Part shown: piece by piece, positions 1 through 64,000 of the stretch
How positions within the stretch are numbered: the first letter of the stretch is position 1
How the letters are laid out: every line of letters starts with the position of its first letter
From: Tridacna crocea
Taxonomy: Eukaryota; Mollusca; Bivalvia; Cardiida; Cardiidae
Direction of reading: 5' to 3'
Length of the DNA stretch: 64,000 nucleotides
NCBI GenBank assembly: GCA_943736015.1
Contig: OX031060.1
Coordinates: 13,219,501-13,283,500 of the forward strand
Notes under the pieces: model-generated
The model's database searches: none
Told to the model about the DNA's origin: nothing
The model's input: the letters and a program-made list of their open reading frames with translations, nothing else
Translations under genes and position numbers: made by a program

Positions 1-117
1 GTGTTCAAAACCTTGTAAAGGGGGAGGATTTTGAAAACATTGTGGGAAAAGGAAAAGAATGATGATCCATCATTTTCTCCTGTTCCCAGGGTGTTTTCAG
101 AAGGCCTCTTTAGGTCA
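1..117 (+). mobile_element. TTAA palindromic element, truncated by window start
   Basis: Only the centre (AACATTGTGGGAAAAGG...) and the GAAGGCCTCTTTAGG side remain, ending at the TTAA shared with the next copy. Confidence 0.6.
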
Positions 118-345
118 TTAACCTTTCCCAAATGAAAAACTTTTGGACTAAACCAAATTCAAAGCATTTGCAGGCGACACATCAACTCTTGCTGAAAAGA
201 TGATTTCTGTCTATGATAGGGTAGAAAACATTGTGGGAAAAGGAGAAAATGCTGGTTACCAGCATTTTCTTCTTTTCCCACAATGTTTTCAAAAGGCTAC
301 TATTCCAGACCCGTAAAAACCAGGGATTGTTTGGGAAAGGGTTAA
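118..345 (+). mobile_element. TTAA palindromic element (type copy, A end left)
   Basis: Defines the main family here. TTAA lies at both borders. The A end reads CYCTTTACCAAACGAC, then AAAATTTTAGACTKGTCC and GCATTTGCAGACGAC. The centre is a near-perfect palindrome with arms ACATTGTGGGAAAAGGAG and AAAATGCTGG meeting at TTA or TAA. The B end carries GACCCTGAGAAAGAAGCC and ACACAATCCCTACTTTT before GGTAAAGAGTTAA. Length is about 228 bp. No coding capacity. TTAA plus CCC-type ends suggest piggyBac-type mobilisation (inference). In later entries plus means A end left. Confidence 0.85.
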
Positions 346-435
346 AAGTTGTGATTGTGTGGTAAAGGATAATTATATTGGGGTTCATTTGGTTGTCTAT
401 AGAGTTTTTGTACAGATTTGTAATTGTTCCGCCTG

Positions 436-660
436 GTTAATTTTTTATCAAACAGCAAAATTTTGAACTTGCCCAAATCTATAGGATAGTAGGGGAAAAC
501 ATGGTTCAAATTTTGAGAGTTGTCTCTAACGGGCAACATTGTGAGAAAAGGAGAAAAATACTGGTTACCAGCAGTTTATCCTTTTTTCACAATGTTTTCA
601 AAAGTATTCCTTCTTAGGGTTTTTGAAACTCGGGTTGTTTTGGAAAAGGGTAAAGTTAGC
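436..660 (+). mobile_element. TTAA palindromic element, diverged
   Basis: A-end remnant ATCAAACAGCAAAATTTTGA, then CATTGTGAGAAAAGGAG with ACTGGTTACCAGCAG and the opposite arm, then a degraded B end. Border TTAA is lost on the right. Confidence 0.6.
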
Positions 661-684
661 TTAAATGCACCAGGAGAGAGTTGT

Positions 685-822
685 GTTTGTCTCCTTTTCC
701 CAAAATGTTTTCTACTCTTCCAAAATCAAGTTTCAATTTTTGAGTGAGTTTTGTTTTTCTGTCTGCAAATGCTTTCAGTATAGTCAAGTCTTAAATTTTG
801 TTGTTTGGTAAAGAGTTAACTT
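685..822 (-). mobile_element. TTAA palindromic element, half copy
   Basis: Right palindrome arm (CTCCTTTTCCCAAAATGTTT) through GTCTGCAAATGCTTTCAG to GGTAAAGAGTTAA; left half missing. Confidence 0.6.
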
Positions 823-950
823 GATTCAGTCTAAAACTGTGTTGTTTGGTATTGATTTAAACCAAAAGAGAAGGCACAGCTGCTGTTGTTTGTAAGAAGG
901 TAGATCAAGATCAGATTTGACAAATACAACAAGAAATTTTTATCTGGTGG

Positions 951-1171
951 TTAACACTTTACCAAACAACAAAATTTTAGACTAATCCAAATTTAAAGCA
1001 TTTACAGTCAACAAAATATCTGTAACTTTAAAATTGAAATTTGTTTCCAGCAGGATAGAAAAACATTGGAGAAAATGCTGGGCACCAGTATTTTCTCCTT
1101 TTCCCACAATGTTTTCAGAAGGCTTCTTTCTCAGGGTCATAAAAACCAGGGATTGTTTGGGAAAGGCTTAA
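951..1171 (+). mobile_element. TTAA palindromic element
   Basis: Both TTAA borders present. The left palindrome arm has a deletion (ACATTGGAGAAAATGCTGG). Its right TTAA is shared with the next copy. Confidence 0.75.
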
Positions 1172-1393
1172 CCCTTTACTCTATAAGGCATTTCTATGGT
1201 ATCTCTAATTGACCCTTATTAACAGCAAGGATGAAGCTGTTTCTTATGTCTGTATGACACCTTTTGATAATATAGAAAACATTGTGGCAAAAGGTGAAAT
1301 TGCTCGTCACGAGCAATTTCACCTTTTGCCACGTTTTCCAAAGGCTCCTTCAAGCAATGCGTTGAAATGAGTATCTATGGAGTAAAGGGTTAA
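1168..1393. mobile_element. TTAA palindromic element, variant subfamily
   Basis: Ends CCCTTTACTCTATAAGGCAT / TATCTATGGAGTAAAGGG differ from the main family. The centre keeps the architecture but with paired changes: GGTGAAATTGCTCG on one arm and CGAGCAATTTCACC on the other. Confidence 0.75.
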
Positions 1394-1506
1394 GATACTA
1401 CACATGTTAGGTTTGAGGGGAAAATTGTCATGAAATTTCATATTTGTCTTTTGTGTTATTTCTTTTTTTCTCACTTTAGATGTCTGTTTGATTTCACTGT
1501 GGATTC

Positions 1507-1741
1507 TTAACTCTTTACCAAACAGCAAAATTTTTAGACTGCTCAAAATTGAAAGAATGTAGAGACAACAAAGTAAATGTCGCCAAAAAATTTTAATTTT
1601 GTTTCGGAAAGGAAGAAAACCTTGTAGGTAAAGGAGAAAATGTTGATTATCAGCATTTTCTCCTTTATCCACAAATGTTTTCTAAAGCTTTTTTTTTCCC
1701 TCAGGGTCATACATAGTTAGGATTATTTTGTAAAGGGTTAA
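1507..1741 (+). mobile_element. TTAA palindromic element
   Basis: Full copy; the right border TTAA is also the left border of the next copy. Confidence 0.78.
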
Positions 1742-1966
1742 CCCATTACCACACAATCCCTACCTTTGGCGCCCCTGAGGAATAAGCCTTTAGAAAACAT
1801 TGTGGGGAAATGAGAAAATGCTGGTGACCAGCATTTTCTCCTTTTCCCACAATGTTTTCCACCCTTCACAAGACAAATTTCAATTTTTCTGTCTCTTTTA
1901 TTTTGTCGTCTGCAAGTGCTTTCGATTTGGACAATCCTAAAATTTTGTCGTTCGGTAATGAGTTAA
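1738..1966 (-). mobile_element. TTAA palindromic element, B end left
   Basis: CCCATTACCACACAATCCC at left, perfect GCTGGTGACCAGC centre, GTCGTTCGGTAATGAG at right, TTAA on both sides. It abuts the preceding copy head to head. Confidence 0.82.
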
Positions 1967-2395
1967 GGCAGAAATCACAGATACAACATGAAACACCCAA
2001 TAACTGATTGCTTATTGCTCAAAGGCCTATTTTATTGTTAGTTTGTTACGTAGAAGCTTATGAGTGTGCTCCCCATACACAGTGTGCGCTTTTTATAGAC
2101 TTTGTGGTATGTATAGTAACATAGAAGTTAGTATATAGAAACGATTATTTTTAACGTTTTTGATACTCAGAAGACAAAAAAAATGAATATGTAGAAATGT
2201 TATTTAAGTAAAATATTTGAAGATTTAACTCAGTTTTATTGTTGATTTTATTTATAATATTTACAAATAGCAACATAAGGATCTGACAATAAAATACCGC
2301 GCTTCAAAGTATCTAATCGTGAACCAAATGACTCAGGCTTTTAAAAACATGGAAAATGGGAATATGCATGCAGGGCTTTGCAACAGGGCATTTTA
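1967..2395. other. No feature seen
   Basis: AT-rich sequence without recognisable repeat, exon or RNA. Confidence 0.5.
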
Positions 2396-2842
2396 TATAT
2401 ACTAGCAAAACCAACGTAAAAGCACTTTCCTTTCCAGAGGCCCGGTATACATGACTACATCAACACAACATCCAAAATGGCGGCGTCGACATCAAGATTA
2501 TGCGCCAAGCTGCACGTTTATAGTGCGTATTACCAAGGTTCCTGTGACGTCAGTTCCCAGTGACATCAGTTTTCATTGAATTGGGGCACTTAAAAGGGAC
2601 TTTGTCAGGGTCAGCGTACTCAATTTTTTAAACAAAAAACAGGTAAAAATCAGGTAAACGTTGGAATAGTAAGACTTTGCAGTACAATAAATTCGTTGTA
2701 CGGTCAGGTGGCAGGCGACTTGGGAACTTGTTCACGGCTGTTGTGAATCATGCCGCCACCTCGCCTTTGGCTCGTGGCGACATGATTCACCACAGCCGTG
2801 AACAAGCTTATAAGTTCCCTGCCACCCGACTGTACAACTAAT
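2396..2842 (+). mobile_element. CRE-pair repeat family, copy 1
   Basis: About 430-450 bp. In order: CCAACGTAAAAGCACTTTCC, AAAATGGCGGCGTCGAC, ATGCGCCAAGCTGCACGTT, TGACGTCA at 2545 and a TGACATCA at 2561, AATTCGTTGTACGGTCAGG, then a palindrome with arms AACTTGTTCACGGCTGT and ACAGCCGTGAACAAG. No coding capacity. Confidence 0.75.
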
Positions 2843-3085
2843 TGCATCTTCTCCTTTTCCCACAATCACGAGTTTTTAGTGGCTGTTTCTGTTATTGTAT
2901 GATAAAACAGGAGATTTCAATAGAGGATTAACATATTATGTGCTAAAATGTGGAGCCGAGGGCACAGCGTGGGACTCAAAATGGCGTATCTCTGGTGATC
3001 GCTGTCCTGTGAAACTGCCAGTTGAAGGTACTGTGTATGGAGCAACTTGAGATATTCTACTGAAAAAAAAAAAAAGAACGAAATC

Positions 3086-3205
3086 AGGGGCCATATTAAT
3101 CAACCATTCTTAAGAACATTCTTGGTCTCAGTATCCATAATTTAGAAAACCTTTGAGAATAAAACTAAGAATATTCTTAAGAATGGTTGGTGAATACCGA
3201 CCAGG
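3086..3205. mobile_element. GGGCC-ended element, short copy
   Basis: GGGGCCATATTAATCAACCA and AAGAATGGTTGGTGAATACC inverted ends around ATTATGG-type sequence. Lacks the CCAAT palindrome of fuller copies. A second decayed arm (GGGGCCGTATACATCAATAA) follows. Confidence 0.55.
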
Positions 3206-3513
3206 GGCCGTATACATCAATAATTCTCAGGAATATTCTTACTCTAACGCTGAAGAATTTTCTAGGTTTGACGGCTCTGTGACCGTGGCTCAACACGTTA
3301 CCTCCTGCGGGATAACTTCCGTTGTCTGCGCATGTCATATTTTTCGAAGATTCGACCTGAATATAGGACACATCACTCTCCCCAGTATGGGGAGGAGGGG
3401 TTTGTAGTAATACGCTCTAATAAAGTAGCAATGAAGAAAATGGCTATTATCAATACGTTTGAGGAGAATTCAGGCCTGTTTTAGCTTCAGATTTCTCTAA
3501 ACTACAATGAGTT

Positions 3514-3628
3514 TTACTTCTGTTTTTCTTCGGTCGACAAACCACTATTTATAACAAGGTGGCTAAAAGCATTGTCGCTTGTAGAAGACAGTTCATTAAT
3601 ACCAGTAACCTTAAAGTAAGAATAGCTG
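3514..3628 (-). CDS. EMI-EGF receptor, last exon (cytoplasmic tail, stop)
   Basis: Last coding exon of the minus-strand receptor. The acceptor is a pyrimidine-rich tract ending TTTTAG at 3629-3635; the first base completes the codon left open by the transmembrane exon (phase 2), and the frame then runs 37 codons to a TAA at 3514-3516. The predicted tail is short and rich in Ser, Thr and Asn. It begins SYSYF, which fits a YxxPhi-type sorting signal (inference), and ends in the charged stretch STEEKQK. No kinase domain or ITAM is visible. The exact phase match with 4603-4711 is the main support; the tail itself matches nothing I recognise. Confidence 0.65.
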
Positions 3629-3705
3629 CTAAAAGTAAACAATGCAGGTGTCAAATGCACGTCATCCCATTTAAAAGAGTGGTTATAGTCCGGTCGTTCC
3701 AAGTG

Positions 3706-3933
3706 TTAACTCTTTACCAAACGACAAAATTTTAGACTGGTCCAAACTCAAAGCGTTTGCAGACGACAAATAAAAATGACAGGAAAATTGAAAATTGTTT
3801 TGGGAAGGAAAGAAAACATTGTGGGAAAAGGAGAAAATGCTGGTTACCAGCATTTTCTCCTTTTCCCACAATGTTTTCAGAAGGCTTCTTTCTCAGGGTC
3901 GTCAGAAGTAGGGATTGTGTTGTGAAGAGTTAA
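3706..3933 (+). mobile_element. TTAA palindromic element
   Basis: Full copy with intact palindrome, inserted just 5' (minus-strand sense) of the receptor tail exon. Confidence 0.85.
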
Positions 3934-4114
3934 GCGCTAGCAGAGAAACTAAATTCTAAACAATGTCAAAAGTTGCCAGGCCACGATATCTTTTGTTTCG
4001 TTTTTTTTTTTTGCCTGATTTTATAATTCATTTTATCTACCATGACAAAACTTGAACGGACCACACAATAGCAAGTTGTCATCTGTACAATATTTTTCAT
4101 GGTTTAATATACAT

Positions 4115-4344
4115 TTAACCCTTTTCCACATAAACCCTGGTTTTTACGGCTCTGAGGTTGAATGCATTTGAAAACACTGTGGAAAAAAATAGAAAATGCT
4201 CATAACGAGCATTTTCTACATTTTTCACAGAGTTTTTTTCTCTTACAGATAAACTTACCACATTTGTGGCCACTCTAAATTTTGTCGTCTGCAAATTCTT
4301 TCAATTTCAGCCGACCAAAATTACCTCATTTGGTAAAGAGTTAA
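4115..4344 (-). mobile_element. TTAA palindromic element, variant centre
   Basis: The centre is TAGAAAATGCTCATAACGAG plus CATTTTCTA; outer arms have TGGAAAAAAATAG. Both borders are TTAA. Confidence 0.72.
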
Positions 4345-4374
4345 ATGCATTTAACACCTGCATTATTTTTTGTC

Positions 4375-4594
4375 CGCTAACCAACTGGCTCTTCCACACA
4401 ATCCCTACTTTTGACGACCCTGAAAAAGAAGCCTTTAGAAATCATTGTGGGAAAAGGAGAATTTCCCTTATTCCCACAAAGTATTCTACCCTTCACAAAG
4501 CTAAATTTCAAATTTTCAATCACTTTTATCTTGTCGTCTGCAAATGCTTTCGATTTGTACAGCGCTAAATTTTTGTCGTTTGGTAATGAATTAA
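4375..4594 (-). mobile_element. TTAA palindromic element next to a splice donor
   Basis: The centre is shortened (GGAGAATTTCCCTTATTCCC). The right border TTAA at 4591-4594 is 8 bp from the donor of the transmembrane exon. Confidence 0.7.
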
Positions 4595-4602
4595 TTAAAT
4601 AC

Positions 4603-4711
4603 CTTGGCATTCTGTGCCTATATAGTAGAACCGCAATGATGATCACAACCACGGCAACCAGACCCGCAAAACAAACTAACACAACTTCAATGGCGTCCGT
4701 CCTGTTCCGTG
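4603..4711 (-). CDS. EMI-EGF receptor, transmembrane exon
   Basis: Encodes the membrane anchor. The acceptor is AACCACAG before 4711 and the donor is CCAAG|GTATTT after 4603. The 109-bp exon is phase 1 in and phase 2 out. A short polar stretch (ARNRTDAIE, with a possible NRT N-glycosylation site) leads into about 20 hydrophobic residues (core LVCFAGLVAVVVIIIAVLL), followed by the stop-transfer residues YRHR. That gives a type I orientation with the EGF and EMI domains outside. Its incoming phase fits the EGF exon at 7487-7591 and its outgoing phase fits the tail exon at 3514-3628. A TTAA element ends only 8 bp beyond the donor, in the intron. Confidence 0.85.
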
Positions 4712-4845
4712 CTGTGGTTACGTGAAAAGGTAAAATACAGCGTATTATAGATCTAGTCTTTTTTATGAATATAATTATTTAGATTAGATAAATAAATAAA
4801 TAGCGACACGTGTGTGTGGCCCTGCTCTTTTCATTTGATTTGCCC

Positions 4846-5528
4846 TTTACCACAAAAATCCATGTTTTAACGAACCTGATGAAGAAAGTCTTATGGGAAG
4901 AATATGGAAAAGGAGAAATATTTCATTTCATGCTTTCTGGTTGGATATCGAAAAATAGCAGTGAAAATATTTTTCGATTTTACACTGGTACCACCAGTGA
5001 TAATACCGATTTTCATGTTGTTGTTGCCTAGGTAAATTGCGCGTGCCTCACAACCAGATGGGGAATATGACGTCATTAACCTTACATTTCGCGCACTTGA
5101 CGTAATATTGTAATGCGTTGCTATGCAGAAGGGGCACTCCACGGGGAATAACGGAAAAGAACTGTAATGGATTTTGATAAAGCTCCTCCCAGAACGGATT
5201 AAAAGCAAGAAATAAATAGAATATTTGTTTTTTTTTCGGTGAAAGATCGAAATTTATTTAATCTCGTGAACACCATCGGTAATATTTGCACTCGTGGCTG
5301 CGCCACTCGTAAAAATATTACCGACGGTGTTCACTCGATGAAATAAATTTCGATCTTTCACCGAAAAAAGCAAATATCCTCTATAGGTATTCAGCATTTT
5401 TACCCTTTTCCATATTTTTTTCTATCCATCAGAAGACAAATCTCATCACCTGAACCATATTTAAGCTATCGTCTGCAAATTCTGTCTATTTGAAAAAGTC
5501 AATCAATTTATAATTTGGTCGGTTAACT
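4846..5528 (-). mobile_element. TTAA palindromic element split by about 460 bp
   Basis: B-end half at 4846-4925 (CCCTTTACCACAAAAATCC) and A-end half at 5385-5528 (GTCGTCTGCAAATTC... GGTTAAC). The centre is replaced by foreign sequence that includes the 5220-5378 palindrome. Confidence 0.6.
5220..5378. repeat. Long palindrome
   Basis: Arms of about 70 bp: TCGGTGAAAGATCGAAATTT...GTGAACACC on the left, mirrored by GGTGTTCAC...AAATTTCGATCTTTCACCGA on the right. The centre is CTCGTGGC/GCCACTCG. Probably a foldback element or MITE; one copy seen. Confidence 0.72.
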
Positions 5529-5592
5529 TCAAAAACCTCGTAACTACAGCTTGTTTCAAGCTGTAGTTATGAGGTCTTCGAAGTAAACCGAC
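5518..5592. repeat. Short palindrome, 75 bp
   Basis: Arms CCTCGTAACTACAGCTTG and CAAGCTGTAGTTATGAGG, inside GGTTAACTTC / GAAGTAAACC outer arms. A relic of the same unit is at 14086-14130. Confidence 0.65.
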
Positions 5593-5639
5593 GATATGGT
5601 AACGGCCGAAACCTCATCCTGCAAAATAAATGAAATTCA

Positions 5640-5800
5640 ACTTTCAAACTGATATTAGAAGATCAAATTTTGATATTTCAAAGGCATATTTTTGAGAAAC
5701 GATAGTGACATCGGATAGTGTGGATCCAAGATAGGACCGCAGGTTCTATACAGGCTGATCTTGATCTACACTGTCCGCGAACGGTCCCTTAGTCTCCCTC
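5640..5800. mobile_element. GATC-type palindromic element, diverged
   Basis: Member of a second palindromic family whose centre is AGATCAGACTGCACGTTCTG and its inverse, flanked by GGACAGTGTAGATC / GATCTACACTGTCCG. This copy has lost one arm's symmetry. Confidence 0.55.
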
Positions 5801-5844
5801 AGAAACACAAAGGGTTCAGATTCGCAAAACAAACTTAGACAATA

Positions 5845-6070
5845 AATCTGTACCAAACGACAAATTTTTAGACTGGACAAAATTCAGAGCATCTGCAGAC
5901 AACAAATTAAATCTTGTTAATATGATGATTTCTGACTTTGTTAGGGAAGAAAATATTGTGGGAAAAGAAGAAAATGCTGGTTACCAGCATTTTCTCCTTT
6001 TCCCACAATGTTTTATAAAGGCTTCTTTCTCAGGGCCGTTAAAAGTCGGGATTGTGTGTTAAAGAGTTAA
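5845..6070 (+). mobile_element. TTAA palindromic element
   Basis: A end ACCAAACGACAAATTTTT at left, intact centre, right border TTAA; left TTAA decayed. Confidence 0.78.
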
Positions 6071-6302
6071 GCAAGTGTAACCACTCCGGTGCAATATCTT
6101 GCATTGAGTAACGTATTAACGTGTGTAGTAATTTCGAATACAATTATTTAGATGATGTTCATAAATCAATAGTGACACTTTTATGTGCCCTCATTTTTCA
6201 AAGAATCCTACTAGTCTACGACAATGACACGGGATTTATTGCTTTTCTGGACTAAGATCTCAGTATTTCAGAGTTCCTTTGACGCTAAAACCCTTAGCCC
6301 AT

Positions 6303-6512
6303 TGAACCCCTTGCCAAACGACAAAATTTTAGACTCGTCCAAATTCAGAGCCCTTGCACACGACAGAATAAGGGTAACTCAAAAAATTGAAATTTGTTTC
6401 TAGCAGGGTAGAAAATATTGTGGTAAAAGGAGAAAATGCTGGTCACCAGCATTTTCTCCTTTGCCCACAATGTTTTCAGAAGGCTTCTTTGTCAGGGTTG
6501 TCAAAAGTTCCT
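6303..6512 (+). mobile_element. TTAA palindromic element, right border lost
   Basis: CCCTTGCCAAACGAC at left and a perfect GCTGGTCACCAGC centre; B end breaks off after GTTGTCAAAAG. Confidence 0.72.
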
Positions 6513-6604
6513 CTCTTATATATGTTATAAGCTTACGTTCTAATCCTTTTCTTGTTTAAATTTATGTCAAGCTAGTCTATGTAAATTATATGAATAAACT
6601 ATGT

Positions 6605-6834
6605 TTAACCCTTTCCCAAACAACAAAATTTTAGACTGGTCCAAATTGAAAGCACTGGTAGCTGACAAAATAAATGTAACTCAAAAATTGAAATTTGTTT
6701 CTGGCAGGGTAGAAAACATTGCGGGAAAAGGAGACAATGCTGGTTACCAGCATTGTCTCCTTTTTCCCACAATGTTTCCAAAATGTCTCTATCTTAGGGT
6801 CGTAAAAACCAGGGATTGTTTGGTAAAGGGTTAA
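6605..6834 (+). mobile_element. TTAA palindromic element, paired-change centre
   Basis: Full copy. The centre has GGAGACAATGCTGG on one arm and CCAGCATTGTCTCC on the other, a paired substitution relative to the AAAATG consensus. Confidence 0.85.
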
Positions 6835-7007
6835 ACTAAAAGTCCGGTTTTTTTTTATTTTGTAAAGGATTAACTCTAACAGTGTTGAATGTTTCAGTTG
6901 GAGGGGCGGGGATAAAACCAGAGTACCTTATTTCACCTAATTGACTATTCCTCCCTGATAGTAGCGCCCTCTACAATATTACATATTCCAGCGGCCTCCG
7001 CACAACC

Positions 7008-7089
7008 CACCCCTTTTCCCACAATAATTTCAAAAGGCTTCTATCTCAGGGTAGTAGAAAGCAGGAACTGTTTGGTAACAGGTTAACTG
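7008..7089 (+). mobile_element. TTAA palindromic element, half copy
   Basis: From the right palindrome arm CTTTTCCCACAAT to GGTAACAGGTTAAC. Confidence 0.6.
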
Positions 7090-7232
7090 GTTACCAGGCG
7101 ATAAAATTTAATAGTGTTCTATCCAGGGTGAAACAAAAATTAGCTCGAGATATATTGTCCAATCTGGGAAAATGATGTGGGATATTGACAGTGTCTTGAA
7201 CAATGTACTGTTAGAGAAAAAGAACAGAGATA

Positions 7233-7476
7233 TGACCTGTCACGCGAAAGGGACCATCTGGGAATGCTGCACATAAATTAGGTGGAAACAGATCAACAAT
7301 AATGAAGGTCAATTTAAGTTGATAGCATAACAAAGTACAATGACCACTTTTCATACAGAAAATATCATAACAGCGAAAAGTGTCAATCCTGGCCAGACTG
7401 CGCAATTTGCGCAGTCTGGCCAGGGTTGACACTTTTCGCAGTTCCCAGAAGGTCCCGTTTTTGCGTGATGGGTCAC
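7233..7476. mobile_element. GTGACCC-ended palindromic element, copy 1
   Basis: Ends TGACCTGTCACGCGAAAGGG and TTTTTGCGTGATGGGTCAC are inverted. The centre is a palindrome: GCGAAAAGTGTCAATCCTGG then CCAGACTGCGCAATTTGCGC and its inverse. It lies in the intron immediately after the EGF exon donor. Confidence 0.75.
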
Positions 7477-7486
7477 AAATATTTAC

Positions 7487-7591
7487 CGTTTTCGCAGAGC
7501 TCGCCATAAAAACCTTCGCTACATTGACATCCCGGATGTCCACCCATATCTGAACAGATGCCGCCATTTTGACACCTTTGAGGACAGATTG
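7487..7591 (-). CDS. EMI-EGF receptor, EGF-like exon
   Basis: A 105-bp, phase 1-1 exon encoding one complete EGF-like domain. Six cysteines are spaced C-x3-C-x5-C-x8-C-x-C-x8-C, the standard EGF pattern, with the usual NGG before Cys3 and GFYGELC at the end. The acceptor is TTCAATTCTAG before 7591 and the donor is AAAACG|GTAAAT after 7487. Phase 1-1 exons are typical of EGF modules. The incoming codon is completed by the last base of the EMI exon at 9728, giving a continuous ...CSDP-ICPQRC junction. The role is an extracellular binding or spacer module. A 244-bp inverted-repeat element begins 4-5 bp past the donor hexamer. More EGF exons could exist but none is needed for the phases to fit. 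Confidence 0.92.
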
Positions 7592-7599
7592 CTAGAATT

Positions 7600-8255
7600 G
7601 AAAATGAATGAATGAACTTTTTTGGCGCATAGATATCTGGGGTCATCTAGCGCGCAAGAAAAAAAAAGTAACGAAAGGGAAAAAAAGAATGAGAATAAAG
7701 AATGGGAGTCATTAGTATATGATACTGTAATAAAAATACATTAAAATAGATATAAAGTGCCTGAATATGAACTAAAGGTATAAAAATAGCATCACAATTT
7801 TGTAAAATGTCCAATTTCTTAGAGAAAAGCACGTCTCTGAATAGATCGACCCCCTTTCTGGTGTGCCTTGATCCTTCGTTAGTGACAATTTTGCTGGATT
7901 TTTTTCTGTATTTCTTAAAACTGACCCATTTGTGAAATGAAAAAAATATATACACATGTAATAGCAATCAAAGCGCTCATCTGAAAAGAACACTTTTTTG
8001 TTTTTTTTTGAATTGCAGATTGTCTCTAATTAGTTTGTGTTTATCCAGTGAATAACTTACTTCCATACAAATACTACAATTTACACCACAAGTTGTCCAA
8101 TGTTTTGCAAGTTTTTTTTCTAGTAGACGGTTAGGTTTTAATCTTGCAGTGCAACTCTAAAACTTTATATACAGCTATGAATGTCGTGGAATGGGACGAT
8201 GTCTTCTTTACTACTAATCTGTAATCTTCAACCATCCAGCAAACACAGTGGAATA
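7600..8255. other. Receptor intron, no feature seen
   Basis: AT-rich intronic sequence between the EGF exon acceptor and the CAA tract; short open frames have no coding character. Confidence 0.5.
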
Positions 8256-9100
8256 AATGGCGACGACAAACATGAACAACAAAAACAAAACAACAACAAC
8301 AACAGTATCAAGTACCATCGTCCGACATCCACCAACACCATAAGATCACCATCAAATATCACCACCACGAGGATTACAACAACAACAAATAAAAAAAAAA
8401 AAAAAAAAAAAAAACCAGCAGCAACAACAAAAACAACAACAACAACAACAGTATCGACAACCACCATCTGACGCCAACAACCAACAACACCATCAAATAT
8501 CAAAACGATTACAATAACGACAGCACCAGCAGCAACAAAAAAATAGTTTCATCTACACATATCTGACATTCATCACTACCACAACAACATCGTAATCAAT
8601 TATCACAACCACAACAAAAGCAGCAGCAGCAACAGCAATAGTATTAACTTAACTACCACTGTCTCACACATTTCACCATCTCAACAAGCACAACAACATC
8701 GTAATCAATTATCACAACCACAGAAAGCAGAAATAGCAACAACAAAAGTATTAAAAACCGCCGTCCGACACCTGCGTCTGCAACATGATAATCAAATATC
8801 ACAACCACAAGGATGACAACTGCAACAGTAGCTGCACAGACAACAACATCAAAAATAGAAGTAGCACCAGAACCACCAGAACCACCAACAACAACATCAT
8901 CTTCTACCATCCAACATTCACCAACATCGTTATCACACCCAGACCAAAAGCAGCGGCAAAGACGACAATAGTATTAAGTACAACCATCCGACACCCGCTA
9001 CCAATACCGCAACAGCAACGTCACCATCAAATATCACATACAAAAGAATAACAATAAGAGCAACAACTTCAGCAGCATCGACAACAACAACAACAATGGC
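8256..9100 (+). repeat. (CAA/CAR)n-rich region in the receptor intron
   Basis: Long CAA-triplet and ACCA/CATC-rich tract, including an A18 run near 8391-8413. The ORFs it creates (poly-Asn/Thr on plus, poly-Val on minus) are composition artefacts. Confidence 0.8.
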
Positions 9101-9448
9101 AGAATGAAATATGAACAGTGACTCACAAGAAGGCCTCAGTAAAATTACGTAATATTCTATTAACGTATATGTGGCCAAGTGACTGGATAATGATATTAAT
9201 AAAATTCATAAAACAAATAAAAGTTTCACTTGGTGTCACCAAATGCCAAAAAGTTCTGACACCTGAGGTATTTAATGTACAAAAAATAATCTGAAAGGAA
9301 AATTTAAGGCGCTTTTTTTTTTAAATCTTTGTACAGGCAAGGCCTTTCTTGTCCTCTTTTTATCGTTCTTATAGAGAAAAAAAAACAAAACCCGATACAT
9401 TTTCGTATTTCCGGTAGGACCAGCCACAATCTTATATATTATTAATTC

Positions 9449-9560
9449 CACAGACAGACAGACAGACAGACAGACTAATCAATTAACAAACGATCAGACT
9501 GACTGACTGACCGAATAAATAAATGAATGAATGAATAGCGAGCAAGCTACCTTGCTTACG
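9449..9560 (+). repeat. Tetranucleotide microsatellites
   Basis: Successive (GACA)n, (GACT)n, (AATG)n and (GAAC)n-like tracts within about 110 bp. Confidence 0.85.
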
Positions 9561-9727
9561 AACAAACGAACGAAGAAATAAAATCACAAACTAGATCCAT
9601 TACTTTTTGTAAAATAATTCCAAATCAAGGACTTTTTACTCAATTAAGGTTCATATTAATGCCAAATGTGACAGTGACAAGGGCCTTTCAGTATTAGTAA
9701 TTATTAAATTTTGCACAATATACATAC

Positions 9728-9825
9728 GGTCTGAACAGGTGTCCCCCCTCCAGCCGGGACAGCACACTTCCACCGTCAGGTACCTGATAGCGTATTTTTG
9801 TGTGGGTGTATAACATGTGCTTACT
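9728..9825 (-). CDS. EMI-EGF receptor, second EMI-domain exon
   Basis: Carries the C-terminal half of an EMI domain. The exon runs from acceptor TTATTTTCAG (before 9825) to donor GACC|GTATGT (after 9728) and is phase 2 in, phase 1 out. The translation contains the hallmark end of EMI domains, CCPGW followed by RGDTC, after a YAIRYLTVEV strand. EMI domains are cysteine-rich N-terminal modules of EMILINs, multimerins and the MEGF10/PEAR1/Draper/CED-1 receptors, where EGF repeats follow, as they do here. The RGD tripeptide (Arg-Gly-Asp) is visible but integrin binding is only speculation. GC content is well above the flanking introns. Confidence 0.9.
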
Positions 9826-9829
9826 CTGA

Positions 9830-10249
9830 AAATAAATTATATACTTTTCATTTAGTGAAATCTTTATAAGCAGCCAATAATTAACAATGCTGTAATAAAT
9901 CTACAATAAATATTTTCAAAAAAATAGGCGGCAAAAGCGAATATGTCAGCCTTTTCGACCAGTCACAAGTTTTCATTGATTCATTTGTTATCAGTACCAA
10001 AACGTAGGTCAAACGCCAGCGCATTCAGCTACGTCGAAAAAGAAAAATATATTTGAATATATCTCATGACTTTTAAAAGTACTGAAATTATGGTGAAGAA
10101 GACAATCTGTTATGTTACAGTCGGTCCTTATCTTAATTGCTGGCAGAAAAACGAATTCTTAAGAGTGAAAAGTAAACAAAAGATAGAGCAACCTTACATT
10201 TTTTTACCTGCCATATTTTCACACAGCACAAAACACGCAGTCCAATCTG
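9830..10249. other. Receptor intron, no feature seen
   Basis: AT-rich intron upstream of the second EMI exon's acceptor; no repeats recognised before the 43-bp array. Confidence 0.5.
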
Positions 10250-10528
10250 AATCGTTACCCTTAGCTTTCAAGATAATTATGGTAAGCAGAGAAAATTCAT
10301 TACCCTTGGTTTTTAAGATAATTATGGTAAACAGAGAAAATCATTACCCTCGACTTTCAAGAAAATTATGGAAAACAGAAAAAAATCATTACCGTTGGCT
10401 TTCAAGATACGTAATTATGGTAAAAAGAGAGAATCATTACCCTTGGCTTTCAAGAAAATTATGGAAAACAGAGAAAATCATTACCGCTGGCTTTCAAGAT
10501 AATTATGGGAAACAGAAATAATCATTAC
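10250..10528 (+). repeat. 43-bp tandem repeat
   Basis: About six units of TTACCCTTGGCTTTCAAGAT followed by AATTATGGTAAACAGAGAAA, with alternation of AAGATAATT and AAGAAAATT. Confidence 0.82.
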
Positions 10529-10659
10529 CCTTGTTCAGAAATATTTTTCGAAAAGCTTTTTATGATGGTCACCATTTTCGAGTGTATGGAAAAGTATTTA
10601 ACATTTATCATTAACCTTTTTTTAGCGTGAAAGGCTAAAACTGTGCCTCTTGCTAATGT

Positions 10660-10726
10660 AAAAGATCGAGATCAGGCTGCACAAAAACGTGCAGTCTGAT
10701 CTTGAATCTACAACGTCCATTTCTTA
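10660..10726. mobile_element. GATC-type palindrome, short copy
   Basis: AGATCGAGATCAGGCTGCAC and GTGCAGTCTGATCTTGAATC around an AAAA centre. Confidence 0.55.
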
Positions 10727-11085
10727 AGCCAAGCCAATAAGATAGTAAATCATTAAGAGTTATATAGAAATTGTGTTCCCAGCCGACCCTAAAGATGTCG
10801 AGTATATACATGAGACAGGCTCTGGCAAACGGAGGCTCGAGCCAAGCAGGTCACCACGTGATCATGAATCTATAAAATTCATTTTTCTTACAACTGACAT
10901 AATCATGGGGTACACTGTTACTTTGACATGCAGAAATTTATCCACAGCAAAATCATCCCCGCAGGCTGACCTGGGTCGAATTATCTTGCGGATGCATTAT
11001 GCTCCCTTTTCAAAGAGCGGGCTGGAGTACATTTTACCCTGATAAGAGTTACAGGGACGGAGGCAAGACTGACGGAAGTGTTTAC

Positions 11086-11208
11086 CTATATTTAGTGCAC
11101 CGCCTCCAATCCAGCTGTCCACAGGCTGTGGTATAACGTTCTGGACAAATGAAGGCACGATCGTAATTTGTGGAATACGTCTCCGCTTTTTGTTTGCTGC
11201 ACACGTGA
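11086..11208 (-). CDS. EMI-EGF receptor, first EMI-domain exon
   Basis: N-terminal half of the EMI domain. The acceptor is TGTATCTTTCAG before 11208 and the donor is AAATATAG|GTAAAC after 11086. The 123-bp exon is phase 2 in and phase 2 out, and the outgoing phase joins exactly to 9825. Cysteines occur at VCSK, FICP, TACG and RRCT. The YTTACG...DWRRCTKYR segment matches the usual EMI layout of a Thr-rich strand followed by a W..C..Y motif. With the next exon it makes a domain of about 70-75 residues. Together with the EGF, transmembrane and tail exons the mature protein would be about 183 residues, much shorter than MEGF10 or Draper, which have many EGF repeats. Confidence 0.87.
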
Positions 11209-11858
11209 CTGAAAGATACATGTATGTAAAACGCTTTTAAGTAGGCTAGATTTTTCTTTCCTAAATTTACAACAAAAGTTAGAAATTACAGTGAATTCTT
11301 AAAACTTCACGTCGTGTCCGTTATAAAAGGCAACTGCATTTTGTTACAAAACACGTCAAAGTTAAAAAAACTATGACCACTTTTTCATAAAATGTGATTA
11401 GTTTTTTTTCATACCTCCATGAAAACAAAAAAATTCTCTTTGTTCCCTGAATGAAAAGAAAATAACTAATCACACTGTTTGAAACCGCGAAAGTAAAAAT
11501 CAAAAAGAAAACCATTATGAAATCTCGTATACATGTTTGTTTACATTACTTTGACTGCAAAAGTAGTCCAGGCACTGCTGATCTTTTCTTTTTTCATGAA
11601 GCTATGAAACAATTTTTTCAGCCATTCAGAATTCGCAAACTATTCATGAAAACAACTAATTTTGAAACATTAATTGATGAGCAGAAGCTGAAAAATAACG
11701 ACTAAACCATCAAATCAAAAATATCTTCGAAATATTTCAGTGACAGAAACATTATAGATCTAGATTGTTCAAATTGATCTCGAATTTTATACTATAGTTT
11801 TAAAGTGACAATAGCGGTCATACGTAATCACCGTTCGAGTGTTAGCATGCATTTGAAT
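11209..11858. other. Upstream of EMI exon 1; possible hydrophobic start
   Basis: A minus-strand frame from 11515 begins with a strongly hydrophobic segment (MVFFLIFTFAVSNS). No donor in the phase required by the EMI exon, so not called as CDS. Confidence 0.3.
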
Positions 11859-12086
11859 TTAACCCTTTCCCAAAGAAGCCCTGGTTTTTACGTGCCTGCA
11901 GTAAAAGCCTTTTGAAAACACTGTGGGAAAAGGAGAAATTGCTCGTAACGAGCAATTTCTCCTTTTCCCACAAGGTTTTCTACCCTTTTTGAGAACTTTA
12001 TGCCATTTTCTCCAAATCTAAAATTGTCATCTGCAAACTCTTTTGGTTTGGAAGAGTCCAAAATTTCTCTTTTGGGAAAGGGTTAA
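11859..12086 (-). mobile_element. TTAA palindromic element, CTCG/CGAG centre
   Basis: Both TTAA borders. Centre GGAGAAATTGCTCGTAACGA followed by the matching inverse, again a paired change relative to CTGG/CCAG. Confidence 0.82.
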
Positions 12087-12539
12087 AACATACCATTTAA
12101 AAGTATGAAAATTATTTTGAAGATGACAATGTGTAATTGTAAGGTCAGTCCAATTTATAGTCTGTAGTAGACGAATTAATCTGAAAATTAGGTTAAAACC
12201 TGCCAGGTCCATGACTCTATCTTATGCTTACTCTTTGCCTAATTTTGAAATTCTTCATTTTCTGCCAGCAACTAACACTTGCACCGACTGTACAATGACA
12301 GATTGGCCATCTTTACAACATAACCCATACTTTTAAATGGTATGATTTAAGTCAATGCAATTTAACACATGTTGTGCTTTTGGCCACTTTTGGGCCTTTA
12401 AGTATTTCTGCATGTAAAAACAAATAATGCAGTTATGTTCAATTAGGCTCAAACGAAAACATTAAACTAATTAAAATCGAAAAAAAAAAGAAACAAGTGC
12501 AAGTACGCAGCACTTGGAAAGAAAACTATGAAAACTTAC

Positions 12540-12611
12540 TAACCCTGAAAGGCTGATTGATATTTGCAGACAAAAGAACACGTGACTAAAGACGTGTAGC
12601 ATTCCCTTCAT
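12540..12611 (-). CDS. Candidate signal-peptide exon (unproven link to EMI-EGF gene)
   Basis: Minus-strand ATG at 12611 opens 24 codons with a plausible signal peptide (MKG, then HVFFCLQISISLSG) up to a strong donor, GGGTTA|GTAAGT. The donor is phase 0, but the first EMI exon needs phase 2 upstream, so either another small exon lies between or this is not the partner. A second hydrophobic start (MVFFLIFTFAVSNS, ATG at 11515, minus strand) is nearer but has no donor in the right phase. Confidence 0.28.
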
Positions 12612-12834
12612 CAAGTAAATATCATTATCTTTAAAATCTCCAGGCGCTCGAAGACAAAAGCCGTCCTTAGGTTCTAAATAATAAAATATAAAATCAAGTT
12701 CCTATTTGCCACAGTCCATCGTAATTCAAGAAAAGCTTTGGGTATCAATATAGTGACGCAGTGTACTCTTATACAGTCATAATCACCTTGCCGTAGTTAT
12801 CAGATATTTATTTACCCTTAACAATTGTCAAACA

Positions 12835-12935
12835 ATTCCAGTCTTTTACCACCTTGAATAAAAATTGAAAACATTGTTGGTAAGTTTCTGGTAAAGAGCA
12901 TTTTCTATCATTTCCACGTTTTTTTTTGAAAGACA
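12835..12935 (+). mobile_element. TTAA palindromic element, decayed fragment
   Basis: Traces of AAAACATTGTTGGTAAG and GCATTTTCTATCATTTCCAC only. Confidence 0.35.
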
Positions 12936-13021
12936 TACATCATGTCGAATTCAGCCGCCTTGAAAGTGTTGTCTGAAATACTTTCAACATGGACTGGTCT
13001 AAAACTTTGCCGTCTGAAATT

Positions 13022-13505
13022 TTTAGTTATACTGTCAGCTGGCAGGGGACTTAAACACTTTTTCACGGCTGTGGTGAATCATGTCGCCCGGTGGCAGGGG
13101 ACTTTGAAACTTGTTCACGGTTGTGTTAAATCATTTCGCCCCGAGCCGAAGTCCCCAGCCACCTGACCGTACAGCAAATTTACTATAATGCAAAGTTTTA
13201 CCATTCCAAAGTTTGTTAAGCGAATTTTACCCACTTTTGGTTTGAAAAATTGAGTAGGCTACTCTGACGAAGTAGAATTTCCCTTCTGAGTGTCCCAATT
13301 CAATAAAAACTGACGTCACTAGGAACTGACGTCACTAAAACCTTGGTAATACGTGCTAAATCGTGCAGCTTGGCGCATTTATAATCGTGACGTTAATCTT
13401 GATCGACGCCGCCATTTTGGATGTTGTGTTGATAATGTAGTCATGTATACGGGGCTCCCGAAAGGGAAACTGCGTTTACATTGCGTTTGCCAGTGTACAT
13501 GATAC
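13022..13505 (-). mobile_element. CRE-pair repeat family, copy 2 (inverted)
   Basis: Inverse order of the 2396-2842 copy, with TGACGTCA at 13311 and 13327, GCCGCCATTTTGGATG, and two partly duplicated CTTGTTCACGG palindrome segments. Confidence 0.72.
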
Positions 13506-13554
13506 TTTTGTTCGGGGCATATTGTCCAATCAGATCACCAGGAAATTATATTTT

Positions 13555-13680
13555 GCGGAATAACATCTCCTTATCAGACAGTGTAGATCAAAGATTAGAC
13601 TGCACGTTCTGTGCGGTCTGATCATGATCTACACTGTCTGCGAAAGGTTAGTGAGTCGCTCTTGGCAGCCTATGGGTTAA
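13555..13680. mobile_element. GATC-type palindromic element
   Basis: CAGTGTAGATCAAAGATTAG, GCACGTTCTGTGC centre, GATCATGATCTACACTGTC, ending at TTAA 13677-13680; left end unclear. Confidence 0.6.
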
Positions 13681-14355
13681 CAATTATAATCACGGTAGGG
13701 GTTAAAGTAAAAAAATTGTTACCGTCACCGTTCTATATACATTGTTTTTTGAAAGGTCATTCGATTAAAGCAATATCTGACATATATGATAGTACAAAAT
13801 ATACATCAATATCATTTTGATTGCTGAGAAAAATGCTTGAGAAGAAAGCTTCAAGATAATGAAATTTCAGTTTAATACAAATGATAGAGGAGGTACACCG
13901 TCAAGAATAAAGGAATACACCTGTATGACAGACCTTCAACACATTTCTAATCGGTTACCAAGCAACTGTCATTTATCTGTGCTATTCGATAAGTAAGGAC
14001 GCCTAAAAAGTCGCATCTTGAAACTTATGAAGTATATGTACATCATGTACACGATATTTCAAAGTGGCATTGAAATATATCGCCGGTTTACTTCGAAAAC
14101 GTCTTAACTACTGCTTATTACAAGCTGTAAGTCTTGCATTGCTTAGTGGTCAAAGAGTATTCGAAATCTGCAGTATCCGGGTCCAATCTTCTCTCGAAGC
14201 CTTGGACTTGTGTCCTTAAGCAAGATATTGCATGGCCCTAGCCTAAAACCGTTGAATTTAAAAGCGAGTTAGAGGGATTTCATCTGATATTACTGAGATA
14301 AAACTGGTAGTGGTGTAAACATCTTTCAATAAATCAATAAGGGATAACTAAAATT
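13681..14355. other. Mostly unassigned
   Basis: Contains a relic of the 5518-5592 palindrome (14086-14130) and a SINE-tail-like TGTCCTTAAGCAAGAT at 14212; otherwise nothing. Confidence 0.4.
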
Positions 14356-14561
14356 TTAATTCTTATCCTGCTAAATAAGTCAAATAAAATATTTTGAGCT
14401 GATAATCCCAAATTTTGCTATTTCAAAAAAGTATTTTTGGGGACAATATGTCCTTTTTGGACAATATAGATCAAGATCAGACTGCACGTTCTGTGCAGTC
14501 TGATCTTGATCTACATTGTCCGCAAAAGGTAGTGAGTTGCGCTTAGCTGCATAAGAGTTAA
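14356..14561. mobile_element. GATC-type palindromic element, full TTAA-bounded copy
   Basis: TTAATTCTTATCCTGCTAAA at left and CTTAGCTGCATAAGAGTTAA at right are imperfect inverted ends. The centre AGATCAGACTGCACGTTCTG plus its inverse is perfect. It shows this family also uses TTAA targets. Confidence 0.75.
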
Positions 14562-17456
14562 CACACTAGTCAAATATTTTGAAAGTCGCTTGCTCTAATC
14601 CCGGCCATCTCCAAAATCTTTTTGTATTTTTTGTATTTTTACTACTATTTAAATGTCTATAAATAGGCCTAATAAATTTCCTTAACAATATCAGCTGTGT
14701 TAAGAAAATTAAAAATAAATATCTAAGTTTTTTAGAGCGCAAAAACGGAATTTTATTAAACAAGTTTTAGGGATAATATTTCACAAAAAAAACCCCGAAG
14801 ATTTATATGCACAAACAAAGATGACATTGAGATTAAGAAATTGGCAGAAAATGCGTGTAGAAAACACGTCAAATGTCACTTTCTTTTCGTTTTTCTTTTT
14901 GTCTAGTCCCATTACTCATGGGTAAGTCTCTACTTCGTTAAAACTTATGCACAAACACGGCTGGCTCAATCAGTGCAGTCGAAAACTTGTTCACGAGTTC
15001 GACTCCATATATAAGAACATATTATTTTGACTTCTATACATACATTAAACTGCAATTTATGTCGAATTTCCGTATTTTACAAAATTACTTTCAGAGTTAT
15101 CCAGTGTAAAGTTATTTCTGGAGAAAGCAACGTAAGTAAGACAGCATGTCACTGTATTTTAGATAATATGAGTTGACAATAATTGAATTCCGTGGCTGGC
15201 ATCAGAGATTTACTTTTAATCGTAGTAATACATTTCGCTGAAGGTGATTCGTCCTGCGCTTCTAATCTTACACTGCCACAATGCTTTAAATGTTTATTTT
15301 CTCAGCATTTCCTCTTAGATTTACCGACTTTGATCCTAACCCCGTCTACATAGCGGAATTGTCCAAATGGACTAAACTTCCTCATGGAAGGAAATGGAGT
15401 CTAACTTTTCAAACTTATTTCAGGAGGTGTTTCGTCAAAGGACAGCATGGCATTCGTCCATCAGACCTGTGACTTCTGCTTTTTGTCCTACAAATTATTC
15501 TTGTGTAATGGAACCTAACAAAATAATAAAATATAACATCATGTTAAAATTCTGTATGTACTGAACTCCTTGTACCGAGTTCTTTTGGGCCAAACTTTGT
15601 AATATATAATGAGCAAAACAGCTGATCAAACATCTTTAGAACTAAGGTATTACCCACAAAACAGAATATTTTTATCGTTTGTTTCGCATGCCACAATGTT
15701 GTGGAGAGTCCCCATTGATCACCAACTATCTCCAGCATCAACAACTAGCGACCATTCATTCGCTGGTTTGGAGGTTCAACTTAAGAATTGCTTTAAAAGA
15801 TTCGCGGTAACGAGTTTCGTCTCCTTTTCTATAATCATTTATGGTATTGAAATACCAGTGACAATAAAAAAAACCGCTGTAAACATGCCATGTATTGCTC
15901 CTATTGACCGCGGACTTGCTGCTAGGCGAGCTTTCAAAAAGACAGTTTGGTCCTATCTTTTTTAAATCATTATAGTCGTGCTGTCTCTTTTGTTCCACAA
16001 AGTCTGAAAATCAGAACATTTGTCATTTTTCAAAGGAAAATAGACGAGAACAGGCCAAGTGGCTTGGAATTGCAAAAGGTACCGGGGTTAGGTTCTGTAC
16101 TATATTCGCTATTAACCCCATTTTTTGAGTTGAATAACACATTTTTCCTTATTATTTGTTTTCTCAGAAAGTAACCATAACGCATTACAGTGTTTAAATT
16201 TGTTTGATAAACTGAAAAAAACGAGACTATGTCTTGACAAATCTATTGTCATATTCCATCCTTTATCGAGTTAAAAATTAAAAAAAAAAAAACATTTTCA
16301 GAGTCACGCATCGATTGAGACATACTAAGTAAATTGAAAACAAAAGCCTTCGGTTAGAAAATTTGTTCGTTATAGATCTCAAACAAAGATATGTCAAGGC
16401 GAATAGGTTAAATGTACCATCCACAGCAAAGAAACATCCAGCATCATAGACTTAAAATGTACAGTCTGATCCCTATCTTTACTATCTGCAATTTTAAGTT
16501 TAAGACTATCTTTTTACCTGGAGACTAGAATTCAGACAAAACGGAAAAACAAAGGGTCATTGAATCCATGGCAACATTTCCTATAGTTGAAATTAATTGA
16601 GTGAGAAATATTATTATTTACATGTAGTGTACTATTGTATAAAACTTGGATATAAGAATATGACATTGGAACAAAAATATATTTTTCAGGCTAACAAATA
16701 TCTCGAAGTGTGATTTCACATGTTTGTGATTTTTCTATTTCATTGGTAGTAATAATATTCAAATGTGAATCTATGTTTAGTTTCATAGATCTGGACATAA
16801 TCGTGGCACGAGGTGTTTCTAGTAATGCACATTATGGTCTACTTTTCGATCCGAGTCGACTCTTTTTTGAACCGATCCGAAATATTGTCATGAGAAATAA
16901 TAAAGCTGTTTGAGTACTCATTCTTTTTTATCAGTTTTAACCCATTTCGTCTTTTATTATTAAGCTATAACCATTCTTACGGCTTCATGCCAAATGTTAA
17001 ACTTTGCAGTTGCGAAGTTGCATGGTCACACGCTTGACAGAAAATGCAATTTCATGTTCACTCTGATTGCTAAAAAAAGAAAGACAGACGGGCGGACTGA
17101 CGGAATGGCGGACAGTGTCTGCATAGACGTCATTATGTAGCTATGTCCCTGTCACGTTAGTGTCATTTCATACATATTGTACACTGACTATACTATACAC
17201 AAATCAGAGGTCAATTTGACACCAATAGTACAATTATTTCTCATAAATGTTCAAACTCTTTGTCTTGCCTGTTTTTTAAGAAGTACCAAAAAGGAATGGA
17301 ACGAGTCAACAATCTGTATTTCTATACTTATAACACATAAATATAACCATATACATCAAACGAGATACTTTGTCAAACGTTTCTCATGTGCTCCTTAACC
17401 TTCAAGCCTTCAACCTGGATCAAAAGATTGATTATATTGTAGTTTAGCGCCGTTTT
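14562..17456. other. 2.9 kb without recognised repeats
   Basis: The longest repeat-poor stretch. Open frames at 15290-15472 (FTDFDPNPVYIAELSKWTKL, after a TTTTCTCAG acceptor-like site) and 15609-15965 on plus, and 15756-15998 on minus with a hydrophobic MFTAVFFIVTG in an adjacent frame. None has enough support to be called. Confidence 0.35.
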
Positions 17457-17680
17457 AAATCTTTGCCACACAATCCAGAGTTTTAACGACCCTGAGAAAA
17501 AGCCTTTGAAAGCATTGTGGGAAAAGGAGAAAATACTGGTTGCCACCATCATTTTCTCCTTTTCCCATAATGTTTTCTACTCTGCCAAAGACCAAAATAA
17601 TCATATGCGCTACATTTGTTTGGCCATCTGCAAATGCTTTTTAATTTGATTTAGATTTTTGTGGTTTGTTAAAGAGTTAA
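17457..17680 (-). mobile_element. TTAA palindromic element
   Basis: TTTGCCACACAATCCAGAG at left; centre arms intact but the loop is GGTTGCCACCATC; right TTAA at 17677-17680. Confidence 0.7.
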
Positions 17681-17759
17681 AACGCTTAGATCGTATCACG
17701 ATGGTCGGTGAATCCAAGCACATGTTTTCTGGATTCTCACACCAGTAGTGATACAACTT

Positions 17760-18870
17760 TCTTTTGAAGTCACTGACTACTTTTCTCATATGCATCGGAG
17801 ATGAGAGGCGAAAATCGCATGATAGAAAGTTTGCCTCTACCAGGTATCAAACTAACCACTCACCAGGTCACGTGACGGAGCCACCCCAGCGGTCCGGATC
17901 AAAAGAGCATGTATTGCTAGTCTCGAGAACCACGGACGGGATAAGTTGTCACTCCTCAACAATGGATTGGGACTTACACCTGCTCTATTTCTAATTCCAT
18001 GCGCTTACTACTTGGTTCCCAAAAAACATTGATTCGAACCCTCTAGTATCGCAAGCCTCAGGCACTAACTACCAGGTGTGTCTCCCGTCACAACCATTGA
18101 TTCAGACTTAATATCACTACTGCAAGCTTCAAGCCACCAACCAGATTCGTATTGTGGCACAAACACAGATTCCACCACCGGTATTGCAAGCCAGGAGAGC
18201 TATATAAACTAGATCTGGCGAGAGCACCATCTTTAATATTAAAGCCACATCAGTATTGCAAGCCCAGAGACATGAGAACACTACCTACACGAGGAATATT
18301 ACGCAAAACCGTATAGATTCGGAACCAGAGCACCAGTTTTGCAAGATTCGAACATAAGATACTGGATCTGTCGTGCGCCAAACCCAAAATCGGACTCAAA
18401 ACACTAGTATTGTCAGCCTTCAGCCCTCTCAACCATATCTACCTCGTACAAAAACCATACGATTCGAACCCACAATACTAGAGTTGCAAGCCTCAAGCAC
18501 CACCTTCCAGATGAGTGTTGCTACATAACTATGGAATCGGACTAACAGCACCAGTATAACAAACTTTGGTGCCACCTAACGCTTGTATTTCACAACACAA
18601 TCATAGCCTCTGGCACACAACACCAGCACTGCAGGGCCTTCTACCAGATGTTTTAAACCACAACCATAGATTCAGACCCACAAGAGAAGTACTGCAAGCC
18701 TCTAGCGCCTCCTATCGCATTCGTTTGACATCATAACCACAGATTTGGACTCACAATACCAGTTTTGCAACCCTCAAGCCTCACGTATCAGCCCTGTTTT
18801 GCGCCACAACCATAGGTTCAGACACATAGTACCAGAATTGGAAGCTTTGAGGGCAAATTACTGGATGTGC
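17760..18870 (+). repeat. Degenerate 70-80 bp tandem array
   Basis: About 14 diverged units recur with motifs GCAAGCCTCAAGC, CACCACCTACCAGATG, CACAACCATAGATTC and GGACTCACAATACCAG. Units share a box-B-like GATTCGAACCC, so the array may derive from a tRNA-related sequence. Confidence 0.6.
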
Positions 18871-20025
18871 TGTGATGAGTAAGGTTCACCGATTGGGATT
18901 GACCACATTGGCTTTACGTACGTCTTTTGCTCCCTGCCAGATAAACCAATGCGCCAGCATTCTGTCGAGACCGCACATTAAATACGATTTTTTCTAGTCC
19001 TCGTTTTCTAGAATGAGTAAAAAGTGCCTGTCAAATAAAAAAAAAACATGCGAAACGGCGTCTTATTATCCGGAAGGACACTACAAAAAGTTACATTTGT
19101 GTAATTTTAATATTCGTAGATTGTCATTTACTTCTAGGTTTATGAGATATACCGAACAGAAATACTTACAATCGGTACTAGGTGAAGAATGTGGAACACG
19201 AAGCTAGATGAACACTAAAAAATCACGTTCAGTAAAAACTGAGGGAACCAAAAATTAATCGGATAAGTGAGAAATATGATCGTATTATCATATTACTATG
19301 AATTAGCCAAACATTTTAGATTTTTTCTCTAAAAATAGTTTACCTTTTCACTCTCTTATATAGGAAAACCCAAGATTCTTAAAGATACATGTATGTACTT
19401 ACAACACTCTGTTTAAATTTGGTAGCGTTCAGAATGATTTAGATGTCGGTAAGGCCTGTAAACATTATTTATTTAATAATCAATAGATATGGTGTATACG
19501 ACATAAACAAACTAATGGAATTTGTCTTTGATTTAAAACCTAAAACGACAGCAATGCTTCTTTTGATAACCTCAAGAGAATAAAATGCATTTTCTATCGA
19601 TCGTAACCTGGGCCATCTTGCAACCGTCAGGAGCAACATTTGTATGAAGATACTAGGATGATAATAGTTTCATAGAATAATGATGAAATGGTAAACAAAA
19701 ACTAGCTGTTAATGAGCAAAGATGTATTTTTAAGATTTACTTTCAGCTAGTTGCAGTTTTCATTCAAAGTCATGGTTAAATTTTTTGTCGCTTGATTGAT
19801 TGAACTTGCGTTTATCTATTGTGGCCAAAGGTTTCCCATATGGGCGACGCCCCCCTCCCCCACCCTCTCCCCGAAGCCTTTTGGTATTGTTACAGTGGAT
19901 ATTGCAGATACAGGACGAAACTAATCTAAGATACGCCTGGTTATTTTACGTGTTTGGTCTATAGGACCGTCACAGGGTATCTCGGTCTAATGCCTCATCC
20001 GAGAGGCTATTAGTAATTTTAGATA
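18871..20025. other. No feature seen
   Basis: AT-rich; a C-rich patch near 19850-19873. No exon or repeat recognised. Confidence 0.45.
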
Positions 20026-20107
20026 GTCCGCCGAGGGAATCAGACTCACATCTTCAACTGACACGACGTCCACAAGTCCCTCGCTCTACCAGCTGAACTA
20101 TGAGAGC
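20026..20107 (-). tRNA. tRNA-like sequence, probably decayed tRNA or SINE head
   Basis: On the minus strand: box A TAGTTCAGCTGGTAGAGCG, a CTTGTGGA anticodon-loop-like region, and a degenerate box B GAGTCTGATTCCC. The acceptor ends (GCTCTCA and CGGCGGAC) do not pair, so a functional tRNA is unlikely. Confidence 0.4.
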
Positions 20108-20459
20108 TGGTCAATTGTTTTTCGATAATGAATAATTTGAAAGGCATATTCGAACTTTTTCATGTTGTTACCATCGAAGCTGTACCTCAAAGTATAACAG
20201 TAATATCCCTACCGGTGGCAAGCGTTCACGACCGTTAAAAGAAGGACGAAAATCGCGCAGTCTATTTTTAGACATAGATTTGTTACAATTGCTATTTATT
20301 TTCACTCCGTACTATTTTAGGTGAGTGACAGAGAGGGGACAGGTGATATTTCTCGTGTCCTTGTGATTATTCATTTGTTCCCACAACCTGTCAGTGAAAG
20401 AAATTTGTAGTTATCGGAAAGCTTGATTTATAACACTGTGGTAAGTTTATAATTTTAAT

Positions 20460-20730
20460 CTATTTCCACTTATCGTTTGATAATTAAAACGAATATTAGT
20501 TTTTGCACTATAATTTTGCATTTTGTACTTCCTCATCAGTTCTAGCAAACATTGAAGCAAACAGAGAAATTGCTCGTGACGAGCAATTTCTCTGTTTGCT
20601 TCAGTGTTTTCAAATTCGTTTTGCACAACAGATCGATCGAATTTTTATTTTTGTTGATCTTCCAATTATTTTGGAACAGTGTTTTCGACGTCGCCTCCAG
20701 CAAATTTGTTTCAGGACGTGCTAGGTAGAC
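20460..20730. mobile_element. Highly diverged palindromic element related to the TTAA family
   Basis: Centre 20547-20610 keeps the length and layout of the family but reads TGAAGCAAACAGAG, AAATTGCTCG and the exact inverse; nearly every change from the consensus arm is matched on the other arm. Confidence 0.55.
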
Positions 20731-20789
20731 TTTGTATCAAGAGTATCATGCGTATAGCAAAAACCTGATTATTATGACCGTGACGAAGA

Positions 20790-20850
20790 ATGAGTTGGAA
20801 AACATTGTGGGAAAAGAATAAGTACATGTATCCACTATTTTTTTTTTATA
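20790..20850 (+). mobile_element. TTAA palindromic element fragment
   Basis: GAAAACATTGTGGGAAAAG then unrelated T-rich sequence. Confidence 0.45.
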
Positions 20851-21040
20851 TTGCAAAAATGTGTTTGTTTCTTTTTTCTCTCTCAAAGACGAATTTCATC
20901 TTTAAATCACGTTCATTTTGTCTGTTGCAAACGTATGATCTAGTCTGAGACTAGCGATTGCTCTTTGAGTCACCTTTTTTAAATTCGAATTTATTTTCTT
21001 CAAAACTGAAAATGTTCTGTTTCGTTCGTATCATAAAATT

Positions 21041-21268
21041 TTAAATCTCTCCCAAAAGACAAACTTCGGACCAAACTGACAGTATTTTGTAGACGACAAA
21101 TTTGAGATCTGCAATACTGAGCTAATTTTGTGTGGTGTAGCTAGAAAAGAGTGTGGGAAAAGAGGGGAACATTGCTTGTGGCAAGCAACTTCTCGTTTTT
21201 CCAACAGTGTTTTAAAAAGCTGTCTTATGTTGACACGTCGGAGAACACAGTATTGTTTGGAAAGAGTT
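21041..21268 (+). mobile_element. TTAA palindromic element, diverged
   Basis: CTCTCCCAAAAGACAAACTT at left, AGTGTGGGAAAAGAGGGGAA and TTTTCCAACAGTGTTTT arms, GTTTGGAAAGAG at right; borders lost. Confidence 0.58.
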
Positions 21269-21631
21269 TGAAACAAATTACTTACACCCACCGTCCATTA
21301 TAAGATTTTTTTTTTTCATATTTCGTTGACAAATAAATATGATCATATTTACAATAAGAAATTTAAGAGATGTATGTTTTTTTTTTTTGGTATTAAAACA
21401 AATTGCGTCATTCGGCGGGGGAAGAAAAGGGAATCCCAGATATACGGAGCAGTTTCTCTGATTGTTCACGAATTTGTTTTGACTGAATTTAATGAAGGGT
21501 TGACCGCAAAGTGATATATTCAAAGTGTATACAATCTGCCTGAATGACACTGTCTGCTTGTCACATGGATGCCACAACCCTATTTGAGAATTTGGAATAT
21601 TTCCTTCCTTAAGTCGCCGTTCCGTCTTCAT

Positions 21632-21858
21632 CCTTAATCCTTTATCGATTAATCCCGAGTTTTATACGATCATGAGGATTAAGGGCTGTTGAAAACATTG
21701 TGGAAAAAGGAGAAAATGCTGGTAACCAGCATTTTCTCCTTTTCCCACAGTGTTTTCTACAGCACCCAAAGCAATTACCATCATTTAAAATCAAATTTGA
21801 ATGTCGTCTGCGTATGTTTTGAATTTAAGCCGTTCTTAAATTTTGTCGTCTGTAAAAA
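21632..21858 (-). mobile_element. TTAA palindromic element
   Basis: B-like left end TTAATCCTTTATCGATTAAT, intact GCTGGTAACCAGC centre, GTCGTCTGCGTATG toward the right; right border decayed. Confidence 0.7.
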
Positions 21859-22084
21859 AACTGCTGATCAACACATACGGCACTTTCGAAGACAGAGTAG
21901 ATAAAGATCAAACAAGAAAACTCATTCATTCTGATCTTATACCCCACATTGTCGACTACTTTAGCATGGCTTGACCAAAACGGCCATCAAAGTTAAAAAG
22001 TTAAGATTGACTGAACTTATTTGGCACTCGAATGCTTTATGGCTTCGCGTAGGCGTATTGTTGTATTGTTGAAATTTGTCGCTG

Positions 22085-22262
22085 GCTTCAATTACGTAAT
22101 TCTTACTCTTATCTTGCCGAATAAGTGAATTCAAACCCTTAAGGCGATATTAAAAACCCAAACTCTGTTATTTTAAATGTATTTCTTGGGGAAAGATGTC
22201 TGCTTATCTGACAGTGTAGATCCACGATCAGACTGCATTTTTTGTGCAGTTTTATTTGTATT
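22085..22262. mobile_element. GATC-type palindromic element, truncated
   Basis: Left end CTTATCTTGCCGAATAAG, CAGTGTAGATCCACGATCAG, then the second arm breaks off in GTGCAGTTTTATTTG. Confidence 0.5.
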
Positions 22263-22309
22263 TAAGAAAACATAATCAATCAATCAATCAATCAATTCCT
22301 TATCAAGGG

Positions 22310-22544
22310 GTAACCACTACCAGGCAAGAAAAAAATTATACCTCTATTAACTGAGATCAGTTGCAGACGAGAATTTTTACTTGGCTCAAATGAGCACTTT
22401 TGTCTTCGACAAGGTAGAAAATATTGCAGGAAAAGGTGGAAAATCCTGGTAACCAGCATTTTCCACCTTTTCCCACAATATTTTCAAAATGTCTATTCGT
22501 TAGACTGTGTTATTTACAGTACGAATTGTGTGAGCAAGGGTTAA
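22310..22544 (+). mobile_element. TTAA palindromic element, diverged
   Basis: Arms GGAAAAGGTGGAAAATCC and CATTTTCCACCTTTTCC carry a paired GTGG/CCAC change; right border TTAA at 22541. Confidence 0.62.
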
Positions 22545-22548
22545 TAGT

Positions 22549-22778
22549 TTAACTCGTTACCAAACGACGAAATTTTAGACTTGTCCAAATTGAAAGCAAC
22601 TGCAGACGACAAATTAAAGGTGGCAAAAACCCCCACAATTTTCCCTTGGTAGATCAGAAAACATTGTGGGATTAGGAGAAAATGCTGGTTACCAGCATTT
22701 TCTCCTTTTCTCCCAATGTTTTCAAAAGGCTTCTTCCTCTGGGTCGTAAAAAGTCAGGACTGAATGGTAAAGAGTTAA
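22549..22778 (+). mobile_element. TTAA palindromic element
   Basis: Full copy 4 bp from the previous one; both TTAA borders intact. Confidence 0.83.
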
Positions 22779-22789
22779 ATGCACCTATT

Positions 22790-22985
22790 TTACATCGATT
22801 GACAAACAATTTCTAGCAATTTATACTAATCTCTCTCAATTCTGCTTCCTGGAAACTACACCAGTACCCGCGACGGATGTGTGAGCCTATGAAAAATCCC
22901 CAAATTTGCACCCGATCCCGGGTATCGAACTCAGACCTTATGGTTACGAGGCCGACACTCTGCCTCACAACCATGGATAACACGA
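22790..22985 (-). repeat. tRNA-derived SINE, minus
   Basis: On the minus strand a box-B-like GAGTTCGATACCC follows GGCCTCGTAACCATAAGG, then GGGTGCAAATTTGGGGATTT and a tail ending ATCGATGTAAAAT. Same family as 23300-23528 in opposite orientation. Confidence 0.6.
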
Positions 22986-23094
22986 TAAAGAGTTTATACC
23001 TATAACAAGCGAATAATACTTTATCCGTGCTGCAAGTTCTCCTGTGGAGCCTTGCTCGAAATTAATTTCTTTCAAAATTTCCAAAAGAAAGAGC

Positions 23095-23210
23095 CATTGT
23101 CTTCTTCTGGTTACCAGCATTTTCTCCTTTTCCCGCAATGTTTGTGAAAGGATTCTTTCTGAGAGTAATAAAATACAGGGTTGATTGATAAAGAGCTAAA
23201 GCGATACTGC
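23095..23210 (+). mobile_element. TTAA palindromic element, half copy
   Basis: TGGTTACCAGCATTTTCTCC and CTTTTCCCGCAATGTTT arm to GATAAAGAGCTAA. Confidence 0.6.
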
Positions 23211-23299
23211 ATAACACTTTTTTTTACATGTTTCTTATTTCATCCATTGATTTTGTTTTCCTGTTCCTCGCCTGTTTTGCCTTTTGCTGTCAATCTGGA

Positions 23300-23528
23300 C
23301 AAGTCTAGTAGTGTGTGGTGTCCGTGGTTGTGGAGTAGAGCGTCGGGCTCGTAACCATAAGTTCCTGAATTCGATACCTGGGAGCGGGTGTCAACTTTGG
23401 GATTTTTGACTCGCCCACAGGTTCGGCGCGAGGACTGGTGTATGTGTAGTTCCCAGGAAAGCAGAATCGAGAGAGATTAGCAGACGTTGTAAGAACTTGT
23501 TTCTCAATCGATGTACAATAAATATGTT
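23300..23528 (+). repeat. tRNA-derived SINE, plus
   Basis: Head GTGGTTGTGGAGTAGAGCGT with GGGCTCGTAACCATAAG and box B GAATTCGATACCTGG, body GGGATTTTTGACTCGCCCAC, tail GATTAGCAGACGTTG and ATCGATGTACAATAAATAT. It abuts the next TTAA element. Confidence 0.62.
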
Positions 23529-23756
23529 TAACTCATTACCACACAATCCCTACTTTTGACGCCCCTGAGAAAGAAGCCTTTAGAAAACATTGTGCGAAAA
23601 AGAGAAAATGCTGGTAACCAGCATTTTTTCATTTTCCCACAATATTTTCTACCCTTCAGAGAACAAATTTCAAATTTTCAGTCTCTTTTATTTTGTCCTC
23701 TGCAAATGCTTTCGATTTAGACAAGCCAAAATTTTTGTCGTTTGGTAATGAATTAA
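23529..23756 (-). mobile_element. TTAA palindromic element
   Basis: Full copy with both TTAA borders; palindrome has a few unpaired changes. Confidence 0.82.
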
Positions 23757-24098
23757 ACAAAGTCTAGAAGTGGGGGAAAGCCTGAAAGTATAAATGATAT
23801 TACGTAACACTTTTTTTTACGTGTTTGTTATGTCATCCATTGACATTTTGTTTTCTTTTTTCTCACCTGGGTTGCTTTTTGCATTTAACTGCCTGTAAAT
23901 AGATCATAAATAACCCTGTTGGTGTAATAGCCTTGTAGTGTCGGCATAATTTTGCGACAGATTTAGATTGTAATTAATTTTCTTAGCTTCCGACGGATTT
24001 GACTTTATTCTATACCAAACAACAAAACTGTACACTTTAAAAGCGAGAGTAGATGACAGTTGACCCTTTACCAAACAATCCCTGGATTTTACGACCCT

Positions 24099-24298
24099 GG
24101 GCCTGTATTCACCAACCATTCTTAGGAACGTTCTTTTTCTTATTATCCATAATTTTCGGCTTTTGTAAGTAACACGGCCTCTGATTGGCTAAACGATTCG
24201 GTTTAGCCAATCAGAAGTTGTGTTACTTACAGATGTAGATTTTTTTTTTGAGAATAAGACTAAGAATATTCTCAAGAACGGTTGGTGAATACAGGCCC
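24099..24298. mobile_element. GGGCC-ended CCAAT-palindrome element
   Basis: GGGCCTGTATTCACCAACCA at left and its inverse at right. The centre is CTGATTGGCTAAACGATTCG then GTTTAGCCAATCAG, a palindrome with two inverted CCAAT boxes. Inserted in a TTAA element (24059-24822). Confidence 0.78.
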
Positions 24299-24371
24299 TG
24301 ATCACCTGAATTTTCTCCTTTTCCTACAATGTTTTCTACCCTGCAGGAAACATATTTCAATTTTTGAGTTA

Positions 24372-24745
24372 AGGTAAGACCTGTGTAATGGAAAACAGCT
24401 ATTTCCACTAAATTATCATCATGCAGAATTAGCTATAATTAACAATGAGTATTTTTGAACTACTTTCACCTTTTCATTTTTCCATTTTTTCCTTCTTTGA
24501 ATTATCATTTATTAATCTAAAACCGCTATATTCTCAATTGAAAAAGAGATAATAATTACCCCCCTTTTTGGAAAACAAACAAAAGTATCAAAAAATAGTT
24601 TCAAGATAGACATAAACGGAATTTCTGATCCGTTAGAAATGTGCAAAAATATTATTTCTGCATAAATCCTTATTTATCCTTATTTAACAACCAATTAGAA
24701 TTTTTGGCAAATGTTCACCGGAAGTGCATTACACAGGTCTAACCT
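24372..24745. mobile_element. AGGTAAGACC-ended TA-target element, copy 1
   Basis: Ends AGGTAAGACCTGTGTAATG and CATTACACAGGTCTAACCT are inverted; TA on both sides is consistent with Tc1/mariner-type targets. 374 bp, AT-rich, noncoding. Confidence 0.78.
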
Positions 24746-24818
24746 TAAGTCTTTTTTTTTCCCGTTTGCAAGTGCTTTCAAAATAGACCAGTCAAAAATT
24801 TTGTCCTTTGATAAAGAG

Positions 24819-25047
24819 TTAACCTTTTACCAAACAATCCCTGGTTTTTACAACCCTGAGATAGAAGCCTTTTGAAAACATTGTGGGAAAATGAGAAAAT
24901 GCTGGTAACCAGCATTTTCTCCTTTTCCCACAATGTTTTCTACCCTGCTGGAAACAAATTTCAAGTTTTGAGTTACGTCTTTTTTTTTTCGTCTGCAAGT
25001 ACTTTCAAATAGGACTAGTCAAAAATTTTGTCGTTTGATAAAGAGTA
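24819..25047 (-). mobile_element. TTAA palindromic element
   Basis: Left TTAA is shared with the preceding host element; B end left; right border decayed to GTAA. Confidence 0.78.
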
Positions 25048-25051
25048 AAAA

Positions 25052-25228
25052 TGTTATAAAACCGCCCAAACAACGGATTTGTCTTCTAAAAGGGAGAAAA
25101 AGAGAAAAAATATTATGGAATGAAGAGAAAGTGCTGGTTACCAGCAGTTCTCTTTTTCTCACAATGGTTTCTAAAAGCCTTTATCCACATGGTCAGTAAA
25201 ACTCAGGAATGTTTGGTACAAGCTTAAA
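25052..25228 (+). mobile_element. TTAA palindromic element, diverged
   Basis: GAAGAGAAAGTGCTGGTTAC and CAGCAGTTCTC centre; GTTTGGTACAAGCTTAA at right. Confidence 0.55.
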
Positions 25229-25268
25229 CTTTTGAGCAAACTCAGGACGGCCAAACAATAATATGGCC

Positions 25269-25522
25269 TGCAATACGCGAAAAGGAGCATTCAGACGCTT
25301 GCGTAAAGTGTCGTCTCGGATTAGCCTGTGCAATCCACACAGGCTAATCTGAGACGACACTTTATGACTATATTAAATTTCGTCCTACAGTAGACTTGTG
25401 CAAAACAGAAAACTACTTAAAAATCGGAAAGTGTCGTTTCGGATTAGCCAGCGCGGACTGCGCTGGCTAATCCGAGACGACATTTTACGCAAATGTCCGA
25501 ATGCGCCTTTTCGCATGTTGCA
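25269..25522. mobile_element. Double-hairpin element
   Basis: Outer inverted ends TGCAATACGCGAAAAGGAGC and GCGCCTTTTCGCATGTTGCA enclose two separate palindromes: AAAGTGTCGTCTCGGATTAG with CCTGTGCAATCCACACAGG, and AAAGTGTCGTTTCGGATTAG with CCAGCGCGGACTGCGCTGG. Confidence 0.78.
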
Positions 25523-25594
25523 GGACAATTATTGAAGAGGGCATTATTGATCTAATTAAAATAGAATTTGGATTTTCCAATGGACTGCTTTTAT

Positions 25595-25823
25595 TTAACT
25601 CTTTACCAAACGACAAATTTATAGACTGGTCCAAATTGAAAGCGTTTGCAGACGACAAAATAAACGTGACTGAAAAATCGAAATTTGATTATGGAAGGGT
25701 AAAAACATTGTGGGAAAAGGAGAAAATGCTGGTTACCAGCATTTTCTCCTTTTCCAACAATGTTTTCAAAAGGCGTCTACCTCAGGGTCGTCAAAAGTCG
25801 TCATTGTGTGGTAAAGGGTTGAT
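25595..25823 (+). mobile_element. TTAA palindromic element
   Basis: Full-length, intact palindrome; right border TTGA instead of TTAA. Confidence 0.8.
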
Positions 25824-25984
25824 AGAGTATTTGACAAATATATCGGACTGTTTTCGTCGAAATAAAAAAAGGATACTTAATCTGTGAAGTGTCGTTTTGA
25901 TCTATAGCGTCTGCTAAGGCAGTTAAAAGCACCTTCAGGCCCGGAGGGGTTACTTCTTTTACAGATGTCAAAATCATAGACGCG

Positions 25985-26170
25985 TCTGCACAAAAAGCAT
26001 TTGCAGACGACAAAATAAACGTGGCACAAATGATGACATCTGTCGTCGAAAAGGTGGAAAATATTGTTGGATGGGTTTTTTCCTTTTTCCCACAATATTT
26101 AGCAAAGAGCTTTTTGTTTTTTTTATATCAGGATCGTTTAAACGCAGCACTGTTTGGTAAAGGTTTTAAC
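25985..26170 (+). mobile_element. TTAA palindromic element, diverged
   Basis: AAGCATTTGCAGACGACAAA retained; the palindrome is broken (ATATTGTTGGATGGG); GTTTGGTAAAGGTTTTAAC at right. Confidence 0.6.
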
Positions 26171-26489
26171 ACGTGACGGTATACCAGTGTAATAGAAACG
26201 AATAATTTGCATTTAAGTAAAAATATGAGATCTCGACAGATTATTTTATGTGGTTTTAGAAGTCGTCGGAATAACATTGTAGTAAAGTTCAAATATTTTT
26301 TCCCTCTTTTTTTTTTGTTATTTTGCCAACAACCTGCGTTATAGGAAAAACAGGAAACCAGACCTACATAGCAGTTTACTAAACAATCTGAGTTTAAACG
26401 ACCTTGCTCAAGAATGCTATTGGAATCATGGAGGGCGAAAGAAAAAAATTATTATGCTTTCCTACCATCCTGAGAAAGATACCATCAAT

Positions 26490-27957
26490 TTTCCCTTTAC
26501 CAAACAATCCCTGGTTTTTACGATCCGCATAAAGAAGCCTTTTGAAAACATAGCGGGAAAAGGAGAAAATGATGTTAACAAGCATTTTCTCCTTTTCCCA
26601 CTTTGTTTTCTACCTTGCTAGAAAAATAAGAGGGCCATGATGGCCCTGTATTGCTAATAAGTAAAAACATTACAAACCAAACATTACAATGTTTGGTTTC
26701 AAACTAGGGGACATACAAAATTTTTTCTATAAAAAGGCCCTGTAAAACATGAAACCAATGAGACAGGGCTAATTTTAGTAGCCCTACTCTTTCTTATGGT
26801 TACTAACAAGTTTTCACCACAAAAGCAAACTGTTAAACTTGTAACCCCTGGAGTGGGGACAAACTTGACCCAAAAGCTGTAATTTGAGCCCTCCTGGTAG
26901 AGGCCCACTAGACAAAGCTACATGCAAAATTTGGTTGCCCTAGGCCTTATGGCTAGGTACAAGTAGATTTTTAAAAAATTCCCAATATGAGCCCATGTTA
27001 AACTTGTGATCCTCAGGACAGGGCCAACTTTAATCCCAGGGCTATCATTTGGACACCTTTGGTAGACAACCACTAGATGCAAAATTAAGTAGCCCTAGGC
27101 CTTATGGCTTGGTACGAGAAGACTTTTAAAGTTTTTCATATATAAGCCCAAATAAAACTTGTAACCCCTGAGGCCGGGCCAATATTTGACCCCTGGGCTA
27201 TCATTTGGGCACTCTTATAAGACAATCACTTGATAAAGATAAATGCCAAATTTGGTAGCCCTAGGCCTTATGGCTAGGTACAAGTAGATTTTTAAAAAAT
27301 TCCCAATATGAGCCCATGTTAAACTTGTGATCCCCAGAAAAGGGTCAACTTTAAACCCAGGGCTATCATTTGGATACCTTTGGTAGACAACCACTAGATG
27401 CAAACATTGAGTAGCCCTAGGCCTTATGGCCTGGTACGAGAAGACTTTTAAAGTTTTCCCTATATAAGCCCATATAAAACTTGTGACCCCTGTGGCGGGG
27501 CCAAATTTGAACCCAGGGCTATTATTTGAAGGAACTTGGTAGAGGTTCACTAGATAAAGCTACATGCCAAATTCGGTGGCCCTAGGGCTTGTGGTTTCAG
27601 GAGAAGAAAATTTGTAAAAAATTTCATTTTTTTAGTTTTGCTGCAATGGCAACCAGAGTTTTTGAAGGAATAAAATTCTTTCAAGGAACTCTAAAGAGGA
27701 CCATGTCAGGATTATTTCTGTGGAGTTTCATCAAAATTGGATGAGTAGTTTCCGAGAAGAATATGTTTGAAATAAAAGTTAACGCACGCACACACGGACG
27801 GACGGACGCACGCACGACGGTCATCGGGCCATGACATAAGGCTGCAGGCCTTCGGCCAGTGGAGCTAAAAATCAACTTTTGAGTTACGTTTATTTTGTCG
27901 TCTGCAAGTGCTTTCAATTAGGACCAGACTAAAATTTGGTTTTTTGGTAAAGAGTTA
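26490..27957 (-). mobile_element. TTAA palindromic element split by a 1.24-kb insertion
   Basis: B end and palindrome at 26490-26627; the A end resumes at 27873 (GTCGTCTGCAAGTGCTTTC) and ends GGTAAAGAGTTA. The insert is 26628-27866. Confidence 0.75.
26628..27866 (-). mobile_element. AGGGCC-type insertion with 160-bp tandem units
   Basis: Starts with AGGGCCATGATGGCCCT and ends with (ACGG)n/(ACGC)n and GGCCTTCGGCCAGTGGAGCT. AAAAAT repeats at both junctions as a likely target duplication. The interior holds about five diverged 155-165 bp units with GTAGCCCTAGGCCTTATGGC and AACTTGTRACCCCTGAG. No transposase frame. Confidence 0.72.
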
Positions 27958-28139
27958 TGCCACATTTGATGTATTGTCTGCAATTTCTTTCAGTTTGGCC
28001 GCGAAAAAAGGAAACCATTTGGTATATGAAAAGTTGCCTTATTTACCCTGTTTTCAAACAGTTTCTATACATTATTCTAAAGAAGCGTTTCTTCGGGGTG
28101 GGGGGGATATAAAAAGCATAACTTGGTTAACAGTATTCT

Positions 28140-28519
28140 ACGGTGGCACAAAAGTGACATGGACGATATATTTTATACTACGTGCGCACGCAGTAGCTAA
28201 TACGTGCGCACGTATTAGTTATTACGTGTGCACGTAATAAGTAATACGTGCGCACGCAGTAGTATTACGTGCGCACGCAATAGCTAATGCGTGCGCACGT
28301 AATAACTAAACTATTAAGTGCGCACGTATTAGCTAATACGTGTGCACGCAATAGTATTACGTGCGCACGTATTAGTTATTACGTGCGCACGTATTAGCTA
28401 CTGCGTGCGCACGTAATATTACTGCGTGGGCACGTATTACTTATTACGTGCGCACGTATTAGCTACTGCGTGCGCACGTAGTATAAAATATATCTTCCAT
28501 GTCACTTTTGTGCCACCGT
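28140..28519. mobile_element. Inverted-repeat element with a TACGTGCGCACGTA array
   Basis: Ends ACGGTGGCACAAAAGTGACA and its inverse form roughly 60-bp inverted repeats, flanked by a perfect 8-bp duplication AGTATTCT (28132-28139 and 28520-28527). The interior is about 14 copies of the alternating purine-pyrimidine palindrome ACGTGCGCACGT separated by AGCTAAT, AGTTATT or AGTATT. Confidence 0.85.
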
Positions 28520-28539
28520 AGTATTCTCTACTATTCTGA

Positions 28540-29140
28540 CAATAATTTCTGTCTCCTTCAATTACAAGTACAATCATATATAAATGAGTCTGAATTCCTC
28601 TCATATGTTTTACGAACATGAAAGCTCGCAACAAATCCATAGCTGAAATACAAACCACATCTGGCGGGATTCGAACCCATGCAGAGAAATATCCTCGTTT
28701 TTCGTGGTTCAAAAGACCAATACTATAACCATTTAGCTACAGATATTTCCCTAACGCAGTTGTTAGGTATTGTATTTAAATCGGGACGAAGCCATATATG
28801 AAGGAGTAGTCACCCATAACACCCCTCACCCTCTTACAGTCATCATTTATTGATGACTCAAAGCCTAATTAGGCAGAACGTCCTGGACAACAACTGGGGT
28901 TAATGGCTCAAAGGTCAATCGCGAACGAGCCCCCATCTTACGCACATGATAGTTCGCAATAAATCCATAGCTGAAATAGAGGGACCGGGCAGGATTCGAA
29001 CCTAGAAGGCCCGGACGTAAGGCCAACACCATAACCACTGAGCTAAAGAGAATTCTTCTTAACGCAGTACTTAGGTATTGTATTAAATCGTGACGAAGCC
29101 ATTTATGAAGGAGTGGTCTCCCGTAACATATGGGAAAAAA
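28540..29140 (-). repeat. tRNA-derived SINE tandem (two units)
   Basis: Two heads about 321 bp apart. Minus-strand box A TAGCTAAATGGTTA with box B GGGTTCGAATCCC at 28672-28735, and TAGCTCAGTGGTTA with GGTTCGAATCC at 28990-29045. Between them is a body with GTCATCATTTATTGATGAC. Same family as 37511-38042. Confidence 0.68.
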
Positions 29141-29365
29141 GGGCTCACAGATACGAAATTTCGTGTTCATGCAACATCCAGCTTTTGGCATTCCCTTATT
29201 ACAATCTGTACTTTTAAAAGAGTTCTAAAACTGTAACCACAGATGACAGATCTACATAATTTGCACATAAACCTTAAACACATACGACTGTATCTTTGTA
29301 CTTTGATTGTTCTAATCAAGCGATTTACCTTGGTTTGTTAGTCAAGCGATTAATTCTATTTTTAG

Positions 29366-29437
29366 AATGGCTTCGTTTTCGTCCGAATTTCGCCCAGTAG
29401 TTTTGAACAAGAGACTGTTCGTGCTTAAAGTTAAAAA
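29366..29437 (+). CDS. Candidate first coding exon, product unknown
   Basis: After an acceptor-like CTATTTTTAG an ATG at 29367 opens 23 codons (MASFSSEFRPVVLNKR...) running into the strong donor AAAAA|GTAAGT, phase 2. The arginine/lysine-rich N-terminus is not a signal peptide. I find no convincing partner exon in the next kilobases and recognise no family. It may be a chance pairing of splice-like motifs. Confidence 0.3.
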
Positions 29438-30232
29438 GTAAGTTCGTTATTTTTCTGCATATCTGTTTTTGATTGAAAAGACGGACAAATGAATTGTTTT
29501 CGTGATTCTGCGATCACTGTATCGAATGATCGACCAGAAAACGATAAATCGTCCGCTTAATTACACCAAAATTAGATACTCTCCATTGTAGAGAGTAGGT
29601 CTACCGTCCTGTATTTGTGAAGGAGTCAAAACCGGGCCCAGTATTCAGGATTATGTAATGTTCGGATCTATAAGAAAAATTTGAGACCAACTTTTATTCT
29701 GCAGCCAAATAAGGCAATGTGCAATTACTTGACTCCAGTAATTAGGCCTATGTGTGTCGTTCATACAAGAAATGTTAGAAATAGGCTATATACGTACAAG
29801 ACAATATTGCTAAGAGATTATAAATGGTATTGGATGGTTTCTGTAAAATTTGAATGTCATTTAACATTCAGTATAGAGTAAAATAATGAAAATCAACCTG
29901 ACGAGTAATTGCCTCTTTTTCCTCGTGGATTTTGATTTAGTTAAAGAATAGTAGGCCTTTTGGATATTTGGGTAGCTTATAAAAATGCAAAATTTCCAAC
30001 TAGCACATGACAATAACCATTCTCTACTACATTAGTTTGCTGGTAGGAATCAAAGCCCTTGACAATCGATTAGCATTAGCATTGTTTGTAAATAGCGGTT
30101 TCATAAATGTACAAGCAAAAGATGCAAACAGAAGGCCGCTGCATAAACAGATAGGTCAAAAGCAGGGACGTTCAGCCACGCCGAGGATAAGTTAACGAAA
30201 TGACGATGGTAATACTTGAATAAATCTGGGTT
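29438..30232. other. Unassigned, downstream of candidate exon
   Basis: Open frames of 60-66 codons only; no splice-supported exon found. Confidence 0.4.
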
Positions 30233-30445
30233 TTAACCCTTACCCTGCTAAAAAACTAAAATGAAATTTTCAATTCGATATTAAAAAACCCAAATATCAT
30301 CATTTCAAAGCTATGTCTAAAGGAATGATATCTCCTGATCGGACAGTGTAGATCCAAGATCAGACTGCACGTACTGTGCAGTCTGATCTTGATCTATACT
30401 GTCCGCAAAAGGACAGTAAGTCATACTTAGCAACCAACGGGTTAA
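30233..30445. mobile_element. GATC-type palindromic element, full TTAA-bounded copy
   Basis: TTAACCCTTACCCTGCTAAA / TAGCAACCAACGGGTTAA ends; perfect central palindrome around GCACGTACTGTGC. Confidence 0.75.
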
Positions 30446-30565
30446 ACACCAGCATCGACAGAATTTTATTTTTCATGATTAAAGAAATATCAGACTTCAC
30501 TGAAAGTTGCCATGAGTAGATCTTCCTTATGGACAGAAAAAAAATGTTTAGCGATGCCCAACTGA

Positions 30566-30800
30566 AGAGAGTCTTACTGCACCTGAAAAAGGATCGACTC
30601 AGGTCAGCCTGTGCAGGCTGATCTGGGCTGAAACCTTTTGCTTTTGTCTCATTTCTGCATGTCCAAGGACTAGTGTACCTCATGATTCAGCGGGATGTTG
30701 GAGAAAATGGGTTGTATGTATCCGAAATTGCACGATGACTTGCTTGGTATCATGGGCCACGGATATGCATTAAGCGCCCTTTTGCTAAAGCATGGTTCAT
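30566..30800. mobile_element. GGCTGACC palindromic element, diverged
   Basis: CTCAGGTCAGCCTGTGCAGG and GCTGATCTGGGCTGAAAC around the centre, then TCATGATTCAG and GCTAAAGCATGGTTCAT typical of the 31637-31887 family. Confidence 0.55.
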
Positions 30801-30904
30801 ACCTTTTGTTGATATTGCAATGTAGATTTTGAGAGGACCTCTGTTAGTTAAGGTTCTTATACTGCAAAGAAATTTCTCGTGATATGATTGGATAATATGC
30901 CCTT

Positions 30905-31348
30905 CATGCATCATGTATACTAGCGAAACCAACGTAAAAGTAGTTTCCCTTTCGGGAGCCCCGTGTACATGGCGGAATCGATCAAGATTAACACCAAGAT
31001 TATGCGCCAAGCTGCATGTTCTAGCGGATATTACCAAAGTTTCAATGACGTCAGTTCCGAGTGACGTCAGTTTTCATTGACTTGGGGCATTCAGAGGGGA
31101 AATTCCATTTTGTCAGCGAACTCAACTTTTGAAACCAAAAACAAGTAAAATTTGCTTAACAAACGTTGAAATGGCATAACTTTGCAGAATAGTGAATTCG
31201 TTGTACAGTCAGGTGGCAGGGGACTTGGTAACTTGTTCACGGTTGTGGTTTACATGTCGCCACTTTGTCTTTGGCTCGGGTCGACATGGTTCACCACAGC
31301 CGTGGACAAGTTTCAAAGTCCCCTGCCACCTTTGAATCGTACAACTAA
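30905..31348 (+). mobile_element. CRE-pair repeat family, copy 3
   Basis: Collinear with copy 1. TGACGTCA at 31046 and 31062, exactly 16 bp apart as in the other copies; CACGGTTGTGG / CCACAGCCGTGG palindrome near the right end. Confidence 0.74.
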
Positions 31349-31636
31349 TAAAGTAACAGGCAGTTCAGCGATGCAAGGGCAAATTTGCTCACGTGTTATC
31401 ATTTCAGCAACGGTATGCTAAGTTGACATAATTCCATGTCAGTATGCCCTAAATGATATATCTCTTTTTTGTGGATGGAAATATATAAATAAAACCTAGC
31501 AAGAGAAAAAAAGATATATGGTTGAAGTTCCTAGGTGACCCTGAGAATCCGTTTCTCTTTCATTTTTAAATGCAGCGGTTTTTATTGTAAATTTTTCAGA
31601 TGTTTGGCTGAAATTTTAATTTTATAATCTGTTGTC

Positions 31637-31887
31637 ATGTATATGAGCCATGCTCTGTGAAAAGAGGGTTTAATGCATTTGCGAAAAGTTTCGGCCTAGG
31701 TCAGCCTGCGCAGTCCGCGCAGGCTGACCTGGGCCGAAACTTTTCGCTATTTATCAGTTTTCTGTATCTTCAAATACCAGTCTGTCTCATGATTAAGTCA
31801 ATTGTGAGAAAACGTGATGACGTAATTATGTGATGACTTGCCTGCTATGTACTTATCACGGAGACATGAGCGTGGCTCATATACATA
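31637..31887. mobile_element. GGCTGACC palindromic element
   Basis: Ends TATATGAGCCATGCTCTG / GCGTGGCTCATATA. A GC-rich perfect palindrome of AAAGTTTCGGCCTAGGTCAG and CCTGCGCAGTCCGCGCAGG and inverse, close to the left end. Confidence 0.72.
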
Positions 31888-32275
31888 GATATATACGAGA
31901 AAAAATGTTGATGGAAATGGCTTTTTTTCAATAAATCGTTTTTCAGAGAAAACAGGTCTATTATGGATTCAAAATTATGTGATAACTTTTGCGTATCACG
32001 AGAGCAATGCATGATGCACATGCATTAAACCACGCCTCTTTTGCCAGAGCATCCCTCATGTTGTAAATATCGAAATGATGTTGAAATGTTGAGTGTTTGA
32101 ATTCTATGGCGGCATATTTCTGCCACGCGATACGAGATAGCTCTATCTTGATAACTTATTGTGGCGCTGCCTGAGGGGCGACATTGTATTTTTGTTGCGC
32201 CGCATGAGGGGCGGCAATATCTTTTTTATTCTGCTTTGAAAAGTACCCATGGAGGCAGCCGTATTGTTTACTCGG

Positions 32276-32880
32276 CTTCAAGTCATTTCTTGACTAGGTC
32301 ATTTCGTACCTAGGTCATTTCGTACTATTTTTGTCATTTCGTACCCACGTTTTCTTTTTATTTTGGTCATTTCGCACTCTCTTCGATTATTTCGTATCCA
32401 CCTTGCTCATGCCATACCCAGTTTTTAATAATTTTGATTTGGTAATTTGGAAATATTTTCTTGTGTTGTTTCTCCAATGATAACTGCTTTTGTACATAAT
32501 AATTGAAATTATGTTAATTTTCGTCACCGAAGAATGGCTATTATTGTGTCTTACCATCAATTCTTTTTTTAAATTCAAGTTGCATTGCACGAATTGTTCT
32601 GGACTTTTCAGTTTATTTCTCTTACTACTTTGGTCAATTTGAAATGCAATAATGTGCCTTATCTCAGAAACAAGTGATTTGCGGCGCCATTGATGTTATG
32701 CATCAATGTTTTCTTGATATTCGCTTTTGAAAAGTGGGCAAACATGGATATTGTTTACTTTGCTTCCAGTCATACCCACCTATGCATTTTATTCTAGTCA
32801 TTTCGTACTCACTTTGATCATTTCGTACTCACTTTGATCATTTCGTACCCACTTTTGTCATTTCATATCCTTTTTTGAAT
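32276..32880 (+). repeat. GTCATTTCGTACC short tandem clusters
   Basis: Two clusters (32276-32400, 32790-32872) of 16-22 bp units containing GTCATTTCGTACCCAC, separated by about 390 bp of unrelated AT-rich DNA. Confidence 0.72.
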
Positions 32881-32984
32881 ATGAATTTGTTAACGTAATG
32901 TAGAATCTAGTTTTAATACTAGTCTAAAAGCGTTCTCCATCCTAAGTGTGAAAAAAGTGTCATGTAAGACTATGTTTTAAACAA

Positions 32985-33109
32985 AAATATCTCCTTATCA
33001 GATGGTGTAGATCCAAGTTCAGACTACACGTTCTGTGCAGTGTGATCTCGATCTACATTGTCCGCAAAAAAATCAACGAGTCGCGCGTAGTAGCCTAAGG
33101 TTAACTGCA
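32985..33109. mobile_element. GATC-type palindromic element, diverged
   Basis: AGATGGTGTAGATCCAAGTT, ACACGTTCTGTGCAGTGTGA, GATCTACATTGTCCGC, ending CCTAAGGTTAA. Confidence 0.55.
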
Positions 33110-33129
33110 GTCTTATGCCAGTTACTATT

Positions 33130-33385
33130 TATGCATGAATTAAGCTATGTGTGAAGGGGTCTTCAACGCATCTGCAAAAAGTATCGACGCAGGTCGACCC
33201 AGGCCGAAACATTTTACTTTTTGGTTAATGTTTTATGCATGTCCTAGGACAAGTTAACCTCATGGTTCAGTCGGTTTGTAGACAACATGGACTTCACAGG
33301 GATCCATGATCACGTGATTACTTGCTTGATATCAAGCTTAACGAAGATGCATTAAATCTATTTTTGCCAGAGGATGGCTCATACA
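33130..33385. mobile_element. GGCTGACC palindromic element, palindrome partly deleted
   Basis: AAAAAGTATCGACGCAGGTC, CCCAGGCCGAAAC, CATGGTTCAGTC, GATTACTTGCTTGATATC and AGAGGATGGCTCATAC; one arm is shortened. Confidence 0.55.
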
Positions 33386-33474
33386 GTATTTGTCACATTG
33401 TAAAAGAAGATTATTTGATCCTGTGATATTCTAGGATAAATGACACTCGGAAAAATTCAACTTTTATTTTTCAG

Positions 33475-33549
33475 ATAACGATGGAAAGAAGTCAAAGTCT
33501 GATTTGTTTGGGATTTTTGTTGTCAACTCTAGCTCAAACAAGCGGACAG
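33475..33549 (+). CDS. Secreted/membrane protein gene, signal-peptide exon
   Basis: The exon lies between acceptor ATTTTTCAG (ending 33474) and donor GGACAG|GTAAGA. Six bases of 5' UTR precede the ATG at 33481. The 23-residue translation is a clear signal peptide: polar start MERSQ, hydrophobic core LICLGFLLSTLA, small residues at the cleavage region. It ends phase 0. The presence of an acceptor upstream of the ATG implies a 5' UTR exon further left. A 63-bp minisatellite fills the following intron. Candidate downstream exons are at 36046, 36812, 40943 and 42974, but their grouping into one gene is inference. Confidence 0.6.
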
Positions 33550-33614
33550 GTAAGATATTTTCTTTATTGATTAGTTCTGCCTGGCTCAATTGTAAAGTGT
33601 AGGATTTGTAACAC

Positions 33615-33813
33615 GGGCTCGTATTCACCAATCGTTCTGAATAACGTTCTGTGTCTTATTATCCAGGATTTTCTATATTTGAAAGTAACACAACTTCTGA
33701 TTGGCTAAACCACTCGGTTTAGCCAATCAGAAGTTATGTTACTTACAAATGTAGAAAAATCATGGAGATTAGGACTGAGAATATTCTTAAGATTGGTTAG
33801 TGAATACAGGCCC
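33615..33813. mobile_element. GGGCC-ended CCAAT-palindrome element
   Basis: Same structure, with TCTGATTGGCTAAACCACTC and GGTTTAGCCAATCAGAAG. It lies in the first intron after the signal-peptide exon at 33475. Confidence 0.75.
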
Positions 33814-33949
33814 TGGAAGCCTCGGTATCGACTCTCTTTCGAAGCACTTGAGTTTCATGAGAGTCTCACTGGGCAAGACACTTTAGAGCCATAGACTTGT
33901 ATTGGGTGAACCTAGGGCATACATAAATATGTGAGCTGTGGCCAGAATA

Positions 33950-35335
33950 TAAAAGAAATATGAAAATATGGCCGTCTATTTCAGGTTTACCACTTAAAAG
34001 ACAACGCTTATGCCCAGGAAATACGAAAGTATTGCCGTGTATGTCAGGTTTACCACTTACAAAACAACGTTTATGCCTAGAAAATACGAAAATATGGCCG
34101 GGATGTCAGGTTTGCCACTTACAAAACAACGCTTATGCCTAGGAAATACGAAAATATGGCCGGGAATGTCAGGTTTACCACTTACAAGACGACGCTTATG
34201 CCTAGGAAATACGAAAATATGGCCGGGAATGTCAGGTTTACCACTTACAAGACGACGCTTATGCCTAATAACTACGAAAATATGGCCGTGCACGTCAGGT
34301 TTACCATTCACAAGACAACGTTTATGCCTAGGACACACGAAAATATGGCCGTGTACGTCAGGTTTACTACTTACAAAACAACGCAAGCTGCCTAGGAAAG
34401 ACGAAAATATGGCCGTGTATGTCAGGTTTACCACTTTCAAACTACGCTTATGCCAAGGAAATACGAAAATATGGCCGGGAATGTCAGGTTTACCATTTAC
34501 AAAACAACGCAAGCTGCCTAGGCAATACGAAAACATGGCCGCGTATGGCAGGTTTACAGCTTAACAGACAAAGCTTATGCCCAATAAGTACGAAAATATG
34601 ACCGTGTACATCAGGTTCACCGCCACTTACAAACTACTCTTCTGCCAAGGAAATACGAAAATATGGCCGCATATGTCAGGTTTACAACTTAAAAGACAAC
34701 GCTTATGCCTAATAAGTACGAAAATATGGCCGTGTACGTCAGGTTTACCACCACTTACAAACTACGCTTATGCCAAGGAAATACGAAAATATGGCCGGGA
34801 ATGTCAGGTTTACCACTTACAAGACAACACTTATGCCTAGGAAATACGAAAATATGGCCGTGCTTGACAGGTTTACAACTTACAAAACAACGCTTATGCC
34901 TAGGAATTACGACTTTTACCACTTACAAATCAACGCAAGCTGCCTAGGAAATACGAAAATGTGGCCGTGTATATCAGGTTTACCATTTACAAGACAACGC
35001 TCATGCCTAGGAAACACGAAAAGATTGCCCTGTATACATCAGAGTTTCCACTTACAAGACAAGGCCTATGACCACTTACAAAACAACAGCTATGCCTAGG
35101 AAATACAAAAGTATGGCCGTATATGCCAGGTTTACCACTAACAAGACAACGTCTATGCCTAGGAAATACGAAAATATGGCCGTGTATGTCATGTTCACCA
35201 CTTACAAGACAACGCTTATGCCTAGGAAATACGAAAGTATGGCCGTTTTTGCCAGGTTTACCACTAACAAGACAACGCTTATGCCTAGGAAATACGATGG
35301 CTTTGTATGTCAGGTTTACCACTTACAAGTCAATG
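33950..35335 (+). repeat. 63-bp minisatellite, about 22 units
   Basis: Unit: GGAAATACGAAAATATGGCC, GTGTATGTCAGGTTTACCAC, TTACAAAACAACGCTTATGC, CTA. Units vary by a few bases and some lose a segment. The period is a multiple of three and stop-poor in several frames, so it generates open frames on both strands; these are not treated as genes. Confidence 0.9.
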
Positions 35336-35869
35336 CGATATACTCGTCCAAACTTCACTGCATTTGTAGAAGACAATTTAAACATACCTTAGATCACAAT
35401 TCCTGTCCTTAAATGAGTAGAAGATATTGTTAGAAAAAAATCTCCCTTTGTTTTATAAAATGTTGCATCCTCTTGTTCGCTAAAACATGGAATATTTGAT
35501 TAAGGTTGAAGGCGACCATTGTGCGTCTAGCCTAGAGCTGGTAAAATCGAGTAATATATTATTTATTTGGATTTTCCCGCATATTGACCGTTATATTTTC
35601 GAAAGAAGTGTAAAACCCATTAAAACGTTTTTTATTATGTCCCGTAGTAAATACGATGTCAAGTGAAACTTATAATTTATTTGGGCAATATTCAAATTTA
35701 AGTGAGATAGTCAAATATATGTAATGGCCCCGAAAGTGACGGGCTTAGAAAATACTCTGCTAAAAGACGACTACAGCGGATCTGGTATGCTTAAGGCTTC
35801 ACATGATTTACTAGTGGAACATTTTTTTTCTGTTATGTGGAAAGTACATTTTCCATGCGTACAGGAGCC
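35336..35869. other. Intron, no feature seen
   Basis: Between the minisatellite and the SINE. An open frame from 35724 runs into the SINE and is not considered coding. Confidence 0.45.
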
Positions 35870-36066
35870 AACTTTACTAGTTACAGTATTGCATCCGTTC
35901 CAAGCCACTGACTGTTTTTGGAAAAAAAGTTGGAACACAATCTTCAACAGCAAGAAAGGTTCAGATTCTATCGCAACGACTTTCAGCAGGCATGAGAAGC
36001 CGGGTATCGAACTGAAAACCGTGATACCGGCCTCAAATTTTACAGCTCAGCTACAGGGGCTTGGCC
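35870..36066 (-). repeat. tRNA-derived SINE
   Basis: Minus-strand box B AGTTCGATACCCGG at 35999-36015 and a degenerate box A TAGCTGAGCTGTAA near 36055; body GATAGAATCTGAACC and CAGTCAGTGGCTTGG resembles 57400-57610. Confidence 0.5.
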
Positions 36067-36301
36067 TGCAACAGTCTGCGGAACATAATCCGTGTAGGTC
36101 ATATTGTCACAGTATTGGTCGAGACTTCTTGTTACCGAATAGAAGCTTATGCCGGTATAACCGGTTACAACCGGATGATTTTCACTCTAAATGGTTGTGC
36201 GTATTCTCACATCTGTCACGTTCTCTGTGCGACAAGCAACCAGTTCATTAAATACAAGCCTATGGTATTCACCGATCTCAAAGGCACATTAATGGATTCC
36301 A
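36046..36301 (+). CDS. Candidate exon 2 of the 33.5-kb gene, Cys-rich, unknown domain
   Basis: An open frame from acceptor AAATTTTACAG (phase 0, matching the signal-peptide exon) to donor GATTCCA|GTGAGT (phase 1). The translation has six cysteines and beta-like segments (VGHIVTVLVETSCY, CHVLCATSNQF). I do not recognise the family. Caution: the first 20 bases overlap the end of a minus-strand tRNA-like SINE, so the start could be an exonised repeat. A second acceptor at 36071-36074 exists but breaks the phase with exon 1. Confidence 0.38.
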
Positions 36302-36811
36302 GTGAGTAGCAGCTTATGCTGTGTTTAAACATGTTTCCTTGAGTCACGACAGCAACGATTCAGATAACCGTAGACTAAAGGGGATTGTCGTAATACAACG
36401 CAGAGGAACAGAAAGAGCAAACTTGTCAGAATTTGATTGCCATCGTTGCTGTGCCAGATTTTCTGACAATAAAAAATTTGCAGATGAAAAACTTGCCAGA
36501 TCGTCGGGTTGATCGCAATAGAACTACCCATCACGGAGTAAGCCGTAACAAGACTCAAAGACGATCCTTGTTGGGACGTGGGTGAACTGTCTCACGGTTC
36601 TTTCAAGTACTGTCAGGTTGTATCGCGTTTCTTTGCATTTTCCGGCAAGCTCAGCTATATCCTAGCAGTTTTATCGCGTTCCACCAAAGAATACCCCGGC
36701 AAGTGGGGGGTTAAAGGATCCGGCGTGCCAATGGGCGTTGTTCTCTAATACAGTGTTACCAGACGTGCTTGGTCTCATAGCAAATAAAAGTTGCGATATG
36801 AAAATGAGCTC

Positions 36812-36914
36812 AGAAAGTCAAGTTGGCATTGTGCTGGCAACAAAAGAAGAACAGGTCCGTCTCAACTGCACCATCACCAATGCCACCACTGGGGGGCCAG
36901 ATTCAACCTGATGA
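36812..36914 (+). pseudogene. Ig-like strand, candidate exon 3, frame lost after a G6 run
   Basis: After acceptor GAGCTCAG (phase 1, compatible with the exon ending at 36301) the frame encodes QVGIVLATKEEQVRLNCTI, which looks like strands A to C of an immunoglobulin domain around its first cysteine, followed by two N-glycosylation sites. It stops at a TGA about 100 bases in (36911-36913). Just before it a run of six G (36893-36898) marks a possible slip, since the neighbouring frame stays open to about 37063 with GSNFSHTPIYKPGLTIQLEP. This is either a decayed exon, a sequence error, or chance. Confidence 0.35.
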
Positions 36915-37510
36915 TCCTCGAGGTTCTAATTTTTCTCATACTCCTATATATAAGCCAGGTCTCACCATTCAACTGGAGCCACAAGAACAGCAAATACACT
37001 CGTACTTCATCATTGTATGCTTCTACAACACACTGCACATATCTTCCACCATTTGGCAGATTTAGTTGCTTTTATAACACTGGAATGCACATAAATGTGA
37101 CGATTAATTGTCCTTTAAAGTCACTGTTATGTTTAAGAGTCGGGAATAATTTCCGGTAAGTTTATGAGGCAAAGTGCTACCTCGTGTCCTGCCTCTCAAT
37201 GAATGCTGTTACCTTTTCGAGGAATTCATCGAAGAAACTCTGGAGGCATACTTAGATACTTTTGTAATTTGTTGATGTTTTCAGTGCAGCAAAGCTTTCT
37301 GGTGAAAATGGCAGATTAGTGGCTGAGATGTTGCGTCCGTTGTTCTACATCCATTCGCACACTCATATGGGCCTTGATTTCTCGTTTTCCTTCATCTCGT
37401 GCATCTTGCCTACTGCATTGTGGCATTCCGATTTTGCTGCAAATTTTTATTTCTCTGAAACAAAGATTGTATTCACTAAGCAAAGACACAAGCAAAACCT
37501 TCATCTTTGT
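36915..37510. other. Mostly unassigned
   Basis: A strong donor-like TTTCCG|GTAAGT at 37152-37158 follows an open frame from 36791, but the frame has no recognisable domain. Confidence 0.35.
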
Positions 37511-38042
37511 CTTACGAACGAAGTCCGTAACAAAGAAACAAATGAATAAATGCATGGCAGAAATAAGGATCGGAGCGGGATTCGAACTCCGAACTCCCGG
37601 ACGCAAAGCCAATAACCTAACCACTGAGCCAAAGAGATATCTCCCTGACGCAGTAGCCAGGTATTGTATTTAAATCGGGAGTATATGCCATGCAGGAAGG
37701 AGTGGTCTCCCGTAACACACCCCCTCTTAAAGTCATCATTTATTGATGACTCAAAGCCTTATTAGGCAGGAAGTCCGATTTTGGACAACAAATGGGATTA
37801 ATGGCTCAATGGCCAATCCCGGACGAGCCCCCATCTTACGAACGAAGTCCGTAACAAAGAAACAAATGAATAAATGCATGGCAGAAATAAGGATCGGAGC
37901 GGGATTCGAACTCCGAACTCCCGGACGCAAAGCCAATAACCTAACCACTGAGCCAAAGAGATATCTCCCTGACGCAGTAGCCAGGTATTGTATTTAAATC
38001 GGGAGTATATGCCATGCAGGAAGGAGTGGTCTCCCGTAACAC
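37511..38042 (-). repeat. SINE unit duplicated in tandem, 324-bp period
   Basis: 37511-37718 and 37835-38042 are identical over 208 bp. Each holds a minus-strand tRNA-like head (box A TGGCTCAGTGGTTAGG, box B GAGTTCGAATCCC). The 116-bp spacer has the GTCATCATTTATTGATGAC palindrome. Identity implies a recent duplication or an assembly repeat. Confidence 0.8.
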
Positions 38043-39360
38043 TTGCATATCATGGTGATAAAGCGAGGTACTAGATTTAATGATAATGAACGCTTGGGAG
38101 GCCTTCTTTTTAAACCGTGGACACAAACGTGCTTTAAAATGCGCGTATACTGCGTTCCATCCCAGGAAAACTTAGGATGTGATGAACGTGTTAGACCTTG
38201 ATAGGAAAGTTTGAAGCGTGAGGGTGCTGTTCAGAACCTAATTGGTCGGGATGGAACGTATACACATCCATGGTAAAACGCAGGTGGAACCATAGTAGAT
38301 CTTTATAAACCATGGAATTGAGTAACCCCTTCCCCCAAGGTTTATAACAGATACATTGAGGTACCGTAATGAAACCTAATTAGACCTAAGTAAACTTGGT
38401 ACATGGAGAACACAACTACCAAAAACCCACGGCACGCAACATTTCGGTTGCAGGGAACATGATGCAAACGTAGCACTAGTGACCAACCCAGAAATAAACA
38501 TGTACAAACGTGCCAAACCAGTAGAAAAAATCGTGCTATGCTGCGAATCACCACAGCAAACGATACAAATTTAGACGAATATTAATAATACGGATAGGAG
38601 CCTCGTTTTGAAATAATTTTGCTTGGTTTTGGTATACAACCGGCAATCACAGAGATTCCCGGGGTTCACCGAGAGGTTATCAAAAAGAGCCCAACCCAGA
38701 CTTTATAGAGGCAAATGTGTGTCTGTATGTGCATCCCAAGACAGTGCCACATTTTTAGCTGGGAGGAACCGGGGTTCAGACCATCATAAAGCTTGATAAT
38801 CTACCTTTGAACTGTGTTGTCTTGGGTTATGCACACTGTTGTAATATCTGGGTAACGCCGGTGTGCGTCAATATTGTCTCTGACACACAACCGTGGTAAA
38901 CCGACGATACCGGCAATCATCGGCTCGACAACGACGGGTAACCGTGCGCACTCCGTCCCAAACGAGGGCAACATAGACTGTCCACAGTAAAAGATTCTTG
39001 CGGCTCACTGGCTTCTTTTCGTCGGGATCCAGGGCCATTTTTTTTTTGACTTTATATCCAGATAAAGTGTTGTTTATGAAATGAGTACTTAAGTTTTCAT
39101 GCTCAACGGTTTATGCCGAATCAGTTTTGTATGACCAATTATTATGGTCGTGTAGATTATCGCCCGCATCACCCTGTCTAAGTACACTCATGACTAGGTG
39201 ATACGCTAGGTTACAGAGTTATCCAAATGGAGTATAAACATGCCAATATAGTGCCAGTAACTAAACTGGTATCCATAGTATCTCTGTAGCCTTCCGACCA
39301 TAGAAAGATCGAAAACTGACTTCTGATGACAAGGGTTAGAGCTACGGTACTTCTTGTTTA
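38043..39360. other. No gene seen
   Basis: Moderately GC-balanced, non-repetitive by eye; the longest frames are under 75 codons. Confidence 0.45.
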
Positions 39361-39728
39361 AGGTAAGACCCGTGCAATGCACTTCCGGTGAACATGGGGC
39401 AAAAATTCTAATTGGTTGATAAATAAGGATAAATAGGGGTTTATGCAGAAATGATATTTTTGCACATTTCTAAAGGATCAGAAATTCCGTTTATGTCTAT
39501 CTTTAAATTATCTTCTGATACTTCTGTTAGTTTTCTTAAAAGAGGGCTAATTATTATCTCTTTTTGAATGGAGAATATAGTGGTTTTAGATTTATAAATT
39601 ATGATTCAAAGAAGGAAAAAGATGGAAAAAATGAATAGGTGAAAGTAGTTCAGCTTTTTAATTACAGCTAATTTTGCAGGACGATATTTTAGTAGAAATA
39701 GCTGTTTTCCATTACACAGGTCTTACCT
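39361..39728. mobile_element. AGGTAAGACC-ended TA-target element, copy 2 (inverted)
   Basis: AGGTAAGACCCGTGCAATG and CATTACACAGGTCTTACCT with flanking TA. Interior matches the inverse of copy 1 throughout, so it is a true family. Confidence 0.78.
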
Positions 39729-40079
39729 TAAAAGTCGGTCCTATCCTGATATGTAACAATATTAATAATAACCACGGCTTCGCCCCAATGTAGCCCAAAT
39801 TTTAGCCGGTTTTAATTTACTCCCAAGGGACAACAACTTGCATTTTAAATATTCGATAGAACATGGAATTCAAGCCGTTTCATCGGAGTTCATACATTTA
39901 ATTTAATGGACCACAATGGTTGACACGGTTTGGCATGTTTAGGCAAGGTGACTTCCGGTTCAATACACCGGAAGTTACCGATATCCAGTACTTTGATTAC
40001 CGTATCGGGGCTTAACATAGGAAACAATCTTGGTTCTAATCAATCATCTAGTCAATCTTGCTGTTTATACAACTGGCAG

Positions 40080-40207
40080 AAAGTTGACAGGCTGACAAAT
40101 ATTTTTGTGACAACCGCTTCAACGGCACGTGACCATGACACGTATCTATCACACGAGGAAAGAAAGATAAAGAAGAAATTTGCTTTATTAATGAGCCCGG
40201 AAACGTA
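40080..40207 (+). CDS. Weak candidate exon, charged helix
   Basis: An open frame from an acceptor-like TTGACAG to the donor GAAAC|GTAAGA, containing YLSHEERKIKKKFALLM. The charged, helical composition would fit upstream of the coiled-coil exon at 40943, but its outgoing phase 2 does not fit that exon directly. Kept only because of the donor. Confidence 0.2.
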
Positions 40208-40489
40208 AGATTTTCGGCTCACTGCGTTTGTACTTTACCGTATTCAATCTTCCTTCGAGTTTTTCAGAATTCTATTTTTGAATTTTTGAATTCATTCGCA
40301 ACGGGATCGTAGTTTAGCCGCCCAAAACTATACAAATTTATAACAGAATCACCTAACTCGTACAATTCTTAATAAATAAAAGGAAAACCTTACGTAATTT
40401 TGTAAATTAAAATAAATGTGCATGTAATCTACATTGTCGATCCGACTTCACCGTCTGTGATGAGTCGAGATTAAGGTATATTTAATGTA

Positions 40490-40873
40490 TTGTGCAAGCG
40501 TATGCCAGAATATGCAGATTTTGTTGCATTCGCTGGCATACGGTGTAGTTCGTTAGCTCACCATTTGAAGGTCGTTGCAGCACATTCGCGTATGTCGTTA
40601 TTCGGTCAGAGAGTCGGACAGTTTTGCACTTGCACAAAAACTCAATATTTACTTCTTCCAACAAACAACCCATTTTCAGGTTCGTTCCATGAGCGCATAT
40701 CCAACTGTTTGTTCAACGCATTATTGCAAGGATTAGATATAGGTACTTTCTCGATCGCATTCGAGCAGTGGGGATTGTTCAAGCTCCCTCATTTCATAAA
40801 ACTTTACATGCGTCTTTCGCAGTCTATGGATAAATTTGGCGACGATAGAGCAAAACGTATTGTAGAAATTTGA
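40490..40873 (+). other. Uncharacterised 127-codon open frame
   Basis: One of the longer open frames outside repeats. No family is recognised, codon use is not distinctive, and the minus strand is also partly open. It carries a nearby inverted repeat of GCGTATGCCAG / CTGGCATACG (40498-40541). Possibly chance. Confidence 0.18.
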
Positions 40874-40942
40874 CTAATGAGCCACGTGTTTCTTCTATGC
40901 CAGATGAGCAAATGCTGTACCAAACCACTGTTGTATTTTCAG

Positions 40943-41074
40943 ATACGTTTTGATTCGCAGACAGACAGACAGATACATAGTTTAGAGACAGAATTATCAA
41001 AACTTCGACTTTTACACAACAAAGGTAAAGACAGAATGCGGGAACTTGAAAGAGAAATATCGCACTATCAAAAA
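40943..41074 (+). CDS. Coiled-coil exon
   Basis: A 132-bp phase 0-0 exon between acceptor TGTATTTTCAG and donor CAAAAA|GTAAGT. The 44 residues form a charged heptad pattern (RQIHSLETELSKLRLL, then DRMRELEREISHYQK), which predicts an oligomerising coiled coil. Its phase 0 exit matches the phase 0 entry of 42974-43229. Molluscs have many secreted proteins made of a signal peptide, a coiled coil and a globular recognition domain; this would fit that plan, but the C-terminal domain is not identified. Confidence 0.55.
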
Positions 41075-41215
41075 GTAAGTCGTACCTTTGATTTTTAGCT
41101 GTACCTGCCGAAAGCAAGCAGAGCTTGTGTCATGGCGTGGCTTCCTTTGTCCGTACGTCAGAAACAGAGGATTTCCGTTGACAGCATAGGTCAAATTCAG
41201 ACTGCAAAGGATAAT

Positions 41216-41416
41216 CAGGATGCGTATTTACCAACCATTCTTAAGAACAGTCTCAGTCTTATTCTCTATAATTTTTCTAACTTTGAAAGTAACACAATTT
41301 CTGATTGGCTAAACCATTCGGTGAAGCCAATCAGAAGTTGTGTCACTTACAAGTTTAGACAAATTTGGATAATAATACTGAAAATGTTCTCAAGAATGGT
41401 TGGTAAATGCGAACCA
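41216..41416. mobile_element. GGGCC-ended CCAAT-palindrome element
   Basis: Ends TATTTACCAACCATTC / GAATGGTTGGTAAATGCG; centre TGATTGGCTAAACCATTC and AGCCAATCAGAAG. In the intron after the coiled-coil exon. Confidence 0.7.
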
Positions 41417-42039
41417 GGATCTTGATATATCAGTCTTGTGGAGGCTGTAAAATAAAACAAAAGTCTAATTTTCAGCGGATTGTAATGGTAGCCGTTGAAA
41501 GAGGTTGAACATCTAATTATACACTGAGTACATTTAAAACGCACACATTGGTTTTAAATGAACATCTGGGACAAAAACGAATCCTCGACAAGAAAAAAAT
41601 CACCATGTCAGTTGATCATAAATGATTTCTCAGTGCCCAAAATTTCATTAAAATCTAATGAATAATTCATATCAAATAAAAAGTCTGAATCTGTGTAGTC
41701 AAACATTGAAATTCACAAAGTTAATGGTGTGACCACCCCGTTGCATATTGACATTGCCGCCGCATAAACAACTTTTGGCCTGCTATTTTTATACACTTCT
41801 GTTGAATCAGTGCCTGACGGGAGTTGGATCTCATTTCAAGATTAACGAACTGGAGTACCACACACATTCAAAGCATCTTATGATGTTCAAGGTGGTCACA
41901 CTCAATATTAACTTATAATTTCAATTTTTGACCACACAAATTCAGGCTTTTGATTTGAGATAAACTATTCAATTGATTCTCAAGAAATTGTGGGCAATGA
42001 GCCATTAAACATGAACGTCTGACATGGCTAATTTTCGTT

Positions 42040-42126
42040 GCATTTTCTCCTTCTCCCACAGTATTTTTAAAGGCTTCTTTCTCAGGGTCGTCAAATGGAG
42101 GAGGGATTGTGTGGAAATGAGTTAAC
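42040..42126 (+). mobile_element. TTAA palindromic element, half copy
   Basis: GCATTTTCTCCTTCTCCCAC arm, AAAGGCTTCTTTCTCAGGGT, GTGTGGAAATGAGTTAA. Confidence 0.62.
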
Positions 42127-42129
42127 GGT

Positions 42130-42270
42130 GAGAGATGAACGAATCCTATTGCAATGACTATCATCAATCCTTGCAAGGACATTGACAGAGCATGGGATTT
42201 TAACCAGTGATCCCTTGGTTTTTAAATCTTGTATGCAAATAACTGAGCTCGGCAAGGGAAAAACATGTGC
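42130..42270 (-). repeat. Possible SINE fragment
   Basis: Plus-strand text GGGATTTTAACCAGTGATCC and GCAAATAACTGAGCTCGGC parallels the SINEs at 53560 and 57480 (AAACCAGTGACC ... CTGAGCTAAG). Weak. Confidence 0.35.
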
Positions 42271-42554
42271 TAAGAGCTGCCATGTACGTGAATACATGAA
42301 AAATATGACTGAAAGAGAAATTACGTTACGTTATACCCCGTCACACCAAACTCATTCACACTCCGTTCCGAGAACTTTTGCTGAAGGTTAAAGCGGGAAA
42401 ACTGCTCCAGAACTTTGAAACTGCTCAAAATCTTTTGCCGTCCATCATGTCTTATAATCAGACGGAGTGACAACGTACTTAAAACAAGATGAACGCACTA
42501 CAAAAGGAACTTCCGTACTTTGATCCCTTTAGAAACGTAGTGCAGTCGGGCATC

Positions 42555-42790
42555 AATTGTCTGTGCGTTTGCATTTTACCGGCCAAAATTACACGTTCTA
42601 TCCCCACCGCAGCCTGTTTAACTATTTTGTTGTCTAGGGTAAGAATTTCTATGAACAGGTTTGGTGAGACAGGGGTTTCAGCCATTTTCCCGCCAAAATT
42701 ACACGTTCTACCCCGATCGCAACCCGTTTTTAAATCATGTCAGGACGGGGTAAGACGTTCTAAGATCTACTTTGGTGTTCTAAGATCTAG
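42555..42790 (+). repeat. Imperfect direct repeat, about 125 bp apart
   Basis: GCCAAAATTACACGTTCTAT at 42581 and CGCCAAAATTACACGTTCTA near 42693, followed by CCCCRYCGCARCC in both; also GTTCTAAGATCTA twice near 42757 and 42779. Confidence 0.6.
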
Positions 42791-42973
42791 TTTTATGTGA
42801 CGGGGGCTTTAGAGAGTTATTGTCTGCAAAAGCGGTCTACCACAAAAACGCAAAAGATCCTGTCCTATCCTATACTATAGTATATGAGTCACCTGATCCA
42901 AAAATAAACACTTACTGAAAGACATAAGATATTTCTCTCTTGCTTATCTTACCGACATGAACTGACATTTCAG

Positions 42974-43229
42974 ATATTTCAGGGACTCGATGTGCTCTGC
43001 CGGACTCTTCAACTGCACAAGAGCGTGTATGAGCCATTCACACCCATCGCCACGCCGCTGAAGGCAATCCGTCCAACAGTATCAGGTATCACTGCCCACT
43101 CCGTGGAAACAATCATCTCTCACCTTGGTGTTACCTCTGTCGTTCAGCTGTCCGTCCGCTACAGTACCGCCGAGACACACGAGGTCATCTGGGCTTACAA
43201 TGTCCTGGGACATATGATCAAAGTTCAAG
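42974..43229 (+). CDS. Beta-rich domain exon, family not recognised
   Basis: A GC-rich open frame with coding-like third positions, unlike its AT-rich flanks. Two in-frame acceptors 9 bp apart (CATTTCAG before 42974 and ATTTCAG before 42983) would give IFQ inclusion or skipping. The donor is TTCAAG|GTACAG, phase 1 out. The translation reads as alternating beta strands (VVQLSVRYSTAETHEVIWAY). It is not clearly C1q, Ig, fibronectin III or fibrinogen-like by eye. It joins in phase to the coiled-coil exon. A TTAA element begins about 20 bp after the donor. Confidence 0.62.
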
Positions 43230-43249
43230 GTACAGTTTTATTCTAAAAA

Positions 43250-43465
43250 TCTTGCTAACGATCCCGAAGAAGATGGTCTTTGAAAACATGGTGGGAAAAG
43301 GAAAAAATGCTGGTAACCAGCATTTTTTCTTTTCCCACAATGTTTTTCCTACATTGTTTTCAACTCTTTAAAAGACAAAAAACTCCATTTTAGTTACGTT
43401 TCTTTTGTTGTCTGCAAATGCTTTCAATATGGTCGTGTCCAAAATGTCGTCTGGTAAAGGGTTAA
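43250..43465 (-). mobile_element. TTAA palindromic element, left border lost
   Basis: GATCCCGAAGAAGATGG, GGTGGGAAAAGGAAAAAATG with GCTGGTAACCAGC, GTTGTCTGCAAATGCTTTC, GGTAAAGGGTTAA. About 20 bp after the exon donor at 43229. Confidence 0.75.
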
Positions 43466-44602
43466 CCGTACTAAATGGATAAAACTTCGTCTTATTTCAA
43501 ATTCGAAGCAAAACGAATGTTTAACAAGTAATGATTTATTTCTGTTCTTTGAAAAGACAGCTTGTTACCAGCATTTTCCCTATTTCGTACAATTTTTCAA
43601 ACGAGATTTAATTTTTGTGCATCACTGATAGAGCTGAATTTTGATCTAGAGCTACTTTTGCTAGCCTCGATTCTGTTATTATTATGTCACTTATGATAAC
43701 CGATCTAGTATTATCTTAATATATAAAAAAAAGGGAGAAAAAGATGGGACGGGAACCCAGACTACATGCGGACATATCGCTCGTTACAACTCGGCCGATT
43801 CCGTACCTATAACCTCGTCTGTATAACGGTCGTTTCCATTTGAACTGTCAATCAAGTACATGTAATCTTATACATGTTGGCGCCTATGCTAGTCGTTTAG
43901 AAACGACATAAAAAAAAACCTCAATGAAGATCTTTCTATCTGTCGGTGAAAATTTCAATCACAAATCACAAACCATTTTAAAAAATGAATGTACGAACTG
44001 CTGGTCAGCTGTAATATAGTTAAAAAGCTTTCGATAGAAAATTTAGACTCAAGTTTTCTCTTTTCGAGGAGCCTTACAATTTTTAGAACGCTAAACGGGC
44101 TTGTTTTCCAAGGAGAGGATCGGCCATATCTAATTGAAAAAACTAAAATACTTCTCAACTATGTCTACAACAATCAGAAAATAGAGGCAACTGCTGGCTA
44201 GGTTGCTTTGAAACTGTGACCATTTAAGTTTTTTAATATTCATATTCAGATGCCTCGTAAGCCGTCTAATCTTTTTTAACCAACTACCTTGTTTGTAATG
44301 GGTTTTCTCTTAAAAAATTGTTTTTCTTGAGTCGCACAAGAGTTTCATTTTTTTTTATATTGCAACACCACTTACGTTGTTTATTTTTTTTTTAAACAAA
44401 AAATGCTTTCTTTTTATTTTCGTTTTTGACAGCACAAAAGTGTTTTTCGTCCTTCACATAATTATACAGTTAAACATGTGGAACAGACGTAAAAATTAAT
44501 AGATCTAATAATTAAAAAAACAAAAAACAAAAGAAAAACAGGTGTTACAACGTTTCGAAACGAACAAATTTTAAGTGCAAAATGTACTCTTAAAGATAAA
44601 TT
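43466..44602. other. Mostly unassigned
   Basis: A TTAA-family trace near 43560-43605. A 70-codon frame (43989-44198) follows an ATTTTTAG site but lacks the phase required by the exon at 43229. Confidence 0.35.
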
Positions 44603-44853
44603 TGTGACCCACCACGCAACAAAAGGACCATCTGGAAACTGCGAAAAGTGTCAACCCTAGTCAGACCGCGGGTATTGCGCAGGCTAACCAGGTCGACACT
44701 TTTCGTCTATGATATTTTCTGTAAGTGGTCACTTTACCTTGTTATACAACCATTTTTTAACTATCAACTGAAATTGGCCTGGACTATCTTTGATCTGTTA
44801 TCATCTAAATGATGTACAGAATCCCCAGATTGCCCCTTTTCGCGTGACTGGTC
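44603..44853. mobile_element. GTGACCC-ended palindromic element, copy 2
   Basis: TGTGACCCACCACGCAACAA and CGCGTGACTGGTC ends; GCGAAAAGTGTCAACCCTAG and GCAGGCTAACCAGGTCGACA centre; interior matches the inverse of 7233-7476. Confidence 0.65.
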
Positions 44854-44857
44854 TTAT

Positions 44858-45086
44858 TTAACTCATTACCAAACAACAATATTTTAGGCTTGTCCAAATT
44901 GAAAGTATTTGCAGACGACAAAATAAAAATGACTGAAAATTCGAAATTTGTTTTGTGAAGGATAGAAAACATTGTGGGAAAAGGGGAAAATGCTGTTTAC
45001 CAGCATTTTCTCCTTTTCCCACAATGTTTTCTAAAGGTTTCTTTCTCAGGGGCGTCAAAAGTAGGGATTGTGTGGTAATGGGTCAA
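44858..45086 (+). mobile_element. TTAA palindromic element
   Basis: Left TTAA, intact centre (GCTGTTTACCAGC loop), right border TCAA. Confidence 0.8.
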
Positions 45087-46349
45087 ACTCGTTTACAGCC
45101 AGTTTTCAACGGCTGCAACGTTTCACAGAACACGACAGATTGTAAATGCATTTCATGTTTTTCAACCCTTCCAAGAAGTCTATATATGTTGTGGTTTCCG
45201 GTTTTTAAATGAGGACAGATCCCACAAGTTTTTCAATCCTTTACACAGCACACATTGGTAATTGATCTGATACGCTATAACAAACTTCTGAATGGTCACT
45301 TTTGTTTCTCCTGTAAATTGGAGCAAGTAAACGAAATATTGATAAAAACAAATTGTGACATATATCTGGACCTTAAGCATGGAATTGTGATGAAAAAATT
45401 CTCGATCTGCCAACAGAAGGACTCTCTTTTTGGAAAAAAAAAAACAAGGAAAAAAAAAAAAGAAAAACTGGTTGTTTGCGCATGCGTGGTGTGTGCCAGG
45501 CAAAATAGTTTGAAAAAGAGAAGCGTAAAATACTGAATTTTGTAAGCCATAAGAAAAACTTGAAAATTATTTTCTTTGAAAAAAATGTAATAAAAAAAAA
45601 TAACAAGCTTTTCAAAACTATTTTTCAATTTACACTGTTGAGTGAATAAACGACAAATAAGTTTTTTTTTTTCGCGATAGAAATTGAATGGATTCTCTTT
45701 AGATTTTTGCTCAGGTATGTTTTCGAACTCGTCAATCATTCTGCAAAAAAATGAAACCAACAAAGTTGTCCTTTGTGTATGCAGCGGTCGCGAGAAAAGG
45801 TGTATGGGAAATTACAGCTTAAAGACGTTTTCTACAGTTTTGTGAAAATTTAATCCTTTCATAGAATTTTCTAATTCTTTCATATGTTGGGTAAAATTTA
45901 ATGGCAAACTCAAAAATAAAAAGAAAAAAGGTATGTTGGCGAGTTAGATTTTCTGCAAAATGGCAGTTTCTATGGTAACCGTTAGTATCAAAACATCTAA
46001 AATTACTATATCTTGATAAAAGACAGTAATACAGTGATAGAAAGTCTATTATAGAATGCAAATATTATTTTCCATTTTAATGTATTATTTCTTGATTCTG
46101 TATGAATGAAATAGTAATCTGATTCAAGGTATTGTCCGAACGATATGCAAGTACCTTCTTTCAGAAGAGTTACTGTCTGTTATTGTCTCCCTTGAAATCG
46201 CCAAAGTGATGTGCAGAAATTACTACCGAAAACGTCCTTTAAAGTGGCCGTTTAGAAGTTCGTTTCAGTGTATTTTCAAAGCTTAGCCATTCTTCACAAT
46301 TTCAAGTTTTAATGAGTTTTTTTTTCTCTCCTGTTGTAAAGATATATCC
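45087..46349. other. A/T-homopolymer-rich, no gene seen
   Basis: Poly-A and poly-T tracts generate Lys- or Phe-rich frames on both strands; no exon signals with coding character. Confidence 0.5.
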
Positions 46350-46405
46350 TTAACTCTAGCATACAAAAAAAAATTGGCTTGTCCAAGTCGAAAACATTTG
46401 CAGAC
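46350..46405 (+). mobile_element. Host TTAA element, left piece
   Basis: TTAACTCTAGCATAC, GGCTTGTCCAAGTCGAAA and CATTTGCAGAC, cut at GCAGAC. Continues at 62761. Combined length is about 234 bp less the duplication, normal for the family. Confidence 0.78.
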
Positions 46406-46726
46406 TATGGCGTGACAAACGTTGCAATATTCGATATCAAAATTTACATTCTAAAACGAAAAAATATTCATTCGAAAAAAAAATTTTCATTCGAAAACAA
46501 AAAAATATTCATTGGATAAAAATATATTTGTTCTAAACTTAAATTATATACATTCAATAAAAGATAAATATCGAATACAAAAAAAAAATTATCCAATGAA
46601 AAAAAAAAATTATCCAATGAAAAAAAAAATTTTGCAACATATAAAAATTTACAGACTGCAGTTGAAAAAATATTCATTCGATAATTGACCAATGAGATTT
46701 GGGAAAGCCCATCTAGTAACGGCTTA

Positions 46727-46765
46727 TTTGATTGGACAATGCTGTTGTTAGATTTCCAACATGGC
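46727..46765 (+). promoter_or_regulatory. CCAAT-box and start-site module, left copy
   Basis: TTTGATTGGAC (inverted CCAAT) lies 34 bp upstream of the ATG, with GATTTCCAACATGGC around the start. AACATGGC resembles a YY1-type initiator site. The same two blocks with the same 13-bp spacer length occur at the other end of the element. Confidence 0.5.
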
Positions 46766-46809
46766 TACGCAACAGACGCTAGCTGCCCACCAGAATATAG
46801 ATCTATTCA
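46761..46809 (+). CDS. Element-borne gene, exon 1
   Basis: The start codon sits in the context TTCCAACATGGC and opens MATQQTLAAHQNIDLF, then the donor TTCA|GTAAGT, phase 1 out. It lies inside the left inverted repeat of the 16.4-kb element. The same CCAAT-box spacing and AACATGGC start recur in the right repeat. Exon 2 at 48549 starts with exactly the phase needed. The product family is not recognised. Confidence 0.6.
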
Positions 46810-47210
46810 GTAAGTGGAAAATTATTTATTTCATTTAATTTCTGTAGAAAAGTTGTAATTGTTGAATTATTTCAAATGGATGACATAAATGCTAATGTAT
46901 GACATGAACGTTTGTTGTGGAAGCAGTGGCATTTACTTTTCGCCATAAGAATTAGAGCGGCGAAAGTTCACCGGAATGCACCGGAAACCATTTAAGTTAC
47001 TGGATTTAATTGAAACATCTACCTACCGCGACGGACAGAAATTCGGAATGCACTTGCATTAGAAGTTGCATTGAATTCTGAACACCTTCTAAATCACATG
47101 AGTTATGCTCTTGCAAAATGGGACTTAATGAATGTACAAAGCTATGTTCTGTTAAAGAATTGATTCTATAAAAGTACTTTAAATTTTGTAGAAATATTTC
47201 CAAGCTTTAT

Positions 47211-47390
47211 CTCATTTACTAACCGACAATATTTTAGGCTTGTCCAAATCGAAAGCATTTGTAGACTGAAACTTTGAAATTTGTTTTGTAAATGGTAGAA
47301 AACATTGTGTGAAGAGGAGAAAATGCTGGTTAACAGCATTTTCTTCTTTTTCCGCAATGTTTTCCAAAGTAGGGATTGTGTGTACTCTCA
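47211..47390 (+). mobile_element. TTAA palindromic element, right end deleted
   Basis: TCATTTACTAACCGACAATA, GCTGGTTAACAGC centre, then a direct jump to GTAGGGATTGTGTG. Confidence 0.68.
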
Positions 47391-47808
47391 ATAATGAGAT
47401 GCTACAGTGATCTTTTTCATATTTGGACATTTATTGTACACTGTACCATCTCAAGTCCATCGTAAATTTAACTGATTAAATGCAGGGTTTTCTCTTATGT
47501 TCAGCATTTTTTAAGAGTTCAAACTTGTACACAAAATCTGTGCCGAACTTTCAACTGATTTTGTCTTGATTGTCTCTGTACCAGTCCAGTCAGTGCTAGA
47601 ACAGCCAAATCTCAAGTACAATTAAAGATTTGGAAACTTTTAACCCAATGACTGCCATACTTTAAAGTGATCTTAAGGAGTTCAACTCGCCAGCATTTTT
47701 CAGGGATTTGTTCACCTTCAAATTTTTGGTGGCTACTTAAAGTCTAACCAGTTTAGTTTTTGTTGGTTGAATATGATGCTGTGTAAACACCCATTGTTTA
47801 GAAAAACT

Positions 47809-48038
47809 TTAATTCTTTACTGCACAATCCCAAGTTTTAGTGACCCAAAGCAAAAAGACATTTGAAATGTGGGAAAAGAAGAAATACTGTTAACCAGTTT
47901 TTTTCTCCAATTACATGTACCACAATGTTCTCTATCCTTCCCAAAACAATTTGCAATTTTTGAGTCACATTTATTTTGTCATCTGTAGACTCTTTTTATT
48001 TGGTCTAGGTTAAATTTTGTTGTTTGGAAAAGGGTTAA
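47809..48038 (-). mobile_element. TTAA palindromic element
   Basis: TTAATTCTTTACTGCACAAT at left, TGGAAAAGGGTTAA at right; left arm partly deleted. Confidence 0.72.
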
Positions 48039-48043
48039 ACATG

Positions 48044-48485
48044 TATACATGAGCCATGATCAAGCAAAAAGGAGCTAAAGGTATCTCTATGATCCATGCA
48101 TGATACCCAGCAAGTCATCACATAATTGTGAATCAGTAATATCCGTCCTTATTTAACAACATTTTTATCCTTTACAACACAATCCCAACTTTGTGCTACA
48201 AGGAGAAAATGCTAGAAACCAGCGTTTTCTCCTTTCCCCACAGTTTCTACCCATTGGAAAAACAAATCACCATTTTAACAACATTTAATTTGCTGTCTGC
48301 AAATGCTTTCAGTTTGGACCTGTGTAAAATTTTGTTGTTTGGTAAAGAGTTTATCACAAGGTAGACTGGTCCTTGAACACACAGAAAATTTGACAAATGG
48401 CAAAATTTTTCAGACCAGGTAAGCCTAGGTCAAGACATTTTGTAGATGCATTAGGTCCCTTTCTGCAAAAGCATGGTTCATATAC
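48044..48485. mobile_element. GGCTGACC element interrupted by a TTAA element
   Basis: ACATGAGCCATGATCAAG, GCAAGTCATCACATAATTG on the left and GTAAGCCTAGGTCAAGACAT, GCAAAAGCATGGTTCAT on the right, with a TTAA-family copy at 48167-48353 between. Confidence 0.5.
48167..48353 (-). mobile_element. TTAA palindromic element, short left side
   Basis: ATCCTTTACAACACAATCCC, AAGGAGAAAATGCTAGAAAC and CAGCGTTTTCTCCTTTCCCC, GGTAAAGAGTTTA. Confidence 0.65.
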
Positions 48486-48548
48486 ATGTATATATATCTG
48501 TATATGGACACACACAGATGTATTTCATTTATATTTTTGCTCTTGCAG

Positions 48549-48761
48549 GTAGATGCATTTATGTAGATTCTGCACTAAATAATCGGGGTGTTTTCATTGA
48601 AATATGTGGTGGTATGCTGGACAAAGACGGTACAGTTGCAATTCAGAAATGCAACAGGACTGAAATATATTGAAGGTGTAGATAGGGTTGCAGTCCATTC
48701 AACTGGAACCAATTTTGCCATTCCTGAAAATGTTGAGGGACTTGTTGTGATAGAACTGTTG
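48549..48761 (+). pseudogene. Element-borne gene, exon 2, frameshifted
   Basis: The exon lies between acceptor TGCTCTTGCAG and donor CTGTTG|GTAAGA. In the frame dictated by exon 1 it encodes RCIYVDSALNNRGVFIEICG and runs on to about 48648 before a TGA at 48671. The adjacent frame then continues coding-like to the donor (NATGLKYIEGVDRVAVHSTG, then NFAIPENVEGLVVIELL). Both halves look conserved, so a single-base frameshift around 48640-48650, or a sequence error, is the simplest reading. The second half exits in phase 0, which fits the last exon. Confidence 0.6.
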
Positions 48762-48859
48762 GTAAGATGCCATGCTATTTTCAATTTCCAAGTGTACTTT
48801 TTGTCGCGATTGTGTACCATACTTTTGTGAAGAAAACTGTAAAAGAGTCTTATTATGTC

Positions 48860-49384
48860 ATGGGCGGATCCAGACTGGGGGACCGGGGGTCTGGACCCCC
48901 GGAATTTTGGCAAAAATGTGGTTATCAGATTTATGAAATGGTGCTGGTTTGATATTGCACAGCATTTATGTAAAATAGAGTCATAAATTTAAAAAAAAAA
49001 GTTCTGAATGTGGAGACCTCCTCATGGTTAGAACTCGAAATGTTGACTTTTCTTGTTAACCCATTACCACACAATCCCTACTTTTGACGCCCCTGAGAAA
49101 GAAGCCTTTTAAAAACACTGTGGGAAAAGGAGAAAATGCTGGTAACCAGCATTTTCTCCTTTTCCCACAATGTTTTCTACTCTTCCCAGAACAAATTTCA
49201 ATTTTTCAGTCACCTTTATTTTGTCGTCTGCAAATGCTTTCAATTTGGACCAGTCTAAAATTTTCTCGTGTGGTAAAGAGTTAACAGCTTACATCCACTG
49301 AAATCCGGAAATCAAAGTATCATATGATAAGATGAGTGCGTTTTCGGTGGGATCCCCCCTGAGAAAGATATCTGGATCCGCGCA
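48860..49384 (+). mobile_element. GGCGGATCC-ended element, copy 1, with a TTAA element inside
   Basis: TGGGCGGATCCAGACTGGGG at left, GATATCTGGATCCGCGC at right. The 49056-49284 copy lies within it. Flanking host text matches 61222-61530 inverted. Confidence 0.75.
49056..49284 (-). mobile_element. TTAA palindromic element with an empty-site comparison
   Basis: Full copy. The related host repeat at 61222-61530 lacks it: TTTTCTTG-TTAA[insert]TTAA-CAGCTTAC here against TTTTCTTG-TAAA-CGGCTTAC there. This fixes the insertion boundary at TTAA. Confidence 0.88.
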
Positions 49385-49966
49385 TGTATGTTATGGCACC
49401 AGTCATCCTTCTGCCCATCTGTCCTTCCAGGAGCAATTTCTTGTGAGCACAACTCCAACAGTTTCCATTGGAATAAGTTTAAACATAGCAGTATGAGTCT
49501 ATGATGTGTAGTTGTGCATGGGACTTTTTTCTTTTCGTTCTGTTCATGAGGTCTAGAGTTATCTGCCCTTTAATTCTGAAATTAACAATTTGACTGACAA
49601 GCCCCTTGCGGTGTACTATGGGCTGCTTTGCAAAACCCTTGTCTTTGAAATGTAATAGAAATTTTGCGAATTGTCAAATTGAGCTATTCATTGTGTAATT
49701 TCAGGTATTTGAATTTGACATTTTTGAAATTATATATGATGGCTTAATTGTGATTTTTATGGCATGCTCTTAGGCAGCAAACCTTGTGCTTTTCATTCGG
49801 GTGAAAATAAATGTATCTGAAGAAAGTCAGTCTGGTGATTCTTTACCTGGACAATGGTATAAAATGGATTAAATATACCGGTAGATTGTCATGTGGTAAA
49901 ATACTCTCCACATTATGCTGGCACTATCTAAAAAGTAATGTCAATGTACTTTCATTTCTATTGTAG
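49385..49966. other. Intron of element-borne gene
   Basis: No repeat recognised; ends with the polypyrimidine tract before the last exon. Confidence 0.45.
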
Positions 49967-50068
49967 ATGCTACTGGAGATGTATCGATGGAACAACCTAC
50001 TGACTTTCTGGACAGGCATGGGATTTCATAAAAGATTAGAAATAAATTTCATCAACTATATTGATTGA
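49967..50068 (+). CDS. Element-borne gene, last exon
   Basis: After acceptor TTTCTATTGTAG the frame encodes a tryptophan-rich segment (EMYRWNNLLTFWTGMGFHKR) and ends INYID-TGA at 50066-50068. It is phase 0 in, matching the second-half frame of exon 2. The full product would be about 120 residues and soluble. I recognise no family. Confidence 0.58.
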   Translation: MLLEMYRWNNLLTFWTGMGFHKRLEINFINYID

Positions 50069-50199
50069 TTGCTTGTGACTCACACTTTGGCCATAACCTG
50101 GAGAGTCAATACAGGAACTTTTTACTAGAAGATGAAAATGGCTTTAATTTTGGATGGAGATTTTCACCTGGTACAGAAAAACAGACTTACAAGACAGGG

Positions 50200-50430
50200 T
50201 TATCCCCTCTCCCAACCCTTTTCCCGGTTTTTCATGGCCCGGAGTTAGAGACATTTTGTAAACATTGTGGGAAAAGGAGAAAAAACTGGTAACCAGCATT
50301 TTCTCCTTTTCCAACAGTGTTTTCTACCCTTTCCTAAACAATTTTCAGTTTTTGAGTCACATGAATTTTGTTATCTGCAAATGCTTTCAAGTTGGACCAG
50401 TCTAGAATTTTGTTGTTTGGGAAAGGATTA
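50200..50430 (-). mobile_element. TTAA palindromic element, borders decayed
   Basis: CTCTCCCAACCCTTTTCCCG, AACTGGTAACCAGC centre, GTTTGGGAAAGGATTAG. About 130 bp after the element gene's stop codon. Confidence 0.68.
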
Positions 50431-50529
50431 GAAACTAGGTCACCTGGTTAAATTTTAGATAAACTCTGTATATCCTAGATACCAAGTGTTATGTTCAATA
50501 CTTATGAAAGTTGGTAAGAATATACGTCT

Positions 50530-50762
50530 TGACTCCTTATCACACAATCCCACCTTTTTACAGCACTGAGAGAGAAGGCATTTGGCAGTGTAGTGAGAAA
50601 AGGAGAAAATGCTTGTAACCGGCATTTTTCCCTTTCCACAATGTTTCCTAGTCTTCACAAGAGACAAGACAAATTTCCCTTTTTGTTTAATATTTATTTT
50701 ATCATCTGCAAATGCTTTCCAATTGAACCAGTCTAGAATTTTGTTATTCAGTAAAGAGTTAA
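50530..50762 (-). mobile_element. TTAA palindromic element
   Basis: TCCTTATCACACAATCCC at left, AATGCTTGTAACCGGCAT centre, CAGTAAAGAGTTAA at right. Confidence 0.7.
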
Positions 50763-50959
50763 TGAGAACTCTAACGAGATATAAAATGGGTCACATAGGG
50801 TCAAAAACTAGGTCACTGAGATGGACTCTTGAAAAACCTTCTGTCCATACTCGGAAAAGGCTGTTTCTCTTTGGCTGGGCAGATTATTTTTTGTTGATGT
50901 TTTGAATGACTGTTCACCTGTAACAATCAATATTTGGGTCATAACTGAACATAATGAGT

Positions 50960-51245
50960 TAAATAAAAATAGCCATCCTCTGTGAAAAAGGCTTGATGCA
51001 CTAGCAAAAAAGCAATGAGACATGTCAGTCTGTGTATCTAAGCATGGGTCGGAGCATTTCATTATTTGTGTTTTTTTCTGCACGCTCATGGACCACTCCA
51101 CCTCATGGTGCACTCAGTTATTGGAAAAAAATGATTATATGGATCCTTTATCATGGGCCCATAAATATGTGATTACTTGTTTGGCACATTTGATCTCTCG
51201 GATGCTCTAATTTCCCTTTGCTAGAGCATAGATCATTTCTTTGTT
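50960..51245. mobile_element. GGCTGACC element, diverged
   Basis: ATAGCCATCCTCTGTGAAAA at left and GCTAGAGCATAGATCATTTC at right; CATGTCAGTCTGTG is the palindrome remnant; GTGATTACTTGTTTGGC shared. Confidence 0.5.
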
Positions 51246-51259
51246 ATTTGTGCAGAGTT

Positions 51260-51423
51260 TAATCAGCCTATACAACAGAATCCCATGTTTTAACAACCCA
51301 GGAGAAAGTATGTCGTGTTGGGAGGAAAATGAAAATGCTGTTTATTTGCCTTTCTTTCTTATCCCACAATGTTTCAAAAGATGGCTACCTCAGGGTCTTT
51401 GAAATATGGGATTGCTTATTGTA
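51260..51423 (-). mobile_element. TTAA palindromic element, strongly diverged
   Basis: TTAATCAGCCTATACAACAG, AACCCAGGAGAAAG, GAAAATGAAAATGCTG and TCTTATCCCACAATG; no right border. Confidence 0.45.
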
Positions 51424-51450
51424 GTGTAAGTTTTACATGTACATGTAATT

Positions 51451-52964
51451 ATGCCCCCCTTTCGAAGAAATGGGGGTATATTGCTTTGCACTTGTCGGTC
51501 GGTAGGTCGGTCGGTCCGTAGACCAAGTTTGTCCGAAGCATAACTCAAAAATCATTTCAGGTATCATCTTGAAACTTCATAGGTAGATAGATCTCATTAA
51601 GGAGAAGTGCAGTGCACAAGAACCATAACTCTGCCCATCATATTTTTGGAGTTATTGCCCTTTGTTGATTTTCATACTTAATTTTTGTCCGGAGCATAAC
51701 TCAAAAAGTATTTCAGGTATCATCTTGAAACTACATAGGTGGATAGATCTCAGTAAGGAGAAGTGCAGTGCACAAGAACAACAACTCTGCCCATCATATT
51801 TTTGGAGTTATTGCCCTTTGTTGATTTTCATACTTAATTTTTGTCCAGAGCATAACTCAAAAAGTATTTTAGGTATCACCTTGAAACTTCATAGGTGGAT
51901 AGATCTCATTAAGGAGAAGTGCAGTGCACAAGTACCATAACTCTGCCCATCATATTTTTGGAGTTATTGCCCTTTGTTGATTTTCATACTTAATTTTTGT
52001 CCGTAGCATAACTCAAAAAGTATTTCAGGTATCACCTTGAAACCTTATATTTGAAAAGATCTTATTAAGGAGAAGTGCAGTGCACAAGAACCATAACTCT
52101 GCCTGTCATATTTTTGGAGTTATTGCTCTTTGTTGATTTTCAGACTTAATTTTTGTCCAGAGCATAACTCAAAAAGTATTTCAGGTATCATCTTGAAACT
52201 ACATAGGTGGATAGATCTCATTAAAGAAAAGTGCAGTGCACAAGAACAACAACTCTACCCATCATATTTATGGAGTTATTGCCTTTTGTTGATTTTCATA
52301 CTTAATTTTTGTCCGGAGCATAAATCTAAAAGTATTTCAGGTATTATCTTAAAACCTCATAGGTGGATAGATCTCACTAAGGAGAAGTGCAGTGCACAAG
52401 TACCATAACTCTGCCCATCATATTTTTGGAGTTATTGCCCTTTGTTGATTTTCATACTTAATTTTTGTCTGGAGCATAACTCAAAAAGTATTTCAGGGAT
52501 CACCTTGAAACCTCATAGGTGGATTAACCTTATTAAGGAGAAGTGCAGTGCACAAGAACCATAACTCTGCCCATTATATTTTTGGAGCTTTTGCCCTTTG
52601 TTGATTTTCATGCTTAATTTTTGTCCAGAGCATAACTCAAAAGGTTTTTCAGGTATAATCTTGAAACTTTATATGTGGATAGATCTTATTCAGGAGAAGT
52701 GCATTGCACAAGAACCATAACTCTGCCCATTATATTTTTGCAATTACTGCCCTTTGTTGATTTTCGTACTTATTTTTTTTCCGGAGCATAACTCAAAAAG
52801 TATGCGAGGTAAAGTCATGAAACTTTAAAAGTTGATAGTTCACATAAATGGGAAGTACAGTGCCCAAGAATTGTTAATTTATCATTTTGAGTAATTACCC
52901 TTTGTTCGTTTTTACACTTTGAATGTAAGAGTTTATAATCACATTGGATGCCATTAGGGGGGCA
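51451..52964 (+). mobile_element. ATGCCCCC-ended element with a 156-bp tandem array
   Basis: ATGCCCCCCTTTCG at left and AGGGGGGCAT at right as short inverted ends. After (GGTCGGTC)n come about 8.5 units of 156 bp with AGCATAACTCAAAAAGTATT, CACAAGAACCATAACTCTGC and TTGGAGTTATTGCCCTTTGT. The 92-residue open frames in it are by-products of the array. Confidence 0.82.
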
Positions 52965-53112
52965 TACATGTTTTACAAATATCTCTTGTTGAATTGGTAA
53001 AGCCACCAATCAGAAAATAGGTAACTGGGTCTAATCTCGGGAAAACTTTGTGTACACTCTACAGGCCACATTGTCAATCTTATTCTCATGTAACTTTGTC
53101 AGAATATTTTCC

Positions 53113-53342
53113 TTAACCCTTTACCACACAACAAAATTTTAGATCTGTCGAAATTAAAAGCATTTGTAGATAAGAGTTTTAACATGGCTCATATGAAATG
53201 ATTTTTCTTTGATAGGGTAGAAAACATTGTGAGAAAAGGAGAAAATGCTGGTAACCAGCATTTTCTCCTTTTCCCACAATGTTTTCAAAAGCCTTCTCTT
53301 TCAGGGGGTGTTAAAAGTACTCATCGTGTTGCAAAGGGTTAA
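53113..53342 (+). mobile_element. TTAA palindromic element
   Basis: Both TTAA borders, intact GCTGGTAACCAGC palindrome. Confidence 0.82.
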
Positions 53343-53499
53343 TGATATCCTAGATGAGTTTAAAGTGGGTCATGTTGGGTTAAAAAAACTGTCACTAAGT
53401 CAAGTCCTAGAAAAACCTTGTATACACTCTAATGGCCACTTTTTCAGTCTGATACTCATGTCTTGGAAGTGATTGGAAATGGGGCATGTGTGGTCAAAA

Positions 53500-53660
53500 A
53501 GGCTCAGGTGAGCAACTTCAGGGCCATCATGGCCCTCTTGTTTCTGAAAAGAAAAAGTCTGAATTGGCCAAGCCAGTGATCAAATCAGTGACTCCCTGTT
53601 CTCAAGCTTGCAGGCTATCAACCGAGCTATGGGTGCTTGGCACACATTGTGTCAAAAGAA
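53500..53660 (-). repeat. SINE fragment beside an AGGGCC palindrome
   Basis: AGGGCCATCATGGCCCT at 53520, then minus-strand box A TAGCTCGGTTGATAGCCTG and a GATTTGATCACTGG box-B-like end (53575-53640). Confidence 0.5.
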
Positions 53661-53689
53661 AGGTCACAAGGTCAAAAAGTATCAGTATC

Positions 53690-54310
53690 TACTGGATGGA
53701 TTTTAGTCAAAGTTCATGGGAAGTTCCATTATGAAGTCAAGATGTGCATATTATAATTTGGCTACAGTTCAATGATTTTCAAAGGAGTTATGGCCCTTCC
53801 ATGATTTTTCTTTTGTCGGCTCTATTTCTCAATAACTACAGGATAGATTTCAGTCAATCAGACTTAACCCTTTCCCAGACAGCAAATTTGGGACCAGACC
53901 AAATTCAAAGCATTTTGCCGATGACAAATTAACAGTTGCTTAAAAGATGATTTTTCTATATGATAGGGTAGAAAACATTGTGGGAAAAGGAGAAAATGCT
54001 GGTTACCAGCATTTTCTCCTTTTCCCACAATGTTTCCAAAAGGCTTCTATACCTTTCCTGTAAAAACCAGGGATTGTTTGGGAAAGGGTTAATAGGAAGT
54101 TTTATCATGAAGTGAAGATGTGCATATTATAATTTTGTTACAGTTGAATAATTTCTAAACGAGTTATGGCCCTTTCTTGATTTTTTTCTCCGGTCCATTA
54201 CTCAGTATCTATCAGATGGATTGCAGTCAAACTTTATGGGAAGTTTATATATGAAGCTAAGATGTGCATATTATAATTTGGCAACAAGTTAATGATTTTC
54301 AAAATTTTAC
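53690..54310 (+). repeat. 165-bp tandem repeat interrupted by a TTAA element
   Basis: Three diverged units with AAGATGTGCATATTATAATT, GAGTTATGGCCCTTYCWTGA and GATGGATTNCAGTCAAAC; the 53864-54092 copy lies between units. Confidence 0.7.
53864..54092 (+). mobile_element. TTAA palindromic element
   Basis: Full, nearly perfect palindrome and both borders; target is inside the tandem repeat. Confidence 0.85.
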
Positions 54311-54829
54311 ATTACTATAACATGGTGGCATATTTTAGCCATAAGATACAATATACATGTGACTATCATGATTATTTTAGAACACTATTGTGATTAATCA
54401 TAGTTTCCTAGAAATTTCATCAAGTTAAAATGAAAAGATAATATTCCCAAGAAACTTTGATATATCGCAATACATGTAGTTTTCTAAAATAATCATGAAA
54501 GCTATCTTGTATTTCGTGGCAGATTAATGCCAGTATACTGTATTACTTAGGCAAATTTTGTTTATAACTACTGTAGTAAAAGGGCACCCAGTTCCTTATC
54601 TAACTCCTTAGTGGCTCTCAAATTAAAAAAAGTCAAAGATGCCATAACCAGGGAAAGGGTTGAAGGGAGGTGTGGGTATTTTAGTCAAGATTTCACAATA
54701 TCATTTTTTCTTATTAAGTTCTGTTGATTTTCATATATTAAGTCCACATGGCAAAAGGTTTAGCCTTAAACTTTTTGGTCTGCGAGTTAAATACTTTTAG
54801 ACCAATTTGGTAATGAATAAGAAACCTTA

Positions 54830-55011
54830 GCCTTTCACCACACAATCGACCCTGAAAATGAAATCCTTTGAAAACCTTTTTGGAACAGGACAAAATGCTG
54901 GTTACACAATAAATCCCATAACATCTGCCATAATTATTTATTATGTTGTCTGCAAAATTAATGTTATCATTTTGGTACAGTCTAAAATATTGTTGTGTGG
55001 TAAAGGCTTAA
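54830..55011 (-). mobile_element. TTAA palindromic element, partly deleted
   Basis: CCTTTCACCACACAATCGAC, AACCTTTTTGGAACAGGACA and AATGCTGGTTAC, then jump to GTCTGCAAAATTAATG and GTGTGGTAAAGGCTTAA. Confidence 0.58.
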
Positions 55012-55373
55012 AAGCCTAAGTAGGCTTTTGTGTGTGTGTGTTTTTTTAAACCAGATGAAAACATGTATAAGTACAGACACTGAACATTGTTTGGAATTTA
55101 TTACTGTTTTTATTCAGGCCTTAAGCTAGTCAAAGGCTCTGAAAAACAAGAATGAAATTTGCACAAGAATACCTGTCTATCTTCAAGTTAACTCAAATAT
55201 TGTGCTTAGGGGATATGTGGCACATATAGTGATTTCCGTTCATAGCCAATTCGAAGTACCGTACATGTATATCAGAAAAATGAAGTTATTGCTTCTTTAT
55301 GTATTGGCAAAAGCTTCTATTTTCTCAAGTTTTTATTCAGGTTGCTGTGCAAAGTTTATCTTTTTGTTACTAT

Positions 55374-55605
55374 TTAACTCTTCACCACACAATCCAGACC
55401 TTTAAGAACCCCGAGAAAGAAGCCTTTTGAAAACATTGTGGAATAAGGAGAAAATGCTGGAAACCATAATTTTCTCCTTTTCCCACAATATTTTCTACTC
55501 TGCTGGAAAAAAATTTCAATATTTTAGTTGCAGTTATTTTTTCTTGTCTACAAAATGCTTTTAATTTGGACCAGTCTAAAATTTTGTCATGTGGTAAAGA
55601 GTCAA
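55374..55605 (-). mobile_element. TTAA palindromic element
   Basis: Left TTAA; centre GCTGGAAACCATAA; right border TCAA. Confidence 0.75.
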
Positions 55606-56143
55606 GATGTATTCTGGACTAAGGCTATATACATTTCAGTATCAAAGATTTATTTCTTGACATGGAGCTGTTGAGGGTATTCATCACATTTAGTGATGGC
55701 TCTAGTTTTCTGTGCAATATCCATAAAAGTTGGTCAGAATGTTAGTCTTGAAAATGGGGCATGTTGAACTAAAAAGGTCACTGAGACAAATTCTAGCAAC
55801 AACTTGTACATACTCTAATGGCCACATTTCAGTCAGATACTTATGAGAGTTTATTAGTGTGTGCATGTCACAATAAATCGCATCAGACGATAATGGAAAT
55901 AAGTCATGCTTGGTCAAAATGCTCAGGTGAAAGATTTTAGGGCCATTAGGGTTGCTTTGCCATCTTAAAGTGTTGGGTAATTTTTTTTTTTAAGTCTATA
56001 TCAGTTGATACTTGAACCCCTTTTAGATACAAGTCTGGACTTTACTAATTACCACCAAACCCACTCATTGACCTTGAGGTCAAGGTCATACCTTGAGTTT
56101 GGGGTTGAATCAAATGCTTTGGTAGATTTTGTTTTTACATAAC

Positions 56144-56358
56144 TTTTTACCACAGGAAAAAAATTTAGACAAAACAAAATCTAAAACATTTATGGACAAC
56201 AGATTCATGCTTTTTGTCTCAGATTGGGTACAAAACATGGGGAGATAGGGGAAAAGTGGCAGTAAGCAGCACCTCATCATTTTCCCAAAATGCTTTCAGA
56301 AGCCTTCTTTCTGTAAATCAGGGTTGTTATAACTTGGGATTGGGTGGTAATGGGTTAA
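56144..56358 (+). mobile_element. TTAA palindromic element, diverged
   Basis: CTTTTTACCACAGG, AACATGGGGAGATAGGGG, GCAGTAAGCAGC, GGTGGTAATGGGTTAA. Confidence 0.6.
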
Positions 56359-56403
56359 TTAGTTTTATCTTCAACAAGACTTCCCCAACCAGATAGCTTA
56401 TCT

Positions 56404-56631
56404 TTAACCCATTACCACACAATCCCTACTTTTAACGACCCTGAGAAAGAAGCCCTCAGAAAATATTGTGGGAAAAAGGAGAAAATGCTGGTAACCAGCA
56501 TTTTCTCCTTTTCCTAAAAAATGTTTTCTAAAACCCTTCAAATTTCAAATTTTCAGTAACTTTTATTTTGTAGTCTGCAAATGCTTTTGAGTTGGATAAA
56601 CCTAAAATATTGTCGTTTGGTAATGAGTTAA
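56404..56631 (-). mobile_element. TTAA palindromic element
   Basis: Both borders intact; 46 bp from the previous copy. Confidence 0.82.
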
Positions 56632-57399
56632 GTCAAGATATATTTTTTTGGTGATGGGCAGGCAAGCTATCCTGTATGTGGGTCAGGTTTTGTTTGTGAT
56701 ACAAATCATTCTAGTCTGTTTAAAGATTGTTTCTCATTTTTAGTTTTAATGCACATTAGAAATAATTATGTCGACAATACGATAACAAATAAATATTAAG
56801 AAACTACCGTAATTTTGTGATAGTTTGTTTATTTATTCCTGTCAGTACATGCTTAAACATGAGTTGTCATTTATTGAGTTATACCTGAGCAGTAATATAT
56901 TCTCCACTAAAGGCGAGGATGAGCTGAGGCCTTTATTGTGGAGAAAGTCCTGTCATATCCAGTTGCTGGCAGAAAAACTTACTTCAAGGAGCAACCTTCC
57001 ACCTCGCAAGTTGAAAGATGGACAAATGACTATAACATAAGCTCCTGGGCTTTGGCCCAAGGAGCAAAAAAAAAGAAGGTAACCTGCAAAACTAATAAGA
57101 TGAACAAGGGATAAATTTTTATCTTCTGTCATGTTTAGACAGAAAAAAACATTATGTAATGTCGTAAACACATATTTATTTAAGTTTGACAGCAAAAGAT
57201 TTTTTTTTTTCAATTTGTGAAGCTATGAAAAAGAAATAGCCAAACGGAACTTACAGAACTTGTCAGTATTGATGGAAATTAATACTGATTCATTGGACGG
57301 ACAGATTGACTGATTGATTGTGTTGTGTTTAAACACCGTTTTCAACATTAATTAAGTTTTATCGTGGCAGCCACTGCTTCTATCCATGTTTTCGTGGAG
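56632..57399. other. No feature seen (inside the 16.4-kb element)
   Basis: AT-rich; a weak 71-codon frame at 56825 with no family match. Confidence 0.45.
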
Positions 57400-57615
57400 C
57401 TTCTTTCACCAGTACTCCGCACAATCTGATTTCCAGGCCACTGGCTGCTTCCCCACATAACCATTGTTAAAAGAGTGGACAGCAGTGAGAAAGGAATGGA
57501 TCCTGTCGCAATCATTAATCCTCAAGAAGAAATTGTCCAAGCTAAGGATCAAACCAGTGACCTGTTCTCAAGTCCTCCATGCTAAAGACTGAGCTAAGTG
57601 ACTTGACTGGGCAGA
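57400..57615 (-). repeat. tRNA-derived SINE
   Basis: Minus-strand box A TTAGCTCAGTCTTTAGCATG and box B GGTTTGATCCTTAGC at 57535-57600; body GACAGGATCCATTCC and CAGCCAGTGGCCTGG. Confidence 0.55.
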
Positions 57616-58150
57616 CAGAAACACTTGTAATCACTTTAATAGTTTCAACTATTGACAAATTTCATCATAACAATGTGACCTTGACCTTTAAACTGATGAC
57701 ACAGTTGCAATAGACAGGTCGTCTGTCCATGAACATCATTTATGCGAATAATTTTGGATGCAATTGGAAGCTGTTGAAAAGATGCCTATGTCCTTCCCAC
57801 GATTTCATGGTACAGGCAGAAAAATGCAGTGGAGTAAAATAGGGCAAGCACAGCCCTCTTGACATATAATACACTGTTGACTGGATTGAATTTCTAAAGT
57901 TTACTTGACATAATTCTACACATAAATGATGTGCTTCAACTTGTGATATGCACACTCCTACAAGTTACAGTGTTATCCAAATTGTAACTTTTTGTAGAAT
58001 ACAGCCATTTCTTCATCTTTTTGGAGGAAGAAATGCAGATTTTGACGATGTATCAGCATATGAACCCCTTCTAAATACATATGACTCACAACTATAAGAG
58101 CTTTAGCAGTCAGTGTTGATCAAAATTAGACTGCAAAAAAAACATGCACT

Positions 58151-58352
58151 CAGGGACCTTATTCAACAACCATTCACGAGAACATACTCAGTTTTGTTCT
58201 CCAGATTTTTCCACATTTGAAAGTAACATAGCTTCTGATCCGCTAAAACCATTTTTTTAGCCCATCAGAAGTCTTGTTACTTGCAAATTTTGAAAATTTT
58301 GTAGAATATGACAAAGAAATTCTTTATGGTTGGTGTAAATGGACCCTAATCT
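58151..58352. mobile_element. GGGCC-ended element, diverged
   Basis: TTATTCAACAACCATTCACG, AAGTAACATAGCTTCTGATC, then GCCCATCAGAAG and a decayed right end GGTTGGTGTAAATGG. Confidence 0.55.
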
Positions 58353-58437
58353 CCAATCTACAATGCTTTACTGGAAAACTTAGGACTACACTGTTATAAA
58401 GTTTCCTGGTTTTTTTTTTAACATCTTAATTTTAAAA

Positions 58438-58575
58438 TGCCCCTTTACTACACAATCCCAGGTTTAAATGGCCTTGAGGACAAAAGACTTTTGAAAACAT
58501 TGTGGAAAAAAAACAAAATTGCTGGTTTCCAGCATCGTTTTCCTACAGTTTTCTACTCTTTCAAAGACAAATCTT
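58438..58575 (-). mobile_element. TTAA palindromic element, left half
   Basis: CCCCTTTACTACACAATCCC, AACATTGTGGAAAAAAAAC, TGCTGGTTTCCAGCA; A end missing. Confidence 0.6.
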
Positions 58576-58620
58576 TTATGCCATATTGAAATATATTTAT
58601 CTGGAATGATTTGTTGTTTT

Positions 58621-58847
58621 TTAACTCCTTACCAAACAACATAATTTTTGGCTTATCCAAATGGAGCATTTGCAGACGACAAAATAAAAATGACTGAAAA
58701 TTTGAAATTTGTATTGTGAAGGGTGGAAAACATTGTGGGAAAAGGAGAAAATGCTGGTTACCAGCATTTTCTCCTTTTCCAACAATGTTTTCTATAGGCT
58801 TCTTTCTCGGGGTAGTCAAAAGTAGGGATTGTGTGGCAATGGGTTAA
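58621..58847 (+). mobile_element. TTAA palindromic element
   Basis: Both borders and palindrome intact. Confidence 0.83.
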
Positions 58848-59103
58848 TATGATAGATTCCAGCATTGTATACAGGGCACAGACTAGTCTGTCAGTTTTCA
58901 CTTCATGCCGAGACTGTCATATTTGGCTTCTACCCAGACCATCCATGATCTCTTGCTTCCTATGCATGAAAATGGCTTCCTCCCGAGACTGTCCCAGTGA
59001 TTCTGCTTTCTGCCTAAGGTAGGCAGCTGGCAGAATAATGACAGTCATGGCAGACCACAATTTTTCAAAGGTTAGAGTCTCTACAGGCAGCATGAGATTA
59101 CAG

Positions 59104-59160
59104 ACAGTCTGGACGGAAGCCATATATGACTGCGGCCTGGACGGAAGCCATATATGACTA
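59104..59160 (+). repeat. 26-bp direct duplication
   Basis: TGGACGGAAGCCATATATGA occurs twice, separated by CTGCGGCC. Confidence 0.75.
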
Positions 59161-59332
59161 TCTGTTTTGGCAGGAAATTCTGCAGGCTTGTTTATACCTT
59201 GCTTTGTACAAGTCATTAAAAGTCATTTATTCATATTTAGCAAAGCATTCAATACTGCTTTCACCCCTGTGTAAATGTCTACTCTAATATCATTACTAGC
59301 TGCAAGAGGATCAAAACAGACTCTCAACTGGT

Positions 59333-59561
59333 TTAACTCTTTACCACACAATCCCGACTTTTAACGACCCTGAGAAAGAAAGCTTTTGAAAACATTTTAG
59401 GAAAAGGAGAAAATGCTGGTAACCAGCATTTTCTCCTTTTCCCACAATGTTTTCTACCCTATCCAAATCAAATTTCAAATTTGGATACACATTTATTTTG
59501 TCATCTGCAAATGGTTTCAATTTGGACTAGTCCAAAATGTTGGCGTTTGGTAAAGAGTTAA
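59333..59561 (-). mobile_element. TTAA palindromic element
   Basis: Full copy with both borders. Confidence 0.84.
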
Positions 59562-59894
59562 AATATCTTGTTCAACTTAAAGCCTATCACTTCCATGAAG
59601 CTGAATATCATCATCTGTATGACTGCATAGTAGACATCTCTCCAAAGACGCTCTACCCTGGAGTTATGAATAGGATTTCCAGCAATGAAACCAGTCTCCT
59701 CAATGGTCCTCTTCTTTCTTCCATATATTGAAAGTAATCAGCTTAGTCAGACTTAAGAAGAAATCTTCAAACATTTCCCTTGCATATCCATTTCTTTCTT
59801 CACAATATGGAATCTGAGGTCATTCAGTTTCAGCTTCTGAAACTATAGAAATATGCATAAATAATTCATGCAAATAACCTAAATGTGGCTCAAT

Positions 59895-60000
59895 TGATGG
59901 ATTTCTCTTTGATAGAGTAGAAAATATCATGGGAAAAGCCAAAAATGCTGATCATCTGCATTTTCTCCTTTTCCCACAATGTTTTAAAAAGAGCAATGTT
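59895..60000 (+). mobile_element. TTAA palindromic element, centre only
   Basis: ATCATGGGAAAAGCCAAAAA, TGCTGATCATCTGCA, CTCCTTTTCCCACAATG. Confidence 0.58.
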
Positions 60001-60282
60001 GACATGACCATCCCCTGCCAAATGGTTGCTGGATAGCAGATGTGGAGCTATCTGGGCCTGTCCTTTTGTCCTTCAGTAAAGAGTTGAGGCATCTGCAAAC
60101 AATATTGACCCTGATCAGCGAGCACAGTCCCCTCAGGTTATGGCTTCTGACTAGAGGATTTTCAAAGATTTTCAATAATTTTCAATTTTGTTGCAATGAC
60201 ACCCAAAGTTTTGACATTACAAAGTGCGATGTAAAGTCCTTTCTTTTCTGTTCAAATCCATCAGCTTTGTTTTTTTCAACCA

Positions 60283-60437
60283 TCCTCGGTAAGAAGGCTT
60301 TTCAAAACATTGAAAAGGGAGAAAATACCAATAACCAAAGTTCCTCCTTTTCCACACAATGTTTTTTAACATTTTTAGACAAATTTCCAAGTCTGAACCA
60401 CAGCTTCATTGCCTTTGACAACTTTGATCAATAAAAA
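60283..60437 (-). mobile_element. TTAA palindromic element, diverged fragment
   Basis: CATCCTCGGTAAGAAGGC, AACATTGAAAAGGGAGAAAA, CTCCTTTTCCACACAATG. Confidence 0.48.
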
Positions 60438-60668
60438 TTAGCCCTTTACCACACATAATCCCTAAAGTGAATGGAGGATTTTTAAAACATGGTTAAAAGG
60501 GAAATGCTGGTTACAGACATTCTCTACTATTCCATCATTGTTTTCTACCCTTTCTGAGACAAACTTTGTAATTTGAGCTATATATACAATTTCATGTTTT
60601 ACTCTGCAAATGCTTTAAAAAGTTAGATGCGTGTATATCTAAAATTTGGTTGTGTGGTTGAGAGTTAA
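60438..60668 (-). mobile_element. TTAA palindromic element, diverged
   Basis: CCCTTTACCACACATAATCC, a decayed palindrome, GTGTGGTTGAGAGTTAA. Confidence 0.62.
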
Positions 60669-60984
60669 GGAAAAATATTGTTTTCTGGTAAATAGATCTA
60701 GGGGAGTGTTGTCTTTTGATGTACTTTTGGGCAACCTTAAATGGCCTGCATGGTAATCTAGAATTTATTCTGATATTGTGCAAATACATACCCACTGAAT
60801 ATTTGTTCATCATAATCTGTTATTTCAGCTTTCGCCACACATGTTACTAACATTTAGGAATGCCCAAGCACTATCATGGGACTGCAAAAAGTTGGAAAAG
60901 AAGCTAATGTGCAAACACCATGTTCTGAAAAATAACAATAACCCAAAGTTATGCTCAGCCTTTCTGAAAATGGAGTTTAAATCG

Positions 60985-61221
60985 AACTCTTTAGTTACCA
61001 CAGAATCCTGACTTTTATCAACCCTATGAAAGACAGCTTTTGAAAACATTGTAAAAAAAAAAAGGAGAACGCGAGAAAATACTGATAACCAGTATTTTCT
61101 CTTTTTCCCCCTATGGTTTTTATCTTTACCAAAATATCTATATCTGAATAACATTCTTTTTTTTGTGCAAGTGTTTTCAATTTTGACCCATCCAGAATTT
61201 TGTCGTTCGGTAAAGAGCTAA
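60985..61221 (-). mobile_element. TTAA palindromic element
   Basis: TCTTTAGTTACCACAGAATC, TACTGATAACCAGTA centre, GTCGTTCGGTAAAGAGCTAA; adjoins the GGCGGATCC element. Confidence 0.68.
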
Positions 61222-61530
61222 CATGGGCGGATCCAGATATCTTTCTCAAGGGGGGTCTCACTGAAAACGCACTGGTCTTATTATATGATACTTTGGTTTC
61301 CGGATTTCAGTGGATGTAAGCCGTTTACAAGAAAAGTCAAAGTTTCCAGTTCTAACCATGAGGAGGTCTCCACATTTAGAGCATTTTATTTTTAAATTTA
61401 TGACTGTATTTTACATAAATGCAGTGCAATATCAAACCAGTACCATTTCACGAATCCGATGACCACATTTTTGCCAAAATTCCAGGGGGGGGTCCGGACC
61501 CCCGGTCCCCCCCTCTGGATCCGCCTATGG
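61222..61530 (-). mobile_element. GGCGGATCC-ended element, copy 2 (inverted, uninterrupted)
   Basis: About 309 bp, CATGGGCGGATCCAGATATC to CTCTGGATCCGCCTATGG, with the G-rich GGTCCGGACCCCCGGTCC region. Inverse of 48860-49384 without its insert. Confidence 0.77.
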
Positions 61531-61635
61531 CTAACTCTCTATCAAATTTCAAAATTTCAGACTGACCATCTCAAATTACTTACAGTCTTTCTGAAAAGAT
61601 GTTAAACCGCTGTTCCATGTGACATATGGAGCGTG

Positions 61636-61867
61636 TTAACCCTTTCCCAAATGACAGAATTTTAAACTTATCATAATCAAAATTGAAAGCTTTTGCAGAT
61701 GACAAAAGTGCTGTGACTTAAAAATCAAAATTTATGTATAGAAGGGCAAAAAACACTGTGGGAAGAGGAGAAAATGCTGGTAACTAGCATTTTCCCCTTT
61801 TCCCACAACATTCTCAGAGGCCTGTTTCTCGGGGCTGTAAAAACCCTGATTGTTTAGTAATGTATTC
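61636..61867 (+). mobile_element. TTAA palindromic element
   Basis: TTAACCCTTTCCCAAATGAC at left, GCTGGTAACTAGC centre, right border decayed. Confidence 0.72.
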
Positions 61868-62179
61868 AAGAAACGGGTGTAACTTGATTAGGATGGATTT
61901 CAATCTGTACTATTCCTAGTAACGAAACTAGCAGTCTTCAGGGTCGTTGCCTATATGCCCATATTGGCAAGCCCTTGTGACAATCCACAAATCATTCCCC
62001 TACTGACAGACGTTTAGCCCCCTTTTGCCAAGACACTGCACCAAGTCAGAGAAGTAATCTGTTCAGACAGACAGAAAACGAGAAAACTGTATCCACTCGC
62101 CTTACATTGGAGATAAAATTCACATTTCTTTCGCACAATTATACTTTATTTCAGAGACAATTGTGCATTCTGGTACTTT

Positions 62180-62760
62180 GAATTAACATTCGGTGCACTC
62201 CGGTGTTCTCGACGAGCCCTAATCATAAGGAGGTCACTCGGTCCATTCTCTCTACTTTTAACTTGGAAACATCGTGGTCAACGTTCAAGTGTATGTGTAC
62301 AAACAAATACAGAAAGTCAAGTTGCCCATTTCCTTTAAAATTCAACTTACCGGCAATCCAGCTAACTGGCAAGAGTTTTTCCCGAACTTGCGCCGTCCTG
62401 ATAAAGCATCGCCATGTTGGAAATCCCTTGAAACTGTCGTCCAATCAAATGCACTGTTGCAAAATGGTCTTTAACCAGTATCGAATGAATTTTTTTTTTA
62501 TTGCAACATTTGTGTCATGACAAACGTTGCAATATTCGATACCAATATTTTCATTCGAAAAAAAAAATAATGATTCGAAAAAAAAAATATTGGTTCAATA
62601 ATCCTATATATTTGCTACAAAACAAAAAATATGTGTGCGAAAAAAATTATTTATTCGATAATTTTAGTTTTGGGAACAAATATTTTTTTTATCGAACAAT
62701 TTTTTTCCGTTTTGGAATGAATATTTTGACATCGAATATTGCAACGTTTGTCACGCCATA
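62180..62760 (-). repeat. Right terminal inverted repeat of the 16.4-kb element
   Basis: Inverse counterpart of the left end. Read on the minus strand it has the 30-bp terminus, A-tract blocks, an extra inverted copy of the terminus at 62518-62545, CATTCGATA, TTTGATTGGAC, then AACATGGCGATG at 62415 and a donor GCCG|GTAAGT at 62350. The frame from this ATG stops after 17 codons, so this end is not an intact first exon. Confidence 0.68.
62411..62449 (-). promoter_or_regulatory. CCAAT-box and start-site module, right copy
   Basis: Mirror of 46727-46765 with identical spacing (34 bp from TTTG to ATG). The spacer sequence differs while both edges are conserved, as expected if the edges matter. 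Confidence 0.48.
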
Positions 62761-62944
62761 GCAGACGACAAAATAAAAGCGACTGTAAATTTTGAAATTG
62801 TCGCAGTTTGAGAAGGGTAGAAAACATTGTTGGAAAAAGGAGAAAATGCTGGTTACCAGCATTTTCTCCTTTTCTTACAATGTTTTCTAAAGGTTTACTC
62901 TCCTAGGGTCGTCAAAAGGAGGGATTTTGATGGTAATGGGTTAA
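62761..62944 (+). mobile_element. Host TTAA element, right piece
   Basis: Begins GCAGACGACAAAATAAAAG exactly where the left piece stopped, then the intact palindrome, GGGTCGTCAAAAGGAGGGAT and GGTAATGGGTTAA. Confidence 0.8.
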
Positions 62945-63026
62945 GAAAGAAAACGGTAAGCAATAGAAAAAGAAGCACGTAAAACAACATTTTGAAATTT
63001 TAAAGTAAAACTTACTCTTAACTATC

Positions 63027-63256
63027 TAACCCTTTACCAAATAATCTCTGGTTTTTACGACTCCGAGGAAGGAGCCTTCTGAGAACATTGTGGGAAAAGG
63101 AGAAAATGCTGGTAACCAGCATTTTCTCCTTATCCCACAATGTTTTCCACCATGCTGGAAAAAAAAAATCATTTTTTTAAGTCATATTTATTTTGTCGTC
63201 TGCAAGTGCTTTCAATTTGGACAATTCTAAAATTTTGTCGTTTGGCTAAGACTTAA
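63027..63256 (-). mobile_element. TTAA palindromic element
   Basis: CTAACCCTTTACCAAATAAT at left, perfect palindrome, GGCTAAGACTTAA at right. Confidence 0.78.
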
Positions 63257-63263
63257 AAAGCAA

Positions 63264-63450
63264 GCTTGAGCGTTTGGGAACCCTGAGAAGGAACGTTTTG
63301 AAAGCATTGTAGGAAAGGGAGAAAATGCCGGTTGGGAAAAGAAAATGAAAATGATAATGCTGGTTAATAGCATTTTCTCCTTTTCCCAACATGTTTTCTA
63401 CTCTACCAGAATTTAACTTTCTTTAATTTAGATTTTTTTGTTTGAGAAAG
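63264..63450 (-). mobile_element. TTAA palindromic element with internal expansion
   Basis: GAACCCTGAGAAGGAACG, then GGGAGAAAATGCCGGTTGGG and a second GAAAATGATAATGCTGG before the right arm; left arm apparently duplicated. Confidence 0.58.
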
Positions 63451-63593
63451 GTAAACGTAGGCAGAGATATCCCGGAAATAAAGATTTATGACTTTTATAA
63501 ATGTATGAAATTAAAAGCAAAGAAAGAATTTACTAAGTGACATTTATGCACTTTTAAGCACTGATTTGCCTGTATAGATTTATTCTGTTCCTT

Positions 63594-63695
63594 TTAACTC
63601 ATTATCAGACGACAAAACTTTAGACTTGTCCCAGTTGAAAGTATTTGTAGACGACAAATTAAATTTTGCTCAAAACGATCGGATGTATTTCTTAA
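63594..63695 (+). mobile_element. TTAA palindromic element, A-end piece
   Basis: TTAACTCATTATCAGACGAC and AGTATTTGTAGACGAC, then cut at TTAA 63692-63695 by the next copy. Confidence 0.65.
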
Positions 63696-63922
63696 ACCTC
63701 ATTACCAAACGACAATATTTAAGGCTTGTCCAAATCGAAAGCATATGCAGACGACAAAACAAAAGTGACTGAAAATTTGAAATTTGTATTTTAAAGGATA
63801 GAAAACATTGTGGGAAAAGGAGAAAATGCTGGTTACCAGCATTTTCTCCTTTTCCTACAATGTTTTCTAAAGGCTTCTTTCTCAGGGTCGTTAAAAGAAG
63901 GGATTGTTTGGTAATGGGTTCT
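63692..63922 (+). mobile_element. TTAA palindromic element
   Basis: Full copy inserted between the preceding piece and the following A-end sequence. Confidence 0.8.
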
Positions 63923-64000
63923 TTCCCAAGAGACAATATTTTTGACGAGTCCAATTTGAAAGCATCTGCAGACGACAACATTCAAAGGACACAAATTTTG
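63920..64000 (+). mobile_element. TTAA palindromic element, truncated by window end
   Basis: CTTTCCCAAGAGACAATATT and AGCATCTGCAGACGACAA follow directly after the previous copy. Confidence 0.68.

Follow-up and report, generated by a model that had tools for sequence, protein, structure and literature searches.

A repeat-inflated 16.4-kb insertion in a TTAA-bounded MITE of Tridacna crocea, probably a decayed DNA transposon of the IS3EU/GingerRoot type

Does the 16.4-kb stretch lying between two parts of a small TTAA-bounded repeat represent one mobile element, and to which group of transposons does it belong? The question was raised by the first-pass annotation of the window (the whole 64-kb stretch of DNA analyzed here), which had described a single inverted-repeat element of this size, compared it with the Polintons/Mavericks and suggested that it may belong to an undescribed family as a non-autonomous giant. 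The coordinates of the features discussed below are collected in Table 1.

Table 1. Positions of the 16.4-kb element, its target and selected internal features in the window.
Feature	Position	Strand	Remarks
Left part of the interrupted TTAA MITE	46350..46405	+	ends in the left GCAGAC
Left copy of the 6-bp target-site duplication	46400..46405	.	GCAGAC
Left terminus, 30 bp	46406..46435	+	begins TATGGCGTGAC; equals the inverted right terminus
Left terminal inverted repeat, imperfect	46406..46770	+	AT-rich repeats, ATTGG, CCAACATGGC
Putative inward first exon, left	46756..46815	+	CCAACATGG at 46756, donor-like GTAAGT at 46810; predicted function
Tandem array, 156 bp x 8.6 copies	51528..52870	.	inside the element
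TTAA-bounded MITE copy abutting the end of the integrase remnant	59333..59561	.	
Open piece with the integrase-core remnant	59562..59719	-	PF24764; residues 5-42 correspond to about 59594-59707
Putative inward first exon, right	62345..62420	-	CCAACATGG from 62420, donor-like GTAAGT from 62350; predicted function
Right terminal inverted repeat, imperfect	62406..62760	-	
Internal terminus-motif copies	62501..62540	.	small palindrome TTGCAAC..GTTGCAA
Right terminus, 30 bp	62731..62760	-	
Right copy of the 6-bp target-site duplication	62761..62766	.	GCAGAC
Right part of the interrupted TTAA MITE	62761..62944	+	starts with the right GCAGAC

The boundaries agreed with the annotation to the base: the inverted termini, which read TATGG..CCATA, are identical over 30 bp, and the direct repeat GCAGAC is present at both junctions. 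When up to three mismatches were allowed, the 26-base core of the terminus was found three times in the 64 kb (shuffle mean 0.00, n = 100), the third match being an internal inverted copy at 62512-62537 (+) that was absent from the original list. The exact terminus pattern had no match in the genome_contigs or viral_contigs collections. Because a scan of the window for inverted pairs (18-base arms, spacing of at most 30 kb, identical flanking repeats of at least 6 bp) gave 37 rows, the termini of the 16.4-kb element among them, an equal flanking 6-mer is by itself weak evidence; the 30 rows that were inspected were mostly centres of the MITE family to which the target belongs.

The evidence for the 6-bp duplication is strong because of the match to an empty site. 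The target family consists of TTAA-bounded, near-palindromic MITEs of about 230 bp and is dense in the window, where it gave 36 alignments of at least 150 bp, one of them being the right half of the interrupted copy. The flanks of the element were joined by script with one GCAGAC kept and were aligned to the 35 other long copies. The alignment ran without a gap across the junction; exact GCAGAC occupied the junction position in 17 of the 35 copies and a variant of it in the other 18, a gap came within six columns of the junction in three, and in none of these 35 copies in the window did GCAGAC occur twice near it. The paralogous empty site with its single GCAGAC therefore shows one insertion carrying a 6-bp target-site duplication inside one TTAA-bounded MITE, and this MITE is older than the 16.4-kb insertion. 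Two of the initial claims, that the outer flanks rejoin as one palindromic TTAA element and that a single element with inverted repeats was inserted in it, were thus borne out.

Next to the termini, the two ends show significant homology over about 365 bp inward on the left and about 355 bp on the right. The segment 46436-46640 compared with the right end, and 46665-46770 compared with 62406-62497, both scored above all 500 shuffles. A deeper patch approximately 530-580 bp in, present at matching offsets, reached a score of 31, as did 27 of the 500 shuffles, and it was dropped as not significant by itself. The patchy inward homology of the annotation hence stood up to about 365 bp and was not significant at 560-590 bp. 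Two inverted pairs further inside (48896-49000 with 61384-61488, and 49280-49387 with 61221-61328) were likewise rejected as a deeper inverted repeat; they are 90-91% alike, whereas the true ends have diverged, and they form a separate repeat. This dispersed repeat, which has GGCGGATCCAGA, occupies 48896-49387 and, inverted, 61221-61488; a MITE interrupts its left copy.

Both ends carry the same short landmarks in the same order. Measured from the left and right termini, ATTGG lies at 326 and 316 bp, CCAACATGG at 351 and 341 bp and GTAAGT at 405 and 411 bp, although ATTGG and CCAAT are also present elsewhere within both ends. These motifs may represent, in each end, an inward promoter, a start region and a splice donor. 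In the right end, the ATG frame meets a stop after 17 codons, ahead of the donor-like site, and a sigma-70 scan of this end gave matches at the level given by shuffles.

The right end also harbors inner copies of the terminus motif approximately 225-260 bp from the terminus, the left-end counterpart of which is degenerate. These copies may be extra transposase-binding sites. The inverted one, lying about 225-250 bp into the right end, could make this end look like a short palindromic element, as would be expected if two separate elements of about 250 bp had landed in two different TTAA MITEs. Such a coincidence was rejected on the grounds of the empty site and the continued homology: the outer flanks complement each other as two parts of a single MITE and join at the base, the homology between the ends extends to ATTGG and CCAACATGGC, beyond the inner copy, and the inner copy is without the TATGGCG tip. 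We regard this reading as having scarcely any probability.

The coding content of the element was sought in the six frames of 46400-62600, scanned with Pfam with an X at each stop. The sole match that stood was to PF24764 (rva_4, 'Integrase core domain'). Blind scanning of the frames gave it 25 bits (E 1.8e-5), slightly below the cutoff of 26, and the open piece of 52 residues chosen afterwards gave 31.5 bits (E 1.8e-7); the match spans 38 of the 194 profile positions (88-125) and exceeds the cutoff only as this picked piece. Within it, HNSRVERLWRDV presumably contains the third catalytic acid of a DDE core. The remnant may derive from an IS3EU transposase rather than from another integrase-bearing element.

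Across 46400-62600, six-frame scanning with Pfam yielded no match to a polymerase, capsid, ATPase, protease or alpha-kinase, which agrees with the annotated absence of visible Polinton genes. Searches starting from the remnant added little. A homologue search gave six candidates, none with E of 0.01 or less; one pattern search gave seven stretches with none confirmed, another search gave no candidates, and a pattern search with 63 stretches yielded one confirmed stretch, antisense to a Helicobacter ORF, that was set aside as apparently spurious. The single PDB match (E 1.8) was of no use. Four Pfam families in the 156-bp array (TPR_27, Dark_WHD, YbgE and Nucleoplasmin) exceeded the whole-protein cutoffs, no single stretch doing so, and were taken as summed weak matches over the repeats; Ig_J_chain, which also matched weakly in the frames of the element (E 0.07), was discarded. 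Among ten open stretches of at least 130 aa searched against Pfam (eight of the nine outside the element and two of the three inside), none scored above the cutoff.

The size of the element has to be read together with its repeats. Altogether, 7438 of its 16,355 bp match elsewhere in the window or within the element itself; the terminal repeats account for 324 bp of these, and 8917 bp have no such match. The long MITE alignments number 36, with 14 starting points in the 16.4 kb of the element and 22 in the remaining 47.6 kb of the window; the entry of the 14 internal copies may have preceded or followed the insertion at this site. The element is large partly through the smaller repeats within it. 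The same interior, rich in dispersed repeats and mostly devoid of recognizable coding sequence, could be pictured as host DNA mobilized between two IS3EU-type ends; this composite arrangement appears unlikely, since the interior holds an integrase remnant oriented inward from the right end, and the repeats are explicable as insertions into the element.

Other repeats and a gene were noted in passing. The 156-bp array is, we assume, reminiscent of bivalve satellites. Outside the element, a 63-bp minisatellite (21.8 copies), both strands of which have long open stretches, lies at 33955-35333, and a tRNA-Lys (ttt) gene is situated at 28656-28746 on the minus strand. An inverted-repeat element at 28139-28520, flanked by the 8-bp repeat AGTATTCT and with an interior of 22-bp hairpin units, is one that we take to be a hAT-type MITE, judging by its 8-bp duplication.

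The termini, the length of the duplication and the one short integrase fragment are the reasons for the classification: with a probability of roughly 0.8, the 16.4-kb stretch is an old, dead, repeat-inflated and decayed DNA transposon of the IS3EU/GingerRoot type. Complete IS3EU families, united with GingerRoot in PMC10045372, are described there as always having TA..TA ends and usually 6-bp target-site duplications. The TET-bearing IS3EU elements of rust fungi are characterized in PMC12730594 by 6-bp duplications, inverted repeats longer than 30 bp and TAYGG..CCRTA ends, with oppositely oriented transposase and alpha-kinase genes. The TATGG..CCATA termini conform to both end patterns, and GCAGAC, with the paralogous empty sites and the single insertion, to the 6-bp duplication; for the expected DDE transposase related to IS3/IS481 integrases, the only candidate in the element is the PF24764 fragment. 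As for bivalves, two oyster satellites are labelled IS3EU in PMC8268682, and the main text of a bivalve transposon study (PMC10294476) does not mention IS3EU and places Mavericks in all of its genomes.

Two parts of the initial interpretation have to be revised accordingly. An undescribed family is not called for, as IS3EU/GingerRoot elements have been published with such termini and with duplications of this length, and the interior contains an integrase-core remnant. Since this remnant is present, 'non-autonomous' describes the present decayed state and not a separate kind of element.

The following history would fit the preferred reading. An integrase-like DDE transposase would have bound the ends and the sub-terminal repeats, excised the element elsewhere and inserted it here across 6 bp of the TTAA MITE. 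The transposase gene was presumably transcribed inward from the right end and a second gene perhaps from the left, both being driven by the promoter-like and splice-donor-like sites in the inverted repeats. Later the transposase gene would have decayed, and MITE copies, the 156-bp array and other repeats may have enlarged the element before or after its insertion at this site. A bolder extension, which we consider rather doubtful, is that the locus represents an animal lineage of IS3EU that is large and multi-gene, in which each of the long inverted repeats contains an inward promoter, a first exon and a sub-terminal palindrome, and which had a second gene, a passenger driven from the left end and by now too decayed to be recognized. 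The locus opens no new class of element and is fairly ordinary as old insertions go. Having a large IS3EU-type insertion and its empty site defined to the base is nevertheless useful for repeat annotation, and the case illustrates that other repeats, by landing in a transposon of middle size, can lead to its being taken for a giant.

Among the known systems, Polintons/Mavericks carry genes for DNA polymerase B, capsid, ATPase and protease. The element resembles them in its 16.4-kb size, inverted repeats of hundreds of bp, integrase remnant and 6-bp duplication, a length given for Polintons in PMC10045372, so a Polinton that lost its genes might be considered. It differs in that no Polinton gene was found in the six-frame scans, although decay could hide such genes, in the published IS3EU signature at its termini, and in a size that is inflated by repeats. 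We consider the Polinton origin very improbable, and the comparison drawn by the first-pass annotation was not upheld.

Ginger1 and Ginger2 share with the element an integrase-like transposase and inverted repeats; their TGTNR ends and duplications of 4 or 5 bp (PMC2836005) contrast with the TATGG ends and 6-bp duplication found here. Styx of Zymoseptoria (7927 bp, 6-bp duplication, four ORFs, a transposase ascribed to IS3EU; PMC10853768) is a precedent for a large multi-gene relative, but it is fungal, recently active and smaller. Finally, the element is like IS3EU/GingerRoot in its TA..TA ends, 6-bp duplication, inverted repeats longer than 30 bp and putative integrase-like core, and unlike them in retaining only a short presumed transposase fragment, in extending over 16.4 kb with many internal repeats and perhaps also in its long imperfect inverted repeats with a sub-terminal palindrome.
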